Part shown: positions 1 to 64,000 of the stretch, piece by piece
How positions within the stretch are numbered: the stretch's first letter is position 1
Layout of the letters: each line of letters opens with the position of its first letter
Source: Elusimicrobia bacterium RIFOXYA2_FULL_47_53
GTDB lineage: Bacteria; Elusimicrobiota; Endomicrobiia; Endomicrobiales; XYA2-FULL-47-53
Reading direction: 5' to 3'
Assembly (NCBI GenBank): GCA_001800315.1
Contig: MGVE01000010.1
Location: 1-64,000 of the forward strand
Length of the DNA stretch: 64,000 nt
Notes under the pieces: model-generated
Database searches by the model: none
Seen by the model: the letters and a program-made list of their open reading frames with translations, nothing else
What the model was told of the DNA's origin: nothing
Program-made: the position numbers and the translations under genes

Positions 1-86
1 CGCGCGGACCCGTAGTGCTGATCAAACGAGCCATAACAACTCGCGGAAATAAGCATTGTCAATAATAATACAATTTTATTGTTCAT
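1..86 (-). CDS. Start of an exported protein (partial, cut by window edge)
   Basis: An ATG at 86 opens a minus-strand frame that runs off the window: MNNKIVLLLTMLISASCYGSF and on to DQHYGSAR. It is too short for the ORF track. The first 20 residues look like a signal peptide. The following residues recall the start of mature PorV/PorQ-type outer-membrane proteins such as the one at 10627-11502, but this is only a guess from a few residues. An AGGA about 12 nt upstream could be the ribosome site. It lies downstream of the FlgD-Ig protein at 218-655 on the same strand. Confidence 0.5.
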   Translation of the reverse strand, partial: MNNKIVLLLTMLISASCYGSFDQHYGSA

Positions 87-164
87 AGTTAATTTTGTCC
101 TGACTGTGTATTAAACTTGGGGCCTTGGGTGCTTAACAACCTGAGAGTATAGGAACTAACAGGT

Positions 165-212
165 GTTTACCACTTAACACTTACCACTTATCCCTTACCA
201 CTTATCACTGAA
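165..212. repeat. Short iterated intergenic repeat (TTACCACTTA type)
   Basis: TTACCACTTA/CTTATC units follow each other here (taccacttaacacttaccacttatcccttaccacttatcac). The same motif, in either orientation, recurs between other genes at 19900-19926, 44071-44102 and 44480-44504. It contains no ORF. Its function is unknown. Confidence 0.6.
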
Positions 213-217
213 CAAAG

Positions 218-655
218 TCATCTCGCCACAACGACAGAGCCGCTGAATATCTTGCCGTCCGCCTCAATCTGATAAAAATACACGCCTGAGGAGACAATAT
301 TTCCGTCTCTGTCTTTGCCGTCCCAGTAGAGTACCGTCTCGGTCTCGCGCGGCAGGCTGTCCTTTATGGACTCTCCGTCAATATTATAGATAGCCGACGA
401 AATCTCCGAATAATTCGGATTGTCAACCGTAATTTTTACGCGTGAAAAAGAAAGGTCGGTCTCGTCCGGAGAAAATACCTTTGGCTCAACTTTGGATACC
501 GCAAAATATTCCGCTGAGGGAGCCAGAAGAGCTGTTTGATTTGAGTAAGCGGGTACTGAAGATTGAGAGGCGGTCAAAGGAAAAGAAAACGGAATAATGG
601 ATACAACCAAAACCAGAAAGCGAACCGATGCGGATTTATAATATGATATTTTCAT
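218..655 (-). CDS. Secreted protein with C-terminal FlgD-Ig-like domain
   Basis: A 145-residue protein with a signal peptide (KSASVRFLVLVVSIIPFSFPLTA) and a C-terminal FlgD-like Ig domain ending YWDGKDRDGNIVSSGVYFY and then a hydrophobic strand. The same tail type (WDAKDKDGRRVHNGIYIY) closes the 632-residue protein at 11499-13397. In FCB-type and related candidate phyla such tails commonly cap secreted or surface proteins. Here there is almost nothing but the tail, so the protein may be a minimal surface adaptor or a truncated paralogue. The start is supported by AGGGAGCT just before ATG and by a consensus promoter at 736-764. Confidence 0.75.
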   Translation of the reverse strand: MKISYYKSASVRFLVLVVSIIPFSFPLTASQSSVPAYSNQTALLAPSAEYFAVSKVEPKVFSPDETDLSFSRVKITVDNPNYSEISSAIYNIDGESIKDSLPRETETVLYWDGKDRDGNIVSSGVYFYQIEADGKIFSGSVVVAR

Positions 656-735
656 AGCTCCCTGAATAAGAACAATGCGACGCCTAAATACCGATAAATC
701 ACGATAAAATAAGCATATTTTGCCTTTTCAGGAAA

Positions 736-764
736 AGTATAATCAATATTAGTCAAGTTGTCAA
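736..764 (-). promoter_or_regulatory. Sigma70-type promoter for the 218-655 gene
   Basis: On the minus strand TTGACA (759-764) and TATACT (736-741) are separated by 17 nt. This predicts transcription starting near 729 and a leader of about 74 nt. The rest of the gap 656-887 is AT-rich and holds no ORF. Confidence 0.6.
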
Positions 765-887
765 TAGTTTATTAGCAAATATATTGATTTTACCATTCAA
801 TATATATATTTGTTTCTGAACCGCTTAATAAAAAGGCTAAATTAACATCAAAATCTTCGGAACCTATTGGCGAGAAGCGGTAAAGCG

Positions 888-3257
888 TTATTTTACTATC
901 AGTTTTTCATCGGCATTTAAAAAGACAAAACCAATTAAGACACCGTCACGCTTCCTGATAAAGCTGACTTTCCCGGACTCGGTCCTGGCAGACCTGACCT
1001 TCCCCCTTATATACAGCTCGGCCCTTGAATTCAGGCAACCCGAAAGGCGCATAACAACAACGCCGCCCTTCGCGCTGATATCAAGAATCTCGGCCGTAGA
1101 ATACCTGAGCGTCAGGCCTCCCGGGAGAACAAGATTTAAAGGAAGGCACAATGATTTCCGTTTATCAATTTCAACAGCGCCGGAAGCGGGAAACGATGTT
1201 TTCTTCTTTTCCCCGGGCAAAACCATTTTAACCGATGTTTTCCTTGCTTCGTCGTGACAGTTAGCCAGAAATAGAAATCCGGAGCTCTCATTGCTTCTTA
1301 AGACCGTGTGAATATCGCGCGTTACCGTTATTGAAGGGCGCGCTCCGGCAAAGGATGCTATTTTCTCAGCGACATCCAGTTGATAGTCAAACATATGATT
1401 TATACCGAACCCGGCTATAACCGCCCTGCCCTTGCCGTATTCGGTTATAACTCCACAAGGATTACCGGCGGAATCTTTTGCGAAAACGCGCGCCTTATTT
1501 GAAACAGAAAAAAGGCTCATCTCGCCCTGAGCGAGATAGTCCCTGCCCTCCATATAATAAAACAAATTCTTGCTGAGCCGCTTTTCGGCCTTAACGCCGA
1601 GGCTCTCCGAAAGAACGGCGCATTCATCAAAACCCAGGGTTTTATCGGGAAGCCCGGGGTTAAGCACAAGGCTGCCGCCGCGAAAAACAAAATCGGCTAA
1701 TTTTTTCTGCGTCTGCTCGTCCATAAAGTCAAGCGAAAACACAAAAATTATTTTTTGAGCGAGCATTTCCTCAACGGAAGCTCTTTGCAGGTCCAGAAAG
1801 GAAAAGTTTATGTTAAGAAGCTGGATAAGCCGGACCATACCGTCGTAAAACAGCTGGGTTTTATTCCACTCCCAGGACTCAACCTGCGGTCCGGAGAGAT
1901 ATTCGGTAGTAAAAAGCGGAGGGTAAAAACCGACAGCCGCGTCGCATTTTTTCCGCGTTTTTGCCAACTGAGCGCCGAAAGTTTTAACCAGGCTTCCAAA
2001 ATCGGAAATCGGCTTGTAGTGGCTTTTAATTTCCCCTTTAGGGCCTACCGGCGCCTGCCACTCGTGGTAGGTTCCGAATGCCCCAAAGACCGGCTCGTTT
2101 TTGCCTCCGGAAAACATATAGCAGTTTAAAGCGTTTAACCCGTGAGCCGTGGAAATCTTAAGGTTAAGTTCCACATCCTGGGGATACAGCCTCGGCCTGT
2201 CGCGCATTATGCCAGTCTGCAGTTCAGCGCAGATGGAAGGGACTCCCGGGCTTGTTATCATCTTAACTACTTCCGATGTTATGGAAATATCATGAAAGTT
2301 TTCGTAATCCAGCCTGCGCATCTGATAAGCGCCGCCGAAAACTGTTTTCGGCTCAACCCCGGCGAAATCACGGAACATCATAGTTGTCATAGGGCTGTAA
2401 ATACCGCGGCCGCGGACATCAAAATCATAAAATTGCGGAATATTCGCCAGCACCGGCAAAGCTATCCCGTGTTTCTTCACATTTCTGTTCAGCAGGGCAA
2501 AATAGTTCGCGTAGTAATGCTGATAGAAGTTCATCCAGTCCCAGAGCATGACCTTGTTCTGCGAGTCCCGTCCGTCGGACGGCTGTCTGATCTCGGGAAA
2601 ATCTTTATAAGCGGTTTTATAAGCGGAATTTATATCGGCTATTCCGGCATACTTGTTTTTGAGAAAATCTGAGTACATTTTTTCGGTTTTTGGGCTGTAA
2701 TCGGCGGCCTTGTTGAGCCAATGCACCATGCCGATCTCATTGCAGAGCTGGACCAAAATGATATTGCCAGCGGGATATTGGTTCTCGCTGATAATGGGCA
2801 GGAGTTCATCGTGCCATTTTGAGGTAAAACTCTGGAAAGTATCGTTTAAATAACTCAGCAGAGTCACATGCGGCAGGTTAGTGACTTCTTTACCCTTTAC
2901 AAACACCTCGGGGTACTTTTCAAGCAGCCATGAGGGTATACCCTCGTTAACCATCTCGGCGTTGGAAACCGGGCCCACCCTGGCGATAAATTTAAGCCCT
3001 GCTTTCCGGACCTTTTTGAGATAGGCGAGCAGGTTTCTCTGCGGATGGGTTTTTCCGTCAAAATCAAAAACTCCTTCTTCAGGCTCGTGCCAGGACCACG
3101 GGATATAGGAACTGACAGTGTTAAGGCCGGCTCTTTTCGCGATAGCAAGATGCTTGTCCCACTGAGACGGCGCTATGCGGAAGTAGTGTATCTCGCCGGA
3201 ATAAACAAAAAACGGCTTTGAATCAAGCTCAAAACAATTGTTTTTTGCCTCAATCAT
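888..3257 (-). CDS. Glycoside hydrolase family 35-like beta-galactosidase
   Basis: A 789-residue protein whose N-terminal TIM barrel carries GH35 hallmarks: SGEIHYFRI near residue 20, the acid/base glutamate in VQLCNEIG (E174) and a likely nucleophile in CAELQTG (E345). GH35 enzymes remove terminal beta-galactosyl residues from oligosaccharides. A glutamine-amidotransferase-like fold and beta-sandwich domains probably make up the C-terminal half. No signal peptide is visible, so it should act in the cytoplasm on imported sugars. Start: ATG with GGAGA 8 nt upstream. A terminator separates it from the beta-barrel gene upstream, so it may be expressed by read-through or from its own promoter. 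The exact substrate cannot be read from sequence. Confidence 0.8.
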   Translation of the reverse strand: MIEAKNNCFELDSKPFFVYSGEIHYFRIAPSQWDKHLAIAKRAGLNTVSSYIPWSWHEPEEGVFDFDGKTHPQRNLLAYLKKVRKAGLKFIARVGPVSNAEMVNEGIPSWLLEKYPEVFVKGKEVTNLPHVTLLSYLNDTFQSFTSKWHDELLPIISENQYPAGNIILVQLCNEIGMVHWLNKAADYSPKTEKMYSDFLKNKYAGIADINSAYKTAYKDFPEIRQPSDGRDSQNKVMLWDWMNFYQHYYANYFALLNRNVKKHGIALPVLANIPQFYDFDVRGRGIYSPMTTMMFRDFAGVEPKTVFGGAYQMRRLDYENFHDISITSEVVKMITSPGVPSICAELQTGIMRDRPRLYPQDVELNLKISTAHGLNALNCYMFSGGKNEPVFGAFGTYHEWQAPVGPKGEIKSHYKPISDFGSLVKTFGAQLAKTRKKCDAAVGFYPPLFTTEYLSGPQVESWEWNKTQLFYDGMVRLIQLLNINFSFLDLQRASVEEMLAQKIIFVFSLDFMDEQTQKKLADFVFRGGSLVLNPGLPDKTLGFDECAVLSESLGVKAEKRLSKNLFYYMEGRDYLAQGEMSLFSVSNKARVFAKDSAGNPCGVITEYGKGRAVIAGFGINHMFDYQLDVAEKIASFAGARPSITVTRDIHTVLRSNESSGFLFLANCHDEARKTSVKMVLPGEKKKTSFPASGAVEIDKRKSLCLPLNLVLPGGLTLRYSTAEILDISAKGGVVVMRLSGCLNSRAELYIRGKVRSARTESGKVSFIRKRDGVLIGFVFLNADEKLIVK

Positions 3258-3271
3258 ACAGTTTTCTCCAA

Positions 3272-3306
3272 TAAAAACAGGGCAGAGAGTTTCCGCTCTG
3301 CCCTGG
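3272..3306 (-). terminator. Rho-independent terminator after the beta-barrel gene
   Basis: Perfect 10-bp arms CAGGGCAGAG/CTCTGCCCTG around an 8-nt loop, followed on the minus strand by TTTTTATT. It lies directly downstream of the 3323-5890 gene and just upstream of the GH35 start. Confidence 0.8.
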
Positions 3307-3322
3307 CCTTAACATATAATTC

Positions 3323-5890
3323 TTAGAATGTCAGCTCAAAGGACACTTTCGTGAAGTTGTCATCAAAGGGATAACCGGCCGGCTCCCATGCTCTTTCCGG
3401 ATACCTTGAGGTCTTATATTCCGCGAACAGCTTCGCGTTGGAACTCATATAATATTCATACCTCACATTAAGCCAGTTGAAAAAATACTTCGCCCATGTA
3501 TCCTGGTCTTCAGCTTCGGAATAAAACATCTTAAACCATACGGCCGTTTTTGAACTGATTTGATTTCTCAAATACAGCTCGCTCTTGCTGACTATGGTAT
3601 TTCTAAGGCCTCCGGTGGTGAACCCCGTCACAAAACCAGACCTGCTTGAAGCATAATCATACTTTTCGCGGGTTCTTTCAAAACTCAGGGTTACATCCAG
3701 CCCGGCATAACCGTAATAACCCACGCCAAAATTTGAACGGTATTTAAAATATTTATTGTTTGAAAGCCTGGTAAGGTCGTCATAGGCGGTAAAGAGCTGG
3801 AACCCGTTATATTTTTCCGTCAGCTGGATATTATACCCTTTCTGGTCTGCGTCGGAATCATCAAACCACGCCGGTTCCTTCCTGAAAGAAGGCTTGTATT
3901 CTGTGCCTACAAAACGGTATTCCATGGAGAGAATAGACCCGGGCAGGAACAACTCATTTGCTTCAATCTTGCCTCTGTACATAGGGTCAAAAAGCTTTAT
4001 CGTCTGAGGATACTGATTACTGTAAAGCCAAACAGTGGGAGCATTGACATTATAAACACCGTACGCGTACTGCTCAAAGCTGTCCCAGCCAGCGTCCACC
4101 TCAAGCTGGATCGTTTTATCCATGAACCAGTGCCAGAGTTCCATATTGGCCACTGAATCTCTGTAAAGAGACCTGATATCCACGCTGTTGGTTTCCGTAA
4201 GCGTCCCGTTTGAAACCCGTGAGGCGTTTTCAACTTTTCCGGAAGCGTAGTCATGAACTCCATATAGAACCAATTTTGTGTCGGGATAATAGCTTATCCA
4301 GCGTGTGCCGAGCACATACGAATCGTTAGGCCGGTTAATGTAAAAAGCATGATAGTTAAATCTGTCAATATCGCCTTCAACTGTCGCTCCTTTCCAGCCG
4401 TATCCGCCCAGAGAAGGAAGCGAGAATGTGTATTTAGAATATTCAACCCAGATATTTCCGATCGTGATATTGGTCAAATAAAAATTCAAATTATTGCCCA
4501 TAACCTGAATAGACGGAAAATTGGCCGCTGGCGCCTGAGCCACATAAACTATCCTGCCGGAATCGTCATCGGCATTCTTCAGATAGACCGAATCACTGAA
4601 ATTCTGGCTTACGCTGGCGAACTCAAAGCGGCCTGAATAATCCCCGGCTTTCGCGCTGGCGACCAGCTTAGCCCAGTGAGTCATCCTCTGGGCTTCTTCG
4701 GGAGTCTGCATAAACTCCGAATAAATCACGCCGCTAAGGTCAACATTTCCTATTGAGGGCACCGCAAGCCTTAACTTTTCCACGACGGCCGGAGGAGTGG
4801 CCAGCGTGGCGTTTAATCCCACTCCGGAAATATAAAACTGGTCAACCCAGACCTTACCGCTGGACGATGCCCCGGTCTTGTTCCATACGCCTATTTCGTA
4901 ACCCTTAACTGCCGAAATATCCGGAATCTGAGGAGCATTATTGGAAACTGAAACTAATTTAAAATCCGAAATTTTTGAGGCCAGCAAAACCCATTTCGTG
5001 GATTTCATGGCGTTATAGTCGTCATAACTCCACATATTGCCCTGAGCGTCAAACAGGCTTATTCTGAAAACATTGTCGGAACCGTCGCCCTTTATCCATA
5101 TTTTAATATCTTCAGCGCCGTTCCAGTCAAGGCCGTCGGCGGACTGCCACACGGCAGAAACCCAGGTATTAACAACATTAGACAAATAATAGCTCATCTC
5201 CATTGAATAATCGCCGTCATGCAAAAGCCTTGAAGACTGCAGGCTCAGAGAGGAGTCGTTGCCTGTTTTAACATTGTAAAAGTCGTTGGTGTTCACCCTC
5301 TCAAACCCGTCTATCAACACCTTATTTGATCTTTTGATGTTAGCTTCTGGAGTTTCCGTCACCTTTTGTTTAATTTCAGCTTCGCCCTCAAAACCGACAT
5401 CATCAATAAATATGACCCCGCTGACCTGAATATCGTTGAAAATAAAGCTTATGTTATCTATTGACTCGGTCCTGACATCAACAAACGAGGAGAGAGGTAT
5501 TTTTACTTTCTGCCAATCCATAGTAACATCAAAATAAGCGTTGGTGGGAATCTTCTTCTCCAGGCCGTTTTTATCTTTCATGCTTATTTCAAACTGTTCT
5601 CCGCCTATTTCTCCTTTGATGAAAAAAGACAGAAACTCCTGTTTTGAAGCGTCATAATTTTTTAGCGGCAGGCCGAAACCCGCATAACCTCCGTCAACGA
5701 TATTGTATTTTATCATTGTCACCTTGTCGCGCTCCCGGCCGGCGTCAACCGGACCGGCATTAAAAACGCTTCCCTTGTCGTCCTTAAATTGAAAGGGGTA
5801 AGGATTGGTTTTATCAAAATCAGAAACTATGGCAGCTCCAGCAGCTGATGTGATCAGAAGGAAGACCAAAGCATACGCCAATCGATTCAT
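3323..5890 (-). CDS. Outer-membrane beta-barrel protein with two CIA30/CBM11-like domains
   Basis: An 855-residue protein with a signal peptide (MNRLAYALVFLLITSAAGAA). Two jelly-roll domains of the CIA30/CBM11 type follow, about 22-170 (ending SGVIFIDDVGFEG) and 190-355 (ending GKVWVDQFYISGV). The rest has alternating beta-strands rich in Tyr, Phe and Trp and ends in KVSFELTF, an aromatic C-terminus typical of BAM-inserted barrels. It probably displays carbohydrate-binding domains at an outer-membrane barrel for glycan capture. It sits 2 nt after the glycoamylase-like gene at 5893, in the same operon, and is followed by a strong terminator. Ligand unknown. Confidence 0.7.
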   Translation of the reverse strand: MNRLAYALVFLLITSAAGAAIVSDFDKTNPYPFQFKDDKGSVFNAGPVDAGRERDKVTMIKYNIVDGGYAGFGLPLKNYDASKQEFLSFFIKGEIGGEQFEISMKDKNGLEKKIPTNAYFDVTMDWQKVKIPLSSFVDVRTESIDNISFIFNDIQVSGVIFIDDVGFEGEAEIKQKVTETPEANIKRSNKVLIDGFERVNTNDFYNVKTGNDSSLSLQSSRLLHDGDYSMEMSYYLSNVVNTWVSAVWQSADGLDWNGAEDIKIWIKGDGSDNVFRISLFDAQGNMWSYDDYNAMKSTKWVLLASKISDFKLVSVSNNAPQIPDISAVKGYEIGVWNKTGASSSGKVWVDQFYISGVGLNATLATPPAVVEKLRLAVPSIGNVDLSGVIYSEFMQTPEEAQRMTHWAKLVASAKAGDYSGRFEFASVSQNFSDSVYLKNADDDSGRIVYVAQAPAANFPSIQVMGNNLNFYLTNITIGNIWVEYSKYTFSLPSLGGYGWKGATVEGDIDRFNYHAFYINRPNDSYVLGTRWISYYPDTKLVLYGVHDYASGKVENASRVSNGTLTETNSVDIRSLYRDSVANMELWHWFMDKTIQLEVDAGWDSFEQYAYGVYNVNAPTVWLYSNQYPQTIKLFDPMYRGKIEANELFLPGSILSMEYRFVGTEYKPSFRKEPAWFDDSDADQKGYNIQLTEKYNGFQLFTAYDDLTRLSNNKYFKYRSNFGVGYYGYAGLDVTLSFERTREKYDYASSRSGFVTGFTTGGLRNTIVSKSELYLRNQISSKTAVWFKMFYSEAEDQDTWAKYFFNWLNVRYEYYMSSNAKLFAEYKTSRYPERAWEPAGYPFDDNFTKVSFELTF

Positions 5891-5892
5891 TT

Positions 5893-7167
5893 TTATTCTC
5901 CTTGGGGGTCGGCCGAATTGCCGCTTTCATTATTATCGGTCTTAAAACACGCCGAGAGCCATCTTTGAACAGCCGGATGGCGCATAAAATACTTCCAGAC
6001 AAAACCTGAACGGTAATTCTCTATCATAAGCAAACTTATCCCCTGGTCAATGCCGAGATATTCATCGCACCACCAGTCGGCTTTAAGGTTAAAACTGTCC
6101 TTAAAACCATATTTGCCGTACAGCTCTGAACCATACTCGTCATACATAGTGCGAAGCGCTTCTAAGCAGAGTTCCGGAGCAAACGGCATTGACCCCGCGG
6201 CAGCTGAAGGAGCTATAGTGCCGTCGCAGTAAGAACTGCCCGGACCACCGCCATATCCCTTGTAGCCCCGGGGACCTATGGAAGCTGTAAGGCCCCACAC
6301 ATCTTGCGCAAAGCCCGGAAACTTGGCGGCGTTGTCAATACAATACTGCCTGTTTGCAAGCGTCGCCTGGACCGAGTTTTCCCAGTAATCCGCGTATAAA
6401 TCTTTTTTGCCCCTGAAATCAATCCAGGCATGGCTGTATTGATAGACGAACAGGGAGCCTGTGGGGCAGTAAATAAAATTATATTTTCCGTACCTGCCGT
6501 AATTTCTTGACCACGCGTGCCAGCAGGACCTCGGTATCGGGTTCGTGGGAGAGCCTATGGCAAGCGCGTAGAGTATCATGGCCTCATTATAGCTGTCCCA
6601 GTAGTATTGAAGAAACCCGTTTTCCGGGGTATACCCCATACACAGGACTTTTTTTCCCTTAAGCATCCACTTCCAGTCCACGCGCTCGTAAATTTCATTC
6701 GCGAGCGTATCTATCTCGCTGCCCTTGAAATATTCGCCGGCGGTAAGCGCTCCGGCGATAAAAAGAGCCGTATCAATGGAAGAAACCTCTGAATTCCACT
6801 CTCTCTGGCCTGTCTCCATGTCAAGAAAATGATAAAAGAAACCGTGTTCATTGGGCACGCTATTCTTAAAGGCCCTCAGCGTCCTGACTATCCTTATGTA
6901 CGCCTCGTTTTTGGGGATCCATTTATTCTCTACGCCTATGCAAAGAGCTGTAAGGGCAAAACCCACGGCAGCTATGCTGGAGGGTTTCTCCTCGGAAGAG
7001 CCGTCACGCACCATGCCATTATCCGGGTTTGACTGCTCCATAAAATAGGCGAAGGTATCTTTTGATACCATATCCAGAAACTCGGCGTCAGTCATCCTGG
7101 GAAACGCGGAACCGGCAGACAGCGCGATAAAAAGAACTGCTATAATGGGCCCGCGGCTATTTTTCAC
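5893..7167 (-). CDS. Glycoamylase-domain (GH144-like) exported glycosidase
   Basis: The C-terminal two-thirds match the glycoamylase domain (PF10091) seen in GH144 endo-beta-1,2-glucanases: YSHAWIDFRGK, GLTASIGPRGYKGYGGGP, APSAAAGSMPFAPE and DQGISLLMIENYR. The ORF can be extended to an ATG at 7227, but this would overlap the upstream gene by 71 nt. A GTG at 7167 starts directly before the signal peptide (KNSRGPIIAVLFIALSAGSAFP) and gives an 11-nt overlap with 7157-7822, so I chose it (425 residues). It should act in the periplasm on a beta-glucan; beta-1,2-glucan is a family-based guess. Translation is probably coupled to the HAMP protein gene. Confidence 0.8.
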   Translation of the reverse strand: MKNSRGPIIAVLFIALSAGSAFPRMTDAEFLDMVSKDTFAYFMEQSNPDNGMVRDGSSEEKPSSIAAVGFALTALCIGVENKWIPKNEAYIRIVRTLRAFKNSVPNEHGFFYHFLDMETGQREWNSEVSSIDTALFIAGALTAGEYFKGSEIDTLANEIYERVDWKWMLKGKKVLCMGYTPENGFLQYYWDSYNEAMILYALAIGSPTNPIPRSCWHAWSRNYGRYGKYNFIYCPTGSLFVYQYSHAWIDFRGKKDLYADYWENSVQATLANRQYCIDNAAKFPGFAQDVWGLTASIGPRGYKGYGGGPGSSYCDGTIAPSAAAGSMPFAPELCLEALRTMYDEYGSELYGKYGFKDSFNLKADWWCDEYLGIDQGISLLMIENYRSGFVWKYFMRHPAVQRWLSACFKTDNNESGNSADPQGE

Positions 7168-7822
7168 TTTGAATTTTATATTTTGAGGCTGCCAGCTCAA
7201 TCTCGGACAGAATACTGTTTCTCTCATCGTCAGACCCTGAAACCCTGAGAGCTTTTGCCGCGTCCCTTGTCAGCGTAACAAAATCCGAAAATAAAGTAAC
7301 CAGAGCTTTTATTTCAGCCGCAAGGTCCTTGAGCTCGTCTTTACTCCTAAGCGAATAATTGCCGGTGAGGTCTCCCGAAGCAACGGCGCCGAGATTTTTC
7401 TTTAGTCTGTAAATTGGGCCGGCAAACCTGTGAGAAAGCACAAGGCTGCTGATAATAATGAATATAAATAAGGCCGACAAAAGCGGAATGAGGTTTTTGT
7501 TGGTGCGCACAAGGATCTTATTGAGCACATTGCGCTGATGCTGGCTGAGCATCTTTGCCTCTTGTTTCATAAAGGGCACAACTTCAATGGCCTGCCTGGT
7601 TCTGGCGGCCTCGTACTCCCGCATTCTTGTTACGGTCTGCAGGTCCTCGTTTAATCTGACTTCAGAAAACTCCCTTGTGACGGACCGCCAAATTCCCACA
7701 TAAACTCCGGCGCCGATAATAAGGGCGAACACCAGAAGAAAAACCACATTGAAAAACACATATTTAACCTGGATGGCGGGCTCAATCCATATTCTGCTGC
7801 GCTTGTATTCACTGTTTCCCAT
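7157..7822 (-). CDS. HAMP-domain membrane protein without output domain
   Basis: A 221-residue protein with TM1 near residues 20-45 (YVFFNVVFLLVFALIIGAGVYVG), a short helical sensor region of about 65 residues, TM2 near 110-130 (LIPLLSALFIFIIISSLVL) and a HAMP domain (FAGPIYRLKKNLGAVASGDLT). It stops soon after a helical tail, so it has neither a kinase nor a methyl-accepting domain. AAGGAG precedes the ATG. It lies inside the carbohydrate operon between a CBM9 protein and a glycosidase. It may transmit an envelope signal to a partner encoded elsewhere, or serve as a structural membrane anchor. Confidence 0.75.
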   Translation of the reverse strand: MGNSEYKRSRIWIEPAIQVKYVFFNVVFLLVFALIIGAGVYVGIWRSVTREFSEVRLNEDLQTVTRMREYEAARTRQAIEVVPFMKQEAKMLSQHQRNVLNKILVRTNKNLIPLLSALFIFIIISSLVLSHRFAGPIYRLKKNLGAVASGDLTGNYSLRSKDELKDLAAEIKALVTLFSDFVTLTRDAAKALRVSGSDDERNSILSEIELAASKYKIQSEK

Positions 7823-7880
7823 AAAAACTCCTTATTAAATTCCAATCATTCAGCATCAGGGGCTCAGCAGGAAGAATCAA

Positions 7881-9107
7881 TCACTTCAGCGAAAGCACTC
7901 CCAGCAAAATCTTGTCTTCCTTTGGAATATAACACCAGTTGACTTTAGCCTGCGTATTATCATTATAGTCAAGGTCGTGAATAGCCACGGTAACACCTAT
8001 CTTACCGCCTTTTTTGGGATTAACACCTAAGTAGTCCCACCTGATAGCGGCTTCAATCTGGTAGCCCCTGTCCCAATCCAGCTCCCCGATAACTGAAGCC
8101 GTAGTAATATTTTTTCCTCCGTCGCTTCCCTGGAACCAGGCCCAGGATTGAGGCTTGCCATCGGCGCCGGTGGGAGCAAACCCAATCTGAAAATACGCTG
8201 TATTCCCCCAGATAAGGCCTTTATTGCCCGGGTCTATGTAGAGCTCAACGCAATCTTCCTGCCAAATATTGGCGCCGTTTTCCCGGCAGAAAATCTGATC
8301 GTCTATGACTCTCGCGGAAAAATACAGGTACTCGTAGTCCCATAGGAATGAGGCGGTTACATTAAGGTCCTGCGGCGAATCAATTTCGCCCGACTCCAGC
8401 TTCTTTAAAGGGTCAAAACTGATAGATTTAGGCGATTCCCAGTCGTTCAGGTTACCGTCAATCGCGAGCACCTGATCTTTTCTTAAACTCGCCGCGGAGG
8501 CTTTCAGTTGATCCGGTTCGGCGGCAAAGTAAATATAATCAATGTAAATAGCTCCGGATTTTCTTGTAGCCGTCTCATTAAAAACAAAAACCAGTTCCTT
8601 CATTGAGGACCAGTCCGATATATCCTTAAAAACCGAAAGGGGTATAATGAACCTGCCCCATTCGTCTGTAATGCCCTGGAGAAGATATTTTGAGCTCTGA
8701 CGGAGATTCTTCAATTCAAGCGAAACAGCCTTTGTAAAACCTTCCTGTTTGTCTCCCTTTATATACATAACGAGGTATTTAAAATCCTCAAGATTAGCGT
8801 TGTTAAGCTGCGTAAAATATCCGTTTGAAGCAATATTTGGAAATTCGTTTACATAGGTCCTTGAAGTGCTTATATCGTAGCTGAGTTTTAAGGCGTGGCC
8901 GGTGCCCTCAAGAGCGTTTTGCGCGCTGAAAACGGAAACACAATACTGCTCCGTATCTTTTGGATTGCAGTTCCAGCAGCCGGTATTTCCGCCAAGCACA
9001 TTGGTAAGTTTAGCGGAGTTAAAATCGTCAACCAGAAGCCGCATGGCGGCATCGGCTTTGCCGGCGACAAACATTGAGGCAATAAGAACGGCGATGAGAA
9101 ATCTCAT
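7881..9107 (-). CDS. Exported CIA30-like plus CBM9-like carbohydrate-binding protein
   Basis: 408 residues. A signal peptide (MRFLIAVLIASMFVAGKADA) is followed by a CIA30/CBM11-like domain (about 22-190, LLVDDFNSAKLTN to GAIYIDYIYFA) and a C-terminal CBM9-type domain (about 210-408) with AIDGNLNDWESP, ASFLWDYEYLYFSARV, EDCVELYIDP and IEAAIRWDYLG. CBM9 domains bind reducing ends of glucans or xylans in some enzymes; here no catalytic domain is attached, so binding or cell-surface retention is likely. It is in the same operon as the beta-barrel and glycoamylase genes. Confidence 0.8.
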   Translation of the reverse strand: MRFLIAVLIASMFVAGKADAAMRLLVDDFNSAKLTNVLGGNTGCWNCNPKDTEQYCVSVFSAQNALEGTGHALKLSYDISTSRTYVNEFPNIASNGYFTQLNNANLEDFKYLVMYIKGDKQEGFTKAVSLELKNLRQSSKYLLQGITDEWGRFIIPLSVFKDISDWSSMKELVFVFNETATRKSGAIYIDYIYFAAEPDQLKASAASLRKDQVLAIDGNLNDWESPKSISFDPLKKLESGEIDSPQDLNVTASFLWDYEYLYFSARVIDDQIFCRENGANIWQEDCVELYIDPGNKGLIWGNTAYFQIGFAPTGADGKPQSWAWFQGSDGGKNITTASVIGELDWDRGYQIEAAIRWDYLGVNPKKGGKIGVTVAIHDLDYNDNTQAKVNWCYIPKEDKILLGVLSLK

Positions 9108-9121
9108 TAATTAATACGAAA

Positions 9122-9177
9122 GAGGCTGCAAAGCATCCAGCCCGCGCACGGGGCGCGAATCCGGGCTTTGCAGCCTC
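9122..9177 (-). terminator. Long stem-loop between two operon genes
   Basis: Perfect 12-bp arms GAGGCTGCAAAG/CTTTGCAGCCTC with an inner GC-rich hairpin (CCCGCGC/GCGCG). It follows the 9192-9836 gene and precedes 7881-9107. The T-run is weak (TTTCG), so it may be a partial terminator or an mRNA-processing or stability element that sets a step in expression. Confidence 0.6.
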
Positions 9178-9191
9178 AAATCGTAATATCC

Positions 9192-9836
9192 TTATTTTAC
9201 GAAAGCGATCTCATCAACATAGATGGCGCCTGATTTCTTTGTGACCTGGGAATCCTCAAACACAATAACAAACTCGTTGATCATGTTCCAGTTTGTTATC
9301 TTGTTGAACTTAGCAAAAGGAATCTCTACGAGGTTCCAGTTCTCGCCGACATACTCAACATAAACGAAGCTGGATTCCATGGAGCTCTTCAGCTCAACTT
9401 TAAACTTATTGGTAAATCCGGCATCTTTGTCTCCCTTTACCCAGAAGGAAAGTTTGCTGAAACCGGTGAGGTTCTGATCCTCAAGCTTCATCCAAAGGCC
9501 GTTGTAGGAAGGGTTTGATGAATCTACATCATAAGTTATCATGAGGCTCTGGCCTTTCTCGCCGTAACCGGGCTTAATGAAATCCGCCTTGCATCCCTGC
9601 GTCTTGTCATTCGGATCTTTATTCCAGGCTCCGAACGCGCCGCCAAGGTTATTGATAAGCTCGCCCGAATCAAAATCCGCTACCATCAGAAGTTTGCTCT
9701 TGGCGATTGCCGGAGATGCAACTTCAGATTTTGCCTCTGCTTTTCTCTCAGCGGTCTTTTTTGAAGCCGCGAAACCAAGATCTGCAACCAAAAGCCCAAC
9801 CGTAAGACACAGCACTGAAACCAATACTTTACGCAT
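9192..9836 (-). CDS. Single-domain exported CIA30/CBM11-like protein
   Basis: 214 residues: a signal peptide (to GFAAS), a Lys/Glu/Ala-rich linker and one CIA30/CBM11-like jelly roll from LLMVADFDSGELINNLGG to SGAIYVDEIAFVK. It is a close paralogue of the products of 9935-10564 and 33422-34075, sharing NNLGGAFGAWNKDP-type and FSFW/LSFWVKGD motifs. No catalytic residues are evident. The likely role is periplasmic or surface glycan binding, next to glycosidases of the same operon. The start is backed by CGGAGG. The stem-loop just downstream could make this product more abundant than downstream genes. Confidence 0.75.
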   Translation of the reverse strand: MRKVLVSVLCLTVGLLVADLGFAASKKTAERKAEAKSEVASPAIAKSKLLMVADFDSGELINNLGGAFGAWNKDPNDKTQGCKADFIKPGYGEKGQSLMITYDVDSSNPSYNGLWMKLEDQNLTGFSKLSFWVKGDKDAGFTNKFKVELKSSMESSFVYVEYVGENWNLVEIPFAKFNKITNWNMINEFVIVFEDSQVTKKSGAIYVDEIAFVK

Positions 9837-9934
9837 TGTACGCCTCCGTTAGTTTATTCACTCCAAATATGTTGGAATGTATTGTGAGCAAAGAACGCTT
9901 CAACGACTAAACAATCACCACCTCCCGATATTAA

Positions 9935-10564
9935 TTATTTCACAAAACTTATATCATCAAAATAAATAGCGCCGGACTTCTGGGTAACCTGGTCGCTTTC
10001 CAGCACAATGACAAACTCCGACATCTTGCTCCAATCTGTTATCTTATTGAAGCTTGCCAGCGGTATTTCCACAACATCCCAGAGATCGCTTGAATCTGTG
10101 ACATAGTAGGAAGAGCTCTCACCCTTTTTATTTTTTATCTCAATCTTGAATTTTTTGGTAAATCCGAGTTTCTCGTCGCCCTTTAGCCAGAACGATAACT
10201 TGGAATACGGCCGGACATCTATATCCTCAAGCTTCATCCAGAGCCCGCCGTAAGCCACATTAGGAGAATCAACATCGTAAGATAATTTAAGAGAACAACC
10301 CGTACCGTCATAGCCGGGTTTAAGTATTTCAGCCTTGTAGCTCTGAGAATCATCGGCCGGGTCTTTATCCCAGCTTCCGAAACTGCCGCCGACATTATTT
10401 GGCGCGGCCCCCGAATCAAAATCCGCCACAGTCAGTATGGGCTGAGTGTTCTTTGAAGTAACCGCTATCTTGCTCGCGTTGATCTTTGTCTTGTATGAAA
10501 CTGCGCCCACGGAAGCAGCGATACACACTACAACAGAAACCGTGACGGCAACAAATTTTTTCAT
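9935..10564 (-). CDS. Single-domain exported CIA30/CBM11-like protein
   Basis: 209 residues, signal peptide (MKKFVAVTVSVVVCIAASVGAVS) then one jelly roll: LTVADFDSGAAPNNVGGSFG, LSFWLKGDEKLGF and SGAIYFDDISFVK. It is the tandem paralogue of 9192-9836 and probably arose by duplication; the two differ mainly in the linker. GGAGGAATT precedes ATG. A binding role is inferred; no ligand residues can be named with confidence. Confidence 0.75.
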   Translation of the reverse strand: MKKFVAVTVSVVVCIAASVGAVSYKTKINASKIAVTSKNTQPILTVADFDSGAAPNNVGGSFGSWDKDPADDSQSYKAEILKPGYDGTGCSLKLSYDVDSPNVAYGGLWMKLEDIDVRPYSKLSFWLKGDEKLGFTKKFKIEIKNKKGESSSYYVTDSSDLWDVVEIPLASFNKITDWSKMSEFVIVLESDQVTQKSGAIYFDDISFVK

Positions 10565-10578
10565 AATTCCTCCAGTTT

Positions 10579-10604
10579 GCCGCTTCTAAGCAGCCGAAAG
10601 CGGC
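10579..10604 (-). terminator. Small intercistronic hairpin
   Basis: Arms GCCGCTT/AAGCGGC lie between the PorV-like gene and the 9935-10564 gene. There is no T-run, so it is more likely an RNA-stability element than a full terminator. Confidence 0.35.
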
Positions 10605-10626
10605 GAATATTCAGCTAACGCGGCTC

Positions 10627-11502
10627 TTAAAACTCCACTGAAAAACTGATCAGTGAACTGTAGCCCAGCTTGTAATGCCTCTCCAAAGTATAGTCAAAAC
10701 GAATTTTCTTAAAACCGAGGCTCATGCCGATATCCGTATTAAGATTGTCGTCCTGTTCCTTAAGGCCGGCCCTGAACGCAAGGCTTTTCCTGAAAAACCA
10801 CGATTCAAATCCGGCGGAATAATGCGCCTTGGAGTCCGCTTTTTTCTGTCCCTCAAGCGAAATTACATTGTCGGGGTTAAGCCAGTAGGCGGCGCCCAAA
10901 TTAACCTCGGAAGGCAGATTGTCAAGCGCGAGCGTTTCCCAGTAAATAGCGGGATTATTAATATTCTCCCAGACAAACGAAAATTTAAGCTTATCTTTGA
11001 TGGCCTCGTAAAGGCAGGCGAGGTCAAGCCCTATGCCGCTGGCTTTGTAGTCATACAAAACGGAATAATATTTCATGTTGGCTCCGAGAGAAACGGAACG
11101 CCCGACATACTGCCCGTAAGAAAAAACAAAAGTATTCTCGGAATAATTCATAAAACTAACCTGCGGCGTAGTGCCAAGCCTTATCCAGCCAAAACCCACG
11201 GTGCCTTTGCCGACACGCGGGTGTATATAGCCCAAAGCATTATAGTTGACAAGCCCAAGCCCGTAAAGATCCTGATAGAAAGCGCTGACCTCTTTTCTTT
11301 TCGCGCGCCCCAAAGCCGCCGGGTTCCAGAAAATAGCCGAGGAATCGTCTACTACGGCGCTGTATGCTCCGCCGAACCCGCGCCCCCTGGCTCCGATGCC
11401 TATATCGTCAAAGGCTGCCGATAAATTCTGGAAATTTAACAAAGAAACAAGCAGCGCCGCAAATACTGATACTTTCAGGCCGCGAGGCGAAACATAATTC
11501 AT
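10627..11502 (-). CDS. PorV/PorQ-like (UPF0164) outer-membrane beta-barrel protein
   Basis: 291 residues with a signal peptide ending near LSAAFDD. The diagnostic start of the mature part, GARGRGFGGAYSAVVDDSSAIFWNPAAL, is shared by the PorV/PorQ/UPF0164 family of FadL-like 14-strand barrels. The C-terminus SLISFSVEF ends in Phe, as expected for an outer-membrane barrel. In Bacteroidetes PorV is the shuttle of the type IX secretion system; here a T9SS role is only suggested by neighbouring proteins with C-terminal FlgD-Ig tails. Its ATG overlaps the stop of 11499-13397 by 4 nt, so translation is coupled. Confidence 0.75.
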   Translation of the reverse strand: MNYVSPRGLKVSVFAALLVSLLNFQNLSAAFDDIGIGARGRGFGGAYSAVVDDSSAIFWNPAALGRAKRKEVSAFYQDLYGLGLVNYNALGYIHPRVGKGTVGFGWIRLGTTPQVSFMNYSENTFVFSYGQYVGRSVSLGANMKYYSVLYDYKASGIGLDLACLYEAIKDKLKFSFVWENINNPAIYWETLALDNLPSEVNLGAAYWLNPDNVISLEGQKKADSKAHYSAGFESWFFRKSLAFRAGLKEQDDNLNTDIGMSLGFKKIRFDYTLERHYKLGYSSLISFSVEF

Positions 11503-13397
11503 CTAATCACCCCTATTATGCTGTTAATTTTATCTTTCTGTCCGTCATAACCCTCAGCGGAAAAGCTATATATGTAAATACCGTTGTGTACTCTTCTGCC
11601 GTCTTTGTCTTTGGCGTCCCATTCAATGACGCGCTCGTTGCCGTCATTGATTACCTCTTTTTCATAATAATACAGGCTTTCACCGCTAAGCTTGAAAATC
11701 TCAAACTTTACGACAGCGGAGTCTTTAAGCTTGTAAACAAATCGCGCTTTATCTTTGAGGCCGTCGTCATTTGGCGATATTGGATTGTACGGGACATCAA
11801 GTTTTTCTATAAAACTTCCGCCCTTTATGCTCTGCGCCTCAGGCGAAACAAATTCAAGCGCATCAAAGTACACCGTTCCGCTCGCGCCTTTATCCTTGGC
11901 AACAGCGAACCAGATATTTTTTATCTTAGTCATATCCAGAGACTTTCCGGCTCCGGAAAAATACGCCAGTTCGCTGTAAGGTATCTCCGCGGTAGTCCAT
12001 TCATTGGATGTTTCCGCCGCATGATACAAAACCTTTCTGAATACAACATCGTTTGAATCCGAAACCTTGAATTCAATATCATCCCTGCCGCCCGTGCCTT
12101 TGTATTTGAAGCGGAATACCGATCCACTTACCAGGTTCGGATGGGAATCCAGCGACATCACGGCCCAGCGATCCGCAACGGGTGATGTCTCAAGCAGTTT
12201 AAAGTTCAATTCCACGGCTTTATCGCTTTCAAGGCCGGAGGATCCGGCAACAGAAGCCAGAACCTTGCTGTACTGGCCGTATTTCTGCCATTTGCCGTTT
12301 GATGACACTTCCCCATCCATGGTATCTATCGTCTCAACCACGCTGTTAGCGGCCCCTGGCTGATAAAATTTAATTTCATCCATATACACCGTGCTCTGCG
12401 TGGGACCATTGGTAGCGCCGGCGACATTGTTCTCAAATATTATAGCCAGATTGCCCGAAGCGGAAGAGGAAATAAAACCGGTGAAATCCGAAAGCGGAAT
12501 TTTGACTTCCTGCCAGGCGGATGAAACAGTAACATAACTGTGCACCCTGACAAAAATCGTGTTTACGCTCAGTTCAACTTTAAACCTTTCACCGCCGGTC
12601 ACACCCTTGACAAAGAATGAAAGATAGGAGGTGTTGCTGAGATCCGTATTCTTTAACTCCGTGTAATACCCGGACCAGGCGTTTGTTCCGGAAACATCGT
12701 ACCTGAGCTCAAGCGCCCCTCCGCCCGAATAAGTTACCGTTGAAACATAGGCGGCGGTGCACGCACCGGAAGACGGCCAGAGCACCAGGGGGTTGCTTGA
12801 GCCGCCAAATTTATTGGTACTGCTCAGGTCGTTAAAGTCGGCAAGCATTTTAGAAGCCGGGTTAGAGAGAAAAAGCCTTACATTATCTATATCAAGGGTA
12901 CCCTCGCCGGCAAGCGAGCTGGAAACCCCGAAACTGATCTGCGCGATTTTTGTTTTATCAAGCACCGAGTCTCCGCCGTAGGAATAAACAAAATCCGGGC
13001 TTGTGCCGGAAAAGGAAAGCGCGATTTCAGTCCAATTTGGCTGGTTTGTAACGGAAGGAATCGTTTTTGAGAAGACGCTGCCGTCCGCGTCTTTAAGCTG
13101 AACCTGAAGGCTTCCCGCTATGCCGCTGCCTTTGTATAAAAACTTTATCTGATCTCCGCCGGAAAAATCCTTATAAGAAAATTCTTTTCCAAGAAGCACC
13201 CAGCTTCCGGACCCGAAACTGTAATCAAGTTTCAAAGCGTTCCCCGCGCTTCCGCTTCCCTGGCTCAAGGTTGCGGTGGCGCCTGAATCGCCCGAAGCCG
13301 CCCAGCCGGTAAGCTGTTCCATGCCGTCCAGCGTATCCGCGGAGAGCGGGTTAAATAAAGCCAACATGGACACCAGCGTTATCAGAACTCTTTTCAT
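11499..13397 (-). CDS. Secreted protein with three CIA30-like domains and a FlgD-Ig tail
   Basis: 632 residues: a signal peptide (to NPLSA), then three jelly-roll domains, about 22-180 (TLDIDNVRLFL), 185-345 (STVYMDEIKFYQP) and 355-525 (GTVYFDALEFVSP). A C-terminal FlgD-like Ig domain (YNPISPNDDGLKDKARFVYKL, EWDAKDKDGRRVHNGIY) completes it. The C-terminal part looks like a sorting or anchoring module, and it overlaps by 4 nt the start of the PorV-like gene, a partner that could handle such tails. Likely a multivalent glycan-binding surface protein. No catalytic domain. Confidence 0.75.
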   Translation of the reverse strand: MKRVLITLVSMLALFNPLSADTLDGMEQLTGWAASGDSGATATLSQGSGSAGNALKLDYSFGSGSWVLLGKEFSYKDFSGGDQIKFLYKGSGIAGSLQVQLKDADGSVFSKTIPSVTNQPNWTEIALSFSGTSPDFVYSYGGDSVLDKTKIAQISFGVSSSLAGEGTLDIDNVRLFLSNPASKMLADFNDLSSTNKFGGSSNPLVLWPSSGACTAAYVSTVTYSGGGALELRYDVSGTNAWSGYYTELKNTDLSNTSYLSFFVKGVTGGERFKVELSVNTIFVRVHSYVTVSSAWQEVKIPLSDFTGFISSSASGNLAIIFENNVAGATNGPTQSTVYMDEIKFYQPGAANSVVETIDTMDGEVSSNGKWQKYGQYSKVLASVAGSSGLESDKAVELNFKLLETSPVADRWAVMSLDSHPNLVSGSVFRFKYKGTGGRDDIEFKVSDSNDVVFRKVLYHAAETSNEWTTAEIPYSELAYFSGAGKSLDMTKIKNIWFAVAKDKGASGTVYFDALEFVSPEAQSIKGGSFIEKLDVPYNPISPNDDGLKDKARFVYKLKDSAVVKFEIFKLSGESLYYYEKEVINDGNERVIEWDAKDKDGRRVHNGIYIYSFSAEGYDGQKDKINSIIGVIR

Positions 13398-13431
13398 AAT
13401 TCTTCCTCTTTTAAGAGAATCTTACCGACGG

Positions 13432-14823
13432 TCAAAAAAACTCCTCAACTGTCAAAAGATGTTCGTATTTTTTTATCGTCGGGTCCGAGTGAAATTTCTT
13501 TTTGATGGCGCCATCGTTTAAATAATTGCACAGCGCGATAAAACTCATGGCCTGATCCAGGCAGAGATATTTGTTATTCACCTGTCCGGTTTCAAAATTC
13601 AAGCTGTCAAAGAAACCATAGGTTCCATAGATATTAGAATATTTTAACAATTCCTTCAAGTTTTTTATTGCTTTTTCAGGTTCAATCTCAAGCGCCAGAA
13701 AAGTCGCGTGCGGAGTCACCACATGTTCGTCCGGATATCCTTTGGCTCCGAGATGTTTTACTCCGTACTCGGCATACCCCTCAGGATCGCCGGGTATTGA
13801 GCACGGGGACATACCCCATACGGGATAGCCGTTTTCCTCCAGAGCATAAAATATCTGCAGATCAACGGCTGTTTTATTGTTTGGCGCAAAACTTCCAGAA
13901 GAGAGTTCTTTTTCATTTAAAACAAGCGCCGGCATTAAAAACTCAAACATGCTCCCGCCCCAGGAAGGTACAAATTTAAAGTCCTTATATTTATAATAGC
14001 CCTGAAATACTTTGTAACCGGAATAAACCTTTCTGCCGCCGCGGGGAGGCTGCTGCTGCCACTTCCACTGCCTTGGCAGGGTCCTGTTTAACCTGAACCA
14101 GTGCTCAACAGGAACATCTCCTTTCGCAATGGCAATATATGAAGTCAGCCTGGGCTCAGTGCAGAGCATGCCGTAATGAAACGCCGAGGCCTTTTTCTTA
14201 CTACCCTCAAACCCGAGTGAAAGATGGCCCAGTTTAGCGTCATAATATATTTTGAAGTTCATGGCATCAAAGATTGACTTGCATCTCTGGCCAATCTCGT
14301 CGGGAAACGACTGTTTGGCAACTATAAGCCCCGCCGCCAGCCAGCCGTTGTCAACGGCAGAAATATAGGAGCCGCTGTGTTCAAGCGTGTCAACCCAGTA
14401 ATAATTAAAGAAGTTTCCTTCCCACTTTTCCATCTTTTCCAGGCTGGAAAGAGCCAGATTGAGCCTTTCAAGGGCCAAATCCCTGTCAATTATTTTAAGG
14501 TCGTGGGCACCAACGACACACATCATGTAGAGCCCTATATTGGTAATAGAGGTGTAAAGATTTACTTTTTCTTTTGAAATATTATCTATCGGCAGTCCGG
14601 TCTCGCGGTCCACGCAGTCATAAAAAAAACCCCAGGTGTCTGAGGTTATCTTTACTAAAAACTCATTATCCGCTAATGCGGAATCAATCTCTTTAATTTC
14701 AATCGGGGAATAACGAAAAAGACGCGACTGCGCCTCATTTAAGGTAATTTTTCTTTCCTGAGCGCTTAAAACTCCGCCGCAGGCAACGAAAAAAAAGGCT
14801 GCCATTAAGATTTTTCTCACCAT
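13432..14823 (-). CDS. Exported glycoamylase/DUF3131-like glycosidase
   Basis: The body matches the glycoamylase-like (alpha/alpha)6 barrel type: TWGFFYDCVDRETGLP, WLAAGLIVAKQSFPDEIG, VPSWGGSMFEFLMPAL, WGMSPCS, VTPHATFLALE and KYLCLDQAMSFIAL. The longest ORF begins at 14883, but the promoter at 14899-14927 would start the transcript at about 14892, leaving no room for a ribosome site. The ATG at 14823 begins a clear signal peptide (MVRKILMAAFFFVACGGVLSA), so I use that (463 residues). It shares architecture with the catalytic part of 29255-31579. It should hydrolyse a beta-glucan in the periplasm or outside. First gene of the carbohydrate operon. Confidence 0.8.
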   Translation of the reverse strand: MVRKILMAAFFFVACGGVLSAQERKITLNEAQSRLFRYSPIEIKEIDSALADNEFLVKITSDTWGFFYDCVDRETGLPIDNISKEKVNLYTSITNIGLYMMCVVGAHDLKIIDRDLALERLNLALSSLEKMEKWEGNFFNYYWVDTLEHSGSYISAVDNGWLAAGLIVAKQSFPDEIGQRCKSIFDAMNFKIYYDAKLGHLSLGFEGSKKKASAFHYGMLCTEPRLTSYIAIAKGDVPVEHWFRLNRTLPRQWKWQQQPPRGGRKVYSGYKVFQGYYKYKDFKFVPSWGGSMFEFLMPALVLNEKELSSGSFAPNNKTAVDLQIFYALEENGYPVWGMSPCSIPGDPEGYAEYGVKHLGAKGYPDEHVVTPHATFLALEIEPEKAIKNLKELLKYSNIYGTYGFFDSLNFETGQVNNKYLCLDQAMSFIALCNYLNDGAIKKKFHSDPTIKKYEHLLTVEEFF

Positions 14824-14898
14824 CTGCCCCATTTCATATTTTTGGATATATAAGGTATCCGGAAGGCTAGTGTGAACAATCAATTAATCTTCAAAAGG

Positions 14899-14927
14899 AT
14901 TATAACAGAAAGCCGTATCATTGTCAA
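14899..14927 (-). promoter_or_regulatory. Consensus sigma70 promoter of the carbohydrate operon
   Basis: Minus strand TTGACA (14922-14927), 17 nt, TATAAT (14899-14904): a perfect consensus match. It fires leftward into 13432-14823 and the following carbohydrate genes. No obvious operator palindrome overlaps it. Confidence 0.8.
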
Positions 14928-14971
14928 GCAAAATCAGAGCGCCCGGTGTGTCAATCGCGCAACGAATTCGT

Positions 14972-15000
14972 TTGACTTTTAACATAGCAAGCTATATAAT
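14972..15000 (+). promoter_or_regulatory. Sigma70 promoter of the oxygen-defence operon, leaderless layout
   Basis: TTGACT (14972-14977), 17 nt, TATAAT (14995-15000). The ATG of the glycosylase gene is at 15010, 9 nt after the -10 box, so the transcript should start within a few nt of the start codon. It is divergent from the 14899-14927 promoter. Confidence 0.75.
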
Positions 15001-15009
15001 GTATCCTCA

Positions 15010-15672
15010 ATGAAAAGCGCTCTAAACAGGGAAATAATATCAGCCGTAGCTGCTCAGTGGAAGAACCTGAAAAGCGACATTGAAACACGCCTTGGGGAGT
15101 TCGCTGGAGTCTGGTCTGAGGGATCGGAAAAAGAGATATTTTCCGAACTCGTATTCTGCCTGTTTACTCCCCAGTCAAAGGCAAAATCCTGCTGGGCAGC
15201 AGTGGAAAGCCTCTCTGCCAAGGGCCTGCTGACCGCCGGCTCACGGGAAAAGGTTTACAGAGAGCTTGCCTGCGTCAGATTTAATAAAAATAAATCCGGC
15301 TATGTCATGGAGGCAAGAAAACTCTTCTGTCCCGACGGTTCAATAAAAATACGGAAGATTCTCTCCGGAATCGGAGACGAAGAGGCCGTCAGGGAATGGC
15401 TGGTTAAAAATGTAAAAGGCATAGGCTACAAAGAGGCGAGCCATTTTCTGAGAAACATCGGTTTCTCGCAGAATCTCGCCATACTTGACAGACATATACT
15501 TAAGAATTTAAAGCTGATGGGAGTAATTAAGGACATCCCCGGGTCTATCACAAAAAAGGAATATTTTAAGATTGAGAACAAAATGAGGGCTTTCACCCGG
15601 TCACTCGGGATACCGCTAAACCACCTTGACCTCGTTTTGTGGCACAAAGAAGCAGGGGAGCTATTTAAATAA
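15010..15672 (+). CDS. ogg: 8-oxoguanine DNA glycosylase/AP lyase (Ogg2-like)
   Basis: 220 residues resembling the archaeal/thermophile Ogg2 N-glycosylase/DNA lyase family: an N-terminal EKEIFSELVFCLFTPQ helix, a helix-hairpin-helix VKGIGYKEASHFLRNIGF carrying the catalytic lysine, and the catalytic aspartate in LAILDRHIL. It excises 8-oxoguanine from DNA and nicks the backbone. Length fits the family. It is the first gene of a plus-strand operon, and the next gene starts immediately after its stop codon (TAAATG). The link with oxygen-scavenging genes makes sense as oxidative-damage repair. No Shine-Dalgarno sequence is present; see the promoter entry for the leaderless layout. Confidence 0.85.
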   Translation: MKSALNREIISAVAAQWKNLKSDIETRLGEFAGVWSEGSEKEIFSELVFCLFTPQSKAKSCWAAVESLSAKGLLTAGSREKVYRELACVRFNKNKSGYVMEARKLFCPDGSIKIRKILSGIGDEEAVREWLVKNVKGIGYKEASHFLRNIGFSQNLAILDRHILKNLKLMGVIKDIPGSITKKEYFKIENKMRAFTRSLGIPLNHLDLVLWHKEAGELFK

Positions 15673-16359
15673 ATGAATAATTTAGCATTGACCAAAATAA
15701 ACTACGGGCTTTATGTCATCGCGGCAAATCATAATGGACGCCTTAACGCCCAGATCGCCAACACGGTTTTTCAGGTTACCTCCGAACCGGCCCAACTGGC
15801 CATAAGCGTCAACAAGCAGAACCTTACGCACGAGATTCTGCTTGAAGGCGGCGTATTCTCGGTTTCGGTCATCTCAACCGAGGCTACCATGGAATTTATA
15901 GGCAAATTCGGTTTTAAATCCGGCAGAAACTCGGACAAGTTCAAAGAAACCGGATTTAAAACCGGGCACAAAGGCGTTCCCATAGTGACGGATTACGCTT
16001 TGGCGGCTTTTGAAGCGGAAGTGACAGCCAAACTTGATGTCGGCACTCATACGATTTTTGTGGGCAGAATAGTAAACTGCGAAATACTTTCGGACGCAGA
16101 GCCGATGACCTACGACTATTACCATAGGGTAAAGAAAGGCTTTTCCCCAAAAACAGCGCCCACCTTCATTAAACAGGAAACAAAAAGGGAGGAAAAAACG
16201 ATGAAGAAATACAGATGCACGGTTTGCGGCTATATTTACGACCCTCAGGTTGGAGACCCGGACTCCGGGATTAAACCGGGAACTGCGTTTGAAGATATTC
16301 CCTCAACCTGGGTCTGCCCTGTCTGCGGAGTAGAAAAGTCGTCGTTTGAACCGGCTTAA
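15673..16359 (+). CDS. hrb: High-molecular-weight rubredoxin (flavin reductase-rubredoxin fusion)
   Basis: 228 residues. The N-terminal 165 residues form an FMN-binding flavin-reductase domain ([29 protein letters not shown]). The C-terminal 52 residues are a complete rubredoxin with both Fe-binding pairs ([10 protein letters not shown] and [13 protein letters not shown]). The same architecture is the Hrb protein of Moorella, which passes electrons from NADH to the flavodiiron protein FprA. The FprA-type gene follows 26 nt downstream, so the pair probably forms an NADH-dependent O2 or NO reductase in the cytoplasm. The rubredoxin part begins with its own Met preceded by GGAGG-like sequence, so a free rubredoxin could also be made. 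Confidence 0.9.
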
Positions 16360-16385
16360 CCCATTAATTTTAACCAGGAGGACCT

Positions 16386-17573
16386 ATGGCTGTGAAAACA
16401 ATTAAACCAGGAGTCTTGGCGGTTGGTACCCCTGACTGGGACAGAAGGCTTTTTGACGACCTTATTCCCCTGCCTGACGGCACCACATACAACTCCTATA
16501 TAGTCAAAGGCTCGGAAAAAACAGCCCTGATTGACACAACAGACCCTTCAAAGACGGAAGAACTGCTTTCCAATTTAAAACAGGCCGGGATTAATAAAAT
16601 TGACTATATTATTTCCCACCACGCGGAACAGGACCACTCCGGATCTATTCCGAAACTGCTTGAACTCTTTCCGGGTTCCAAAACAGTCACTAACAGAAAA
16701 TGCGCCGATATGCTCAAAGACCTCATGCCAATAGCAGAGGAAAGTTTTATTATAGTGGGCGACGGCCAGAAACTTGAGCTGGGCGGCAAAACGCTTGAAT
16801 TCATAATTGCGCCCTGGGTACATTGGCCCGAAACCATGTTTTCCTACCTGAAGGAAGACAAGCTGCTTTTCAGCTGCGACTTTCTGGGGTCTCATCTTGC
16901 CTCAAGCGAACTCTACGCCGGGACCGGCGAACTGGTCTACGAATCGGCAAAAAGGTACTACGCCGAAATCATGATGCCCTTTCGCTCCAGCATAAAAACC
17001 AACCTGGAAAAAATATCAAAACTTGAAATAGAGACAGTGGCTCCCAGCCACGGCCCTGTTTACGACAAACCCGGGTTCATAATTGACGCTTACAGGGAAT
17101 GGATCTCCGACTCAGTCAAAAACGAAGTCGTAATACCGTTCGTTTCCATGCACGGCAGCACAAGAATTCTTGTTGACAGCCTTGTAGAAGAGCTTACAAA
17201 AAGAAATATCAGCGTTATCCCCTTTAATCTGACGGGTGGCGACATCGGGAAACTGGCTATTTCGCTGGTGGACGCCGCTACGATAGTGCTCGCCGCACCG
17301 ACGGTCCTTGCGGGAGCGCATCCCAGCGCCCTGTACGCCGCGGCCCTGGCCAATGCCTTAAGGCCCAAGTGCAGGTTTGCTTCTATTATCGGCTCCTACG
17401 GATGGGGCGGACGAATGGTTGAGCAACTTACAGCACTCCTGCCGAATCTAAAAGCCGAGATAATTCCGCCGGTGCTTGTAAAAGGCCTGCCTAAAGAAAG
17501 CGGCCTTAAACTTATTGAAGGCCTGGCGGCCGCGATAGCGGACAAACACAAGGCGGCAGGGCTTTTGAAATAG
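16386..17573 (+). CDS. fprA: Flavodiiron protein (A-type flavoprotein, O2/NO reductase)
   Basis: 395 residues. The N-terminal metallo-beta-lactamase-like domain has the di-iron ligands HHAEQDHSGS, the HWPETMFSYL and SCDFLGSH segments and the final histidine in PSHGPVY. The C-terminal flavodoxin domain starts near residue 255 (IPFVSMHGSTRILVDSL) and binds FMN. Family members reduce O2 to water or NO to N2O in anaerobes. The upstream hrb gene supplies the electron donor and the downstream ferritin stores iron. CCAGGAGG lies 5 nt before the ATG. All expected domains are present, without the extra C-terminal rubredoxin found in E. coli NorV, consistent with the separate Hrb. Confidence 0.92.
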   Translation: MAVKTIKPGVLAVGTPDWDRRLFDDLIPLPDGTTYNSYIVKGSEKTALIDTTDPSKTEELLSNLKQAGINKIDYIISHHAEQDHSGSIPKLLELFPGSKTVTNRKCADMLKDLMPIAEESFIIVGDGQKLELGGKTLEFIIAPWVHWPETMFSYLKEDKLLFSCDFLGSHLASSELYAGTGELVYESAKRYYAEIMMPFRSSIKTNLEKISKLEIETVAPSHGPVYDKPGFIIDAYREWISDSVKNEVVIPFVSMHGSTRILVDSLVEELTKRNISVIPFNLTGGDIGKLAISLVDAATIVLAAPTVLAGAHPSALYAAALANALRPKCRFASIIGSYGWGGRMVEQLTALLPNLKAEIIPPVLVKGLPKESGLKLIEGLAAAIADKHKAAGLLK

Positions 17574-17597
17574 AGCGAAGCAGAACAGGAGGATAAT

Positions 17598-18125
17598 ATG
17601 ATAAACCAGAAAATGCAGGACGCCATAAACAAACAGATCAACAGGGAGTATTTCTCTTCGTATCTTTACCTTTCAATGGCGGCATATTTTGAGTCCGCCG
17701 GCCTTAAGGGTTTTTCCAACTGGATGCGAGTGCAGGCTCTTGAAGAAATGGTGCATGTCATGAAATTTTACGATTTTCTTTTGCAGAGAGGCGGCACAGT
17801 CACGCTGCTGGACATAGAGGCTCCGCAGTCAAAATGGACATCACCGCTGAATGCTTTTGAATATGCGTATGCCCATGAGCAGAAAGTGACCGGCATGATA
17901 AACGATCTGCTTACTCTTTCAAACAGCGAGAAAGACCACGCGACCGCTAATTTCCTTCAATGGTTCGTGAACGAACAAGTAGAGGAAGAAGCTTCCGCCA
18001 GCGAGATCGCGCAGAAGCTAAAACTCATTTCCTCGTCCTCCGAGGGCCTTTTCATGCTTGACCGCGAACTTGCCGCCAGGGTCTTTACCCCTCCGCCCGC
18101 GCCTCAGCAGGGCGCGAAGGCTTAA
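17598..18125 (+). CDS. ftn: Ferritin (iron-storage, FtnA-like)
   Basis: 175 residues forming the four-helix ferritin fold: [20 protein letters not shown] (ferroxidase-site glutamate), [14 protein letters not shown] (ExxH) and [17 protein letters not shown]. It matches non-haem bacterial ferritins, which oxidise Fe(II) with O2 or H2O2 and store it. A slightly extended Pro/Ala tail ([11 protein letters not shown]) is present. It is co-transcribed with hrb-fprA, 24 nt after fprA with AGGAGG before ATG. In this context it removes iron that would drive Fenton chemistry. Confidence 0.9.
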
Positions 18126-18126
18126 G

Positions 18127-19041
18127 ATGGCGCAAGGCGAAAACCTGTTAACCTGCGTCCCTGTTCCAATTTTGGACAGCCTCATTGAAGGGGCCTACAT
18201 CGTGGACAGCGATTTTAAAATCGTCTATTGGAACAAGGCCGCTGAGAGCATCACGGGCTTTTCTAAAGATGATGTTATCGGAAGAAAGTGCTCTGACTAC
18301 ATCCTTATCCACCTTACTTCCGACGGAAAGAATGCCTGCGTGAAAAACTGCCCCATGAAAAAATCCGCTTCCTGCGGTCGCAAACTCCAGGATTCCATGT
18401 ACCTTCGCCACAAGCAGGGCCACAGGGTTCCGGTGTTAATAAAAACAGTTCCTATCACGCAAACAGAAAACGCCTCTTCAGGAGTTCTGGAGCTATTCTC
18501 GGTTATTCCCAAAGAATCAGAGACAAAAAAAGAGGTGGAAAGGTTGAGAAAGATAGCTATGCTTGACAACCTGACCGGCATAGGAAACAGGCGGCTGTTT
18601 GATTTAAACTTCTCGTCTAAACTCAATGAGCTCTCAAGATTTAAGATAAGCTTCGCCCTGCTTTTCGCCGACATAGATAAATTCAAGTTATTCAACGATC
18701 AATACGGACACCCCGTAGGAGACAGAGTAATAAAGATGATAGCTAACACTATTTCAGAAAATATCAGGTCCATAGACTCCGTATGCAGATGGGGCGGAGA
18801 GGAATATGTAATACTGTTGTCAAATGTAAATAAAGAGCAGATGATTTTTACCGCGGAAAAGCTGAGAAATCTAATCTCCGCCTCAAGCTTCGCGCACAGA
18901 AACTCAGTTATCAGAGCTGCCGTATCCATAGGCGCGGTATTTGTAAATAAAAAAAGCAGCAAGGCAGCGCTGCTCAGAAAAGCCGACAAATTGATGTTTA
19001 AATGCAAATCAGCCGGCGGAAACTGCGTTACTGCCGGTTAA
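18127..19041 (+). CDS. PAS-GGDEF diguanylate cyclase
   Basis: The ORF extends upstream to 18058 inside the ferritin gene. An ATG at 18127, one nt after the ferritin stop, begins the conserved PAS domain (LDSLIEGAYIVDSDFKIVYWNKAAE), giving about 304 residues. The PAS part has four cysteines in CSDY, NACVKNCPMKKSASC, a pattern common in this PAS subgroup and perhaps metal- or redox-binding. The GGDEF domain (about 160-304) has DNLTGIGNRR, DIDKFKLFNDQYGHPVGD and the active-site GGEEY, where Tyr replaces the usual Phe but catalytic residues are kept. It should make cyclic-di-GMP, perhaps in response to oxygen or redox. Its 3' end overlaps the convergent gene by 4 nt. Confidence 0.88.
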   Translation: MAQGENLLTCVPVPILDSLIEGAYIVDSDFKIVYWNKAAESITGFSKDDVIGRKCSDYILIHLTSDGKNACVKNCPMKKSASCGRKLQDSMYLRHKQGHRVPVLIKTVPITQTENASSGVLELFSVIPKESETKKEVERLRKIAMLDNLTGIGNRRLFDLNFSSKLNELSRFKISFALLFADIDKFKLFNDQYGHPVGDRVIKMIANTISENIRSIDSVCRWGGEEYVILLSNVNKEQMIFTAEKLRNLISASSFAHRNSVIRAAVSIGAVFVNKKSSKAALLRKADKLMFKCKSAGGNCVTAG

Positions 19042-19538
19042 CCCCGCAACAGGCACTTCTTTATCTCCCCCACATACATCCTGTGGTAATCCTTCTTAGG
19101 ATAATTCGCGTCTATGGCCTTATCAATAAAATTCATAGGATTAATGTCGCTGAAATACAACTTATCGCAAAGTAATACTAGGCGCGCCTGCTCAAAATAA
19201 ACCTTACTATCTTCAAAAACCGGCGTCAAACCGGTTTTAAGCGCCTTATTCTCGGACCGGCCTGAGTGCGAACCGCAGTAGTTTAGAGCCTCTCTGTACT
19301 CTTCGCCGAAAAAAGAGAGACCGAAGCCCACCGAGTTCTCCATAAAATCATAAGTATACCGGCCCGGCCTGATAAAACAGAAACAAACATTTTTGTTCCA
19401 TAATACGCCCAGGCCGCCCCAGCTGGCCGTCATCATGTTATAAGCTTTGCTGTTACCGGCGCCTATAAGCATCCAATCAGCGCCAATAAGCTTAAATACA
19501 TTATCCTTCAGTTCCGCGGGATTGATCTCTTTAAACAT
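19038..19538 (-). CDS. Flavin reductase-like FMN-binding protein
   Basis: 166 residues of the flavin-reductase-like split-barrel family: ADWMLIGAGNSKAYNMMTASWGGLGVLWNKN and CFIRPGRYTYDFMENS are typical FMN-binding segments, as in flavoredoxin-like proteins. It probably carries electrons or reduces a small substrate; the partner is not visible. The ATG directly follows the stop of the ybaB gene (TAAATG), so the two are translationally coupled. Its 3' end overlaps the convergent diguanylate cyclase gene by 4 nt. Confidence 0.8.
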   Translation of the reverse strand: MFKEINPAELKDNVFKLIGADWMLIGAGNSKAYNMMTASWGGLGVLWNKNVCFCFIRPGRYTYDFMENSVGFGLSFFGEEYREALNYCGSHSGRSENKALKTGLTPVFEDSKVYFEQARLVLLCDKLYFSDINPMNFIDKAIDANYPKKDYHRMYVGEIKKCLLRG

Positions 19539-19838
19539 TTACATAAGCCCCGGTATATTCATTCCACCCGTAATTTTTTTAGCCTCTTCCGCCATGACCT
19601 CATGGGACTGTTTGGCGGCTTTCTGCAGAGCGGCGAGGATGTTTTTTTCCAGTTTTTCTTGAGTTTGTTTTAACGCGTCGGGATTGAGCTTAAAATCAAT
19701 TATATCGGCCTTCGCGTTCATCTTTACCGACACATTCTCGTGTTCCACAGTTATTATTTTATCCCTGAGCGTTTTCTCCATCTGTGAAAGTTTGCTTTTC
19801 ATTGCGGCTGCTTCTTTGACCATCTTTAATAAATCCAT
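19539..19838 (-). CDS. YbaB/EbfC-family nucleoid-associated protein
   Basis: 99 residues, the usual length of the family: an N-terminal helix (LLKMVKEAAAMKSKLSQMEKTL), central strands (VSVKMNAKADIIDFKLNP) and a C-terminal helix with a Gly/Met-rich tail (ITGGMNIPGLM). Family members are dimers that bind DNA and often lie beside dnaX-recR; here neither is present. AAGGAG precedes the ATG. The region 19839-19927 upstream holds only the short repeat described separately. Confidence 0.85.
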   Translation of the reverse strand: MDLLKMVKEAAAMKSKLSQMEKTLRDKIITVEHENVSVKMNAKADIIDFKLNPDALKQTQEKLEKNILAALQKAAKQSHEVMAEEAKKITGGMNIPGLM

Positions 19839-19899
19839 TTTTTGGCATCTCCTTTATTAAACTCCATGGGCAAGAGACAAGAAAAAAAACTTTACCTGC

Positions 19900-19926
19900 A
19901 CTTACCACTTACCCCTTATCCCTGCA
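19900..19926. repeat. Short iterated intergenic repeat, second copy
   Basis: CTTACCACTTACCCCTTATCCCTGCA belongs to the same TTACCACTTA family as 165-212. It abuts the 3' end of the NAD synthetase gene. Confidence 0.5.
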
Positions 19927-19927
19927 A

Positions 19928-21625
19928 TTATTTTTCCCTGTACCTGTTAGTTATTGGAACCCTTCTGTCCTTTCCAAAAGCCCGCTCAGTAATCTTTATC
20001 CCGGGAGGAGACTGCCTTCTTTTATATTCGCTCCTGTCCACCAGATTAACCACTTTACGAACCAGCTCGGCGTCAAACCCCCTGGCCGCGATCTTCTGAA
20101 TATCCATATCTTCTTCAACATAACACTTAAGTATCTTATCAAGTATTTCGTAGGGCGGCAGAGAATCCGTGTCTTTCTGCCCGGGCCTGAGTTCGGCTGT
20201 CGGAGCCTTGGTTAAAATTCTTTCGGGGATAACATTCCCGAGGGTGTTTCTGTACCTGGAAAGCTCATAAATAAGCACTTTGGGCACATCCTTAATTACG
20301 GCGAAACCGCCGGCCATGTCGCCGTAAAGGGTAGCGTAGCCGGTGCTCATCTCGGATTTATTTCCGGTGGTCAGCACCAGCCAGCCGAACTTGTTTGAAA
20401 GCGCCATTAAAATGTTGCCCCGGATCCTGGACTGAATATTTTCTTCGGTCAAGTCCTCCCCGCGGCCTTCAAAAAACGGAGACAACAGGGCCTTGTACTC
20501 CGCGAAAAGCTTTTCAATGGGAATCGTTAAATACTTAACACCGATATTCTTTGCGAGCTGCTCCGCGTCCTGCTTTGATTCAACGCTTGAATACTGCGAA
20601 GGCATAAAAACGCACACTACATTTTCCTTCCCGAGCGCGTCGGCCGCTATTACCGCCACAATTGCCGAATCAATGCCTCCGCTAAGCCCGATAAGCACCC
20701 TGGAAAATCCGTTCTTTAAAACATAATCTTTCAGCGCCAGTTTTAGCGCGCCGTAGACCTCCGCGGCGCCTTCAACCGGGGCGGAAAGCTTATGCGTCAA
20801 TTCCCGCGCGGCGGATTTATCAAAACAATCAATTACAACAGCCGAACGGTTCTTCCCAGCAACCGGAAGCGCTATATCCTTTGACAAAAGCTCCTCACAG
20901 AAAGAATCAGCCCTTGCCAGGACTTTACCTTCAGGCGATACCAGCATGCTCTGGCCGTCAAAAACGAGTTCATCCTGGCCGCCTACTATGTTGGAATAGG
21001 CAATAAATATTTTGTTGCGCTTCGCGGCCTTTTTTACGACCGTCTCCCTCTGAGCCATTTTACCCGAGTGAAACGGGGAAGCATTTATATTGATTATCAG
21101 CGAGGCCCCCTCTTTAGCCTGAAGTTCCGCGGGGCCGTTCTCCTGCCATATGTCCTCGCAGATATTCACGCCGAAAATGACGCCGTTATATTTAAAACAG
21201 GACGCCTCAGTTCCGGTCTCAAAATAACGCTTTTCGTCAAAAACCCCGTAATTAGGCAGGTGCATTTTATGATAAACGCCGATCACGGCTCCGCGCGAAA
21301 TAACGGCGGCCGAGTTAAAAAGCCTGGCTCCCTTCCTGTCAACAAAACCCACAACGGCAATTATATCGCCCGTCTGCCTGGCAATATTTTTCACGGCCTC
21401 AATATTGTCATCCACAAATTTCTTTTTTAAAAGCAGGTCTTCCGGCGGATAGCCGGTTACGGCAAGCTCCGGAAAAGCGACAATATCGGCGCCCTCCCGG
21501 CAGGCCTTATCTATGTAAGAAAGTATTTTACCGGTGTTGCCGGATATGTCGCCGACAGTAGGATTAATCTGGGCCGAAGAGACCCTTAAGGTATATGTTT
21601 TCTTATTCATGTTTAATTTATACAT
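19928..21625 (-). CDS. nadE: Glutamine-dependent NAD+ synthetase
   Basis: 565 residues. The N-terminal nitrilase-type glutaminase domain (about 10-270) has the Glu-Lys-Cys triad in FPELAVTGYP, YHKMHLPNYG and VNICEDIWQ. The C-terminal synthetase domain has the PP-loop LSGGIDSAIVAVIAADALG and the TKAPTAELRPGQKDTDSLPPYEILD segment. It makes NAD+ from deamido-NAD+, ATP and glutamine. The second Met (21610) lies nearer to the conserved start, so the real N-terminus may be 5 residues shorter; neither has a clear ribosome site. Confidence 0.95.
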   Translation of the reverse strand: MYKLNMNKKTYTLRVSSAQINPTVGDISGNTGKILSYIDKACREGADIVAFPELAVTGYPPEDLLLKKKFVDDNIEAVKNIARQTGDIIAVVGFVDRKGARLFNSAAVISRGAVIGVYHKMHLPNYGVFDEKRYFETGTEASCFKYNGVIFGVNICEDIWQENGPAELQAKEGASLIININASPFHSGKMAQRETVVKKAAKRNKIFIAYSNIVGGQDELVFDGQSMLVSPEGKVLARADSFCEELLSKDIALPVAGKNRSAVVIDCFDKSAARELTHKLSAPVEGAAEVYGALKLALKDYVLKNGFSRVLIGLSGGIDSAIVAVIAADALGKENVVCVFMPSQYSSVESKQDAEQLAKNIGVKYLTIPIEKLFAEYKALLSPFFEGRGEDLTEENIQSRIRGNILMALSNKFGWLVLTTGNKSEMSTGYATLYGDMAGGFAVIKDVPKVLIYELSRYRNTLGNVIPERILTKAPTAELRPGQKDTDSLPPYEILDKILKCYVEEDMDIQKIAARGFDAELVRKVVNLVDRSEYKRRQSPPGIKITERAFGKDRRVPITNRYREK

Positions 21626-21661
21626 CTTTTCTAATGTCTTTTCAATTACAGGGGGCGTACT

Positions 21662-23698
21662 TTACGGGTGTTTAAGCATATAATCGGCTACGGCGAGCGA
21701 AGCTTTATAGCGCTTTAGAAGTTCCGTGTGACGGCCGGTTTCAGGACTCGGAGACAGCGCCCTTTTTTCCCGCCTAAGAAACTCAACAGTTCCCTTATCC
21801 GGGAAATACTTTAGCGCCGCGCCGCCTTCAACGGCAAACCCCTCGGAATTCGCGCCAAAATGATAGGCGGCGCCGTCAAACATATCCGAACCCAGCGCGG
21901 TATATTCAGCTCCGGAAAGCGCCAGGTTATAAACCGTAGGCATAATATCCATATGAGAACCGCAGGCATCGGGATTGTATTTTAACCTTCCGAATTTTTT
22001 GGGATAATAAATATACAAAGGAACACCATACTGGCCGATGTACCCCGAGGAATCATACTCAAAAACATCCCAAAAATTGTGGTCTCCGGTGACGGCAATT
22101 ATCGTGTTATCTCCGGATTTTGAGCGTTTTACGCGCGTAATAAATTCACCCAGTTTCTGGGAGGAATACTGATAGGTTGCGAAACGCATTTTAGCCAGCT
22201 CTTTATCTCCCGCTATGGTTTTAGCCATACCGTCGGTTACCTTTAAGGGCAGCTGTTTGTAGGACGGCGGCAGAGAATAGGGAGGATGATTGCTGGTGGA
22301 AAGGGCAAAGATCATTTTTGGACGGCCGGTTTTTTCGGCAAGCTTCTTATTTATGTGTTCAAACATAAACTCATCATATACGCCCCACTGGTTTTTTAAG
22401 TAGGACTGTTCCATGGAACCCTGTCCGTCTACGGCGTCAAAACCCGCCAGCGGCAGGAAGGAGTCAAGCCCGCGCCAGCCGGCGCTGCCTCCGTAAACAA
22501 ATACCGTTTCGTACCCCGCGTTTTTAAACGGCAGAGCCATGGCGGAACGGTATTTATTGAAGGCATACTTTGACTGCGTCACGGGTTTTGAGCGCGGCCG
22601 CTTTGGAATATTAAGCAAAAGCGCCTCAAGGCTTCCGATAGTTCCCACATCGGCGGAAAGAAAATTATAGAAAACATAATCCGAATCAAAGTGTTTTTTT
22701 AACTCCCCCAGCACATTAAACTCCGGCGAATTGTATTTTATCAGGTCGCTGCCGAAACCCTCCATCATTATTATGACCACATCGGGCGCTTCTTTATTAA
22801 GAATTCGGTTTAACCGCGTCTTTCTTGAAAGGCTCAAAACGGGATCATTCACCGGTATTTTTGCGTCCTTAACCCCAAGCAAATCAGCGAAAGCGCGGTT
22901 TTCTCCGCCTTCATACCCCATAGCCTTAACAAAATCATAACCCTTATTTTCCCGTATTCTGAATTCAACAGCGTTAAAAAGAGTATGGATACCGTTTATC
23001 GCGAGTTTGTTGATGAACACATTAGGGGAGATAGAGGCATCCATGGCGTTAAGCGGGAACATGGCAAGAGAACCCCTCGCGGCCAGCGTGTTGGCCACAA
23101 GCACAAGCGCCACAAAAACGATTTTATACGGAAGCGGGTAAAGCTTGCCGTTTTCCCTGTGAGGCCACTTAAGGCCGGACAGGGAACGGTCGGAAATAAC
23201 ATAAACAACGAAGAACATCAGGGCGTATCCGGCCAGCACAAGCGCGATATTGTAATTCTCAAGAATCGTGGAAAACAGCGCTTTCGTGTCATCTTCAAAA
23301 ATGCCGAAAAACAGAATATTGATGTGGTTCTGAAAGTACGAGTAAAACCCGAAATCAACGGTTATGACAAGAAAAACCGCCGAGAACATCAGGAAATAAT
23401 ATATTTTCGCGAAAGAGAGCCAGTAATTAAAATATACATCTCTTTTTAAGGACCAGGCCGCAAGCAGTGAAAGTGTGACTATTGTGTTAATATACGCCAC
23501 AACGCTTAAATCAAACCGGAACCCCATGACAAAAGCCTTCAGCACATAAAGATACTGCGCTCCCAGCGAAGCCAGGTCTCCGAAGTAGAGCAGAAACCCC
23601 AGCCTTGAAAGAGACATCAAAAAAAGAAAAATACCGTTTAAAAGCAGAAGCCTTAAAACGGTTTTATAAACCGCGCTGAAAGCAATGTTATGTTTCAT
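21662..23698 (-). CDS. LtaS-like sulfatase-fold membrane phosphotransferase
   Basis: 678 residues: five membrane helices in the first 200 residues, then an extracytoplasmic sulfatase/alkaline-phosphatase-fold domain. Metal and catalytic segments are DVVIIMMEGFGSD, the probable nucleophile Thr in ADVGTIGSLEALL, STSNHPPYSLP and VTGDHNFWDVFEY. The architecture matches lipoteichoic-acid synthase and the phosphoglycerol transferases of Gram-negative bacteria (OpgB-like), which move phosphoglycerol from phosphatidylglycerol to an acceptor. In a Gram-negative with beta-glucan enzymes, decoration of periplasmic glucans or surface glycans is a reasonable inference. A weak ribosome site makes the exact start uncertain. 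Confidence 0.82.
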   Translation of the reverse strand: MKHNIAFSAVYKTVLRLLLLNGIFLFLMSLSRLGFLLYFGDLASLGAQYLYVLKAFVMGFRFDLSVVAYINTIVTLSLLAAWSLKRDVYFNYWLSFAKIYYFLMFSAVFLVITVDFGFYSYFQNHINILFFGIFEDDTKALFSTILENYNIALVLAGYALMFFVVYVISDRSLSGLKWPHRENGKLYPLPYKIVFVALVLVANTLAARGSLAMFPLNAMDASISPNVFINKLAINGIHTLFNAVEFRIRENKGYDFVKAMGYEGGENRAFADLLGVKDAKIPVNDPVLSLSRKTRLNRILNKEAPDVVIIMMEGFGSDLIKYNSPEFNVLGELKKHFDSDYVFYNFLSADVGTIGSLEALLLNIPKRPRSKPVTQSKYAFNKYRSAMALPFKNAGYETVFVYGGSAGWRGLDSFLPLAGFDAVDGQGSMEQSYLKNQWGVYDEFMFEHINKKLAEKTGRPKMIFALSTSNHPPYSLPPSYKQLPLKVTDGMAKTIAGDKELAKMRFATYQYSSQKLGEFITRVKRSKSGDNTIIAVTGDHNFWDVFEYDSSGYIGQYGVPLYIYYPKKFGRLKYNPDACGSHMDIMPTVYNLALSGAEYTALGSDMFDGAAYHFGANSEGFAVEGGAALKYFPDKGTVEFLRREKRALSPSPETGRHTELLKRYKASLAVADYMLKHP

Positions 23699-23719
23699 TA
23701 TTATTACTTGAATATTTAA

Positions 23720-24607
23720 CTAAACCGTGCGCCTTAACTTCGCCTTAAACGACACAGATTTGCTTTTAAGTATTTTTTTTAAATACTCTGCGTGCCTGTC
23801 TATCGCCAGGGAGTAAAGGTTAGCGCCCAGCCCATAGCGTTTTTTAAAATGCGGCACGCAGTAAGACCATAGGTTCAAAAGTATTTCGTTAAGCCGGGTT
23901 TTCATGCCCGCCTTAAATTCCAGGGTTTTCTGGAGCAGTTCAAACTCCGAATTAAAACCTTTAACATGCCCCTCTTTAAACTCTTTATAGAGATACAAAA
24001 GCCGCTCTAAATAGGTGCGGGAAGCCATCTGGCCCATAATGTCTGCCGATCCCAGCATAAAACCCAGTATTTTTTCTTCCCTGTCCTGAAACTTTATGCT
24101 GTCAAGGTGAACCTCAAGCCCGGTACAATGCACCATATTGCGGGCCGAGATAAAATTCTTTCTGGACAAACCGATTTCGGAAAAATATTTTTCTATGAAA
24201 TCTATGCTTCTGTCCACATGCATCAGAGTATATTTGGCGCCCGTGCCGCTTTTATCCCTGGCACTCTGAACATAACCTGTGTCGTGCATTATGGTGGCTA
24301 TCAGGGCGATCTTTACTTTTTCAACCGGCATGGGGCCGTTATTGATATTGTAGCCGTCAATGAGCCTGGAAATCGCCAGCAGCGCGTCTGTTGTGTGAAT
24401 TTTGTCGTGGAACTTGGTATTGCAGGACTTGTAGCCCGGATATTTGCCGTCATAGAGGTCGTTAAAAACCCTGAAAGCGTCCCTTACCGCGGAGAAGTCG
24501 GAGATGTGGTAAAAATGAATAAAATTATTCTTAACCTCTTCAAATACCGCGGCAGGCACTGACATATCAACCAGTTCGGCAAGCTGAACCTCAACAACTT
24601 TTTTCAT
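23720..24607 (-). CDS. HD-domain phosphohydrolase
   Basis: 295 residues. The HD metal-binding motif is visible as FHDKIHTTDALL and, further on, ALIATIMHDTGYVQ, with a later histidine in NMVHCTGLEVH. Such domains hydrolyse phosphoesters, including cyclic nucleotides or nucleotides. The N-terminal 60 residues have no clear domain. It is not an HD-GYP protein, since no GYP motif is visible. GGGGAGA precedes ATG. It lies 20 nt after which the kinase-like gene at 24627 ends upstream, suggesting one transcript. Substrate unknown. Confidence 0.75.
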   Translation of the reverse strand: MKKVVEVQLAELVDMSVPAAVFEEVKNNFIHFYHISDFSAVRDAFRVFNDLYDGKYPGYKSCNTKFHDKIHTTDALLAISRLIDGYNINNGPMPVEKVKIALIATIMHDTGYVQSARDKSGTGAKYTLMHVDRSIDFIEKYFSEIGLSRKNFISARNMVHCTGLEVHLDSIKFQDREEKILGFMLGSADIMGQMASRTYLERLLYLYKEFKEGHVKGFNSEFELLQKTLEFKAGMKTRLNEILLNLWSYCVPHFKKRYGLGANLYSLAIDRHAEYLKKILKSKSVSFKAKLRRTV

Positions 24608-24626
24608 AAAATTCTCCCCGCGAAAG

Positions 24627-25175
24627 TCATAAACTGCTTAGTATAATCCGGTCTATCCGGGCGTAGAGTTTACTGAGTTCCTTTCCGGAATTTCGCAGAG
24701 TCACATCTGCCATCTCCCGGCACTTCCCTATCTGCTGTCCCGCCCCCCTGGTCTGCATCTCGGCCTTTTCATAATTTAAGAACTCCCTGAAAGTCGCCGG
24801 GTCGCCGGCGCGCTTTCTTTGAATCATTCTGGCAAACCTTACTTTAGCGGGAGCATCCACATTGATTAACCTGAAACCCTTGTTTTTTCTTAGTTCCGTT
24901 ATCTCCGCCGGATGGCGGATAGAGGTCAAAACGCAGTTCTTGAATTTTCCGCAGAACTTTACGGCCCTGCGGGCAAGGATTGAATTGCCGTATCTGGTTC
25001 TTAACCCTTTGCCGATTTCAATCAAATTGTCCCTTGTCGGCTGTTTACCGCGCTTTTTTAGTTCCATTCTCAGAACATCGGAAAGAGAAAAGTGCCTGAA
25101 ACCCTTTTCCTTCATAAGGTATTCGGCAACCGTATCTTTCCCCGCGCAGTTTGTACCCGTCAGGCCTATTATCAT
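24627..25175 (-). CDS. P-loop nucleotide kinase, dephospho-CoA/adenylate-kinase-like
   Basis: 182 residues with a Walker A motif right at the N-terminus (GLTGTNCAGKDTVAEYL), the segment FRHFSLSDVLRMELKKRG and a lid-like basic region (RFARMIQRKRAGDPATF). This pattern is found in AAA_18-type nucleotide kinases annotated near dephospho-CoA kinase or dNMP kinases. The phosphate acceptor cannot be told from sequence. The start is supported by GGGGTAAT before ATG. Confidence 0.7.
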   Translation of the reverse strand: MIIGLTGTNCAGKDTVAEYLMKEKGFRHFSLSDVLRMELKKRGKQPTRDNLIEIGKGLRTRYGNSILARRAVKFCGKFKNCVLTSIRHPAEITELRKNKGFRLINVDAPAKVRFARMIQRKRAGDPATFREFLNYEKAEMQTRGAGQQIGKCREMADVTLRNSGKELSKLYARIDRIILSSL

Positions 25176-25219
25176 ATTACCCCAATTTTATAAATTTATT
25201 AATTATAACTCAACCTGGC

Positions 25220-26464
25220 TCAACTGACTCCGGCCAGGTATCCGGTTGAAAAAGCCGCCTGAAGGTTGTACCCGCCGGTCAGGCCGTCAATATCAATTAC
25301 CTCGCCGCAGAAAAAGAGGCCCTTAACCTTAAGGGACTCCATGGTCCTCGGGTTGATCTCATCTAAGGCTACTCCTCCGCCCGTGACAATAGCTTCGGCA
25401 ATGGGCCTTGTGCCGGATACCGAGACTGAAAAATCGCCGAGCAAGCCGACAATCCTGCCTCTCTCAACCTTTGAAATTTCGGCGCCTTTTTTATCCGGGC
25501 CAATGCCGGACCTTACGACAAACACATTGACAAGGCTCATCGGCAGCAGATTCTTAAGAATATTTGAATAAGTTTTTCTTGCGTTGTCCTTAAATTCCCT
25601 TATCAGGCGGTCATTGAGCTGTTCATTGGTGAGTGCCGGTTTTAAGTTAATTGAAACCCTGACATTCTTTCCCTCTTTAAGAAGTTTCGGGACAAAAGAA
25701 CTCAGCGTAAGAATTATTGGGCCGCTTAACCCGAAATGAGTAAAAAGCATCTCGCCGAATTCCGAAACGACCTTTACATTACCCGCATAAAGCAAAGCTT
25801 CCACATTTCTCAGAGACAAACCCTGCAGTTCCCTTACAAAATTGTCCTTTGAGACCAGAGGCACAAGCGATGGCCGCGGCTCCACTACGCCGTGCCCCGC
25901 GAGTTCGGCAAACCTGTATCCGTCGCCGGTGGAGCCGGTCCCCGGATATGAAAGCCCCCCGGTTCCTATTATGACTTTTTTCGCGTAGTACTCAGAATTG
26001 CCGGCCGCGACGCCGGTTACAGCGCCCTGCGCCGCCAGTATTTTTCTTACCGGCATATTCACCAGTATCTCAACTTTCCCCTCAGCTAAATATTTTTTAA
26101 GCGCGCCCACAACCGTTTCGGCCATATCGCTTACAGGAAATATCCTGCCGCCTCTTTCAACTTTTGTTTCCACGCCGAGCCTGTTAAAGAGCTCAACCGT
26201 CTGCTGGTTTGAAAATACAGTAAGCGCCCTGTAAAGAAACTTCCCGCCGGAGCCGTAGCACGCTATAAAGTTTTTCAGGTCTCCGGCATTGGTGATATTA
26301 CACCTGCCTTTCCCGGTAATCAGAAGTTTCTTTCCAAGCTCAGGATTTTTTTCCAGCAGAAGAACTTTTTTGCCGCCGGCCGCAGCCGCGCCGGCGGCCA
26401 GCATGCCGGCCGCGCCGCCCCCGACAACAATGACATCATAATTTTTCGTGCTCGGCTTATTCAT
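25220..26464 (-). CDS. BaiN/HI0933-family flavoprotein oxidoreductase
   Basis: 414 residues with an N-terminal FAD-binding Rossmann motif (VIVVGGGAAGMLAAGAAAAGG), the family signature GKKLLITGKGRCNITNA and a C-terminal GLFFCGEVIDIDGLTGGYNLQAAFSTG. The HI0933/YhiN/BaiN family contains flavin-dependent reductases of poorly defined substrate. The start overlaps the 3' end of the small membrane protein gene at 26457 by 8 nt. The last codons and stop read GAGTCAGTTGA, matching the terminal repeat of the MITE-like elements in this window, perhaps by chance. Confidence 0.85.
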   Translation of the reverse strand: MNKPSTKNYDVIVVGGGAAGMLAAGAAAAGGKKVLLLEKNPELGKKLLITGKGRCNITNAGDLKNFIACYGSGGKFLYRALTVFSNQQTVELFNRLGVETKVERGGRIFPVSDMAETVVGALKKYLAEGKVEILVNMPVRKILAAQGAVTGVAAGNSEYYAKKVIIGTGGLSYPGTGSTGDGYRFAELAGHGVVEPRPSLVPLVSKDNFVRELQGLSLRNVEALLYAGNVKVVSEFGEMLFTHFGLSGPIILTLSSFVPKLLKEGKNVRVSINLKPALTNEQLNDRLIREFKDNARKTYSNILKNLLPMSLVNVFVVRSGIGPDKKGAEISKVERGRIVGLLGDFSVSVSGTRPIAEAIVTGGGVALDEINPRTMESLKVKGLFFCGEVIDIDGLTGGYNLQAAFSTGYLAGVS

Positions 26465-26723
26465 GATTATTGGAATATCCCAGGTTTCTGTGGTAAAGCG
26501 CTATATCAATACAGACCATCAGGGCGTTGAACAAATATAAATATATGACAAAATCAAAGCTGTACTTTACTTTATGAATAATGCCGGACAAATATCCGGC
26601 TATAACGATATACAAAAATACCGCGCTCTTACTTCCGTTGTCCTTTGTCTTGTACGACTTATAAATTGAAAACGGCCAGGCAGCCCCGAAACAAGCGAGC
26701 ATAATTATCTCAAAAACACTCAT
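26457..26723 (-). CDS. Small three-helix membrane protein
   Basis: 88 residues with hydrophobic stretches near 3-18 (FEIIMLACFGAAWPFSIY), 33-50 (AVFLYIVIAGYLSGIIH) and 58-78 (FVIYLYLFNALMVCIDIAL). The first segment followed by PFSIYKSYKTK resembles PQ-loop-type or EamA-like small proteins, but I cannot assign a function. AGAGGAGA precedes ATG and a TATAAT box lies at 26753-26758. It is likely co-transcribed with the BaiN-like gene that overlaps its 3' end. Confidence 0.65.
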   Translation of the reverse strand: MSVFEIIMLACFGAAWPFSIYKSYKTKDNGSKSAVFLYIVIAGYLSGIIHKVKYSFDFVIYLYLFNALMVCIDIALYHRNLGYSNNHE

Positions 26724-26784
26724 GGTTCTCCTCTTGAAAAACTCCGCTCATCATTATACTAACTTTTAGAGCAGTTTCCAAAAA

Positions 26785-26820
26785 AAAGCCCCACCCCTGG
26801 GGGGAGGGGTGGGGGGCTTT
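26785..26820. terminator. Strong bidirectional terminator
   Basis: AAAGCCCCACCCCT / GGAGGGGTGGGGGGCTTT forms a long GC stem flanked by A-runs on one side and T-rich sequence on the other. It ends the Rrf2-ferredoxin transcript (26858-28137) before the next minus-strand gene. Confidence 0.85.
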
Positions 26821-26857
26821 TATATTACAGTTACATTTAAAGTGAGCGCTCTTCTTA

Positions 26858-27697
26858 CTATATTATATCACCCTTAATGGAAATTGTATACTCTTTTATA
26901 GGAATATTTTTTCCCGATTTGGCTATTGCTTCCTGCACTATGGATTCTACTCCGAAGCAGCACGGAACCTCCATATGCACGATAGTAACGGATTTCAGTC
27001 CACTATTTTTAAAGATCTCGGAAAGCTTGTCTATATAGGCCTCCGCCGAATCGTCCAGCTTGGGGCAGAATATAGTCAATATCTTTCCTTTCAGGAACCT
27101 TCTGTGGAAATCCGCGTAGGCGAAAGGAACGCAATCAGCAGCCACCAGAAGTTCGGCTCCCTTGAGATACGGTGCGGCCGGATTAAGAAGATGCAGTTCT
27201 ATCGGCCACTGCCTGAGTTCGGAAGAGAGCTTAACATTTGACGGCTCCTGTTTAGCGGCTGACTCACCGGTAAAATCCTGCATCGCCGAGCCCGGGCAGC
27301 CGCACGCCGAGTGCTGATGTTTCATATCCTTCTCCTTAGCGTCGTCCGGCTGAACTTTTATCTTATTGTCCTTAAGGTATTTCTCCGCTATCATTAAAAA
27401 TTCGTCCTGTCCGTGATCCGCGAGATGTTTTAAATGCGCCTTGATAGTCTCGGGGCCTGCCTTAACAATATTTTTCATCACTTTCTTTTCATCGTAGGGT
27501 TCCGCTTCTCTTTTTTCAACCGTTATGGCGCCCTGCGGACAATGGCCTATGCAGGCGCCCAGCCCGTCGCAAAAAAGATCGCTTATAAGCCTTGCTTTCC
27601 CGTCCGTCACCTGCAAAGCGCCTTCGGGGCAATTCGGTATGCACAGCCCGCAGCCATTGCATTTGCCTTCGTCAATCCTTATAACTTCTCTTTTCAT
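26858..27697 (-). CDS. Di-cluster ferredoxin-type Fe-S protein
   Basis: 279 residues. The first 62 hold two 4Fe-4S motifs, CNGCGLCIPNCPEG and CDGLGACIGHCPQG. A middle part includes HQHSACGCPGSAM, a Cys-rich segment, and the C-terminal half (about 165-279) reads as an alpha/beta domain with a conserved CCFGVESIV and ADCVPFAYADFH. Proteins of this design are widespread in anaerobes and annotated as 4Fe-4S binding proteins of unknown partner. The ATG overlaps the stop of the Rrf2 gene (ATGA). The pairing with an Rrf2 regulator suggests redox, NO or Fe-S control. Confidence 0.8.
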   Translation of the reverse strand: MKREVIRIDEGKCNGCGLCIPNCPEGALQVTDGKARLISDLFCDGLGACIGHCPQGAITVEKREAEPYDEKKVMKNIVKAGPETIKAHLKHLADHGQDEFLMIAEKYLKDNKIKVQPDDAKEKDMKHQHSACGCPGSAMQDFTGESAAKQEPSNVKLSSELRQWPIELHLLNPAAPYLKGAELLVAADCVPFAYADFHRRFLKGKILTIFCPKLDDSAEAYIDKLSEIFKNSGLKSVTIVHMEVPCCFGVESIVQEAIAKSGKNIPIKEYTISIKGDII

Positions 27698-28137
27698 GGC
27701 TTTCCCCTTTTTACCCGCCTGCCCGGCCTGGACTCCAGATCGTTTTTAAGAGTCCCTATGGAAATACCGCTAAACTCATCTTTCAGCTTTCTCTCTACTG
27801 CTTTTATGCGGGCCCTCAACACACAGCGTCCGCGCTCAGGGCAGATACTTTTTCTAAACATGCAGTCAGCCATTTCAATATTACCCTGAAACAGCCTTAT
27901 TATCCCGGTTATATACACATCCTCCGGCCTGCGCCTGAATTTTACTCCTCCGCACGCGCCTTCCTTAGACTCCAGAATACCGTCTTGCTTGAGAAGCCGG
28001 AGAATATTCCTTAAATACTGTTTGGGTATGCCCTCGCTTTGAGCTATCTCGGTAGAGGCCACGCACCTTCCGGGATTTCTTGAAAGATACATGAGAGCCC
28101 TGATGGCATAATCCGTATTTTTTGTAATGAGTTTCAA
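27694..28137 (-). CDS. Rrf2-family transcriptional regulator
   Basis: 147 residues with the Rrf2 winged helix (DYAIRALMYLSRNPG, STEIAQSEGIPKQYLRNILRLLKQDGIL, ESKEGACGGVKF) and three C-terminal cysteines in ADCMFRKSICPERGRCVL that can hold an Fe-S cluster, as in IscR/NsrR. The start codon is TTG (28137), preceded by GGGAG. The promoter just upstream is overlapped by a palindrome that is a good candidate operator, so the gene is probably autoregulated and controls the ferredoxin gene that it overlaps. Confidence 0.88.
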   Translation of the reverse strand: MKLITKNTDYAIRALMYLSRNPGRCVASTEIAQSEGIPKQYLRNILRLLKQDGILESKEGACGGVKFRRRPEDVYITGIIRLFQGNIEMADCMFRKSICPERGRCVLRARIKAVERKLKDEFSGISIGTLKNDLESRPGRRVKRGKP

Positions 28138-28150
28138 AAAGAAATCTCCC

Positions 28151-28190
28151 TAACTAACACTATTATAGTATTAGTTAAATGATTTGTCAA
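28151..28190 (-). promoter_or_regulatory. Consensus promoter with overlapping Rrf2-type operator
   Basis: Minus strand TTGACA (28185-28190), 17 nt, TATAAT (28162-28167). The palindrome TAACTAACAC-TATTATA-GTATTAGTTA (28151-28177, 9 of 10 arm positions paired) covers the -10 box, a position where a bound repressor would block polymerase. Confidence 0.75.
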
Positions 28191-28204
28191 TAGCCCGAAA
28201 AAAT

Positions 28205-28231
28205 AAAACTGCCCGGGCAAAAGGCAGTTTT
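28205..28231 (-). terminator. Terminator after the aldolase gene
   Basis: AAAACTGCC / GGCAGTTTT with a 9-nt loop, followed on the minus strand by ATTTTTT. It lies downstream of 28270-29280 and before the Rrf2 promoter. Confidence 0.8.
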
Positions 28232-28269
28232 CATTGACTCCGGAAAATATTCGCTCAGCATGGTAAAAC

Positions 28270-29280
28270 CTACTCAATCATTTTGTCGTAAAAAGCTATG
28301 TAGTCGTCGGGGTTATCGCTCGCGCGCAGTTTTATGGCGTCCCTGGGATGCTCATTGAGCTGGCCGGTTATCATATAAGGTATAGTAAATCCCCACTCTA
28401 TTTTTTTGCGCAGAGGCAAAAAAACATTCTGAATGCATTCAAGCACCGGCCTTATATCGTATTTCGGGTTTTTCAGAAATCCTATCAGCAGCTCCAGGGG
28501 ACAGTTGCCGGCTCCGCGGCCCAACCCGTCAATAGTGGCATCCAGCCTGTTGACCCCGTTGATTATGGCTTCAATTGTGTTGGCGTAGGCCAGCTGCTGG
28601 TTATTATGCGTATGTATGCCAATCTGCTTCCCCGTGCCTTTCATGGCGCTTGAAAACTTCCTGCAGAGGTCTCTGACCTGTTCGGAATACATAGAGCCGA
28701 AGCTGTCAACTATATAGATGGTTCCGACATCGCTTTTAGCTATCACATCAAGCGCCTTATTAAGGTCGGAATCCTTAACAACCGATATTGACATGAGATT
28801 TAGCGTAGTCTCGTAGCCTTTGTCGGCAGCGTCTTTCACCATATCTAAAGCCGTGGGTATCTGGTGGATATAGGTGGCAACCCGTACGCAGTCAAAAACA
28901 CTTTTGCTTTTTGGGAGTATGTCGTGATGGTAGTCGGTCCTTTCGGCGTCCGCCATAACACAGAGCTTCATTTTGTTCTTTTCTCCGCCAATAATCCTCT
29001 TTATATCGTCCTCGTCGCAGAACTTCCAACGGCCGTAATCGGCAGGCGAAAATATCTTTTTGTCAGCCTTATAACCAAACTCCATATAATCCACTCCGGC
29101 GGCCAGGCAGGTATTGTAAACCGCCATTACAAAACTATCGTCAAAATTGTGGTTATTCATAAGGCCGCCGTCGCGCACAGTACAGTCAAGAATCTTTATC
29201 TCGGGCCTGTAAGTAACCCATGAATCCCCGCCGTTTCCAGCGGCTTTTTTTACCTTAATTTTTGATTTTGCCTTTGCCAT
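28270..29280 (-). CDS. HMGL-like (DRE-TIM) aldolase
   Basis: 336 residues of the HMG-CoA lyase-like TIM-barrel superfamily: ILDCTVRDGGLMNNHNF near the N-terminus (metal-binding Asp), VDSFGSMYSEQV, the metal-binding IGIHTHNNQQLAYAN and DGLGRGAGNCPLELL. It lacks a regulatory C-terminal domain, so it resembles 4-hydroxy-2-oxovalerate aldolase-type or uncharacterised aldolase catalytic proteins rather than isopropylmalate synthase. It overlaps the 3' end of the glycosidase gene by 26 nt, and GGAAGGG precedes ATG. Substrate unknown. The N-terminus is Lys/Ala-rich. Confidence 0.8.
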   Translation of the reverse strand: MAKAKSKIKVKKAAGNGGDSWVTYRPEIKILDCTVRDGGLMNNHNFDDSFVMAVYNTCLAAGVDYMEFGYKADKKIFSPADYGRWKFCDEDDIKRIIGGEKNKMKLCVMADAERTDYHHDILPKSKSVFDCVRVATYIHQIPTALDMVKDAADKGYETTLNLMSISVVKDSDLNKALDVIAKSDVGTIYIVDSFGSMYSEQVRDLCRKFSSAMKGTGKQIGIHTHNNQQLAYANTIEAIINGVNRLDATIDGLGRGAGNCPLELLIGFLKNPKYDIRPVLECIQNVFLPLRKKIEWGFTIPYMITGQLNEHPRDAIKLRASDNPDDYIAFYDKMIE

Positions 29281-31579
29281 TTTCCCTTCCTCCGTTATTA
29301 TTGTTTATTTCAAAAAAATTTTCGTCTTTCAGCAGATGAGCGGCTTTTTTAAATATTTCGTCCGACTCAAAACGCTTTCTGACCGCGTTGCCGTTTAAAT
29401 AATTATCCAGAGCCAGCAGTATCATGCCCTGATCCAGCGCCAGGTACTTATACGCGACTTTTTTTGTCTTCGGGTCCAGGGCGTCATAAAAACCGTATTC
29501 TCCGTAAACATCCCAGCCAGACGCCATTCTACGGATATTCTTTACCGCCTCTTTGGGCGAGGCCTCAAGCGCAAGGAAAGAGGCGTGAGGCGTCACCGCG
29601 CCTGAGTTGTAGCCCATGATTCCGAGAGGCTTGACTCCGTATTCAAGATAACCGCCTTCGGGATTTGAAGACGGGCTCATTCCCCAGACCGGGTACTTGA
29701 GCTCTTTTAGCGCGTAATCCATAGAAACCGCAACATGGGCTTCGGCATTGGGACCTAAAGCTCCCGGTGAAAACCTGCTTTCGTCAATCAAAAGCGCGGG
29801 CATGAGCGCTTCAAACATGCTCCCGCCCCAGGAAGGAACATACCTGAATTTTTTGTACTCATACCAGCCGCCGTAGTAGCTTATCCTGCCGAATTTCTTT
29901 TGTGTTCTGCCCTTTGGCTCCTGAGTGACCCATTTGCTTCCCTCGGGAAAAGTCCTTGCCATTTTAAACCAGTGCGCTTCCTCCACATCACCTCTGCCTA
30001 TCGCTATAAAGCTCGCGAGCCTCGGTTCCGCGTAAAGGACACCGTAATGGTAATTAACATAATCACCCATGTTTTCAAAGTAGCCGTGCCACATCTGCTG
30101 TTCAACCCTGTCATAGAAAAACCCAAAATCCCATTTCTTTAAAATCGCGGAGCAGGTTTCACCTATCTCGTCAGGGAACGCGTTTTTGGCAACATACACG
30201 CCGGCCGCGAGCCAGCCTGAATCCACAAAAGATACAAAGTAGTCCGTTCTCGCGCCCCAAGTGGTATCGTAATAATTAAAAAGAAAACCGCTCCGCGATC
30301 TCTCAAGCTTTGAGACCGTCTTTAGCGTCAGCCTTAATCTCGCGACGGCGTCTTCCCTGGAAATGAAACCGAAATCGCGGGCCGCGACCACAGCCGCCAG
30401 GTAAATACCGATGTTGGTGATATTAGTATAATCGCCTATGAAAGAGCCTTTACCCAGGGGCGTGTCACTGCCAAGCGCGATGGTGTCCAGGGGCAGTCCG
30501 TGTTCGGTATCGGTTATATCATTAAAAAAACGCCATGTGTCGCTGGCTATCTGAATGAGGAATTCCCTGTCATCTGTTGAGAACTTCTTTTTAACCAGAG
30601 TCTTTTTTGGGAAACCGCCCAGGCGGCTCATAAGATATTTTTTGTACTCGGCTTCGCCTGCAAAACCCAGCTTTTTCTGATCGTTTATATGCAGCCTGTA
30701 GCTTTCTTCGCCTTTCTGGCACAAAAGCATATAGCCGGGCTTTTCTTCAAGGTAAAGCTGAATCTTAAACGCGTCCTGCAATCCGCAGGGCTCTTTGCGG
30801 TAGCCGTCTTTTTCTTTGTCGGACGGGACCAGATACCATTTTGTGAAACTTTTGTCCTCAACCACCGAATACGCCTTGTCCCTGTACGGAAGCGGCGGGC
30901 TGTCAAAAACGGTCTGAATCGGAATATTCTTTTTTACAAACGCGATATTGTCAATGAAAACGGCGCCTTTTCTCTTTGTCACGCCTCTTTTATGAAATAT
31001 TATTACCAGTTCGTCTAAATTCCTGAATGCTATCCCGTGATCTTTCCAGACCTCCGGGTTTGACTTATCGTACAGGCCGTTAAAATACGCCAAAGGAATA
31101 CTGACCCTTCTCCAGTTAGAGGTAATACCTTTTACCGTCTGCATGCCCGTGAGTTTAAAAAGCTTTGAATCCCGGTCTTTGAACTTTTTTATTTCCAGCC
31201 TGAAAGTTTCAGTAAAACCCGCTTTCGCGTCGCCTTTTATGTCAAACTCTATGTGATCGTAGCCGCTGGCGTCAAAATCATTGAGCCCCAGCCAGAATCC
31301 GTTAACCGCTTCACCGGCGAAATTCACGCTGTACTCAAGCCTGAGAGCCTTCCTGGAATTCTCCGGGCCCGGCATACTGGCTATCTGCGATCTGCAGTAG
31401 ATTTTTTTATTGGACGGGTCTATGGTCCAGGTGCCGCTGGCGCCTCCGGCAGCGTTGGCGCCGCCCTCAAAGTTTTCTATCAAAAAATAGCCCGTTGACG
31501 CTTGCGCGGCATGGGCATTTACTAAAGCTGAAAACAGGCTGACGAGCATTACTGCCGGCAGCAGAAGGCATTTATTCAC
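29255..31579 (-). CDS. Exported CIA30-like plus glycoamylase/DUF3131-like glycosidase
   Basis: 774 residues: a signal peptide (LLLPAVMLVSLFSALVNAHA), a CIA30/CBM11-like domain (about 30-220, ENFEGGANAAGGASG to KGAVFIDNIAFVK), a spacer, and a catalytic (alpha/alpha)6-type domain (about 340-750) matching 13432-14823: TWRFFNDITDTEHGLPLD, WLAAGVYVAKNAFPDEIG, VPSWGGSMFEALMPALL, WGMSPSSNPEGGYLEYG and KYLALDQGMILLALDNYL. So it is a two-domain version of the enzyme that in the first operon is encoded apart from its binding domain. It begins with GTG (31579) behind GGGGA and a consensus promoter. Probably a secreted beta-glucan hydrolase. Confidence 0.82.
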   Translation of the reverse strand: MNKCLLLPAVMLVSLFSALVNAHAAQASTGYFLIENFEGGANAAGGASGTWTIDPSNKKIYCRSQIASMPGPENSRKALRLEYSVNFAGEAVNGFWLGLNDFDASGYDHIEFDIKGDAKAGFTETFRLEIKKFKDRDSKLFKLTGMQTVKGITSNWRRVSIPLAYFNGLYDKSNPEVWKDHGIAFRNLDELVIIFHKRGVTKRKGAVFIDNIAFVKKNIPIQTVFDSPPLPYRDKAYSVVEDKSFTKWYLVPSDKEKDGYRKEPCGLQDAFKIQLYLEEKPGYMLLCQKGEESYRLHINDQKKLGFAGEAEYKKYLMSRLGGFPKKTLVKKKFSTDDREFLIQIASDTWRFFNDITDTEHGLPLDTIALGSDTPLGKGSFIGDYTNITNIGIYLAAVVAARDFGFISREDAVARLRLTLKTVSKLERSRSGFLFNYYDTTWGARTDYFVSFVDSGWLAAGVYVAKNAFPDEIGETCSAILKKWDFGFFYDRVEQQMWHGYFENMGDYVNYHYGVLYAEPRLASFIAIGRGDVEEAHWFKMARTFPEGSKWVTQEPKGRTQKKFGRISYYGGWYEYKKFRYVPSWGGSMFEALMPALLIDESRFSPGALGPNAEAHVAVSMDYALKELKYPVWGMSPSSNPEGGYLEYGVKPLGIMGYNSGAVTPHASFLALEASPKEAVKNIRRMASGWDVYGEYGFYDALDPKTKKVAYKYLALDQGMILLALDNYLNGNAVRKRFESDEIFKKAAHLLKDENFFEINNNNGGRENGKGKIKN

Positions 31580-31605
31580 AAAAATCCCCGTATATTTGAG
31601 CGCTA

Positions 31606-31634
31606 ATTATAGATTATTAGGCGGCTTAAGTCAA
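31606..31634 (-). promoter_or_regulatory. Sigma70 promoter of the 29255-31579 gene
   Basis: Minus strand TTGACT (31629-31634), 17 nt, TATAAT (31606-31611); transcript start expected near 31599, 20 nt before the GTG start codon. Confidence 0.75.
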
Positions 31635-31657
31635 AAGAAAACGGCGCAGGGTAATAT

Positions 31658-32170
31658 TTATATAAAACGCTCAAATTTATCCTTTTTAACTTTACATATG
31701 GGGCATGTCTCGGGAGCGCTGTCCCTCGCGCACAAATAGCCGCATACCCTGCAGCGCCATACCGGATAGGGGAGCCCGCCTGAAACGCCGGTTTTTTCAC
31801 TGCTGCCGGTTTTTTTTCTCTCCGAAAGCGAAGGCCTTCTTTCAGGGATGGAGCCTAAACGCTTTTTTCCGCTTAACACTTCGCCGGAAACATATAACCC
31901 GCAATAGCAGGCTCCGTATTCATTCAAATCTTGATCGCGGTAGTCGCAGGGGCAGATTATATCAAGGTCCGCGGAACGCTCGCCGCTTGAAAGCCTGCAC
32001 GGACAGCTCTGGTAACCATATCTCTTCTCGTTTACCAGAAGCCCGGAAACAAGTTCTTTGGAAAATTCGGTGTCGGGATTTAAAGCGTATCCGCCGCCCT
32101 CTGCCTCTTTTTTTATGCGCCGGTATGAAGCCTCTATCTCAAAATCAGCGGGATTTATTTTATTTTCCAT
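31658..32170 (-). CDS. Ferredoxin-thioredoxin reductase catalytic-type protein fused to a rubredoxin-like domain
   Basis: 170 residues. Residues about 20-100 carry the FTR catalytic-subunit cysteine pattern: [16 protein letters not shown] and GACYCGLYV, which in plant FTR hold a 4Fe-4S cluster next to a redox disulfide. The C-terminal 35 residues ([32 protein letters not shown]) form a rubredoxin-like FeCys4 domain of the rubrerythrin type. The fusion suggests that electrons reach the Fe-S/disulfide site through the rubredoxin domain instead of a separate ferredoxin. It overlaps the glutaredoxin-like gene by 11 nt, and that protein is the natural candidate partner. Confidence 0.85.
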
Positions 32171-32447
32171 GGCCCAATCCTTTTTTTATCTTATCCGGGT
32201 CATAACCCACAATGCACTTCTCTCCGCCAATAACAACCGTAGGGAAAGACCCTGATGGATTCCACTTGCCCAGTTCTTCCTGCGCCTCCCGGCGTTCCTC
32301 TCCGGAAAGAGTGTCAACATCAACAAAATAATATTCAATCCCCATATCGTTTAACATCTTTTTGGTTTTTTTGCACCAGACGCAGGTGCTTAAAGCGTAG
32401 ATCACGATTTCGCCCTTGTTTTTTCCTTTTACATGATTGTAGTTCAT
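32160..32447 (-). CDS. Glutaredoxin-like protein
   Basis: 95 residues with a glutaredoxin fold: [18 protein letters not shown] (active site CVWC), the cis-Pro loop [18 protein letters not shown]. Such proteins exchange thiols with substrates and in anaerobes often accept electrons from FTR-like or thioredoxin reductases. It is first in a two-gene operon; its 3' end overlaps the FTR-rubredoxin gene. GAGGT precedes ATG. The MITE-like element lies just upstream at 32464-32630, so any promoter must be in or before this element. Confidence 0.88.
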
Positions 32448-32463
32448 TTTTAAAACCTCTTAT

Positions 32464-32630
32464 TGAGTCAGTTGAAAAACCTCTTTTGAACTGCAATTTT
32501 GGCCTTTGGCCTGCGGCTTCGTTGGCCTCAGCTTACAGATACTCCGTGGAGCATATGCTAAGCTTCAGCCGCCTCGCCTCGGCACAAAACCCAAAATTTC
32601 GCTCCTGAAACAGGCTTTTTCAATTGACTC
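32464..32630. mobile_element. MITE-like palindromic element with terminal inverted repeats
   Basis: Left end TGAGTCAGTTGAAAAAcct and right end aggCTTTTTCAATTGACTC are inverted repeats about 165 bp apart. The inner sequence is also an imperfect palindrome (GCAATTTTGG..., CTCAGCTTA against TAAGCTTCAG and CCAAAATTTCGC), so the whole unit can fold into a long hairpin. TTAT flanks both ends, compatible with a 4-bp target duplication. No transposase is encoded; the ORFs shown across it are chance frames. Its right end supplies the last codons and stop of the YhcH-type gene. Confidence 0.7.
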
Positions 32631-33066
32631 TTATCTTAAATATTAACTTTTTGATCCGTCTGGAACCGCCGCACAAGGGAGCATGGGCGTCAGAGGGATA
32701 AAAAACAGCCAGGTCTCCCGGATTAAGCGTCAGCAGGCATAGCGGCCGGCCGGCAAAAAACATTACATCTTTTTTTGAATCGTATTTATTACTTATCCGC
32801 CCGCTTTTCTTTACCGGAGCCCAGCCTATATTTTCGCGGCCCGAAACGAGCAGATGCGCGTCAATATAGCGCCTGTGCGCTTCAAGGCGTGCCGCCTTAA
32901 CCGGGGCGCCCTCAAAAACAACGGCATAAATATTATCGCCGTCAATCTCATGACTGCCGGAGGGCAACGCCATTAAATCGGTATTTTTCAGATAATTTAA
33001 AATTTTTCTTAAAACAGCCGCGTTAAACAGCTTTTTGTTTAAGACCGATAGATTGTCTAAAATCAT
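32620..33066 (-). CDS. YhcH/YjgK/YiaL-family sugar-related protein
   Basis: The ORF runs from 33129, but the family begins at ILDNLSVLN; the ATG at 33066 has AGGTGAG upstream and gives 148 residues. Motifs are EIDGDNIYAVVFE, LEAHRRYIDAHLLVSGRE and NPGDLAVFYPSDAHAP, with cupin-like histidines and glutamate for a metal. Relatives include the beta-subunit EbgC of evolved beta-galactosidase and YhcH of sialic-acid operons, thought to act as mutarotase- or isomerase-like proteins. Its final R-V-N-stop is encoded by the terminal repeat of the MITE-like element, so the original C-terminus may have been altered. Confidence 0.85.
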   Translation of the reverse strand: MILDNLSVLNKKLFNAAVLRKILNYLKNTDLMALPSGSHEIDGDNIYAVVFEGAPVKAARLEAHRRYIDAHLLVSGRENIGWAPVKKSGRISNKYDSKKDVMFFAGRPLCLLTLNPGDLAVFYPSDAHAPLCGGSRRIKKLIFKIRVN

Positions 33067-33188
33067 ATTATTGAACTCACCTGTTCCATTGGCGATTAAC
33101 AGCATTTTCAGCCGGAAAAGCCTGCCCATTAACGGATTTACTTTACTAAAACAAACGGCCTATTGCAATAGTCCCGGCGGAGAAGCGA

Positions 33189-33300
33189 ACTAATCCTCCG
33201 TCAAGGCGGCGCGGTCGTTCTGGAGTCCACCGTAGCGGACAAAGAATCTCGTCACTGGATGAAAAACGAGCCCCTTCGCTTCGTTCAGAGTGACTTAACT
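33189..33300. repeat. Dispersed AACGAAGCGAAGG repeat, copy A
   Basis: On the minus strand: TCACTCTGAACGAAGCGAAGGGGCTCGTTTTTCATCCAGTGACGAGATTCTT, followed by GACCGCGCCGCCTT and GGATTAG. Nearly the same string is at 34611-34716 and parts are at 44125-44475. It fills most of the gap between the YhcH gene and the 33422 gene. Confidence 0.7.
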
Positions 33301-33364
33301 ATCCGACAAAACCTTCACCGTCCAACCATGGACACTCGCTGAGGATTAAGGAGCTGATAATTAT

Positions 33365-33393
33365 TTGACTTTTAATTACGCAATATATAAAAT
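33365..33393 (+). promoter_or_regulatory. Sigma70-like promoter of the 33422 gene
   Basis: TTGACT (33365-33370), 17 nt, TAAAAT (33388-33393), then GAGGAG before the ATG at 33422. Confidence 0.65.
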
Positions 33394-33421
33394 GCCGAAA
33401 TAATATACCAGAGGAGAAAAA

Positions 33422-34075
33422 ATGTCCAAACGCAGAATTCTCATTCTTTCAGTATTTATTGCCCTGGCTTCCGTTTCTCTTTTATCAACCCAGTCAGGCT
33501 ACTTTAAAAGGCTTTTTGAAAAATTCCGTTCAATAGAAGGCCGCCTTACGGTCGCTGATTTTGACAATGGCAGGAAATCAGACAATCTCGGCGGCGAAAT
33601 AGGGCCCTGGGATAAAGACCCCGCCGACAAGACGCAGGGATGCCGGGTTGACTACTCCGTTGACAGCATGCCGGAGTACGGAAAATGCGTAAAGATCAAC
33701 TATGATGTAGACTCGCCAAACGCGGCTTTTAACGGCTTCTACATGAAACTCGGCGGGCTTGACGCGAGCGCGTTTGAAAAATTTTCGTTCTGGATTAAAG
33801 GCGATCCGAAAAAATTCAAGATGGAGCTTAAAAACGATTCCGGAGAATCCGCCTCAACTTATATAACCGGCTGTAGCGCGGAATGGCAGCGCATGGAACT
33901 GCCGTTCTCATCGTTGAAGACACTCAAAAACAGGTCCGGACTTACTGAGCTGGTTATTGTCTTTGAAGACGACCATACCAGGCCCAAAACCGGCTCGCTC
34001 TACCTTGACGAAGTTATTCTCGTTAAACCCGAAAAACCATCGGATGAGAAATCCGCCGAAAAGACGAAAAAATAA
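33422..34075 (+). CDS. Single-domain exported CIA30/CBM11-like protein
   Basis: 217 residues: an N-terminal hydrophobic signal (ILILSVFIALASVSLLS), then one jelly roll with LTVADFDNGRKSDNLGGEIGPWDKDPAD, FSFWIKGDPKKFKMELKN and GSLYLDEVILVKPE. It closely resembles 9192-9836 and 9935-10564 although it lies alone, 19 kb away, on the opposite strand. The C-terminus is Lys/Glu-rich (PSDEKSAEKTKK). A binding role is inferred. It has its own promoter and a terminator. Confidence 0.75.
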   Translation: MSKRRILILSVFIALASVSLLSTQSGYFKRLFEKFRSIEGRLTVADFDNGRKSDNLGGEIGPWDKDPADKTQGCRVDYSVDSMPEYGKCVKINYDVDSPNAAFNGFYMKLGGLDASAFEKFSFWIKGDPKKFKMELKNDSGESASTYITGCSAEWQRMELPFSSLKTLKNRSGLTELVIVFEDDHTRPKTGSLYLDEVILVKPEKPSDEKSAEKTKK

Positions 34076-34105
34076 ACGGCCGGGCATAGCCCTCAGTGCC
34101 GTTTT
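34074..34105. terminator. Bidirectional terminator between convergent genes
   Basis: AAACGGC / GCCGTTT arms with an A-run before and T-run after, between the converging 33422-34075 and 34145-34513 genes. Confidence 0.7.
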
Positions 34106-34144
34106 AAACTGCGCCGACGAAAACCTTATTCCAACCGGCTCAAA

Positions 34145-34513
34145 TTACTCCCCTGTTATTTTTTTAACCAAAGCGATCAATTTATCCACTTCAAAGGGCT
34201 TGGAAACATAATAAGTGTTTTCCATGGCAGGCCCCTGCGAGCCGGGCGCGTCGCGCTGGATCATGCCGGATATAAACACAATCGGAAGTTTGCTTATTTT
34301 CTTATTGTTCTTAATTTCGTACGCCATAGACGCGCCGTCAAGCTCCGGCATATTAAAATCCGCTATCAGCAGGTCCGGGGTCTCGGCATGCAGCTTGGCC
34401 ATGGCCTCTTCGCCGTTTTTCGCCGATACCACCTGATATCCGTTTAACTCAAAAATATCGGTTAAAGATTCAAGAATATTCTCGTCGTCATCTGCGATTA
34501 ATATTTTTTTCAC
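34145..34513 (-). CDS. Stand-alone response-regulator receiver protein
   Basis: 122 residues, a complete CheY-like receiver: ILIADDDENILESL (acidic pocket), the phospho-acceptor Asp in LLIADFNMPELDG, Ser in PIVFISGM and the conserved Lys in YYVSKPFEVDKL. There is no output domain and no histidine kinase beside it. It starts with GTG (34513) behind AAGGAG. It could act by protein contact or as a phosphate shuttle. Confidence 0.88.
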   Translation of the reverse strand: MKKILIADDDENILESLTDIFELNGYQVVSAKNGEEAMAKLHAETPDLLIADFNMPELDGASMAYEIKNNKKISKLPIVFISGMIQRDAPGSQGPAMENTYYVSKPFEVDKLIALVKKITGE

Positions 34514-34545
34514 GGTTTCTCCTTAACTTCATCCGATCGGGTTTA

Positions 34546-34574
34546 ATTCTACCAGAATTTTATACATATGACAA
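34546..34574 (-). promoter_or_regulatory. Sigma70-like promoter of the receiver gene
   Basis: Minus strand TTGTCA (34569-34574), 17 nt, TAGAAT (34546-34551), about 30 nt before the GTG start. Confidence 0.5.
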
Positions 34575-34610
34575 GCGGTTATTTAAGCCAGCGAATCCTC
34601 AGATAGCGCC

Positions 34611-34716
34611 CAGTCACCCTGAACGAAGCGAAGGGTCTCGTTTTTAATCCAACGACGAGATTCTTCTCTCCCTGCGGGAGATCAGAATGACGGCGCCGCC
34701 TTACCAGAAGATTAGG
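34611..34716. repeat. Dispersed AACGAAGCGAAGG repeat, copy B
   Basis: TCACCCTGAACGAAGCGAAGGGTCTCG, a T-run, GACGAGATTCTT, CCCTGCGGGAGATCAGAATGACGG, then CGCCGCCTTACCAGAAGATTAGG. It is homologous to copy A at 33189-33300 (inverted) and shares its end with 44125-44475. Confidence 0.7.
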
Positions 34717-34717
34717 G

Positions 34718-35740
34718 TTAAGCGCTCAAAACACTTTGGGTGAAGAAATAATAGACAATAAAGGCCTTAAGCCTCTTCACAAGACTGATCCTTCCGAAAG
34801 CCTCGGCGCTTATCCTGTTAAAATGCTGGAACGCCGCGGGCATATAAATCTTTTTATCCGAAGCGCCGCTTAGGGCAAAGAGTTTTTCGCTTTCATTGTA
34901 AGGGACAAGAGAATCAAAATAATTATGTATAAAAATTGTCCTGGCCTTTATATTCTTAATCCTTTTATCAACCGCCATATATTCAACCCACTCGCGGCAA
35001 TATCCGGGCAGTTCCGAATAGTACTTGTCAAACTTGATATAGTCAATGTTTCTGAGAAACCGGAATGTCTTTATTTCAGCGGCGCTTAGCCCCGAAGGGT
35101 CGCCCTTTATTACGGCTTTAAGGATACGCTCTCTCCTGCCGGACGGATAAGGCAAATACCAGTATTTCTGAGCGAGATAGTGCCCTTTAACAACCGCATC
35201 CGGCTCCGAGTACATCAGCTTATCCCCGGCTTTATAATAGCCGGCCAGGTTAAACAGAGTCATGTCCAGAAGGCTTGAGTAGCTGCCCCAGAATATAAAA
35301 AAATCAACCTTTTTAAGCAGTTTTTCGTCAGACTCGCAGGCCGCGGCCAATACCCCGTTAGAGTAGCAAAAAGACATAACTCCTTTTCTTTTATCCGGAA
35401 AAAGTTCGTTAAATCTTTGGAGAGCTCCGCGCGCCTCTCCCACCTCGTCATGCCCGATTTGAAATTGTGAAAGGCCTTTATTAAGAGGCACAAAAACCAC
35501 AAAACCCGTCTTAGAAAGTATCTCCGCGAAATTTACAAGTTCCGGGTCGTTTTTCCCCGCCTCTATCATTCCGTGAAGAAGAAAAATCGCCTTGCCGTTT
35601 TCATCGGAGCTGTCGGCCGGCCTGTACAGGTCATAAGAAATACCCGGCTCGTTAAAAACCTGTTTAATAACGGGCTTTTTTATATAGTCGGCATTGAAAA
35701 GCACGGACAGCATAACCAGCAAAGCAGTTAAATATGTCAT
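34718..35740 (-). CDS. Exported alpha/beta-hydrolase-fold protein
   Basis: 340 residues with an N-terminal hydrophobic signal (YLTALLVMLSVLFNA). The alpha/beta-hydrolase core shows AIFLLHGMIEAGK (oxyanion loop), a nucleophile elbow in MSFCYSNGVLAA (Ser in C-Y-S-N-G), an Asp in FIHNYFDSLVP and a His in AAFQHFNRI. The elbow is a relaxed form of GxSxG. Substrate unknown; ester or peptide hydrolysis is possible. Its ATG overlaps the stop of the cyclic-nucleotide-binding gene (ATGA), so both are coupled. Confidence 0.72.
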   Translation of the reverse strand: MTYLTALLVMLSVLFNADYIKKPVIKQVFNEPGISYDLYRPADSSDENGKAIFLLHGMIEAGKNDPELVNFAEILSKTGFVVFVPLNKGLSQFQIGHDEVGEARGALQRFNELFPDKRKGVMSFCYSNGVLAAACESDEKLLKKVDFFIFWGSYSSLLDMTLFNLAGYYKAGDKLMYSEPDAVVKGHYLAQKYWYLPYPSGRRERILKAVIKGDPSGLSAAEIKTFRFLRNIDYIKFDKYYSELPGYCREWVEYMAVDKRIKNIKARTIFIHNYFDSLVPYNESEKLFALSGASDKKIYMPAAFQHFNRISAEAFGRISLVKRLKAFIVYYFFTQSVLSA

Positions 35741-36195
35741 TTTATCGCGGAACCGGCGTTCCCTGACCTTTCCTGCGCGACCTGCCGCACCTTCCGCAGC
35801 ACTTCGGGGCTGTCTTCCAATACTTTGTTAAAATCGTTTCTGTTAATGATAAAAAACTCCGACGGCTCTGCCGCCACAACGGTGGCCGAGGTCGGAGTAT
35901 CGTAAATCAAAGACATTTCGCCGAAAAAATCGCCCGCGGAGAGATTGTTCAGTTTTTGCTTTGAAAACCACCCCTTTTTCCTGTAAACCAGGCAGCCGCC
36001 TGACTTAATGACAAAAAGAGATTTTCCCTCCCGGCCCTCTTTTATCAGCTTTCTGCCCCTGGGAGCCGTTATTTTGGCGAACTGCTCAATGACCCGGTCC
36101 ATATTTTTAATGGGTATTGAAGCGAAAAAGTTAATTTTCTTCAGCGCCGAGAAAAGCTGTTTAAGTTCATCCTCCGCGAGAGCTCTCTTTTCCAT
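35737..36195 (-). CDS. Cyclic-nucleotide-binding-domain protein
   Basis: 152 residues, almost all one CNBD/cupin domain (about 20-140): GRKLIKEGREGKSLFVIKSGGCLVY, LSAGDFFGEMSLIYDTPTSATVVA with the phosphate-binding cassette FGEMSLI-TPTSATV. No DNA-binding domain is attached, so it is not a CRP-type regulator. It may sense a cyclic nucleotide and act on its hydrolase neighbour, with which it overlaps by 4 nt. Confidence 0.85.
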   Translation of the reverse strand: MEKRALAEDELKQLFSALKKINFFASIPIKNMDRVIEQFAKITAPRGRKLIKEGREGKSLFVIKSGGCLVYRKKGWFSKQKLNNLSAGDFFGEMSLIYDTPTSATVVAAEPSEFFIINRNDFNKVLEDSPEVLRKVRQVAQERSGNAGSAIK

Positions 36196-36206
36196 TTAAC
36201 CCCTTT

Positions 36207-38480
36207 TCACAGCTCTTCCGGTCCGCCCATAAAGCTGCCTATTTTAAAACCGTCAAAGTTATTTACATGTTTCTTCCCGCCGGCCTGCTGCTTGGCGGTT
36301 CCCGGCTTTACATCGGGAGCTTTTCCTCCGGAAATTCTGCGAAGGGAGATCCTTTTTAGTTCGGCGTCCACTTCAAGAACCTCAACAGAAAGAGTATCGC
36401 CCACGGCGACAATTTCATAGGGATTTTTTATAAACGCGTCGCATAGCTGGGAAATGTGAATAAGCCCGTCCTGATGCACCCCGATATCCACAAATACTCC
36501 GAAATTCGCGACATTTGTGACCGTGCCCTTGAGCACCATGCCAGTCGCGAGGTCCTCTATCTCATTGATGGTCTCAGAGAATTCAACATTCTTAAACTCC
36601 GTCCTCGGATCCAGGCCGGGCTTTCTTAATTCCTTTACGATGTCCTGAAGGGTTAAGAGGCCTTTTTCCGCCGTTACATATTTTTCCAGGTTAATTGAGT
36701 CTATTAATTTGGCGTTGCCTATCATTTCTTTTACGGAAACACCCAGATCGGCAGCCATTTTTTCAACTATGGGATAAGACTCCGGATGAATAGTGGAATT
36801 GTCCAATGGATTTGAAGAGTTCCTGACTTTAAGGAAGCCCGCGCACTGCTCAAACACCTTATCGCCCAGCTTCGGAACTTTTCTGAGCTCCTGTCTTTCG
36901 GTAAATTTACCGTTATCGCTGCGGAACTTAACGACATTCTCGGCGATAGCCGGCCCTATGCCAGAAACATAGCTCAAAAGCGCCGTGGAAGCGGTATTAA
37001 GATCCACCCCCACGAAGTTCACGCAGGATTCAACCGTCAGGTCCAGCGAGCGTTTGAGCTCTTTTTGGTTAACATCATGCTGGTACTGTCCCACGCCAAT
37101 TGCTTTGGGGTCAATTTTCACAAGTTCGGCAAGCGGATCCTGCAGCCTGTGCGCTATGCTGATAGCGCCTCTGGCTGTGACATCCAGGTCGGGGTACTCC
37201 GCGCCGGCAAGCTCGGAAGCCGAGTAAACGGAAGCTCCCGCTTCGCTGACAATAACACAATCAATATTTTTCTTGTGTTTCTTCAAAAGCTCTTTAACAA
37301 AATGATACGCCTCTTTTGAAGCGGTTCCGTTGCCTATGGCGATCAGCTGCGGCTCGTATTCATCTATCAGGTCCATCATTACCGCCTCCGAGCCGAGATA
37401 ATCGTTTTCGGGAGGCGTGGGATAAATGGCGTGAAATTCCTTGAAATCGCCTTTTTCATCCACTACCGCTATTTTGCATCCGGTCCTGTAGCCGGGGTCA
37501 ACGCCTATCGTAATTTTTGAACCGGCCGGAGGGGCCAAAAGGAGATTTCTCAGGTTCTTGGAGAATACGCTTATCGCCTCTTCTTCGGCCCGCTGAACGG
37601 CCTTCATGAAAACCTCAACCTGTATTGAAAGCGCTATAAGCCTGTTGTAGGCGTCGGCGCAGGCGTCTTCCAGCTCAATTTTGAAAAGCAGAGGCCTGTT
37701 TTTTATGACCGTCATTTTGATGGTCGCGACTATGTACTCGTCGTCAACTATAACTTTCCACTGCAAAACCTCTTCCTTAGCTCCCCGGCGTATAGCCAGG
37801 ATGCGGTGCGAAGGCGCGTTTTTAATAAGCTCCGAGGTGTTGTAATAGGTGCTGTATTTTGTTTTAACCTCGGCAAACTCTTTTTTCGCGGTTGATTTAA
37901 CGGTCCCGTTGTCGGAGATATATTTTCTTACCCAGCCCCTTATAAGAGGGTTGTCTGAAATGCGCTCGGCTATTATGTCTTTTGCCCCGTCAATCGCGTC
38001 TTTTTCTTTTTCAACGCCTTTTTCTTTATTGATAAAAGGCGCCACCAGTTCTTCTTTTGTTTTTCCGCCTGAGGCCTGAGCGGACAGCATTAAATCGGCC
38101 AGAGGCTCCAACCCCTTCTCTTTGGCGACCGCGGCCCTTGTTTTTATCTTGATTTTGTAAGGCAGGTACATATCCTCAAGCGCGACCTTATCGGTGCACT
38201 CAAGGATTTTTTTATTAAGCTCAGGTGTCATCTTTTTCTGGTTTTCAATACTTTTAATAATCGCGGCCTTTCTGGCCTCAAGCTCGCGGTAATACTCCAG
38301 CCTGTCGGAAATCGTGCGGATAACCGTTTCGTCCATGCCGCCGGTTTTCTCTTTTCTGTAACGGGCTATAAACGGTATTGTGGCGCCGCTCTCAAGAAGC
38401 ATTATGGTGTTCACGACAGGCTCCAGCGGCAGCCCCACATCTTTTTGTATGCTGTTGACTACGAAATACACTCCTTCCAT
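36207..38480 (-). CDS. tex: Tex-family RNA-binding transcription accessory protein
   Basis: 757 residues, full family length: the N-terminal helical region (IPFIARYRKEKTGGMDE), the YqgF/RuvC-like domain (KITIGVDPGYRTGCKIAVVDEKG), the helix-hairpin-helix pair (VNFVGVDLNTASTALLSYVSGIGPAIAENVV) and a C-terminal S1 domain (GTVTNVANFGVFVDIGVHQDGLIHISQL). A short Lys/Gly-rich tail follows. Tex binds nucleic acid and affects transcription and stress survival in several bacteria. AGGGAGAGG precedes ATG. The start of the CNBD gene lies 11 nt beyond its 3' end. Confidence 0.95.
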   Translation of the reverse strand: MEGVYFVVNSIQKDVGLPLEPVVNTIMLLESGATIPFIARYRKEKTGGMDETVIRTISDRLEYYRELEARKAAIIKSIENQKKMTPELNKKILECTDKVALEDMYLPYKIKIKTRAAVAKEKGLEPLADLMLSAQASGGKTKEELVAPFINKEKGVEKEKDAIDGAKDIIAERISDNPLIRGWVRKYISDNGTVKSTAKKEFAEVKTKYSTYYNTSELIKNAPSHRILAIRRGAKEEVLQWKVIVDDEYIVATIKMTVIKNRPLLFKIELEDACADAYNRLIALSIQVEVFMKAVQRAEEEAISVFSKNLRNLLLAPPAGSKITIGVDPGYRTGCKIAVVDEKGDFKEFHAIYPTPPENDYLGSEAVMMDLIDEYEPQLIAIGNGTASKEAYHFVKELLKKHKKNIDCVIVSEAGASVYSASELAGAEYPDLDVTARGAISIAHRLQDPLAELVKIDPKAIGVGQYQHDVNQKELKRSLDLTVESCVNFVGVDLNTASTALLSYVSGIGPAIAENVVKFRSDNGKFTERQELRKVPKLGDKVFEQCAGFLKVRNSSNPLDNSTIHPESYPIVEKMAADLGVSVKEMIGNAKLIDSINLEKYVTAEKGLLTLQDIVKELRKPGLDPRTEFKNVEFSETINEIEDLATGMVLKGTVTNVANFGVFVDIGVHQDGLIHISQLCDAFIKNPYEIVAVGDTLSVEVLEVDAELKRISLRRISGGKAPDVKPGTAKQQAGGKKHVNNFDGFKIGSFMGGPEEL

Positions 38481-38599
38481 TTCCTCTCCCTGTAAACCTT
38501 ATTATTTTATTATTGCGTCGTTTGCCCGCGAACATATAACAAGCCGCGATAAAAACCGCGGCCGCGTAAATCAAAAGAAAGCCTGCCTATTCCTCAAAG

Positions 38600-39718
38600 C
38601 TATTGTTTATCAGCGCCGCTTTTTCTATTGCCAAAAGCCAGATGGCCCTGAAATTCAACAAGATAGATGTTTAAGATCGTAAGAAATATCGCGGCTATCA
38701 GCGGCCCGATTATAAAACCCGCCGGCCCGAACATCACTATACCGCCCAAAGTTGAGAAGAAAACGATAAGATCGTGCATTCCAGAGTGCATTCCAACGAT
38801 CCTGGGGCGGAGAAAATTATCAATCAGGGACACAACAAAAACGCTTAAAAGTATTATCGCTATGCCGTGAAAGGTGTCACCCAGGATTATCTGAACGACT
38901 CCCGTTGGAATAAGCACGGCTCCGGGCCCGACAAAAGGAATCAGGGCAAAAACAAACATTACAATACCCCAGAGCATCCAGGCGTCTATACCGAAAATAA
39001 GGAGGATCATGGTGCCGAGAAAACTCTGGATGAGAGCGACCAGAAGGGTACCCTTAACAGTCGCGCTGGATATCGCGGCAAACTTGTTGACTATCAGGTC
39101 CTTGTGCTCGGAGCTTAAAGGGACAACAGACCTGATCTTACCGATTATTTTCTGGCCGTCCCTCAAAAGATAAAATATTGAAAAGAGAATTATAAAAAGA
39201 TCTATTATTCCGCGAAGCGTGGCCCTTGATGTAGTTTTTATTACAGACGCCACAGTATTAGCGAGATTTTTGACGGCATCGTGAACAATGGCATTGAGGT
39301 CTATTCTGCCTATATCAAGCCACCTGCCTACCTGAGTGCTTTTAATCTGGCCTATTATGCCGGTTTCTCCCCGCTGTGCCAGTTCCCTTAACCTGGGCTC
39401 AGCCGTCTGAAAAAGGTCTACGGCCTGAGATAAGACTATTTTAAATATTATAAATACCGGTATAAAGACGACTATCAGTACAATAAGACAGCTGAAAAAT
39501 GCCGCCACGCCGCGCCGGTTTCCGAAAAGTTTTAAGAGCAGTTCAAAGACAGGGAAAATTATCGTGGCAAAAACGGCGGCAAGAATTATCTCAATAATAA
39601 AAATCCTGATGACGCCTAAAAAAGCCGCTAGGGAAAGCATAAAAGCTATGAGGAGGAAATATTTAGCAAATCTGCGGTCATCCGCTGTCACTTCGTTCTT
39701 GCTGGTTTCATTAGTCAT
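38600..39718 (-). CDS. AI-2E family transporter
   Basis: 372 residues with about eight membrane helices in the PerM/AI-2E pattern: a pair at the N-terminus (LIAFMLSLAAFLGVIRIFIIEIILAAVFATIIF), a long periplasmic segment, then VALIQSFLGTMILLIFGIDAWMLWGIVMFVFALIPFVGPG and NFLRPRIVGMHSGMHDLIVFFSTLGGIVMFGPAGFIIGPL, the most conserved family block. Members have been linked to autoinducer-2 export, peptide or Na+/H+ transport; the substrate here is open. GGAGAT precedes ATG. Confidence 0.88.
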   Translation of the reverse strand: MTNETSKNEVTADDRRFAKYFLLIAFMLSLAAFLGVIRIFIIEIILAAVFATIIFPVFELLLKLFGNRRGVAAFFSCLIVLIVVFIPVFIIFKIVLSQAVDLFQTAEPRLRELAQRGETGIIGQIKSTQVGRWLDIGRIDLNAIVHDAVKNLANTVASVIKTTSRATLRGIIDLFIILFSIFYLLRDGQKIIGKIRSVVPLSSEHKDLIVNKFAAISSATVKGTLLVALIQSFLGTMILLIFGIDAWMLWGIVMFVFALIPFVGPGAVLIPTGVVQIILGDTFHGIAIILLSVFVVSLIDNFLRPRIVGMHSGMHDLIVFFSTLGGIVMFGPAGFIIGPLIAAIFLTILNIYLVEFQGHLAFGNRKSGADKQ

Positions 39719-39836
39719 ATTATCTCCGGTGGTTCATTGAGTTTAAATATCCTACCCATTTGGCCGCATTTTGTCAACACTGCCGCCGTGCTGAGTGATT
39801 TTGGCGTTAAATCTTCGGCCCGCGCCGGCCTTCCGG

Positions 39837-40733
39837 CTAAACGCCGGCAAGATTTTCGGATAGTTGTTGCGGGCTTCTCGCGCCGACAATCGCGCAGGAG
39901 ATATTTTCGTTTTTCAAGGCCCAGGTGAGCGCGTAGGCCGCCGGAGTTTGTCCGGCAGATCTCGCCTCGGCAATAAAATCCCTCAGCCTCGGAGCGCAGT
40001 CGTCAATATTTTTATCACAAAAAAAATCGTCCCGTTTTCTGTGGTCGTCCATAGGGAGGCCGAGTACCCTGTCTTTTGTCATACAACCCGAGAGGAAACC
40101 CTTTTTCAGCACGCCGTAGGCAAGCACAGCTATGCCGTTCTTTTTGCAAAAATGCAGAAGTTCGCTCTCAATCTCTCTCTCCAGATAATTATAGGGAAGC
40201 TGAATGGAAACAGGCAGGCCCAGAGGTATTACGCGCTTAAGCTGATCCACGCTGAAATTACAGACTCCGGCGTTTTTTATCTTTCCCTCGGCTTTCAAGC
40301 CAAGAAGCGCCGACCAGCCCTCTTCTATGGCGCTCTCAGGCAATGGCCAGTGAATCTGGTAAAGGTCAATAGCCTCAACTCTAAGCCTTCTGAGGCTTTC
40401 CTCTGCCTCGCGCCTTATGCTGGCGGAAGTTAATTTTTTATCTATCCTTCTTTTCTCGTCCCATAGAAGGCCGCACTTGGTAGCGATAAAAGGTTTGACG
40501 CTCAAATCCTTTACCACCCCGCCAATGACTTCCTCGGAATGGCCGAAACCGTAGAGAGGAGCGGTATCAATCCAGTTAACCCCAAGTTCCATCGCCCGGC
40601 CTATGGTGGCCGCCGACAATTTATCGTCCTGCGGACCCCAGGAATAACGCCAGCCTCCTCCGCCAAAGGCCCAGCTGCCAAGCCCCGCGCGAGAAAATTC
40701 AAGTCCGTCTCTGCCAATCTTAACTATATTCAT
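39837..40733 (-). CDS. Aldo/keto reductase
   Basis: The ORF reaches 40784, but the first 17 residues overlap the preceding gene; the Met at 40733, five nt after that gene's stop, starts the conserved fold (VKIGRDGLEFSRAGLGSWAFGGG), giving 298 residues. The AKR catalytic set is visible: DTAPLYGFGHSE (Asp and Tyr), FIATKCGL (Lys) and LYQIHWP (His). It reduces aldehydes or ketones with NAD(P)H. It is the last gene of a four-gene run 44023-39837. Substrate unknown. Confidence 0.85.
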   Translation of the reverse strand: MNIVKIGRDGLEFSRAGLGSWAFGGGGWRYSWGPQDDKLSAATIGRAMELGVNWIDTAPLYGFGHSEEVIGGVVKDLSVKPFIATKCGLLWDEKRRIDKKLTSASIRREAEESLRRLRVEAIDLYQIHWPLPESAIEEGWSALLGLKAEGKIKNAGVCNFSVDQLKRVIPLGLPVSIQLPYNYLEREIESELLHFCKKNGIAVLAYGVLKKGFLSGCMTKDRVLGLPMDDHRKRDDFFCDKNIDDCAPRLRDFIAEARSAGQTPAAYALTWALKNENISCAIVGARSPQQLSENLAGV

Positions 40734-40738
40734 ATAAT

Positions 40739-42745
40739 TTACCAGTACCAGTGCGAGGCGCCGGTGTTTAAAACTTCCTTCCACATTGCCGTTGGTTCCA
40801 TGCAGAGGTAAACCCGCGCGCCGCTGGCGCCTTTGTTGATCCAGGATGACATCTTTTTATAAATCTCAGCCCTTAATGCGGTGTGGTATCTTATTTTTTT
40901 ATCAAAACCCGCGAGCATCTCATCGTAGAGAAAAGCCGCGCCGGGGAAACGCTTCTCGGCCGCCGCTTTTAAAGACCTGTGAAACCGCAGAGTTCCCAGG
41001 CTTATCCATTCAATTCTCGGCACCGCCTCAAGCATCATGTCAACAACTTCCCTGTATTCTTTTTCCCAGGAGGGAAAATATATTATCGGATCAAAATGAA
41101 AACCAATTTTATAACCGGCCTCAAAGCATTTTTTCGCGGCGGCGAGCCTCTTCTCCAGAGAAGCGGAGCCCAGCTCGTTATCTTTTACAACGGAGCCCGG
41201 ATTTAAAGACCACGAAACCACGGTTTTACCATTATGCTCCAGGCCGATAAGGTTTGACACATTATCGCTTTTTGTTTTTAGCTCAAACAAAACATTTTTT
41301 GCGCTGAAATATGGCACAAGGCGTTTGGAATACCCGGTTATATGGTCAAGCGCGAGCGAATCGGTAAACTCTCCGGTGCCGATTCTTAACAGCCGCTCCG
41401 CCTGTCCCAAAAGGTATTCGTCAAATTTTTCAACAAAATCTTCAACATTTGAGTCAATTACTATGCCGGGGCTGTTGGTGTAATGCTGAAGGTAGCAATA
41501 ACTGCAGTCATACGGACAGCCAAACCCCAAATTAATGACATGGTAATCGCAGCAGACCGCGCCTTTTGTACAGGGACAGGCCTTAGCAAAATCCCATTTT
41601 TGCTCCGCCACAAAAAGCTCTCTTTTCCCAAGGCCCGGAGCAGCCCTTCCGGCAGACCGGTAATCCTTCAGGCTTGCAATCTGCTCGCACGGCACATCGG
41701 GATAAAGCCGCCTGACATTTTCCGCCAGGAGGCTTCCTGCCGAAGCATTTTCAATAAATATCCTTTCCGGATAAAAAGCTCCCCGGTGTTTTATTTCATC
41801 TGTCGCCGCCTCTTCTAATTTCGGGAAGAATACCGAAAACTCCTCCAAAGCGTGAGTCACGGGATACCTTCTCTTTATCAGATACTGCTTTATCTTTGAA
41901 AATTTGTCCAGAAACCCCAGTTCCCTCTCACCGATCGCGCGGGCAATTTCCCCCTCCGACAAGATATCCTCAGCCGGTTTACCCTCGCGTTTTGATATTT
42001 CAAAGACAAGCCTGGATAATTCATTTAATTTGTTAACTCCGAGCTTAAGCCCGGTTTTTTCAAGAACCAGCTCGCGCAAAGGCTGCTTTGCGCCGCCTGA
42101 CAAAAAATCAAGGGAGGTTTTTACCGCCCTGTCGCGGGCAATAATAATTTTCTCTCTGTCAGCCGCGGAATGCTTTCCGTCAAAAGGTTTGACGAACGGC
42201 TGGTCGGTCACATACAAAACTGCCGCTGCCGCCATCCCAAGCCGCTTTGCCTCGGCATAAAAGTAAAACAGCTCAAGATCCAGCGCTCCGACGCCTTTAC
42301 CGGAGAGATTGCTAACCAGTTCCCTGCTCTCGTTCTCCACGGAATCAACACTGCAGACCGCGGGCTTTGAAATATTTATGCCGTTTGCAGTAAAATATTT
42401 CTCAAGCTCCTTAAAATACTTCTCTTCCGGTTCCGTGCTCTGCTCTTTCAGATTTTGAGCCCGGGACGGCAGCGCTATTGCGCCTATTTCCAGCCCTCCT
42501 ATGGCGCCGCAACTTCCGAGAAAAAGCAATTTCTTGACCCCGGAGGCTTTAGCCAGAGCCATGGCGCTTTTAACAGCTTTCTCGCCGATACCGCAGCGTA
42601 TTACGGCCATCCTGCCGCTATGCAAAACTCTTAAACCGTAAAGGTCAAGGGATCTGCTCCCGGGAAGATGCTGAGAAAAATACCGTTCAGGCAAAAAGGG
42701 AGTTATTATTACTTCGGAAGCTGAGAAACCTGTGTTTGATGGCAT
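40739..42745 (-). CDS. Nucleoside phosphorylase-like domain fused to a spore photoproduct lyase-like radical SAM domain
   Basis: The ATG at 42745 (one nt after the previous stop, TAAAATG) fits better than the ORF start at 42790, which overlaps the ATP-grasp gene. The protein has 668 residues. Residues about 1-220 resemble the PNP/MTA nucleosidase fold (RCGIGEKAVKSAMALAKASGVKKLLFLGSCGAIGGLEIGAIAL, VDSVENESREL, ALDLELFYFY). A helical linker follows. Residues about 320-668 resemble the SPL family: FYPERIFIENAS, the radical-SAM cluster motif CPYDCSYC (about 410-417), LQHYTNSPGIVIDSN and GFHFDPIIYFPSWEKEY. I do not recognise this fusion as a described family. Possibly a repair or salvage enzyme for damaged nucleosides. 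Confidence 0.8.
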   Translation of the reverse strand: MPSNTGFSASEVIITPFLPERYFSQHLPGSRSLDLYGLRVLHSGRMAVIRCGIGEKAVKSAMALAKASGVKKLLFLGSCGAIGGLEIGAIALPSRAQNLKEQSTEPEEKYFKELEKYFTANGINISKPAVCSVDSVENESRELVSNLSGKGVGALDLELFYFYAEAKRLGMAAAAVLYVTDQPFVKPFDGKHSAADREKIIIARDRAVKTSLDFLSGGAKQPLRELVLEKTGLKLGVNKLNELSRLVFEISKREGKPAEDILSEGEIARAIGERELGFLDKFSKIKQYLIKRRYPVTHALEEFSVFFPKLEEAATDEIKHRGAFYPERIFIENASAGSLLAENVRRLYPDVPCEQIASLKDYRSAGRAAPGLGKRELFVAEQKWDFAKACPCTKGAVCCDYHVINLGFGCPYDCSYCYLQHYTNSPGIVIDSNVEDFVEKFDEYLLGQAERLLRIGTGEFTDSLALDHITGYSKRLVPYFSAKNVLFELKTKSDNVSNLIGLEHNGKTVVSWSLNPGSVVKDNELGSASLEKRLAAAKKCFEAGYKIGFHFDPIIYFPSWEKEYREVVDMMLEAVPRIEWISLGTLRFHRSLKAAAEKRFPGAAFLYDEMLAGFDKKIRYHTALRAEIYKKMSSWINKGASGARVYLCMEPTAMWKEVLNTGASHWYW

Positions 42746-42746
42746 T

Positions 42747-43778
42747 TTAGGCCGGCTTATTCCCGCGGGCTCTCTTAAGCCCGAGGCCAATTATAATATT
42801 TATAAGTTTTCCGAAGGGTATGCCGCCTTTCGCGGCGGAAGCGGCGAAATCTTCGCTCTCGCAGAGCTCGGGGTTGGCGTTCGCCTCAATAACGCGGAAA
42901 TCGCCGTCCGCCCTTAAGCGCAGGTCAAACCTGGCATAAGCGTCCAGCCCGAGCGCCGAATAAGCTTTTTCACACACGGACTTCATATTTTTTAGAACCA
43001 CCGGATTAATATAATCGGCGGCTTCGTTTTTTATGTCCCATTTTTTTCTGTAATTGTCATCCCATTTGGCGCTGTAAGTCGCTATTTTGCCGTCTTCCCG
43101 CTTCATCTTATTAAACTTCAGCTCCCAGGGCGGCAAAACGGTAACTTTTCCTCCGTAGCCGAAAACTCCGAAATATATCTCTCTGCCCGGAACATACTCC
43201 TCTACAATGGCGTCTTTTCCAAGGCTGTTATGTATATGCGAAACGCGCAAAAGGCATTGCTTTTCATCGGCGGCCAGCGACCGGCGGCTTATCCCGCAGG
43301 AGGCCTCCTCATTTAACGGCTTTACAAAAAACGGGGCCGATAGCTTGGACAGGCCGGCCGTTTTTTCGCCTCTGCGAGCCACAATAAAACCGGGCGCGGG
43401 AATGGAATGATGTTTTAAAATTGTTTTGGAAACCGCTTTGTTGTTACACAAGACAAGCGGCACTGGAGAACAACCTGTGAAGGGAACTCCGAGCATTTCA
43501 AAAAGCGCCGGGAGGTTATATTCGTTAATGTATTCGCCGAGACAGCCTTCGGCAAGATTAAAAACTATATCCGGCGCGTCTTCCGCAATCTCAGACATCA
43601 ACCGCGAAGGGTCGCCGCTGACAGCAAGGGTTCTTATATTATGCCCGGATTTCTTCAGCGCCCTGAAAACCGATATTTCCGTGCTCCACTCGGGAGTTTT
43701 GCAAAGAGCTGAATAAAAACGCTCCTCCGGCATATCTGCTGAGCCGTCGTGCGCGAGCAGTATGTTAAGCTTTTTCAT
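42747..43778 (-). CDS. D-alanine-D-alanine ligase-like ATP-grasp protein
   Basis: 343 residues with the ATP-grasp order of Ddl: an N-terminal domain (DIVFNLAEGCLGEYINEYNLPALFEMLGVPFTGCSP), a central domain (FFVKPLNEEASCGISR, IVEEYVPGREIYFGVFG) and a C-terminal Mg-binding block (ARFDLRLRADGDFRVIEANANPEL). It lies with the phosphorylase-SPL fusion rather than with cell-wall genes. A Ddl-like paralogue joining another pair of substrates is as likely as true D-Ala-D-Ala ligase. Its ATG overlaps the stop of the small membrane protein gene. Confidence 0.82.
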   Translation of the reverse strand: MKKLNILLAHDGSADMPEERFYSALCKTPEWSTEISVFRALKKSGHNIRTLAVSGDPSRLMSEIAEDAPDIVFNLAEGCLGEYINEYNLPALFEMLGVPFTGCSPVPLVLCNNKAVSKTILKHHSIPAPGFIVARRGEKTAGLSKLSAPFFVKPLNEEASCGISRRSLAADEKQCLLRVSHIHNSLGKDAIVEEYVPGREIYFGVFGYGGKVTVLPPWELKFNKMKREDGKIATYSAKWDDNYRKKWDIKNEAADYINPVVLKNMKSVCEKAYSALGLDAYARFDLRLRADGDFRVIEANANPELCESEDFAASAAKGGIPFGKLINIIIGLGLKRARGNKPA

Positions 43779-44023
43779 TTATTTTTAAACCAGTTGCGAG
43801 GATTGAGGTATTTGCGGTAATGAGTCAAAAGCTCTTTGCCGAGCATAAGCCCGCCGATCCAGGTCAGCGCCTGGCCGCCGATGACAAGGACAGCCGTCAA
43901 AACACCCTTTTGCTTAAGAGAGAGCGGCATAAATGGCACATAGGCTATTACCGGAATAAAGAGAAGTGAAAAGATTACCAGCCCCAGCCCAACCCATTTT
44001 AATATTGATTTTTTCTTTTCCAT
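43775..44023 (-). CDS. Small two-helix membrane protein
   Basis: 82 residues, TM helices at about 9-31 (WVGLGLVIFSLLFIPVIAYVPFM) and 38-60 (KGVLTAVLVIGGQALTWIGGLML), Lys-rich ends (MEKKKS, RNWFKNK). This resembles the small transporter-suffix type proteins found beside transporters, but no transporter is adjacent. It is first in the run of genes down to 39837. Function unknown. Confidence 0.65.
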   Translation of the reverse strand: MEKKKSILKWVGLGLVIFSLLFIPVIAYVPFMPLSLKQKGVLTAVLVIGGQALTWIGGLMLGKELLTHYRKYLNPRNWFKNK

Positions 44024-44070
44024 GTTTAAGTTATATCAAATATTGCCTGCGTGGGCAACCGGCTGTAAAT

Positions 44071-44102
44071 CAGTGATAAGTGATAAGCGGTAAGTTTTAA
44101 GT
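44071..44102. repeat. Short iterated repeat GTGATAAGTGATAAG, third copy
   Basis: CAGTGATAAGTGATAAGCGGTAAGTTTTAAGT lies directly before a TGAGTCAGTTGAAAAA element end. The same pair of motifs recurs at 44480-44520, which makes this a roughly 35-bp direct duplication. Confidence 0.6.
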
Positions 44103-44210
44103 TGAGTCAGTTGAAAAACCCTTAATATGGCCCCCGCAGGGAGATCAGTATGACGGCTTGGTTTGTGACTTTAAGACACTTAGGGGCTTTTTGTTTTCCA
44201 TACCCCTTCC

Positions 44211-44320
44211 GAGCCGATTATGAGCAAAAGTGTTTTGGGATGTCTTCAGTCTTGCTTGTTTGACCTGCCGGCAAGGCAGGGAGTTTGCAAGACTGCCTAA
44301 AATACTTTTGCGAATGGCTC
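44211..44320. repeat. Long imperfect palindrome of 110 bp
   Basis: GAGCCgattatgaGCAAAAGTgTTTTgGG... CAGTCTTGC pairs with GCAAGACTG...CCTAAAATACTTTTGCgaatGGCTC, with an inner CCTGCCGGCAAGGCAGG hairpin. A second small hairpin GTCCGCACgaataaGTGCGGAC follows at 44333-44354. The ORFs in this gap have no protein-like character. The sequence looks like a non-coding palindromic insert. Confidence 0.65.
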
Positions 44321-44479
44321 GCGTGGGCGAATGTCCGCACGAATAAGTGCGGACTTCCATGAGGACGCCGAGATGGTGAGGCGTCGCCTTTCTTTATTAT
44401 CGTTCTTTGCGCGCCCAAAGAAAGTTATAATAGGAATAGAGAAATGACCGCGTCGCCTTACCGGATGATTAGGAAAAAT

Positions 44480-44504
44480 CAGCGGTAAGTGGTAAGTTTT
44501 AAGT
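44480..44504. repeat. Short iterated repeat, fourth copy
   Basis: CAGCGGTAAGTGGTAAGTTTTAAGT, directly before the left end of the element at 44505. It duplicates the layout at 44071-44102. Confidence 0.55.
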
Positions 44505-44707
44505 TGAGTCAGTTAAAAAACCCTTAAAAATGCGCTGTCATTGCGATCTCCCGAAGGGAGAGAAGCAATCTCGCTTTTCCGTCGGGAACGACGAGATTGC
44601 CCCGCCACTGAACCTCTGGCGGACTAACGCGTCGTTGCACTCCTCGCCCTCCACAAAAGCTTTGGCGGGCAGGTAAAGACGGCCTGAAACACTTTTTCAA
44701 CTGACTC
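44505..44707. mobile_element. MITE-like element with TGAGTCAGTT ends
   Basis: Left end TGAGTCAGTTAAAAAACCC, right end CACTTTTTCAACTGACTC, both flanked by AAGT. The same ends bound 32464-32630. The inside differs: it holds a GTCATTGCGATCTCCCGAAGGGAGAGAAGCAATCTCGC palindromic repeat related to the AACGAAGCGAAGG family. Another left end lies at 44103, so the locus may be a nested or duplicated insertion. No coding capacity. Confidence 0.6.
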
Positions 44708-44755
44708 AAGTTATGTCGAGGGCGGCCGAAAAATACTGTGTCCTCTTACCGCCTG

Positions 44756-46333
44756 TCACGCAAACCTTAACACTGATTCAACGGCTTTTATGGCGTCCAC
44801 CGCGGAACTGGTTATACCACCGGCATAGCCGGAGCCTTCGCCGACAGGATACAACCCCTTTATCATGGAGGACTCATAATTTTCTTTTCTGAGCATCCTC
44901 AGCGCGCAGGAAGTCCTTGTCTCCGGAGCCAGCAGCACGGCGCTTTCAGAGATAAATTGAGGATATTCCTGAGCCCACTTATTAAAAGCCATCAGCAGGG
45001 ATTTGTTGACAAATTCAGGGAAAATTCCGGCAAGCTCAACTGAAGTTGTTCCCGTTTCACACGAATTGGGATTAAGCGCGCCTGCTCCCCTGCCATGAAT
45101 ATAGTCCATAAGATTTTGGGCCGGCGCCTTCCAGCCGCCGCCGCCCGCCGAAAAAGCCTTTCTTTCTATTTCCCTCTGAAACTCAAGGCCGGCGAATACG
45201 CCGCCTGGGCCGAAATCGGAAGCGTGGCAGGTGACAACTATCGCGGAATTGGAAAAATCTGAATCTCTGGCCGTGTAACTCATCCCGTTTATAACCAGAT
45301 GCCCGTTTTCAGATGAGGCGTTGACCACCTCTCCGCCCGGGCACATACAGAAAGTATATACCCCCCTGCCGAGCCGCCGGTTCGTGTAGGTCAACGAATA
45401 GGTGGCAGAACCTATCTGCCCGCTGTCTTTGTATTTTTCACCGTAGCGAAAAAGGTTGATGAGCTTTGCGGGGTGCTCTACGCGAACTCCGACGGAAACC
45501 GGCTTCTGCTCCAGCTCCAGGCCCGCGGCATGCAAAACGCGGAAGGTATCGTCAGCCGAATGGCCTATGGCAGGCAAAACCAGCCCTGAGCGGTATTTTT
45601 CAAAGTTATTTATTTCTACTCCGGCCGTGGCGCCGTTTTCAACGAGCAAACCCGTCATTTTTGAATCAAAGCGGATTTCGCCTCCGTTTTCAATTATGTA
45701 TTGCCTGATGTTTTTAATGATGCCGCATATAGCGTCCGTGCCGAGATGCGGTTTCTCAACATAAACCAGATCCTTCGGCGCGCCGAACCTGACAAAAGTG
45801 TCAAGTACTTTTGCCGAATACGCGTTATTGCCGTGGCCCCTTGAAAACAGTTTGCCGTCGGAATAGGCCCCGGCGCCGCCTTCTCCGAAGGTTATGTTTG
45901 ACTCTGTGTTAAAAACCCTGTCGCGCGAAAAAGCGGCGACATCCAGGTTTCTCCGCTCAATCATTTTGCCCCGTTCAAAAATAATCGGTTTAACGCCGTG
46001 TTCCAGAAATTCCAAAGCGGCGAACATTCCAGCGGGACCGAAGCCTATTATTACAGGCCTGTCTTTTAATTCTGCGCGGGATTTTGGCAATACGGGTTTT
46101 TCGCGATAGCAGGGAAGGTTTAATTTATTGTCGTATGAATCGGGAACGCGCACCGCGAGAGTTATGCCGTAATAAAACTGCTCTTTGTCGCGGATATCCA
46201 GCGTTTTGGAGAGTATTTTAATTATCTTAATATCTCCCGGGGTTACGCCAAGCTTTTCGGATACAGCCCTCGCGTGTTCCTCGGGGCTATCCAGCTCTAT
46301 TTTAACCGACAAACCGTCAGCGATTAAATCCAA
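44756..46333 (-). CDS. FAD-dependent dehydrogenase, COG2509 type
   Basis: 525 residues. After an N-terminal helical part (about 1-90) the FAD motif reads PVIIGFGPAGMFAALEFLEHG, followed by FNTESNITFGEGGAGAYSDGKLFSR, a hallmark of the COG2509 uncharacterised dehydrogenases, and ends in GLYPVGEGSGYAGGITSSAVDAIKA. Members often occur in anaerobes; the substrate is unknown. The start codon is TTG (46333) with GAGGGA upstream. The gap of 32 nt to the antiporter gene upstream suggests one transcript. Confidence 0.85.
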   Translation of the reverse strand: MDLIADGLSVKIELDSPEEHARAVSEKLGVTPGDIKIIKILSKTLDIRDKEQFYYGITLAVRVPDSYDNKLNLPCYREKPVLPKSRAELKDRPVIIGFGPAGMFAALEFLEHGVKPIIFERGKMIERRNLDVAAFSRDRVFNTESNITFGEGGAGAYSDGKLFSRGHGNNAYSAKVLDTFVRFGAPKDLVYVEKPHLGTDAICGIIKNIRQYIIENGGEIRFDSKMTGLLVENGATAGVEINNFEKYRSGLVLPAIGHSADDTFRVLHAAGLELEQKPVSVGVRVEHPAKLINLFRYGEKYKDSGQIGSATYSLTYTNRRLGRGVYTFCMCPGGEVVNASSENGHLVINGMSYTARDSDFSNSAIVVTCHASDFGPGGVFAGLEFQREIERKAFSAGGGGWKAPAQNLMDYIHGRGAGALNPNSCETGTTSVELAGIFPEFVNKSLLMAFNKWAQEYPQFISESAVLLAPETRTSCALRMLRKENYESSMIKGLYPVGEGSGYAGGITSSAVDAIKAVESVLRFA

Positions 46334-46366
46334 ATCTGATCCCTCATAGAGAAACGCCTCAATTTG

Positions 46367-48022
46367 TCACAGGGAAACATACTTCTCATGCACAAGAGCG
46401 GCTATAATCTCGCCGGTAAGGTGATAGGGAACGATAACATCGGAAGCTCCTGCCTCCCTAAGCTTTAAGGCGTGTTCCGTTGAGTCGGCCGTGGCAAGAA
46501 TAAATGAGTCAGGCGCCAGGAACCTGCAGTTCTTCACCAGTTCCATATTTGTCACGCCCTTTAAAAGCATATCCGGAATAGTGGAAAGAACCACCTTAGC
46601 GTCTTTTATGTGGGCATGCTCCAGGGTATTGGTGCTGGCGATATCGCCGAACAGGCCTTTAAGACCGGCCTGCTGTATCTTTTTGAGGTTTTCAAGATGA
46701 AAATCAACCACCAAAATGCTTCTCAATATTTCCGGTTTTACCTTGGATAGTTCCGCGACAAGCGCCTGGGCGCCGCGATGGTAACCAAGGATTATTATGG
46801 GGTAAGATTCGGGTATGGTGCAGACATTTTCGCTCCCCGCGCCCTGCCCGGGAGGACAGGTTTTAAATAAGCGCTCAAAAACCAGATAGAGTTCGTGGCT
46901 GTATTTTATAAGATAGGAAGAAAGTATCGCCGAGAGGGCCATGGTTATTATTATCACGCCCATGATATCCTTTGAAATATGGCCGTAGGTTATGCCCAGC
47001 GCGGCGATAACCAGGGAAAATTCGCTCATCTGAGAGAGATTCAAGCTCGCCACAAAGCTGGTTCTTTTACCGGAACCCGTGGACATAAGAAGAGGGTAGA
47101 CCGAAGCAAAGCGCGAAATTATAATAAACAGGGTTATCAGAAGCCCCATAAGAATTACCTGGGTTCCCGGCATGGTAATTTTCATTCCCAGCGAGATAAA
47201 AAACAGAGTCAGGAAAAAATCCCTCAGAGGCAGGGTTTTCGCGGTGACATGCACGCTGTAAGGAAACACGGAGATAGCTATTCCGGCTATAAGAGCTCCC
47301 ATTTCTTTTGACAGCCCCAGATAACCCGCCGTTCCGGCAATGAGGGCGCACCAGCCTATGGATATAGCAACTATCATCTCCGGGCTGGAAGCCACCATTG
47401 AACAGATATTTTTCAGCACATATTTGCTCAGCACAAAACCGATAGCCAGAAGCAGCGCGCTTTTAAGCAGGGCCACCAGCACCAGAGAAAGCTGGGGGTT
47501 CATAAAATTAGGCTGAAGCGCAAGAATCAGGATAGCCCAGATGTCCTGGATAATAAGAATTCCAACCGTTATTTTTCCGGGCAGGCAGTCCAGCTCCATT
47601 TTATCGTATAAAATCTTTACCACAAGCGCCGTACTGCTTAAAGCGCAGGCTATCGCCAGATACAGCCCAGCGAGGTTCCCGCTTTTTATCCCGTACCCAA
47701 TGAGCGGAAAAACCAAAAGCCCCAGGGCCACGCAGATGACAAACTGGCCCACTCCGGAGACAAGCAGCTGCCTGCCTGAAGAAACAATGGTCTTAAGATC
47801 CATCTCAAGGCCTATTACAAAAAGGAGGAGTATTAAACCGATCTCGGAAAGTATTTCTATGGTTTCAGGCTGTGAAACAAGGCCAAACCCTACTTCAGGG
47901 CCGATTATGGCACCGGCCAGCAGGTAGCCTAAAATTATCGGCTGTTTTAAACGGTGCATAATCACACCGATGACAGTCGCCGCCACTATTGATATTCCTA
48001 TCTCCTGCATTAAGCCGTGCAT
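46367..48022 (-). CDS. Kef-type cation:proton antiporter with RCK domain
   Basis: 551 residues: about twelve membrane helices (residues 5-385) with the CPA2 motifs LKQPIILGYLLAGAIIGPE and LSSTALVVKILYDK, then a soluble RCK/TrkA-N domain (about 405-551) starting PIIILGYHRGAQALVAEL with a Rossmann nucleotide-binding loop. Kef systems exchange K+ or Na+ for H+ and are gated by nucleotides or glutathione adducts. An alternative start is Met5. It is the first gene of the transcript that continues into the FAD dehydrogenase. Confidence 0.9.
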   Translation of the reverse strand: MHGLMQEIGISIVAATVIGVIMHRLKQPIILGYLLAGAIIGPEVGFGLVSQPETIEILSEIGLILLLFVIGLEMDLKTIVSSGRQLLVSGVGQFVICVALGLLVFPLIGYGIKSGNLAGLYLAIACALSSTALVVKILYDKMELDCLPGKITVGILIIQDIWAILILALQPNFMNPQLSLVLVALLKSALLLAIGFVLSKYVLKNICSMVASSPEMIVAISIGWCALIAGTAGYLGLSKEMGALIAGIAISVFPYSVHVTAKTLPLRDFFLTLFFISLGMKITMPGTQVILMGLLITLFIIISRFASVYPLLMSTGSGKRTSFVASLNLSQMSEFSLVIAALGITYGHISKDIMGVIIITMALSAILSSYLIKYSHELYLVFERLFKTCPPGQGAGSENVCTIPESYPIIILGYHRGAQALVAELSKVKPEILRSILVVDFHLENLKKIQQAGLKGLFGDIASTNTLEHAHIKDAKVVLSTIPDMLLKGVTNMELVKNCRFLAPDSFILATADSTEHALKLREAGASDVIVPYHLTGEIIAALVHEKYVSL

Positions 48023-48100
48023 ATCCGCGCCTTTATAAACAAATTTATACTGATATCTTACGAATTATATAATTTTGACCATTTTATATCAAACGAATAA

Positions 48101-48133
48101 AAAAAAACCGCCCGTAAATACGAGCGGTTTTAT
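48101..48133 (-). terminator. Terminator after the DUF2892 gene
   Basis: AAACCGC / GCGGTTT stem, followed on the minus strand by a run of eight or more T. It ends the ferredoxin-DUF2892 transcript. Confidence 0.85.
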
Positions 48134-48173
48134 CAGTTTGATTTCGTAAAAACTAAGCCATAAGAGAAAGAAT

Positions 48174-48407
48174 CTATTTGGTTGAGCAGGTGCCGTCCCC
48201 AATGCCAAACCTTGCCAGCATTGTCATTGCAGGGCACCACTTAGTAAAAATCGACTGGATTAGCCCCGCGGCAAACAGAACGGGGATAATCAAAAACGCG
48301 CAGTTGACATAATAAGCCAGAGCTATACCCCCAAGAACTACAACCCCGGTTATCAGCCTTAAAAACTCCTCAGCGTTCATGGATGGACTCACCTTTATTT
48401 TATTCAT
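48174..48407 (-). CDS. DUF2892 (YgaP-transmembrane-like) protein
   Basis: 77 residues with two membrane helices (ITGVVVLGGIALAYYVNCAFLIIPVLFAAGLIQSIF), then KWCPAMTMLARFGI, the DUF2892 pattern. The domain occurs alone or fused to rhodanese, as in YgaP, and is usually part of sulfur or thiol metabolism. Its ATG overlaps the stop of the ferredoxin gene (ATGA). Confidence 0.85.
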   Translation of the reverse strand: MNKIKVSPSMNAEEFLRLITGVVVLGGIALAYYVNCAFLIIPVLFAAGLIQSIFTKWCPAMTMLARFGIGDGTCSTK

Positions 48408-48598
48408 AGTATTTTAATGGCCTCCACCGGGCAGACCCGCTCGCAGCCGGCCAGCCGGTCGCATTTTGAATGGTCGGTAACCTCGCATTTCCCGCTCTTG
48501 CCGTCAATATAGAGAATATTTTGCGGGCACATAGCCACGCACACCCCGCATCCCACGCACGCCTCCCTGTCAATCGCCACCGTAACACTGCCGTTCAT
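48404..48598 (-). CDS. Small 4Fe-4S ferredoxin
   Basis: 64 residues with CVGCGVCVAMCPQN and a second cysteine set CDRLAGCERVCPVEA, so two clusters are possible. AAGGAGG precedes the ATG by 6 nt. It is first in a two-gene operon with the DUF2892 protein. A promoter and a palindrome lie upstream. Confidence 0.85.
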   Translation of the reverse strand: MNGSVTVAIDREACVGCGVCVAMCPQNILYIDGKSGKCEVTDHSKCDRLAGCERVCPVEAIKIL

Positions 48599-48622
48599 TT
48601 AACGCCTCCTTGTTATATCCTT

Positions 48623-48659
48623 ATATCGCAATATTACGATATTTTGATAGTTTTGTCAA
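48623..48659 (-). promoter_or_regulatory. Promoter with palindromic operator before the ferredoxin gene
   Basis: Minus strand TTGACA (48654-48659), 17 nt, TAATAT (48631-48636). The 20-bp palindrome ATATCGCAAT-ATTACGATAT (48623-48642) covers the -10 box. Its core ATATTAcgATAT resembles ATATTAgaATAT in front of the ArsR gene. Confidence 0.65.
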
Positions 48660-48678
48660 GAGGCTTTTTGGGGAAAAT

Positions 48679-48706
48679 AAAAAATTGCCCGTTTTAGAGG
48701 CAATCA
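48679..48706 (-). terminator. Terminator after the methyltransferase genes
   Basis: ATTGCC / GGCAAT stem with a T-rich tract after it on the minus strand (TTTTTTATTTT). Confidence 0.7.
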
Positions 48707-48771
48707 AAACTACCCGCCAACCACACGCCGCGGGAACCTGTTTTCGGTAAAACCCAAGACAGACATATTAT

Positions 48772-49332
48772 TTATTCAAGAATAATTCCGTAATGATATG
48801 GCCTTAAATCGTATTGTTTAGGATTTACAAATCCAGCGGCTATCGCCCATTTAATACAATCCTCTGGTTTAGGGCGGATACTAATTGATGGCCCGCGGGG
48901 CGTCGTCGGATCGTTTCTCCAGTGGATAATGCCGAGCTTGCCGCCCTTCTTAAGTATTCTTTTCGCTTCAGCCAATAAAACCTCGGGGGTCTCAAGATGG
49001 AGTATATTAAACAGCATGACATAACCAACACCGCCATCCGGTAATCCTGATCCCTGAGCCATAAAATCCCGCTCAATTGCTTTCACATTTTCAAGGCCAA
49101 GCTGTTTTGCTCTTTCTTTTGTTATCCGGATCATATCCTCTTCAATATCCAACGCGTAAACGACACCTTTGATGATTTTAGCCGCCGGAATCGTAAAAGT
49201 ACCGTAACCGCAGCCAAATTCCGCGACATCACCGGAATTGCTATCTAAACCAAGTGTCGCGAGCACCTTAGCAGGGTCAAAGAACTTTTCCCACATCTCA
49301 TGATCCGGCATTCCGCTTTCTCTGATCTTCAT
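48772..49332 (-). CDS. Class I SAM-dependent methyltransferase
   Basis: 186 residues with the SAM-binding motif VAEFGCGYGTFTIPAA (motif I), VYALDIEEDMIRITKERA (motif II) and YVMLFNILHLETPEVLLAEAKRILKKGGKLGIIHW. It resembles the UbiE/arsenite-methyltransferase-like group without the As-binding cysteine set. It overlaps the next upstream methyltransferase gene by 35 nt. Substrate unknown. Confidence 0.82.
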   Translation of the reverse strand: MKIRESGMPDHEMWEKFFDPAKVLATLGLDSNSGDVAEFGCGYGTFTIPAAKIIKGVVYALDIEEDMIRITKERAKQLGLENVKAIERDFMAQGSGLPDGGVGYVMLFNILHLETPEVLLAEAKRILKKGGKLGIIHWRNDPTTPRGPSISIRPKPEDCIKWAIAAGFVNPKQYDLRPYHYGIILE

Positions 49333-49876
49333 ACAATATCCTTTTTTTCACGCCGTATTGAGCCGGATTCGCGCATATCAAGAAAAATCCTTTTTGGGGT
49401 TGTTCCACATAAATATTACTGAACCCACTGTTTATCAGCAGACCAATAATATGTTTTATTGTAAATCGCCTGCATTTATCCTCTGATTTTCCAGCTTCAG
49501 GCGAATATTCGGCAATAATAATCTGCCCTCTACCGCTTAATGCCACCTTGACCTGACCGAGCGCTTTCTTCACATCCTTTACATGATGAAACGAATGCAC
49601 AAAAACAACCGCGTCAAATTTCATTTCACCGACAACTCCGGCAATACTCTCGGCTTTTCCGGAAAGGCACTTAATAAGATGACAGGTATTGAATTTTTTG
49701 CAAAGATCATGCGCCTGTCTAAAACCTTTATTGGAGATATCCAGGCCTGCGACAGGTTTTTGCAGCTTCTTTGCGAAATAATTGCACAAATACCCGGCTC
49801 CACAACCAACATCAAGAACTTTGTCTTCTTTTTGGAGTTTCTCCAGTATTATCTGCCCGATTTGCTCATTATTCAT
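49298..49876 (-). CDS. Class I SAM-dependent methyltransferase
   Basis: 192 residues with motif I VLDVGCGAGYLCNYFAKKL, motif II VAGLDISNKGFRQA and DAVVFVHSFHHVKDVKKALGQVKVALSGRGQIIIAEYSPE. It is distinct from its neighbour, and the 35-nt overlap suggests co-translation. It lies 12 nt after the OsmC gene, so OsmC and both methyltransferases probably form one transcript. Substrate unknown. Confidence 0.82.
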   Translation of the reverse strand: MNNEQIGQIILEKLQKEDKVLDVGCGAGYLCNYFAKKLQKPVAGLDISNKGFRQAHDLCKKFNTCHLIKCLSGKAESIAGVVGEMKFDAVVFVHSFHHVKDVKKALGQVKVALSGRGQIIIAEYSPEAGKSEDKCRRFTIKHIIGLLINSGFSNIYVEQPQKGFFLICANPAQYGVKKRILYEDQRKRNAGS

Positions 49877-49888
49877 ATTGGACTAAAC

Positions 49889-50422
49889 TCATACTTTTGT
49901 TATCTCTATACTCGGTGTAAGTTTGACTGGGTTTCTCAGGGTGAAGACTACTGGGCACCGCTGAAGCGCTAATGCCTCGGCTTCTTTTATCTTTTCAGCA
50001 GGCGCGTCGCTGACCACATGAAGTTTTACCCGCACCTCTTCCATAATCGGGCTTTCACTTAAGCCGAAGACTTTAGAGAAATTCACATCCGCTTCAACCC
50101 TGGTTGTAAGTTTTTTTATTTCTATGCCTAACATCGCCGCCATAGTGGCAAAAGTGCCCGTATAGCAGGAGGCTAATCCGAAAAAGCAGTAGTGCATCGG
50201 GCCCGGATATTTTCCACCGCCGCCCATAAAGGTTGGGTTATCAACTTCAAACATTGTCTGTCCGCCCTCAAATGTTACCGCCGACTGAAATTGCGGCCCA
50301 CCTTCTTTTATTAGCCATTCGCCTTCAACAACTTGCGTCCTTCGCGCTTTGGACGAATCGTTCCGGATTTGCCCTCCAAATTCCATTACCTTGCCCATAT
50401 CAACATTGTTAAGCTTATTCAT
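49889..50422 (-). CDS. OsmC/Ohr-family peroxiredoxin-like protein
   Basis: 177 residues with an OsmC-like fold: GGQTMFEVDNPTFMGGGGKYPGPMHYCFFGLASCYTGTFATMAAMLGIEIKKLTTRVEADV, and the second cysteine in ALQRCPVVFTLRNPV. The two cysteines match the catalytic pair that reduces organic hydroperoxides or handles sulfur adducts. AGGAGG precedes ATG. Being beside DsrE, ArsR and DUF2892 genes suggests thiol or sulfane-sulfur stress rather than general osmotic stress. Confidence 0.85.
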   Translation of the reverse strand: MNKLNNVDMGKVMEFGGQIRNDSSKARRTQVVEGEWLIKEGGPQFQSAVTFEGGQTMFEVDNPTFMGGGGKYPGPMHYCFFGLASCYTGTFATMAAMLGIEIKKLTTRVEADVNFSKVFGLSESPIMEEVRVKLHVVSDAPAEKIKEAEALALQRCPVVFTLRNPVKLTPSIEITKV

Positions 50423-50433
50423 TGCGCGCCTCC

Positions 50434-50538
50434 TTAATTTGTCTTAGCTGCGGCAAACACAATATATCCTCCTCTACCATAACCTGTTTTGTCCGGGTTA
50501 ACTACCCTGGTCAGGCCCGAAGAAAAATAGTGATTCAT
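50434..50538 (-). pseudogene. Possible methyltransferase remnant (34 codons)
   Basis: An ATG frame MNHYFSSGLTRVVNPDKTGYGRGGYIVFAAAKTN stops just before the OsmC ribosome site. RGGYIVFAAAK recalls the end of a SAM methyltransferase strand (KPGGYIVF). There is no ribosome site. It may be noise. Confidence 0.25.
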
Positions 50539-50573
50539 ATTTTTATTAAGCGGACAAATAGCCCGTGCTTTTC

Positions 50574-50876
50574 TTATAACCAGTCGCCATAGAACCTTTC
50601 CCTGTACTCTTTCTCTTCGCCCGATATCTGAGCATCGTCAACAACCTGCTTTGTGAACCGATATCTGTAATTCTCACAGAACTCCAGCAGAAGCTTGTGC
50701 GCAGCGTTAATCCCCTTAAACCTCTCCTCACATATCTTTTCCGACTTTCCCCTGCATCTGTCCGGGTGACATTCAAGGGCAAGCTGGCGGTATGCCTCTT
50801 TGATTTCCTTTATATTTGCTTCCTCGGGCAACCCCAGCAGTTTTCTTGCTTCATCAACTTCTTTATAATTAATCAT
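50574..50876 (-). CDS. Small J-domain (DnaJ-like) protein
   Basis: 100 residues: a J-domain (about 8-70) with DEARKLLGLPEEANIKEIKEAYRQLALECHPDRC, including the essential HPD motif, then a charged tail. It lacks the Gly/Phe, zinc-finger and C-terminal domains of DnaJ, so it is a specialised co-chaperone that recruits DnaK to a partner. GAGGTG precedes ATG. It sits between the OsmC and DsrE genes. Confidence 0.85.
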   Translation of the reverse strand: MINYKEVDEARKLLGLPEEANIKEIKEAYRQLALECHPDRCRGKSEKICEERFKGINAAHKLLLEFCENYRYRFTKQVVDDAQISGEEKEYRERFYGDWL

Positions 50877-50960
50877 ACTGACACCTCGCAGCTTTTATAC
50901 TAAAACCACTTCAGGAACCGCCTTCTTTTCACCACAGGGCACGGCGGGGCATTTTAAGGC

Positions 50961-50979
50961 TTTTTATATTGACTCAAGT
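50961..50979. repeat. Solo MITE-end-like sequence
   Basis: CTTTTTATATTGACTCAAGTTA matches the right end of the element at 44707 (CTTTTTCAACTGACTCAAGTTA). It abuts the stop codon of the DsrE-like gene. No matching left end is seen nearby. Confidence 0.4.
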
Positions 50980-51299
50980 TAAAAAGTAACCACCTTGTCG
51001 CTTTCTTTAATAAGATCATACAAGTCCTTCATTGTGGACAGTGGGCAAAGCTCGGAACCCTGTGAATTGCGGATCTTAAGGCAAGTACCGCAGGCGAGTA
51101 TCTTGCCTCCGGCATCAACCAAAGACTGCATCTGCTCCTTAACTTTAAACCTCTCGCTGTCCAGAGCTTCGCATTCAACACCCTTCGCGAGCAAAAAGAC
51201 TTTAACCTGATCCTTCTCTTTCAGAGCGAAGTTCCCCAGCCTGAAAGCATTCCACACCGTTTCCGAATCAGTTGAATAAACAACAATGCCTAACTTCAT
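50979..51299 (-). CDS. DsrE-family sulfur-relay-like protein
   Basis: 106 residues of the DsrE/F/YchN fold: LGIVVYSTDSETVWNAFRLGNFALKEKDQVKVFLLAKGVE, then LACGTCLKIRNSQGSELCPLSTMKDLYDLI. The cysteine in ACGTC lies at the position of the persulfide-carrying residue of DsrE-type proteins. Likely role: binding or moving sulfane sulfur. The ATG overlaps the stop of the ArsR gene (ATGA), so regulator and DsrE are a coupled pair. Confidence 0.85.
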   Translation of the reverse strand: MKLGIVVYSTDSETVWNAFRLGNFALKEKDQVKVFLLAKGVECEALDSERFKVKEQMQSLVDAGGKILACGTCLKIRNSQGSELCPLSTMKDLYDLIKESDKVVTF

Positions 51300-51646
51300 C
51301 TTGCTCTCCTTGTTAATGTTTTAACCGCGCGAGCCTTTACTGACAGCTTCGCGGTGCGATTTAGTTTCTCAAGCAACACCTCGCGCATCTTGTCAAAAGC
51401 TTCGCTAATTTTCGGGCTTGTCAGGGAATAATATATTTTTACGCCTTTCCGGCGCGTCTGCACAATGCCCTCGTTCCTCAAGACCCCTAAATGCTGCGAA
51501 AGGTTCGCCTGGCTTATGCCGGCACGCTCCATCAGCTCGCCAACCGAAAGCTCCCTGTTGCGCAGAAGGTTTAACACCTCAAGGCGCTTGGCAGAAGTAA
51601 ACACCCGGCACATACGCGCGTGCATTTCATAAAGCTTATCAATCAT
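51296..51646 (-). CDS. ArsR-family transcriptional regulator
   Basis: 116 residues with the ArsR winged helix: SAKRLEVLNLLRNRELSVGELMERAGISQANLSQHLGVLRNEGIVQTRRKGVKIYYSL. It has a Cys near the N-terminus (MCRVF) but not the ELCVCD metal motif of ArsR/CadC. Together with the DsrE partner this suggests a persulfide- or thiol-responsive repressor of the BigR/SqrR kind, though a second sensing Cys is not evident. GAGGAGG precedes ATG. Confidence 0.87.
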   Translation of the reverse strand: MIDKLYEMHARMCRVFTSAKRLEVLNLLRNRELSVGELMERAGISQANLSQHLGVLRNEGIVQTRRKGVKIYYSLTSPKISEAFDKMREVLLEKLNRTAKLSVKARAVKTLTRRAR

Positions 51647-51670
51647 TACCGCCTCCTCTATTACTATATA

Positions 51671-51702
51671 AGCATATTAGAATATACTAATAACAAAGTC
51701 AA
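51671..51702 (-). promoter_or_regulatory. Promoter with overlapping palindrome before the ArsR gene
   Basis: Minus strand TTGACT (51697-51702), 17 nt, TAATAT (51674-51679). AGCATATTA-GAATATACT (51671-51688) is an imperfect palindrome over the -10 box and shares ATATTAnnATAT with the ferredoxin promoter. The remaining gap to 51899 contains only a weak CCGC/GCGG hairpin near 51765 and no gene. Confidence 0.65.
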
Positions 51703-51898
51703 GGGTTTTGTATCGCCTTCGGTGTCAGCGAAAGCAGCATCTTCTGCCAAACAAATATAAAAACCGCCCTTTTACGGAGCGGCTGATGCCTGACATTGCC
51801 TGACCTGAGGCCAAAATTGCTATAACGCGCCGCTTCGCTTTTCTGCCATTCGCGACAGTGCGAAAGTTAGCTTCAAATCCCGCCTAAGCACTGCTAAA

Positions 51899-51932
51899 TA
51901 AAAAAAACCTGCTATGAAGCAGGTATTTTTGT
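51899..51932 (-). terminator. Terminator after the flavodoxin gene
   Basis: CCTGCT-ATGA-AGCAGG stem followed on the minus strand by a long T-run, 12 nt beyond the flavodoxin stop. Confidence 0.85.
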
Positions 51933-51941
51933 TAAGCCCTC

Positions 51942-51981
51942 CAACTACATGCCATCAGAACTTGTTTTAAGGAGTGATTCT
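51942..51981. repeat. Flavodoxin-3'-end direct repeat, copy 1 (in the intact gene)
   Basis: CAACTACATGCCATCAGAAC-TTGTTTTAAGGAGTGATTCT encodes the end of the flavodoxin-like protein (ESLLKTSSDGM-stop on the minus strand). Copies in the same orientation lie at 56648-56687 and 57947-57975. Confidence 0.8.
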
Positions 51982-52517
51982 GCCCATTCGTTTATTTTGT
52001 TCCAGTCTCTATAGTCACCAGGTTTTACCCCCAGGGCTATTTTACCCATATAGTTCATAAACCAACCCAAACTTTTAATGTTCCCTGCGAATACCGCTTT
52101 ACTAAATGGCGTCAGGCCTGAAGCCACGCGGTCAGGAAAAGTCTGAGCAAGCTTTCGATTGTTTTCTTTGGATGAAGTGACAAACGAACAAACGGCAAAC
52201 ACCGCGATTTTTTTGCTATTCAGGCTAACCCTGTTGGCATCAACGAACTTAATGATATTTTCATGCGGTTTGCCTCCGTGTATAGCCGAGCCAATTATTA
52301 CCATATCGTATTTCTCAATGTCTATCTGTTTACCTTCAGCAGACAGAATTTCAACAACACAACCCTCTTTTTCAAGATAATCCTTCATTTTCTCTGCCAC
52401 CTCAGCAGTTGAGCCCGCATACGAACCATATACAATTAAAACATTATTCATTTCTGTTCCTTTTGCGCTCAATAATTGCGTTGACAGCATTAACAATAAA
52501 TAAATAATAACTTTCAT
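51945..52517 (-). CDS. Flavodoxin-domain protein
   Basis: 190 residues; the flavodoxin domain starts at MNNVLIVYGSYAGSTAEVAEKM with the FMN phosphate loop, followed by YDMVIIGSAIHGGKPHENI and FAVCSFVTSSKENNRK. It resembles the HemG/flavodoxin-like protoporphyrinogen oxidase group. The ORF has a 22-residue hydrophobic extension (KVIIYLLLMLSTQLLSAKG) that looks like a signal peptide; both its ATG (GAGG upstream) and the ATG at 52451 (AAAGGA upstream) have ribosome sites, so the start is ambiguous. Its 3' end is the source of the direct repeats that recur in the accessory region. Confidence 0.8.
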   Translation of the reverse strand: MKVIIYLLLMLSTQLLSAKGTEMNNVLIVYGSYAGSTAEVAEKMKDYLEKEGCVVEILSAEGKQIDIEKYDMVIIGSAIHGGKPHENIIKFVDANRVSLNSKKIAVFAVCSFVTSSKENNRKLAQTFPDRVASGLTPFSKAVFAGNIKSLGWFMNYMGKIALGVKPGDYRDWNKINEWAESLLKTSSDGM

Positions 52518-52588
52518 TCCGATGCCTCTAAGTTTTTGTCATGCTCAAACGGGAAAGCAAATCTGCGGATAGCGCAATCAAAAGCTTT

Positions 52589-52756
52589 CAGTAACTTTTC
52601 TTAATAAACAAACCACCCCAATTTAGCAAATTTCAAGAAAATCAAACCTAGTATAGGAAACGAATAAGCCGAAGGCTTTATCCCTATGCTATCCCGTAAT
52701 GTGTCAGCTGTCTGCCAAAGTGTAGCTTCCAATTTCTTTATTTCTTCATTTGTCAT
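52589..52756 (-). pseudogene. N-terminal fragment of a type I restriction-modification methylase (HsdM)
   Basis: This 55-residue frame is too short for the ORF track. MTNEEIKKLEATLWQTADTL-RDSIGIKPSAYSFPILGLIFLKFA matches the start of the HsdM N-terminal domain (PF12161-type), where LWxxADxLR and YxxxVLGLIFLKF are conserved. After FLKFAKWGG the similarity ends and a stop follows, so the methylase domain is lost. Its ATG overlaps the stop of the DUF3800 gene (ATGA). It is probably a remnant of a type I R-M locus cut by deletion. A role as a small protein is possible but less likely. Confidence 0.7.
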
Positions 52757-53487
52757 ATTTGCCTCTTTTCTAGTTTATCCAGATTTACGATTGTAAGCTT
52801 CTTTATTTTCTCAATTAGTAATTTCGAGCTTTTGAGTTTTCTTAACTTACCATTGTTTTCCAGCTGATCCACAGGAATCGACTCAAACAAATCACTATCG
52901 TTTGATATTGTATCTATTCTAGCCGCAAGATATCCAATAATATCTGCGTAAAGTATTCCGATTGTATGAAAGTTTGAAGGCACAAGTGCAACATCTTCAA
53001 AAAGTGTATATTCTCTTGCATTTAATACAGAATTAACAACTTGACTAATATCGTTCGAACTTATATCGCTCCTAAAGTCGCAGTATATACTTACTAAATT
53101 CTTGCCATTACCACTATCTGCCTTAGAAAGTGCTTTTTTTAACAACTTTGGCAAGACCTCTAAATATACTTTCTTCTGATCAGTCACACTAGACTTCCCA
53201 CTATAGTAAAAACTCATACGCGCATTTTTCTTTGCAATATTTAAATCTATTATTTTTGCACAGATATCAATTCGCTTCTCAATACTTATTGATTGATCAC
53301 CCTTTTTAGCAGAAAAAAGATAGGCACCTTTGAATTCTTTATTAGGATCCCATTTTGAATCTGTTAATATCTGGTGAAATGCAGTTTTTATATGACAATA
53401 ATGGGCAGAATTAATAGTTGCAATACTCAATCCAAAATAATCTTTGAATTTATCATCACTTGTTTCATCAACAAAAACTAATTTCAT
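52753..53487 (-). CDS. DUF3800-domain protein
   Basis: The ORF extends to 53520, but the ATG at 53487 (AAAGGGTG upstream) begins the conserved start MKLVFVDETSDD, giving 244 residues. DUF3800 proteins share an RNase H-like fold with an N-terminal DE motif and a later Asp near a conserved ADIIGYLAARI helix; both are present (FVDET; YADIIGYLA). They are frequent in defence islands and beside restriction systems; the activity is unproven. It differs from the 373-residue DUF3800 at 62479. The coupled hsdM fragment downstream suggests a former R-M neighbour. Confidence 0.8.
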   Translation of the reverse strand: MKLVFVDETSDDKFKDYFGLSIATINSAHYCHIKTAFHQILTDSKWDPNKEFKGAYLFSAKKGDQSISIEKRIDICAKIIDLNIAKKNARMSFYYSGKSSVTDQKKVYLEVLPKLLKKALSKADSGNGKNLVSIYCDFRSDISSNDISQVVNSVLNAREYTLFEDVALVPSNFHTIGILYADIIGYLAARIDTISNDSDLFESIPVDQLENNGKLRKLKSSKLLIEKIKKLTIVNLDKLEKRQI

Positions 53488-53596
53488 TTCACCCTTTAAA
53501 AAAAAAACTACACCGCGCATTTGCCAGTGTGGTAATGGTTGATTTTATTATTTGAATTGATCCCCATAAGTTCCTTTAACCTATATTTTCATACTT

Positions 53597-54925
53597 CTAC
53601 CCTACCACTTCCCAGTGTCCACCCTTATCTGGTCCGATGCGGCGCAGTTGATTAGAGGTTTTAAGTGCTTTGACAATTTTCTCTACACCTTTTATACTCA
53701 GGCCTATTTCCTGGGCAATTTCGTTAGTAGTAACTTCTGGGTTGTTAGATATAATACGAATTATTTTCTCCCTACTTTTCTCCCTACTTTTCTCCCTACT
53801 TATTGGAGTAGTTGAAGATACCGCCTCGGCACCTTTTCTCATAAAAGTTGTTATGAAGTGTGTTCCGAGTTCAGAAAACTCAGCTGTGGGTTCTTTCTCC
53901 AATATAAGTTTAATGCCTCTGCCCCAGCGTTCCACAAAATGAATGCGGTGGAGCATATCAGCGATAAGTTCATTTCGCCTTTCGGAAACGATCTTTGAGC
54001 GAATTTGCTGAATGGTAAGCCCTCCGTACAATAAACCAGGGCTTCTTACTTCCACCTTATCCTTAAATACTGCAACACTCACTGAATCCATAGCTCGGTA
54101 ATCTCTATGGCAGAAAGCATTAATAACGGCCTCTCTTATTGCTTCTCGGTCAATTTCAGGTACATCTATACGGCGCAGGCCCTCAACCCTCATTCCAATA
54201 TTTATCTTTTCAAGAATGTAATCCTGTGCCTTATCTATCAGCTGGAAAAGGTCACCACCGAACTCTTTCATGTCAGTGATATATGCCGTACTTGTTCCAC
54301 TGAATACCGCGCAGCGCAACTTAGCATTGAAAAATATGTCTTCGGGTTTCTTGCCGAACAGCATTACCGCCGCATTGCAGAGCTTTGACCCGCGAGACAA
54401 TTTTAGTTTTGCAAGCACATTTTTGATTGAATCGTACCGGAGACCCGCAATTTTAAGGAATGTTTTGAGTTTCTTAACACTTATATCGTTTATGGTTGCA
54501 TCGGCACATATTTCTGTGTCCCAATGATGGTTATCGCGGTTTTTACTCAATATAAGTTGCTCAAGCTCTCTTGCCGATAATTGACGATCAGCATCAGCAA
54601 CTCGCATATATGCCCTACCATTTGCGAAGTAAGGCGGATGTGAACCCTGAAACACAACTTTGACACAGGTTTTATTTTCTATCTTAACTTTATTTATTTT
54701 GGGGAATATTTTGGGTTCTATTTTATCAGAGATGTTTTGGGATATATTCCTAAGAGTTTCTTTGCCAATCTGTTGACCGACAATAGTGCCATCGTCTTTA
54801 ATACCGAAATACAAAACACCCTTCCCATGCTTGTTGAGTATAGCAGCAATGGAAATTAAGGCCTCTTTTATCTCAGAAGTAGTCTTTTTAAGTTCAACGG
54901 TTTCAGATTCATGTATTGTCACCAT
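53597..54925 (-). CDS. Schlafen/AlbA_2-domain putative DNA-binding ATPase-like protein
   Basis: 442 residues. The N-terminal AlbA_2 domain (about 1-125) shows ESETVELKKTTSEIKEALISIAAILNKHGKGVLYFGIKDDG and PYFANGRAYMRVADADR. Residues about 265-370 match the GHKL-like HATPase_c_4 block (REAIREAVINAFCHRDY, VEVRSPGLLYGGLTIQQI, RWGRGIKLI). The C-terminus is a winged helix (VTTNEIAQEIGLSIKGVEKIVKALK). Such proteins are often labelled RecG-related or Schlafen-like and commonly lie in type I restriction loci. A 12-bp tandem repeat encodes SREKSREKSREK in the linker. There is no clear ribosome site. Confidence 0.82.
   Translation of the reverse strand: MVTIHESETVELKKTTSEIKEALISIAAILNKHGKGVLYFGIKDDGTIVGQQIGKETLRNISQNISDKIEPKIFPKINKVKIENKTCVKVVFQGSHPPYFANGRAYMRVADADRQLSARELEQLILSKNRDNHHWDTEICADATINDISVKKLKTFLKIAGLRYDSIKNVLAKLKLSRGSKLCNAAVMLFGKKPEDIFFNAKLRCAVFSGTSTAYITDMKEFGGDLFQLIDKAQDYILEKINIGMRVEGLRRIDVPEIDREAIREAVINAFCHRDYRAMDSVSVAVFKDKVEVRSPGLLYGGLTIQQIRSKIVSERRNELIADMLHRIHFVERWGRGIKLILEKEPTAEFSELGTHFITTFMRKGAEAVSSTTPISREKSREKSREKIIRIISNNPEVTTNEIAQEIGLSIKGVEKIVKALKTSNQLRRIGPDKGGHWEVVG
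53764..53799. repeat. Three tandem 12-bp repeats in the AlbA_2 gene
   Basis: TTTTCTCCCTAC occurs three times head to tail and encodes repeated SREK units on the minus strand. Unit length is a multiple of three, so copy-number change alters linker length without a frameshift. Confidence 0.8.
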
Positions 54926-55067
54926 ATATTAACGGTAATTTTAACTCTTTTGAATGATTTTGGCAACCAAACAAAAAACTTTGTTCAACCTACTGTAAAG
55001 TAGATTTCACAAAGTTTAAGGGTCACCAGGCAAACGCCATTTGAGCCTGTTTTACCTTATAACCATG

Positions 55068-55997
55068 CTATTTTACATTCAACCTCTTTTGACACACCTC
55101 TGCAAGAGCTTTATAATGAATACTTTGCCGAACAGATATCTTAACTGATTTGAGTTCAATCTCCAAATCATCTAGAGCATTCTTGTACTTACCAAGATAG
55201 TAATAGATTAATCCGCGTAGCCCATGAGGCAAGCTTCCGTCTATAGCCATTGCCTTGTTCGCATAGCTTAGAGCCATTAAATAGTCTTCCTTTCTGCCCG
55301 ATTCTATCCCTTTTTCATAATAGACATTCGCATAGTTATAATAGTTTTTCCCAGTCGGATCTATTTTTATCACATTCTTCATATCTTTAATAGCTTTATC
55401 AAGCTTTTTGCGCTGCAAATAAAATGCAACTCTCATCTGATAATATCTCGGATTTTGCGGGTCAGACTCTATCTTCTTGCTATACTCACTCTCAAGCTCT
55501 TCAAATGATGCTACTGCCTTGAATTCATTAATAATAAACACATGATCGTTATTTAAGTTACCTAGATACATGTAATAAGCGATTATATTTTGAGGAGGTT
55601 TTGACTCCTTTTCAAGGTCAGGTAATAATGGCTCCTGAATAGGCAACCAATAAACTGAATTATTCTCATCCCTGACCTTTATTTCATGCTTGAACAATTT
55701 CGGGAAATCAGTATCCGCCAAGGTCTTAAAAAAACCATCAACCATTAACCTGTGGTTTTTTGATATAGGCCTTATTTCACCAATATAAACAAGCTCTTCC
55801 TTTATTTTTTGTGCAGGCCGTGATGACTCAAATGTATAAACAAAACCCTTTTTCTTCAACTTAGCTGTTTTTTCTGTGTTCGGATGCATTTTAAGGATAT
55901 TGGATATAGTATTTGAAGAATATGAATCGTAGTTAAATTCACAATATAGCGGGACTGTTATATTAATACACAATAAAAACACTGCCAAATATTTCAT
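55068..55997 (-). CDS. Exported TPR protein
   Basis: 309 residues: a signal peptide (MKYLAVFLLCINITVPLYC), an N-terminal domain of about 140 residues without recognisable motif, and tetratricopeptide-like helices from about 165 (SDPQNPRYYQMRVAFYLQRKKLDKAIKDMKNVIKIDPTGKNYYNYANVYYEKGIESGRKEDYLMALSYANKAMAIDGSLPHGLRGLIYYYLGKYKNALDDLE). Likely a periplasmic scaffold. It is followed 51 nt later in genome order by another exported protein gene. AAAGGTG precedes ATG. Function unknown. Confidence 0.7.
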   Translation of the reverse strand: MKYLAVFLLCINITVPLYCEFNYDSYSSNTISNILKMHPNTEKTAKLKKKGFVYTFESSRPAQKIKEELVYIGEIRPISKNHRLMVDGFFKTLADTDFPKLFKHEIKVRDENNSVYWLPIQEPLLPDLEKESKPPQNIIAYYMYLGNLNNDHVFIINEFKAVASFEELESEYSKKIESDPQNPRYYQMRVAFYLQRKKLDKAIKDMKNVIKIDPTGKNYYNYANVYYEKGIESGRKEDYLMALSYANKAMAIDGSLPHGLRGLIYYYLGKYKNALDDLEIELKSVKISVRQSIHYKALAEVCQKRLNVK

Positions 55998-56048
55998 TTA
56001 TTACACCTTTTCATCGATTACGACGATTAAAGCATTAATTAATAACAC

Positions 56049-56609
56049 TCAGAGACCATCATCCTCATTATACTGTCTTTCCATTTCCTTATAAAATCCC
56101 TCATTTTCACTTGTTTTTAGAAAACCAATTCTATATTCCAAACCTTCTCCACCCGGAATATACTTATTAACTGCCAGCACATACTGAACCTCTATAACTT
56201 CGCTTGGCCCCAAGGTCGGTAAAATCCAACGCAATGTAGCAAATGCAGGGCTGTATATTGCACCGCCATTACTTGATATATACCCTAATTTACCAGGCAG
56301 CATTACCATAAATGTTTTGTTACTTATTGGATTCTCAGACATGTTCCGAATGATAATCTTATGAGTATATTCTTTACCGCTCCTCAAATTTAGAGGCGTG
56401 GTCATTTTTGCGTACAATTCGTCTTCACTCATTGCTTCCATATAACTAGCATTTTCACCTGATATCTTTTCCAATAGGTTCCCGTAATTTATGCGGTAAT
56501 ATCGCACCAGATCTCTGGCCGAATTAGAAAACGAGTTGGTTTTAATCGCATAACCCAGCATAATGAACATCACCAGCAAACCGACCAGGATTTTTATTCT
56601 GTATTTCAT
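56049..56609 (-). CDS. Membrane-anchored protein with a DUF11-like beta-sandwich
   Basis: The ATG at 56609 (AAAGGG upstream) is preferred over the ORF start at 56624, giving 186 residues. One N-terminal TM helix (IKILVGLLVMFIMLGYAI) anchors an extracytoplasmic domain. Residues about 75-165 (LRSGKEYTHKIIIRNMSENPISNKTFMVMLPGKLGYIS, LGPSEVIEVQYVLAV) resemble the DUF11/conserved-repeat Ig-like domains of surface proteins. The partner is unknown; the neighbour at 55068 is also exported. Confidence 0.6.
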   Translation of the reverse strand: MKYRIKILVGLLVMFIMLGYAIKTNSFSNSARDLVRYYRINYGNLLEKISGENASYMEAMSEDELYAKMTTPLNLRSGKEYTHKIIIRNMSENPISNKTFMVMLPGKLGYISSNGGAIYSPAFATLRWILPTLGPSEVIEVQYVLAVNKYIPGGEGLEYRIGFLKTSENEGFYKEMERQYNEDDGL

Positions 56610-56647
56610 ATAACACCCTTTCAAATGACTTACACAATTGCTTTATT

Positions 56648-56687
56648 CAACTACATGCCATCAAAACCTGTTTTAAGGAGTGCTTCT
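56648..56687. repeat. Flavodoxin-3'-end direct repeat, copy 2
   Basis: CAACTACATGCCATCAAAAC-CTGTTTTAAGGAGTGCTTCT differs from copy 1 at only a few positions and would encode EALLKTGFDGM-stop on the minus strand, a diverged flavodoxin tail without its gene. It lies between two unrelated accessory genes. Confidence 0.75.
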
Positions 56688-56704
56688 ATCCTAAAACCTT
56701 AGCT

Positions 56705-57244
56705 CTAAATCTTTTTCATTCTTTTTTCAAACTCATCGACAACTTTACTTTCGGACATAAAATCCTTAAGGAGATATTTTAATTCAATAATTAATTCGCT
56801 CTTATCATCTTCTTTCGGAATCATACTGTTATTTACCCATACCTGGATTTGATTTTCAAGACGGCCAAATATACGTTTTTTGTAAGAATATCCTACAACC
56901 CATTTTTCAAGAACAAATATTATCACAACTGCAATGAAGACTAATGGGATAAATGTATAATTTTTTAAATATAATGTACCAAAAAGTGAACTGGTGGCAA
57001 CCATTTGAACAATGATACCAATTGATAAAAAAAATAAACCGACGGCTGAATAGTACTGTTTTAGTAAAACAGCCTTAATCAATGCCGCTCTTGTTCCATA
57101 AATATGAAAATTGCCTTCCCAGTAACCACCAACCGCAATATCCCTAGCCTCTCTGTCAGTTATTTTAATTGTCTTCCATATAAAAAAAGCAGAACTAAAT
57201 TGAATAAATAATCCCAAAATTGTTAGTTGAGAACCCAAATTCAT
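56705..57244 (-). CDS. Membrane protein of unknown function
   Basis: 179 residues with three to four hydrophobic helices: LTILGLFIQFSSAFFIW, AVGLFFLSIGIIVQMVA and FIPLVFIAVVIIFVLEKWVV, then a charged cytoplasmic C-terminal coil (SELIIELKYLLKDFMSESKVVDEFEKRMKK). I do not recognise a family. AAGGGG lies 9 nt before ATG. It stands alone in AT-rich DNA between flavodoxin-tail repeats. Confidence 0.6.
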   Translation of the reverse strand: MNLGSQLTILGLFIQFSSAFFIWKTIKITDREARDIAVGGYWEGNFHIYGTRAALIKAVLLKQYYSAVGLFFLSIGIIVQMVATSSLFGTLYLKNYTFIPLVFIAVVIIFVLEKWVVGYSYKKRIFGRLENQIQVWVNNSMIPKEDDKSELIIELKYLLKDFMSESKVVDEFEKRMKKI

Positions 57245-57410
57245 ACCTCCAACACCCCTTTTACATATAAAATTTATTATAAATCATTAAGAATATTGAA
57301 TTCTATAAAATTCGCTTACAACACACTAAGGATCAGGTCTTTACATTTAACATTTCAACATCAGGGGCTTAACATCACTGGATTTTTAACTGTTGACACA
57401 TAATTGAAAT

Positions 57411-57764
57411 TTATTCAATTCCTTTTATTAGCCCGGAGAGCATTTTGTTTATAACTTCGAGTTCATTGACAAGTTTTTCGTGAGTTTGTGCATCGATGAG
57501 TTGTTTTCGTTTCAATCGTTCAAGAAGGGGAACGCACTCGTAAGTAGAACCGCGGGCAATCCAGAAAAAGTTTTTTCTGTCGTTTTTATGCCAGCGGCCA
57601 TTGCCTTCGGCTATGTTTAATGCGATTGATGTTGAAGCTCTTAGGATTTGGTCAATTAAGTGGCAAGTGCCTTTTTGGGTGATTGCGTCGCAGAGTACAT
57701 CTATTTTTTCGGCAAGGTCAATGGCTTTCTGGTAGACTTCAAGTTTTTCGAATAGAAAAGACAT
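57411..57764 (-). CDS. Four-helix-bundle protein (23S rRNA intervening-sequence protein family)
   Basis: The ORF begins at 57839, but the ATG at 57764 (AGGGGGGC upstream) starts the family core MSFLFEKLEVYQKAIDLAEKI, giving 117 residues. Other motifs are QILRASTSIALNIAEGNGRWHKNDRKNFFWIARGSTYECVPLLE. This is the TIGR02436-type four-helix bundle, often encoded in 23S rRNA intervening sequences but also as orphan genes next to repeats. No rRNA surrounds it here. A long inverted repeat lies in its 5' region (57794-57913). Its role is unknown. Confidence 0.85.
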   Translation of the reverse strand: MSFLFEKLEVYQKAIDLAEKIDVLCDAITQKGTCHLIDQILRASTSIALNIAEGNGRWHKNDRKNFFWIARGSTYECVPLLERLKRKQLIDAQTHEKLVNELEVINKMLSGLIKGIE

Positions 57765-57793
57765 GAGAAAGCCCCCCCTAACTTCAACAGAGT

Positions 57794-57913
57794 GAGATTT
57801 GAGCAGTTGAGAGTTGACCGCATTTGAGGTGGCACACATTCAGATTTTTGCGATTTTCTTCAATTTGCCGTATTCCACTTGCTCTACTTTCAACTCTCTA
57901 ATCTCAAATGCTC
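57794..57913. repeat. Inverted repeat upstream of the four-helix-bundle gene
   Basis: GAGATTTGAGCAGTTGAGAGTTGA pairs with TCAACTCTCTAATCTCAAATGCTC over 24 bp with a few mismatches, loop about 72 bp. With copy 3 of the flavodoxin-tail repeat and the fragment at 58007 it accounts for the stretch 57765-58188, which holds no intact gene. Confidence 0.6.
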
Positions 57914-57946
57914 CAAATTTTTGCGGAGCAAAAATTTAAGGGTCCC

Positions 57947-57975
57947 CAACTACATGCCATTAGAACCTGTCTTGA
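57947..57975. repeat. Flavodoxin-3'-end direct repeat, copy 3
   Basis: CAACTACATGCCATTAGAACCTGTCTTGA keeps the core of copies 1 and 2 and then diverges. Same orientation. It lies between the four-helix-bundle gene and the 3' end of the CBASS-like operon. Confidence 0.65.
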
Positions 57976-58006
57976 AATAACTTAGAGTTGAAATATCAAT
58001 CATTAT

Positions 58007-58132
58007 TTATATAAAGATGTACAAAGGCGATAGGTTTTCATCCAGTAGTTTTAATTTACCTTCAGCCTCTATCTTAGCTGATATTTGGGAATGACTCTGA
58101 TATCCCCACATAAAAAGTTTAACTGTATTCAC
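58007..58132 (-). pseudogene. Short ORF after the CD-NTase gene, possible truncated operon gene
   Basis: A GTG frame of 41 codons, MNTVKLFMWGYQSHSQISAK-IEAEGKLKLLDENLSPLYIFI, begins 56 nt after the CD-NTase stop. VKLFMWGYQ looks like the first strand of a real protein and a stop comes early, so I take it as the start of a degraded gene at the operon end. It is too short for the ORF track. There is no convincing homologue I can name. Confidence 0.35.
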
Positions 58133-58188
58133 CCTTACTGTCTCTTGATAAAATAATCAATTGTTAATCTGTTAAACACAAGTTAAAG

Positions 58189-59580
58189 TTATTGAATGTT
58201 TACTACAAATTCACCACTGCGAGCAAGACATATCCCATCCTTTACAACAAAACATTCGACCCAATGCTTGCCTTTATAGAGTGTACTTTCTTTCCTTACA
58301 AAACGCCCCGCTCTTTCATATTCACCATCATAAAAGTCACCACGTAAAGAATTAGCTAATTCTGCTTCATCTCCAGTATTTACAACCTGCCAATATACTT
58401 CGTATGGCCAAGAAACATTGGTATCAGCTTTAAATTGAAGTGAACATTTTTTAGGCAATGGATCTCCATCACTTTGAAATTGCTGTGGTCTAAAACCTTT
58501 ACAAATATAGGATGCTGTTATATTTGCTCGTCCCTCTATATTAACAGACCACTTTGGCTGTTTACGATGACTTACAGCAAATATACTTTTTGTTTTTTCT
58601 AAAGAGTTCCTCAAGAAAGAACCAATTGTTTCAAAACTATTTGACTTTTTCGCTTCCGGTATTGGAAAATCTCTACCGAAGTGCTTTTTCATCAATTGAC
58701 AAGCTTTTATCTCATCAGATTCAGCATCTACCTGTTCCAAAATGACGGCAAGTGCTTTTAATCTATTTTTTAATCCGTCCATATCATCGTTATTGATTTT
58801 CCCGAATACATCTTCATATTCTGGAGTTGGTTTTTTAATACTAATACGGCCCGAGATCAAACCGGCTCCATTACAAATTTGTATTAAGGCAGACAGGTCA
58901 TCAGATTTATTATCATTGATAACCTTGCTATTTAATAAATTATTAACAAGAAGAATATATGCCAGACCAGAAGGTTTCGCACCAGACTCAATCGGCAAAG
59001 ACTCGTCATCCCAACGCCGAATATATCTCACAAGTCGCCGAAATTGATTTGTTTTTGTTGCAGAGTCTTCTGTATCCTTGAATTGCGTCATTATATTATC
59101 TACATAGTCTAATAGTCCCTGCGGGTTTGCATCCTTCCATCCATTTTGTTTATGAGCAAGTTTGAACACTGTTTCTTTAAAAATGTTCTCATGTACAGCA
59201 TATGTCACTAAATCAACGTGATATCCATCCTTGTAAATTACACGAATACATGGCCCTTTGGACACAACTTTCTCCGTGTGATCTTTTACTGCATCATAGA
59301 TCCATCCTCTAACTTCTGAAGCTGTATAATCATTTTCATTAATACTTAACCTCAATGCCACATCAATATCATAACCAAGATTTTCAATTGGTTTTACTCC
59401 AGTTTTCATTATGTAACTGCCTTGAAGCATTTCCTGAAAAGATGGCTTGCCTTTATCCTTAAGATAATCGCGAATACGATTCAAAATAATATCTCTCTTC
59501 TCAGCGAGAATACTATTAAGTTCATAATCCATTCGGATTTTTTCATGGAATTGTTCAAGATAATTCTGAATGTACGCCAT
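58189..59580 (-). CDS. CBASS-type CD-NTase (cyclic oligonucleotide synthase) with C-terminal sensor-like domain
   Basis: 463 residues. The nucleotidyltransferase core has the CD-NTase pattern: MLQGSYIMKTGVKP (G54-S55), the metal pair in GYDIDVALRL (D71, D73) and the third Asp in HVDLVTYA (D123). A helical OAS-like core extends to about 320. The last 120 residues (KQPKWSVNIEGRANITASYICKG to HWVECFVVKDGICLARSGEFVV) resemble the AGS-C sensor domain found in SMODS-type enzymes. It would make a cyclic nucleotide after phage sensing. It lies 8 nt after the patatin gene, its likely effector. No Cap2/Cap3 genes are present, pointing to a short, type I-like CBASS. Nucleotide product and clade cannot be given. 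Confidence 0.85.
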   Translation of the reverse strand: MAYIQNYLEQFHEKIRMDYELNSILAEKRDIILNRIRDYLKDKGKPSFQEMLQGSYIMKTGVKPIENLGYDIDVALRLSINENDYTASEVRGWIYDAVKDHTEKVVSKGPCIRVIYKDGYHVDLVTYAVHENIFKETVFKLAHKQNGWKDANPQGLLDYVDNIMTQFKDTEDSATKTNQFRRLVRYIRRWDDESLPIESGAKPSGLAYILLVNNLLNSKVINDNKSDDLSALIQICNGAGLISGRISIKKPTPEYEDVFGKINNDDMDGLKNRLKALAVILEQVDAESDEIKACQLMKKHFGRDFPIPEAKKSNSFETIGSFLRNSLEKTKSIFAVSHRKQPKWSVNIEGRANITASYICKGFRPQQFQSDGDPLPKKCSLQFKADTNVSWPYEVYWQVVNTGDEAELANSLRGDFYDGEYERAGRFVRKESTLYKGKHWVECFVVKDGICLARSGEFVVNIQ

Positions 59581-59588
59581 TAAACCTC

Positions 59589-60677
59589 TTATTGTTTAAG
59601 AATTGACAAACTCGTGAATATTTCCTTAACTAAAGCCATTTCACCAGTATCACTACTTAAAACTTTACTATGTATTGCATCAGCATCTGTTCGCGCCATT
59701 TCATTTAAGGTTTCTATAGCTATCTTATCAGCCTTGTCAATATTGATTGCACTAAATTGTTCTGGTGATTTATTTGTTTGTTCCAAGCGGACAAACCGTG
59801 TCGGCAATTTTAATTTATTTAACGAAGAACAAAGGAATCGTGATGCATTGGAATAGCCGAATGACTGAGAAGAAAGCGACATTTCAACAATATTCACACC
59901 GGCACGCCAATTAAAAAGTCCCCAATTGGGATTTTTTACTGAATATGGATCACCCGATGGCTGATCACATGTCCCTACGGATAAAATATCTAACTGAGTA
60001 TCTTCTAAATCTATCATCCCTATTGCTTCTATAATCCCAATCAATGATGGGTTATTCGCCCAGAGCCCTCCATCGACAAAATTATCTTGAATAGATTTAT
60101 TATCAGGATTGGTAAACTGGGCAATAGGAAAAAGAATGGGGGCCGCAGCAGATGCCATACAAACATCAACTAAAGAGTAATTATCATCCCTGTGTTTACC
60201 TGGATTGTGTGGTGTCTTAAAAACCCAAGCTTTATAATTTGAGGCATTAACACTAGGAACACATAAAGCTATATTTCTTTTTTCATAAAGTTGTTTGATT
60301 GTCATGGTTCCAAATACTGATTGCAAAGCATTTTTAAGTTGTAATACATTTGATGCAGGTTTCTTAATGTATTTACTTGCCCAAACCAAGAATTTAATAA
60401 GCTGTTTTTGTGAAGGCATTGGATCTACAAATATCTTTTCCCCATTATCTATATATAAAGACTGAATCCTATTTATAGGAATTCCGGCAGCCAACCCACA
60501 TGTCAGTATTGCTCCTGTACTTGTTCCACAAATAAGATCAAATGCTTTGCCTATATCGGGGATATCCTTAGAAAAACATGCATCGAATCTGTAGGCAAGA
60601 GTAGACAACAAGGTAGCAGTATAGAGGCCCCGCATCCCACCGCCATCAATACATAACACTCTAAATGTATTTTTCAT
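59589..60677 (-). CDS. capV: CapV-like patatin phospholipase, CBASS effector
   Basis: 362 residues of the patatin family: the oxyanion-hole loop CIDGGGMRGLYTATLL (residues 10-24), the nucleophile elbow GTSTGAIL (S53) and the catalytic Asp in VDGGLWANNPSL (D202). The catalytic dyad is complete. CapV of Vibrio cholerae is activated by cGAMP and degrades membrane phospholipids, killing the infected cell. The adjacent CD-NTase gene starts 8 nt after this one ends, so an effector-synthase pair is strongly suggested. A plain metabolic patatin is the alternative, less likely in this context. The ribosome site is weak. Confidence 0.88.
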   Translation of the reverse strand: MKNTFRVLCIDGGGMRGLYTATLLSTLAYRFDACFSKDIPDIGKAFDLICGTSTGAILTCGLAAGIPINRIQSLYIDNGEKIFVDPMPSQKQLIKFLVWASKYIKKPASNVLQLKNALQSVFGTMTIKQLYEKRNIALCVPSVNASNYKAWVFKTPHNPGKHRDDNYSLVDVCMASAAAPILFPIAQFTNPDNKSIQDNFVDGGLWANNPSLIGIIEAIGMIDLEDTQLDILSVGTCDQPSGDPYSVKNPNWGLFNWRAGVNIVEMSLSSQSFGYSNASRFLCSSLNKLKLPTRFVRLEQTNKSPEQFSAINIDKADKIAIETLNEMARTDADAIHSKVLSSDTGEMALVKEIFTSLSILKQ

Positions 60678-60693
60678 AGATAAATGCTCTAGA

Positions 60694-60900
60694 CTACTTA
60701 CTTTTCCTATTATAAGGCGATTTATTATGGGGATTTAAAGAGATTCCTTCTTGGCTATCTTTAGTATATATCGAATCTGGAGTACGTCCTAATTTTAAAC
60801 CAATCACTCTTGTTGGCGTGTTCCCCTTAGCCAACTGTTTTATCTGTGTCACTTCTTTTTGAGTCCAGGCTTTGCCAGTGTTCCGGTTGTACATTGCCAT
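60694..60900 (-). CDS. Small SANT/HTH-like protein in the CBASS operon
   Basis: The ATG at 60900 has AAGGAGG 5 nt upstream and defines 68 residues; the longer ORF from 60984 is not supported. The sequence NTGKAWTQKEVTQIKQLAKGNTPTRVIGLKLGRTPDSIYTKDSQEGISLNP has the three-helix Myb/SANT-like pattern of small conserved bacterial proteins that end in SPYNRKSK-like basic tails. It may bind DNA or be a regulator. It sits 16 nt before the patatin gene, in the same operon. Confidence 0.75.
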   Translation of the reverse strand: MAMYNRNTGKAWTQKEVTQIKQLAKGNTPTRVIGLKLGRTPDSIYTKDSQEGISLNPHNKSPYNRKSK

Positions 60901-60920
60901 AACAGCCTCCTTGCAATAGA

Positions 60921-61256
60921 TTATTTCAAAAGCGAAACTACGCCTTTTGCAAATTGGAACGATTTGAGCGCCGCATCGACCCATTTTGTACTATCTCTAA
61001 CGGCTTCTTTTAAATCTGATACTGATTTAACGGCATCAGCCTGGGAAAATGTATTTTTAGATGCCTTACTAAACGCAGATGCAATATCCGACAATTGCGG
61101 TCCTTTAATACCCATAAATCCTTGAACTTGGCTTTCAAGTAACTCGATTTGATTATTCTGAATAGCAATCAACTGAACTACATTTTTCACTAATTCTTGC
61201 ACATCTTCTGGCATTTTCTGTAAAGAATCTTTCAATTTCTGAACATCAGTGTCCAT
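60921..61256 (-). CDS. Helical protein of unknown function in the CBASS operon
   Basis: 111 residues, almost entirely helical by composition: KLKDSLQKMPEDVQELVKNVVQLIAIQNNQIELLESQVQG has a coiled-coil heptad character, a Gly-Pro hinge (GIKGPQ) follows, and the C-terminus KSFQFAKGVVSLLK is amphipathic. No known domain. It lies between the lipoprotein and the SANT-like gene, 11 nt and 20 nt away. The tail could contact a membrane, but this is speculation. AAGGGG precedes ATG. Confidence 0.7.
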   Translation of the reverse strand: MDTDVQKLKDSLQKMPEDVQELVKNVVQLIAIQNNQIELLESQVQGFMGIKGPQLSDIASAFSKASKNTFSQADAVKSVSDLKEAVRDSTKWVDAALKSFQFAKGVVSLLK

Positions 61257-61267
61257 AATATAACCCC

Positions 61268-61792
61268 TTATTGAAACATAGATAAAAGCTCTTGGAGTCT
61301 TTTGGATTTATTAGGATCCATTTTCAAGACACTAAGAGCCTTCATTTGCAAATTGGAATCTTTCAGCTTATCAACAAAATCATCTGTTAGTTTACTTTTT
61401 TCAGTAAAATCTTTATATGCCTCTAAATGGATTTTTGCTATATCAGACTGCTCTTTAATGGTGGACATAAGTTCCTGCAAGAGCGTAAGCATTTCTTTTT
61501 TCTCCGCTAATAAATCTCTCGTATAAAATTCTAAATCGATTTTGGCTTCTGGAGTCAGCTTATAGTCGGACCCAGCAAGTTCATTCTGTTTTTTAACCTT
61601 CATTTGCTGAATTTTAAAATCCAAATATGCGCTAAGCACGGGCAAATAAGTGTCGCTTAAAATTTGCATGTTTTTAGACATATCCGTAAGATTTTCTTCA
61701 TTCTGGCTATTTATTGGCCTTAAAATCTTTGGATTCATGCATCCGGTACAAGCCAAGCATCCCAATACCATAATGACAATAAAAGACTTCAT
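61268..61792 (-). CDS. Lipoprotein of unknown function in the CBASS operon
   Basis: The ATG at 61792 has AAAGAGGA upstream and starts a signal peptide MKSFIVIMVLGCLACTGC; a lipobox is possible at VLGC or CTGC, so lipid attachment is likely (174 residues). The mature part is helical and charged (LTDMSKNMQILSDTYLPVLSAYLDFKIQQMKVKKQNEL, EMLTLLQELMSTIKEQ). I recognise no family. It is second in the operon, 10 nt after the LexA-like gene. As an envelope protein it could sense or contain damage, or be the cargo of an older mobile element. Exporting a protein from a CBASS operon is unusual. Confidence 0.7.
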   Translation of the reverse strand: MKSFIVIMVLGCLACTGCMNPKILRPINSQNEENLTDMSKNMQILSDTYLPVLSAYLDFKIQQMKVKKQNELAGSDYKLTPEAKIDLEFYTRDLLAEKKEMLTLLQELMSTIKEQSDIAKIHLEAYKDFTEKSKLTDDFVDKLKDSNLQMKALSVLKMDPNKSKRLQELLSMFQ

Positions 61793-61802
61793 CTTATCCT
61801 CT

Positions 61803-62423
61803 TTAATCATTAATTTTTACTACCCTTCTGACCACACCTTGTATACTAAAATCTTTTGAAATGACAATTGGCTTATACTTATCGTCCTTAGATTTCGGCA
61901 ATAGTACAACATAGTCTTTTTGTGGTTTATAATATTTAACAGTGGCTTCATCATCGATAAGTGCAAGCACAATCTCACTCGGATTAGCAATTGATTGGCT
62001 TTCAATCAACAATAGATCATTATCATCTATTCCTGCATCATTCATGGATTCACCATGAGCTTTCAAGAAAAAATAGTTATTTGGCCTATTTTTAATAAGC
62101 TCTTTTGAAACAGAAATGTATCCTTCTATATTCTCTACTGCGAGAAGCGGGGCTCCACAAGCAACCCTTCCAAGTAGTGGAATACTTACTAATTCCTTTT
62201 CTTGTTTTCTACCGGTGTTAATACTTTTAATACCTTTTGCTTTTTCAACTTCCAAATACTTTTTCTCAGCCAGTACGTTAATAAACTGTTGAATAGAATT
62301 AACCGAAGAGTAACCCAAAGCATCTGCTAAATCCTTATAGCTGGGTATTTGGTTATTTACTCTCTGAAACTCTTTAACTGCATCTAAAACTTTCTGTTGT
62401 TTTGATGTTAAATGTGTTTTCAT
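61803..62423 (-). CDS. LexA-like self-cleaving repressor, first gene of the CBASS-like operon
   Basis: 206 residues from the ATG at 62423. The N-terminal winged helix (LTSKQQKVLDAVKEFQRVNNQIPSYKDLADALGYSSVNSIQQFINVLAEKKYLEVEKAKGI) matches LexA. The S24 protease part has the cleavage region RVACGAPLLAVENIEGYI, with Cys-Gly (89-90) where LexA has Ala-Gly, the catalytic Ser in GESM (S126) and Lys in EATVKYY (K163). It should repress its promoter and cleave itself when RecA is activated by DNA damage. This is not the obvious chromosomal LexA, since it heads a defence operon. A palindrome over its promoter is the probable operator. Confidence 0.87.
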   Translation of the reverse strand: MKTHLTSKQQKVLDAVKEFQRVNNQIPSYKDLADALGYSSVNSIQQFINVLAEKKYLEVEKAKGIKSINTGRKQEKELVSIPLLGRVACGAPLLAVENIEGYISVSKELIKNRPNNYFFLKAHGESMNDAGIDDNDLLLIESQSIANPSEIVLALIDDEATVKYYKPQKDYVVLLPKSKDDKYKPIVISKDFSIQGVVRRVVKIND

Positions 62424-62430
62424 ACATAGT

Positions 62431-62459
62431 ATTATACATATTGCATGTATGGAAGTCAA
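62431..62459 (-). promoter_or_regulatory. Leaderless promoter and probable LexA-type operator of the CBASS-like operon
   Basis: Minus strand TTGACT (62454-62459), 17 nt, TATAAT (62431-62436). ATACAT-ATTGC-ATGTAT (62434-62450) is a perfect 6-bp-arm palindrome lying in the spacer and overlapping the -10 box. The ATG is 7 nt beyond the -10 box, so the transcript probably begins at or next to the start codon. The downstream sequence CATACATAG repeats one operator half. Confidence 0.75.
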
Positions 62460-62478
62460 GCGAGCGACATGCTTGGGA

Positions 62479-63600
62479 TTAGTTTAGCAGAGAGGGGTTG
62501 TTTTTGATAATTTCTTTTCTAATTTTACTATAAAACATTCTTGTAGTAATAGCATGTAGTTCATCATGTTTTAAAGGCAATGAAAGATATTTTCTTGACA
62601 ATAATAAATATTGCACATCACTCTGGGATGTGGTATTATTTATCAATGGAATCATATCGAATATTTTTAAATATATTGAAAACAACCTTTCTAAATAGTT
62701 CTTGCATACCAAATTGAGTTTTTCCTTTGCAATATTATTTATTTCATTTTGCAGATGGGATAAGTGTTGCAAGGGATTATTTGAATAATATTCTACAATT
62801 TTTATTGCTTTTAAATAGAATTTCAACAACATCTCCCTACTAACTATTTTATCAGAATCTATAGGGAATGAGCTGTCTGTGTAATAACGAACAGGCCCTT
62901 TGACACCTTTCCCAATAAGAAAATCATCGTTACCCCAATCCTTGCTTTGAGTCATCATAACTGATTTAAAACGACTTTTTATTCTATCATGCCATTTACT
63001 ATCACCGTTCACGCGTCTATTAACAGCCCAGAGTAGTAAGTCCGTACATTGTACGCCGGGATTATTTTTTTTCACAATACTATATTCGATCTTAGGAAAG
63101 TATACAGGAAGCATTGGAAGATTATAAATACTGGATAAAAGTTCTTTTTCTAATTCTTTATGATTATTTTCCAAAATACTCATTGTTAGTCCTGGTCTGT
63201 GTTCTATAAAAAACTTTGCATTGTCTCTTGTGTGCATAGCGCTCAGTGTTGAGTTTATTAATGACACTGCATAATAATCTCGATTTATTAAATTTTTAGA
63301 TTTTTTAGCTATATCATGAAATTCACTTACAAATTCCGCATTTATATTCTTATTAATTTCGGTTAAAAGATGAGAATGCGCATTCTTACTGTCTTCGGAA
63401 GCATGAAACCAACCCCGACTAATCGTTCTTTTATCTAACTTATTTTCTGGCGGCTTGTGAATATCGGGGTCCTTTTTTAAATTTTCTATCGCAATATTTA
63501 TGATCTCATCTTTGATTTCCTCGTCACTTATCAACATACCTGCACCAACACACGGATTGGGTTCTGCAAAAGTACTTTCATCCACATAAACATATCTCAT
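62479..63600 (-). CDS. DUF3800-domain protein (long form)
   Basis: 373 residues. The DUF3800 core is visible as MRYVYVDESTFAE with the DE motif, a histidine-rich segment (GWFHASEDSKNAHSHLL) and GVQCTDLLLWAVNRRVNG, the conserved helix with an Asp. The C-terminal 130 residues are helical and less conserved. RNase H-fold nuclease activity is proposed for the family. It lies 55 nt upstream of the LexA-like gene; the repressor has its own promoter between them, so this is a separate transcript. A TATAAT box 8 nt before ATG suggests leaderless expression. Confidence 0.82.
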   Translation of the reverse strand: MRYVYVDESTFAEPNPCVGAGMLISDEEIKDEIINIAIENLKKDPDIHKPPENKLDKRTISRGWFHASEDSKNAHSHLLTEINKNINAEFVSEFHDIAKKSKNLINRDYYAVSLINSTLSAMHTRDNAKFFIEHRPGLTMSILENNHKELEKELLSSIYNLPMLPVYFPKIEYSIVKKNNPGVQCTDLLLWAVNRRVNGDSKWHDRIKSRFKSVMMTQSKDWGNDDFLIGKGVKGPVRYYTDSSFPIDSDKIVSREMLLKFYLKAIKIVEYYSNNPLQHLSHLQNEINNIAKEKLNLVCKNYLERLFSIYLKIFDMIPLINNTTSQSDVQYLLLSRKYLSLPLKHDELHAITTRMFYSKIRKEIIKNNPSLLN

Positions 63601-63608
63601 ATTATTGT

Positions 63609-63614
63609 ATTATA
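63609..63614 (-). promoter_or_regulatory. -10 box close to the DUF3800 start
   Basis: TATAAT on the minus strand ends 8 nt before the ATG at 63600. No good -35 box is seen 17 nt upstream. The rest of 63615-63849 is AT-rich without recognisable features. Confidence 0.4.
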
Positions 63615-63849
63615 GGCATGACATTTCACTGTTTGACACTATTTAGATTTTGCAATATCAAATCGAACGATAGTATTTAATATTTCAGCTGTCTGGATGA
63701 TATATTTGAGTGTAAATCCTTTTTGCGGAATTTCAATGAAATATATCTGAGCAATGAAAATGGTTCTCAATTTGGCAGACAGGCTATATATTTTTAAGGT
63801 GCCTATTCCGACAAATATCCCCTGCTTCTATGCACGAGCTCAATTCAAA

Positions 63850-64000
63850 TTATTTATTTAACTCCAGTGTCACCCTGATCTTGCTTTTATGCTCAAGAAT
63901 CACCTTGCCGCCGGCTTGATCAATAGCAACAATCATTGAATCATCTATTAAATCGCCCTCTTTGAGCAGCAAGGATTTATTCCCCTGCCTCTTATTTTGA
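63850..64000 (-). CDS. 3' end of a gene of unknown function (partial)
   Basis: A minus-strand frame enters from the right window edge and stops at 63850: QNKRQGNKSLLLKEGDLIDD SMIVAIDQAGGKVILEHKSK IRVTLELNK. KEGDLIDDSMIVAIDQAGGKVILEHKSKIRVTLEL has the look of the beta-rich C-terminal end of pilus or type II secretion proteins (PilP/GspC-like: a displayed residue, then GGKVILEH). That assignment is weak. The codon use and GC match the core genome rather than the accessory island, so this may mark its right border. Confidence 0.5.
   Translation of the reverse strand, partial: QNKRQGNKSLLLKEGDLIDDSMIVAIDQAGGKVILEHKSKIRVTLELNK

Follow-up and report, generated by a model that had tools for sequence, protein, structure and literature searches.

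A probable accessory module of a lipoprotein and a helical protein in CBASS operons of the Elusimicrobiota

A CBASS-like operon lies close to one end of the 64,000-nucleotide stretch of DNA that we have analysed (the window; contig MGVE01000010.1 of Elusimicrobia bacterium RIFOXYA2_FULL_47_53, positions 1 to 64,000), and three uncharacterised small genes are embedded in it, raising the question of whether these are parts of the immune system or travel with it by accident. In the ORF list the operon reads, on the minus strand, LexA-like S24 repressor, lipoprotein, helical protein, 68-aa protein, CapV and CD-NTase, and its features are as follows.

62434-62450, either strand: putative operator, an ATACAT-N5-ATGTAT inverted repeat in the promoter spacer, with half-sites ATACA/TGTAT common to two other LexA-headed CBASS promoters
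62431-62459, minus strand: operon promoter TTGACT-17-TATAAT, just upstream of the LexA-like gene, with 11/12 consensus matches
62423-61803, minus strand: LexA-like S24 repressor, the genome's second LexA paralogue, bearing a Ser/Lys dyad and a Cys-Gly cleavage site
61792-61268, minus strand: lipoprotein, 174 aa, its mature part predicted to be a long helical bundle; 57% identical to its homologue in the genome G158
61256-60921, minus strand: helical protein, 111 aa, with neither signal peptide nor transmembrane segment; about 48-49% identical to its G158 homologue
60900-60694, minus strand: small HTH/SANT-like protein, 68 aa, a probable passenger
60677-59589, minus strand: CapV-type patatin phospholipase effector, GGGxRG, GTSTG and DGG motifs intact
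59580-58189, minus strand: DncV-like CD-NTase with a C-terminal AGS_C domain, GSY...DID and VDLV motifs intact

The reading frames and ribosome-binding sites confirm that the three genes are real and stand between repressor and effector, where the initial annotation had placed them. Each start has a good Shine-Dalgarno sequence (AGAGGA for the lipoprotein, AAGGGG for the helical protein and AAGGAGG for the 68-aa protein), and that of the helical gene overlaps the lipoprotein stop codon, so these two genes are probably translationally coupled. The view that there is no room for separate promoters also holds, since only 10-20 nt separate the genes and the best promoter of the region, which is the only strong one, lies upstream of the repressor with a leader of about 8 nt before the ATG at 62423. 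Nor do the three proteins match any known Cap family above noise in Pfam, PADLOC, PHROGs or NCBIfam, in agreement with the original reading; the 68-aa protein resembles an HTH regulator (phrog_323, E 3.8e-8).

The CBASS core of the operon is intact as judged by motifs and profiles. CapV passes the NF041079 model 'CBASS cGAMP-activated phospholipase' (249.2 bits against a cut-off of 200) and keeps the GGGMRG, GTSTG and DGG motifs, while the CD-NTase combines DncV-like and AGS_C domains (PADLOC Cyclase, E 3.9e-85) and has the active-site motifs GSY...YDID at 54-73 and VDLV at 122-125. Genes for Cap2, Cap3, E2 and HORMA proteins were not found in the operon, and as it is without Cap2, Cap3 and E2 we assign it to type I. 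It resembles type I systems with a CapV effector and an AGS_C CD-NTase, and differs from them in adding the lipoprotein and helical genes, the 68-aa protein and a LexA-like repressor within the same operon.

The repressor passes TIGR00498 (140 bits; cut-off 110.95) and has a LexA winged helix, an S24 domain and the motifs GESM and TVK (Ser/Lys dyad) and CGAP (Cys-Gly cleavage site). A separate, better-scoring lexA is present on another contig of the same genome, and the operon-borne protein is a second, dedicated LexA paralogue, for which RecA-dependent self-cleavage and SOS control are predicted. The CBASS operons of the window and of two further genomes, G228 and G239, begin with a LexA-like gene, and ATACA/TGTAT inverted half-sites are found in all three core promoters, in the forms ATACAT-N5-ATGTAT (window), TATACA-N3-TGTATA (G228) and GTATACA-N3-TGTATAC (G239); elsewhere the motif occurs about once per 100 kb, and the exact form of the window once in its genome. 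The other LexA-headed loci lie at about 1203-1842 of L029 and on the minus strand of L033, upstream of CapV at 10748. The CBASS controllers CapW, CapH+CapP and CapK+CapS, whose genes likewise adjoin the immune operon, respond to DNA damage or ssDNA (PMC13373217), but the predicted self-cleaving LexA/S24 repressor of the window is unlike them, and the words 'LexA' and 'S24' are absent from that paper. 'LexA' is named once in PMC9122588, and literature searches on CBASS with a lipoprotein or S24 brought up nothing relevant among the open-licence titles and abstracts listed.

With the 111-aa protein as query, 341 genomes of the phylum gave one strong match (E 4.9e-29), in the metagenome-assembled genome Elusimicrobia bacterium GWA2_56_46 (G158), which belongs to the Elusimicrobiota as does the window host and holds the nearest homologue of the pair. 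The gene order there is CapV, CD-NTase, Cap2 (E1-E2), Cap3 (JAB), lipoprotein and helical protein, the pair thus ending a type II CBASS operon. The lipoproteins of the two loci are 57% identical and the helical proteins about 48-49%, a conservation that exceeds that of CapV (34%) and is similar to that of the CD-NTases (47%). A profile built from the two lipoproteins found no further strong member in the phylum, and G158 has the only homologue of the window pair found in searches of plasmids, viral contigs and GTDB genome contigs, the last by a pattern search with the profile.

The architecture of the pair is more widespread. We inspected every CBASS-like locus raised by CD-NTase and CapV searches in Elusimicrobiota, leaving out G228, whose sequence ends inside Cap2. 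The pair is present at six of the 12 readable loci (window, G158, G125, G239, G134 and G179); the six without it are G072, G276, G231, G158:C28, G089, in which CapV is truncated, and G313, which has no CapV. At the four loci beyond the window and G158, a lipoprotein gene is followed directly by a helical gene of 100-145 aa, in these arrangements.

G125: CD-NTase, E2, CapV, pair
G239: LexA, CapV, CD-NTase, E2, pair
G134: CD-NTase, CapV, pair
G179: pair, HNH-SAVED effector, AGS_C CD-NTase (CD-NTase frame broken)

The pairs of G125 and G179 are of one family (64% and 57% identical), whereas their effectors are a patatin and a nuclease respectively and their CD-NTases come from different clades. 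A third family comprises G134 and a homologous pair in G120, and G239 is the fourth. Profile-profile comparison, with one to three sequences in each family, gave no significant similarity between the four, and their common architecture may reflect either a deep common origin or convergence. The pair accompanies CBASS of types I, II-long and II-short, with both CapV and HNH-SAVED effectors, and since types and effectors differ among its hosts it is better described as a portable accessory module than as the new CBASS subtype that had been suggested. Conserved co-occurrence with CBASS, on which that suggestion depended, is seen for the lipoprotein and helical protein; the 68-aa gene is absent from the other loci. 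Cap2, Cap3 and E2 are likewise extra genes of CBASS operons, but the pair has no sequence similarity to them and occurs in addition to such accessories in G158, G125 and G239. Two of these loci have further features of their own: in G179 (L030 7084-9453) the CD-NTase frame is broken within AGS_C and the C-terminal piece is 64% identical to that of the window, and in the pairless CBASS locus of G072 (L075 8436-8876) a nuclease-like gene with a lipoprotein signal lies just upstream of CapV.

Of the six pairs linked to CBASS, four came to light through inspection of the neighbourhood of CBASS genes; sequence searches alone found two homologues in CBASS (G158, and G179 given G125) and two outside it (G211 and G120). 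We also scanned with a mechanical criterion that asks for a lipobox ORF (110-400 aa) and, no more than 60 nt behind it, a helix-prone ORF of 95-150 aa without a hydrophobic segment. This recovers all seven of the pairs scanned (window, G158, G179, G134, G239, G125 and G211). No pair turned up at the other Elusimicrobiota CBASS loci scanned, in 784 kb of Elusimicrobiota background DNA, in 20 plasmid regions surrounding a match to a CD-NTase or patatin, or in 850 kb of viral contigs that include 10 loci with a CD-NTase. At the 95% upper limit of the background rate, 0.37 pairs are expected in twelve 8-kb CBASS neighbourhoods and the chance of finding six in the 12 is about 2.5e-6, or 6e-4 when counted for four families, since the positives served to tune the criterion and pairs within a family are not independent. 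It is very probable that the lipoprotein and helical genes are a real and recurrent module of Elusimicrobiota CBASS operons.

Six of the eight known occurrences of the pair are in CBASS operons. One of the other two, in G211, is a third member of the G125/G179 family, found by sequence search with the lipoprotein and comprising lipoprotein and helical partner, 48-51% identical; no CD-NTase was found on its 19.9-kb contig. Tail-to-tail with the pair runs a GTPase conflict operon (GAP1-N1, DO-GTPase1, DO-GTPase2, GASH and a calcineurin-like phosphoesterase with GAAD), and a small multi-transmembrane protein and a 110-aa protein accompany the pair (contig C19, L085 9878-18317). In G120, a frameshifted homologue of the G134 lipoprotein is followed by a homologue of the helical protein (36%), a decayed pair without CBASS that lies behind a PIN-like gene and an HTH–IrrE (M78) regulator (contig C47, L230 910-4048); a related HTH–M78 (IrrE) regulator adjoins CapV operons on plasmids. 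With two homologous pairs lacking a CD-NTase, the module is not strictly CBASS-specific. The initial annotation had held that homologues lying mainly in unrelated phage or plasmid contexts without CD-NTases would speak against a CBASS role.

For the 68-aa gene the same description fits well. None of the other genomes in a 120-genome sample of the phylum encodes the protein, and its plasmid homologues (up to 64% identity) are mostly in unrelated phage or plasmid contexts, one of them a phage tail region. The one exception is a weak relative (32%) in a CBASS operon of a Polaromonas plasmid. On these contexts, that one weak exception aside, we reject a role as a CBASS component, and the gene is probably a passenger. 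In the Polaromonas operon (L143 3534-7035) the relative comes first, followed by an AAA ATPase, two unknowns and the cyclase, and the operon adjoins a divergent HTH and ImmA/IrrE pair.

What the two proteins of the module look like bears on where they would act. The lipobox of the window lipoprotein, CTGC, is non-canonical at -3, and that of G158 (CAGC) likewise has Cys at -3, whereas canonical lipoboxes are present in five of the seven lipoproteins checked (G125 LAGC, G179 LVGC, G239 MLGC, G134 LAGC and G211 LIGC). In Escherichia coli, lipoproteins without Asp at +2 are sorted by the Lol rule to the outer membrane; no family has Asp at +2, and if the rule extends to the Elusimicrobiota the lipoprotein is probably located there. 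The helical proteins have no signal peptide and no transmembrane segment, their maximum 19-residue hydropathy being about 1.0. Phage spanins (Rz/Rz1) are also a lipoprotein and a helical protein encoded side by side, but an i-spanin would need the transmembrane anchor that the helical partner lacks, and a spanin pair is ruled out. The lipoprotein is modelled as an elongated helical bundle (pLDDT 72.7), and the model of the helical protein is poor and of low confidence (pLDDT 62.0). Foldseek, which the initial annotation had proposed, gave no match below E 0.18 for the lipoprotein model against the PDB and viral models and named no function, the best matches (E >= 0.18) being generic long helices such as those of BAR and ESCRT-like proteins; a PDB sequence search with the pair gave no match. 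Matches to Picorna_P3A (E 0.0036), LXG (E 0.016) and ZorA (E 0.0014) were rejected as coiled-coil noise; they are below curated cut-offs where these are given and are not repeated in the G158 homologue.

The most likely explanation, which we put forward tentatively, is that the pair is a portable, stress-induced and semi-autonomous envelope arm of a defence response. It would be a two-gene, translationally coupled accessory module that has repeatedly been placed in stress-inducible defence operons, mostly CBASS. DNA damage would lead to cleavage of the dedicated LexA-like repressor, so that both proteins are made together; the lipoprotein would be exported and anchored in the envelope, probably in the outer membrane, and the helical partner would remain in the cytosol or on the membrane. 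The arm might then serve phage exclusion or envelope disruption alongside CapV, rather than immunity to CapV. Co-translation and damage-type repressor control argue for a stress-induced working pair, and semi-autonomy is favoured by the indifference of the pair to effector and CBASS type and by its ability to exist without CBASS.

The main rival, which we consider somewhat unlikely, is a CBASS-specific envelope sensor or gate, in which the lipoprotein, or its blocked export, would monitor the periplasm or outer membrane while the helical protein, in the cytosol, would pass on or hold back activation of the CD-NTase. The pair does go with the CD-NTase rather than with a given effector, and its two compartments would suit trans-envelope signalling. 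PspA is a membrane-stress protein. Cap2 is reported to ligate a CBASS cyclase to it (PMC11153139), a precedent for membrane-linked control. Neither protein of the pair, however, contains a transmembrane segment that could transmit a signal, and homologous pairs without a CD-NTase argue against a strict CBASS component. It is unlikely that the two genes are unrelated passengers, small genes of a defence island that recombination has caught in the operon, an option already raised in the initial annotation. Defence islands shuffle, the adjoining 68-aa gene appears to be just such a passenger, and G+C content drops at about 52 kb from 43-52% to 31-39% and stays low through the end of the window (52000-64000), which fits an acquired island; but the order and adjacency of the pair are kept across distant families and different CBASS architectures, and the background yielded none. 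A toxin-antitoxin or self-protection system, in which the lipoprotein would shield the envelope from the phospholipase or would itself be neutralised by its helical partner, is suggested by the presence of two small, co-translated genes next to an effector that destroys membranes, yet it is improbable: CapV operons at other CBASS loci do without the pair, and the G125/G179 family also accompanies the HNH-SAVED nuclease in G179, which weakens the earlier proposal of an immunity protein and, with the indifference of the pair to effector and type, makes effector immunity unlikely.

The CBASS accessory proteins found by the profile libraries searched act on or in the cytosol, and a module that contains a lipoprotein and recurs in CBASS of different types would tie cyclic-nucleotide immunity to the envelope of the cell; with a dedicated LexA paralogue, moreover, a lethal immune operon would come under the control of a self-cleaving repressor. 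A bolder proposal, and a doubtful one, is that the sequence-unrelated families constitute an autonomous two-compartment immune unit bolted onto CBASS and other conflict systems, which if true would give cyclic-nucleotide immunity an envelope arm. Directly upstream of the window operon lies a gene for a DUF3800 protein (62479-63600), and a look-alike judged by eye is situated 9 kb along, at 52753-53520.
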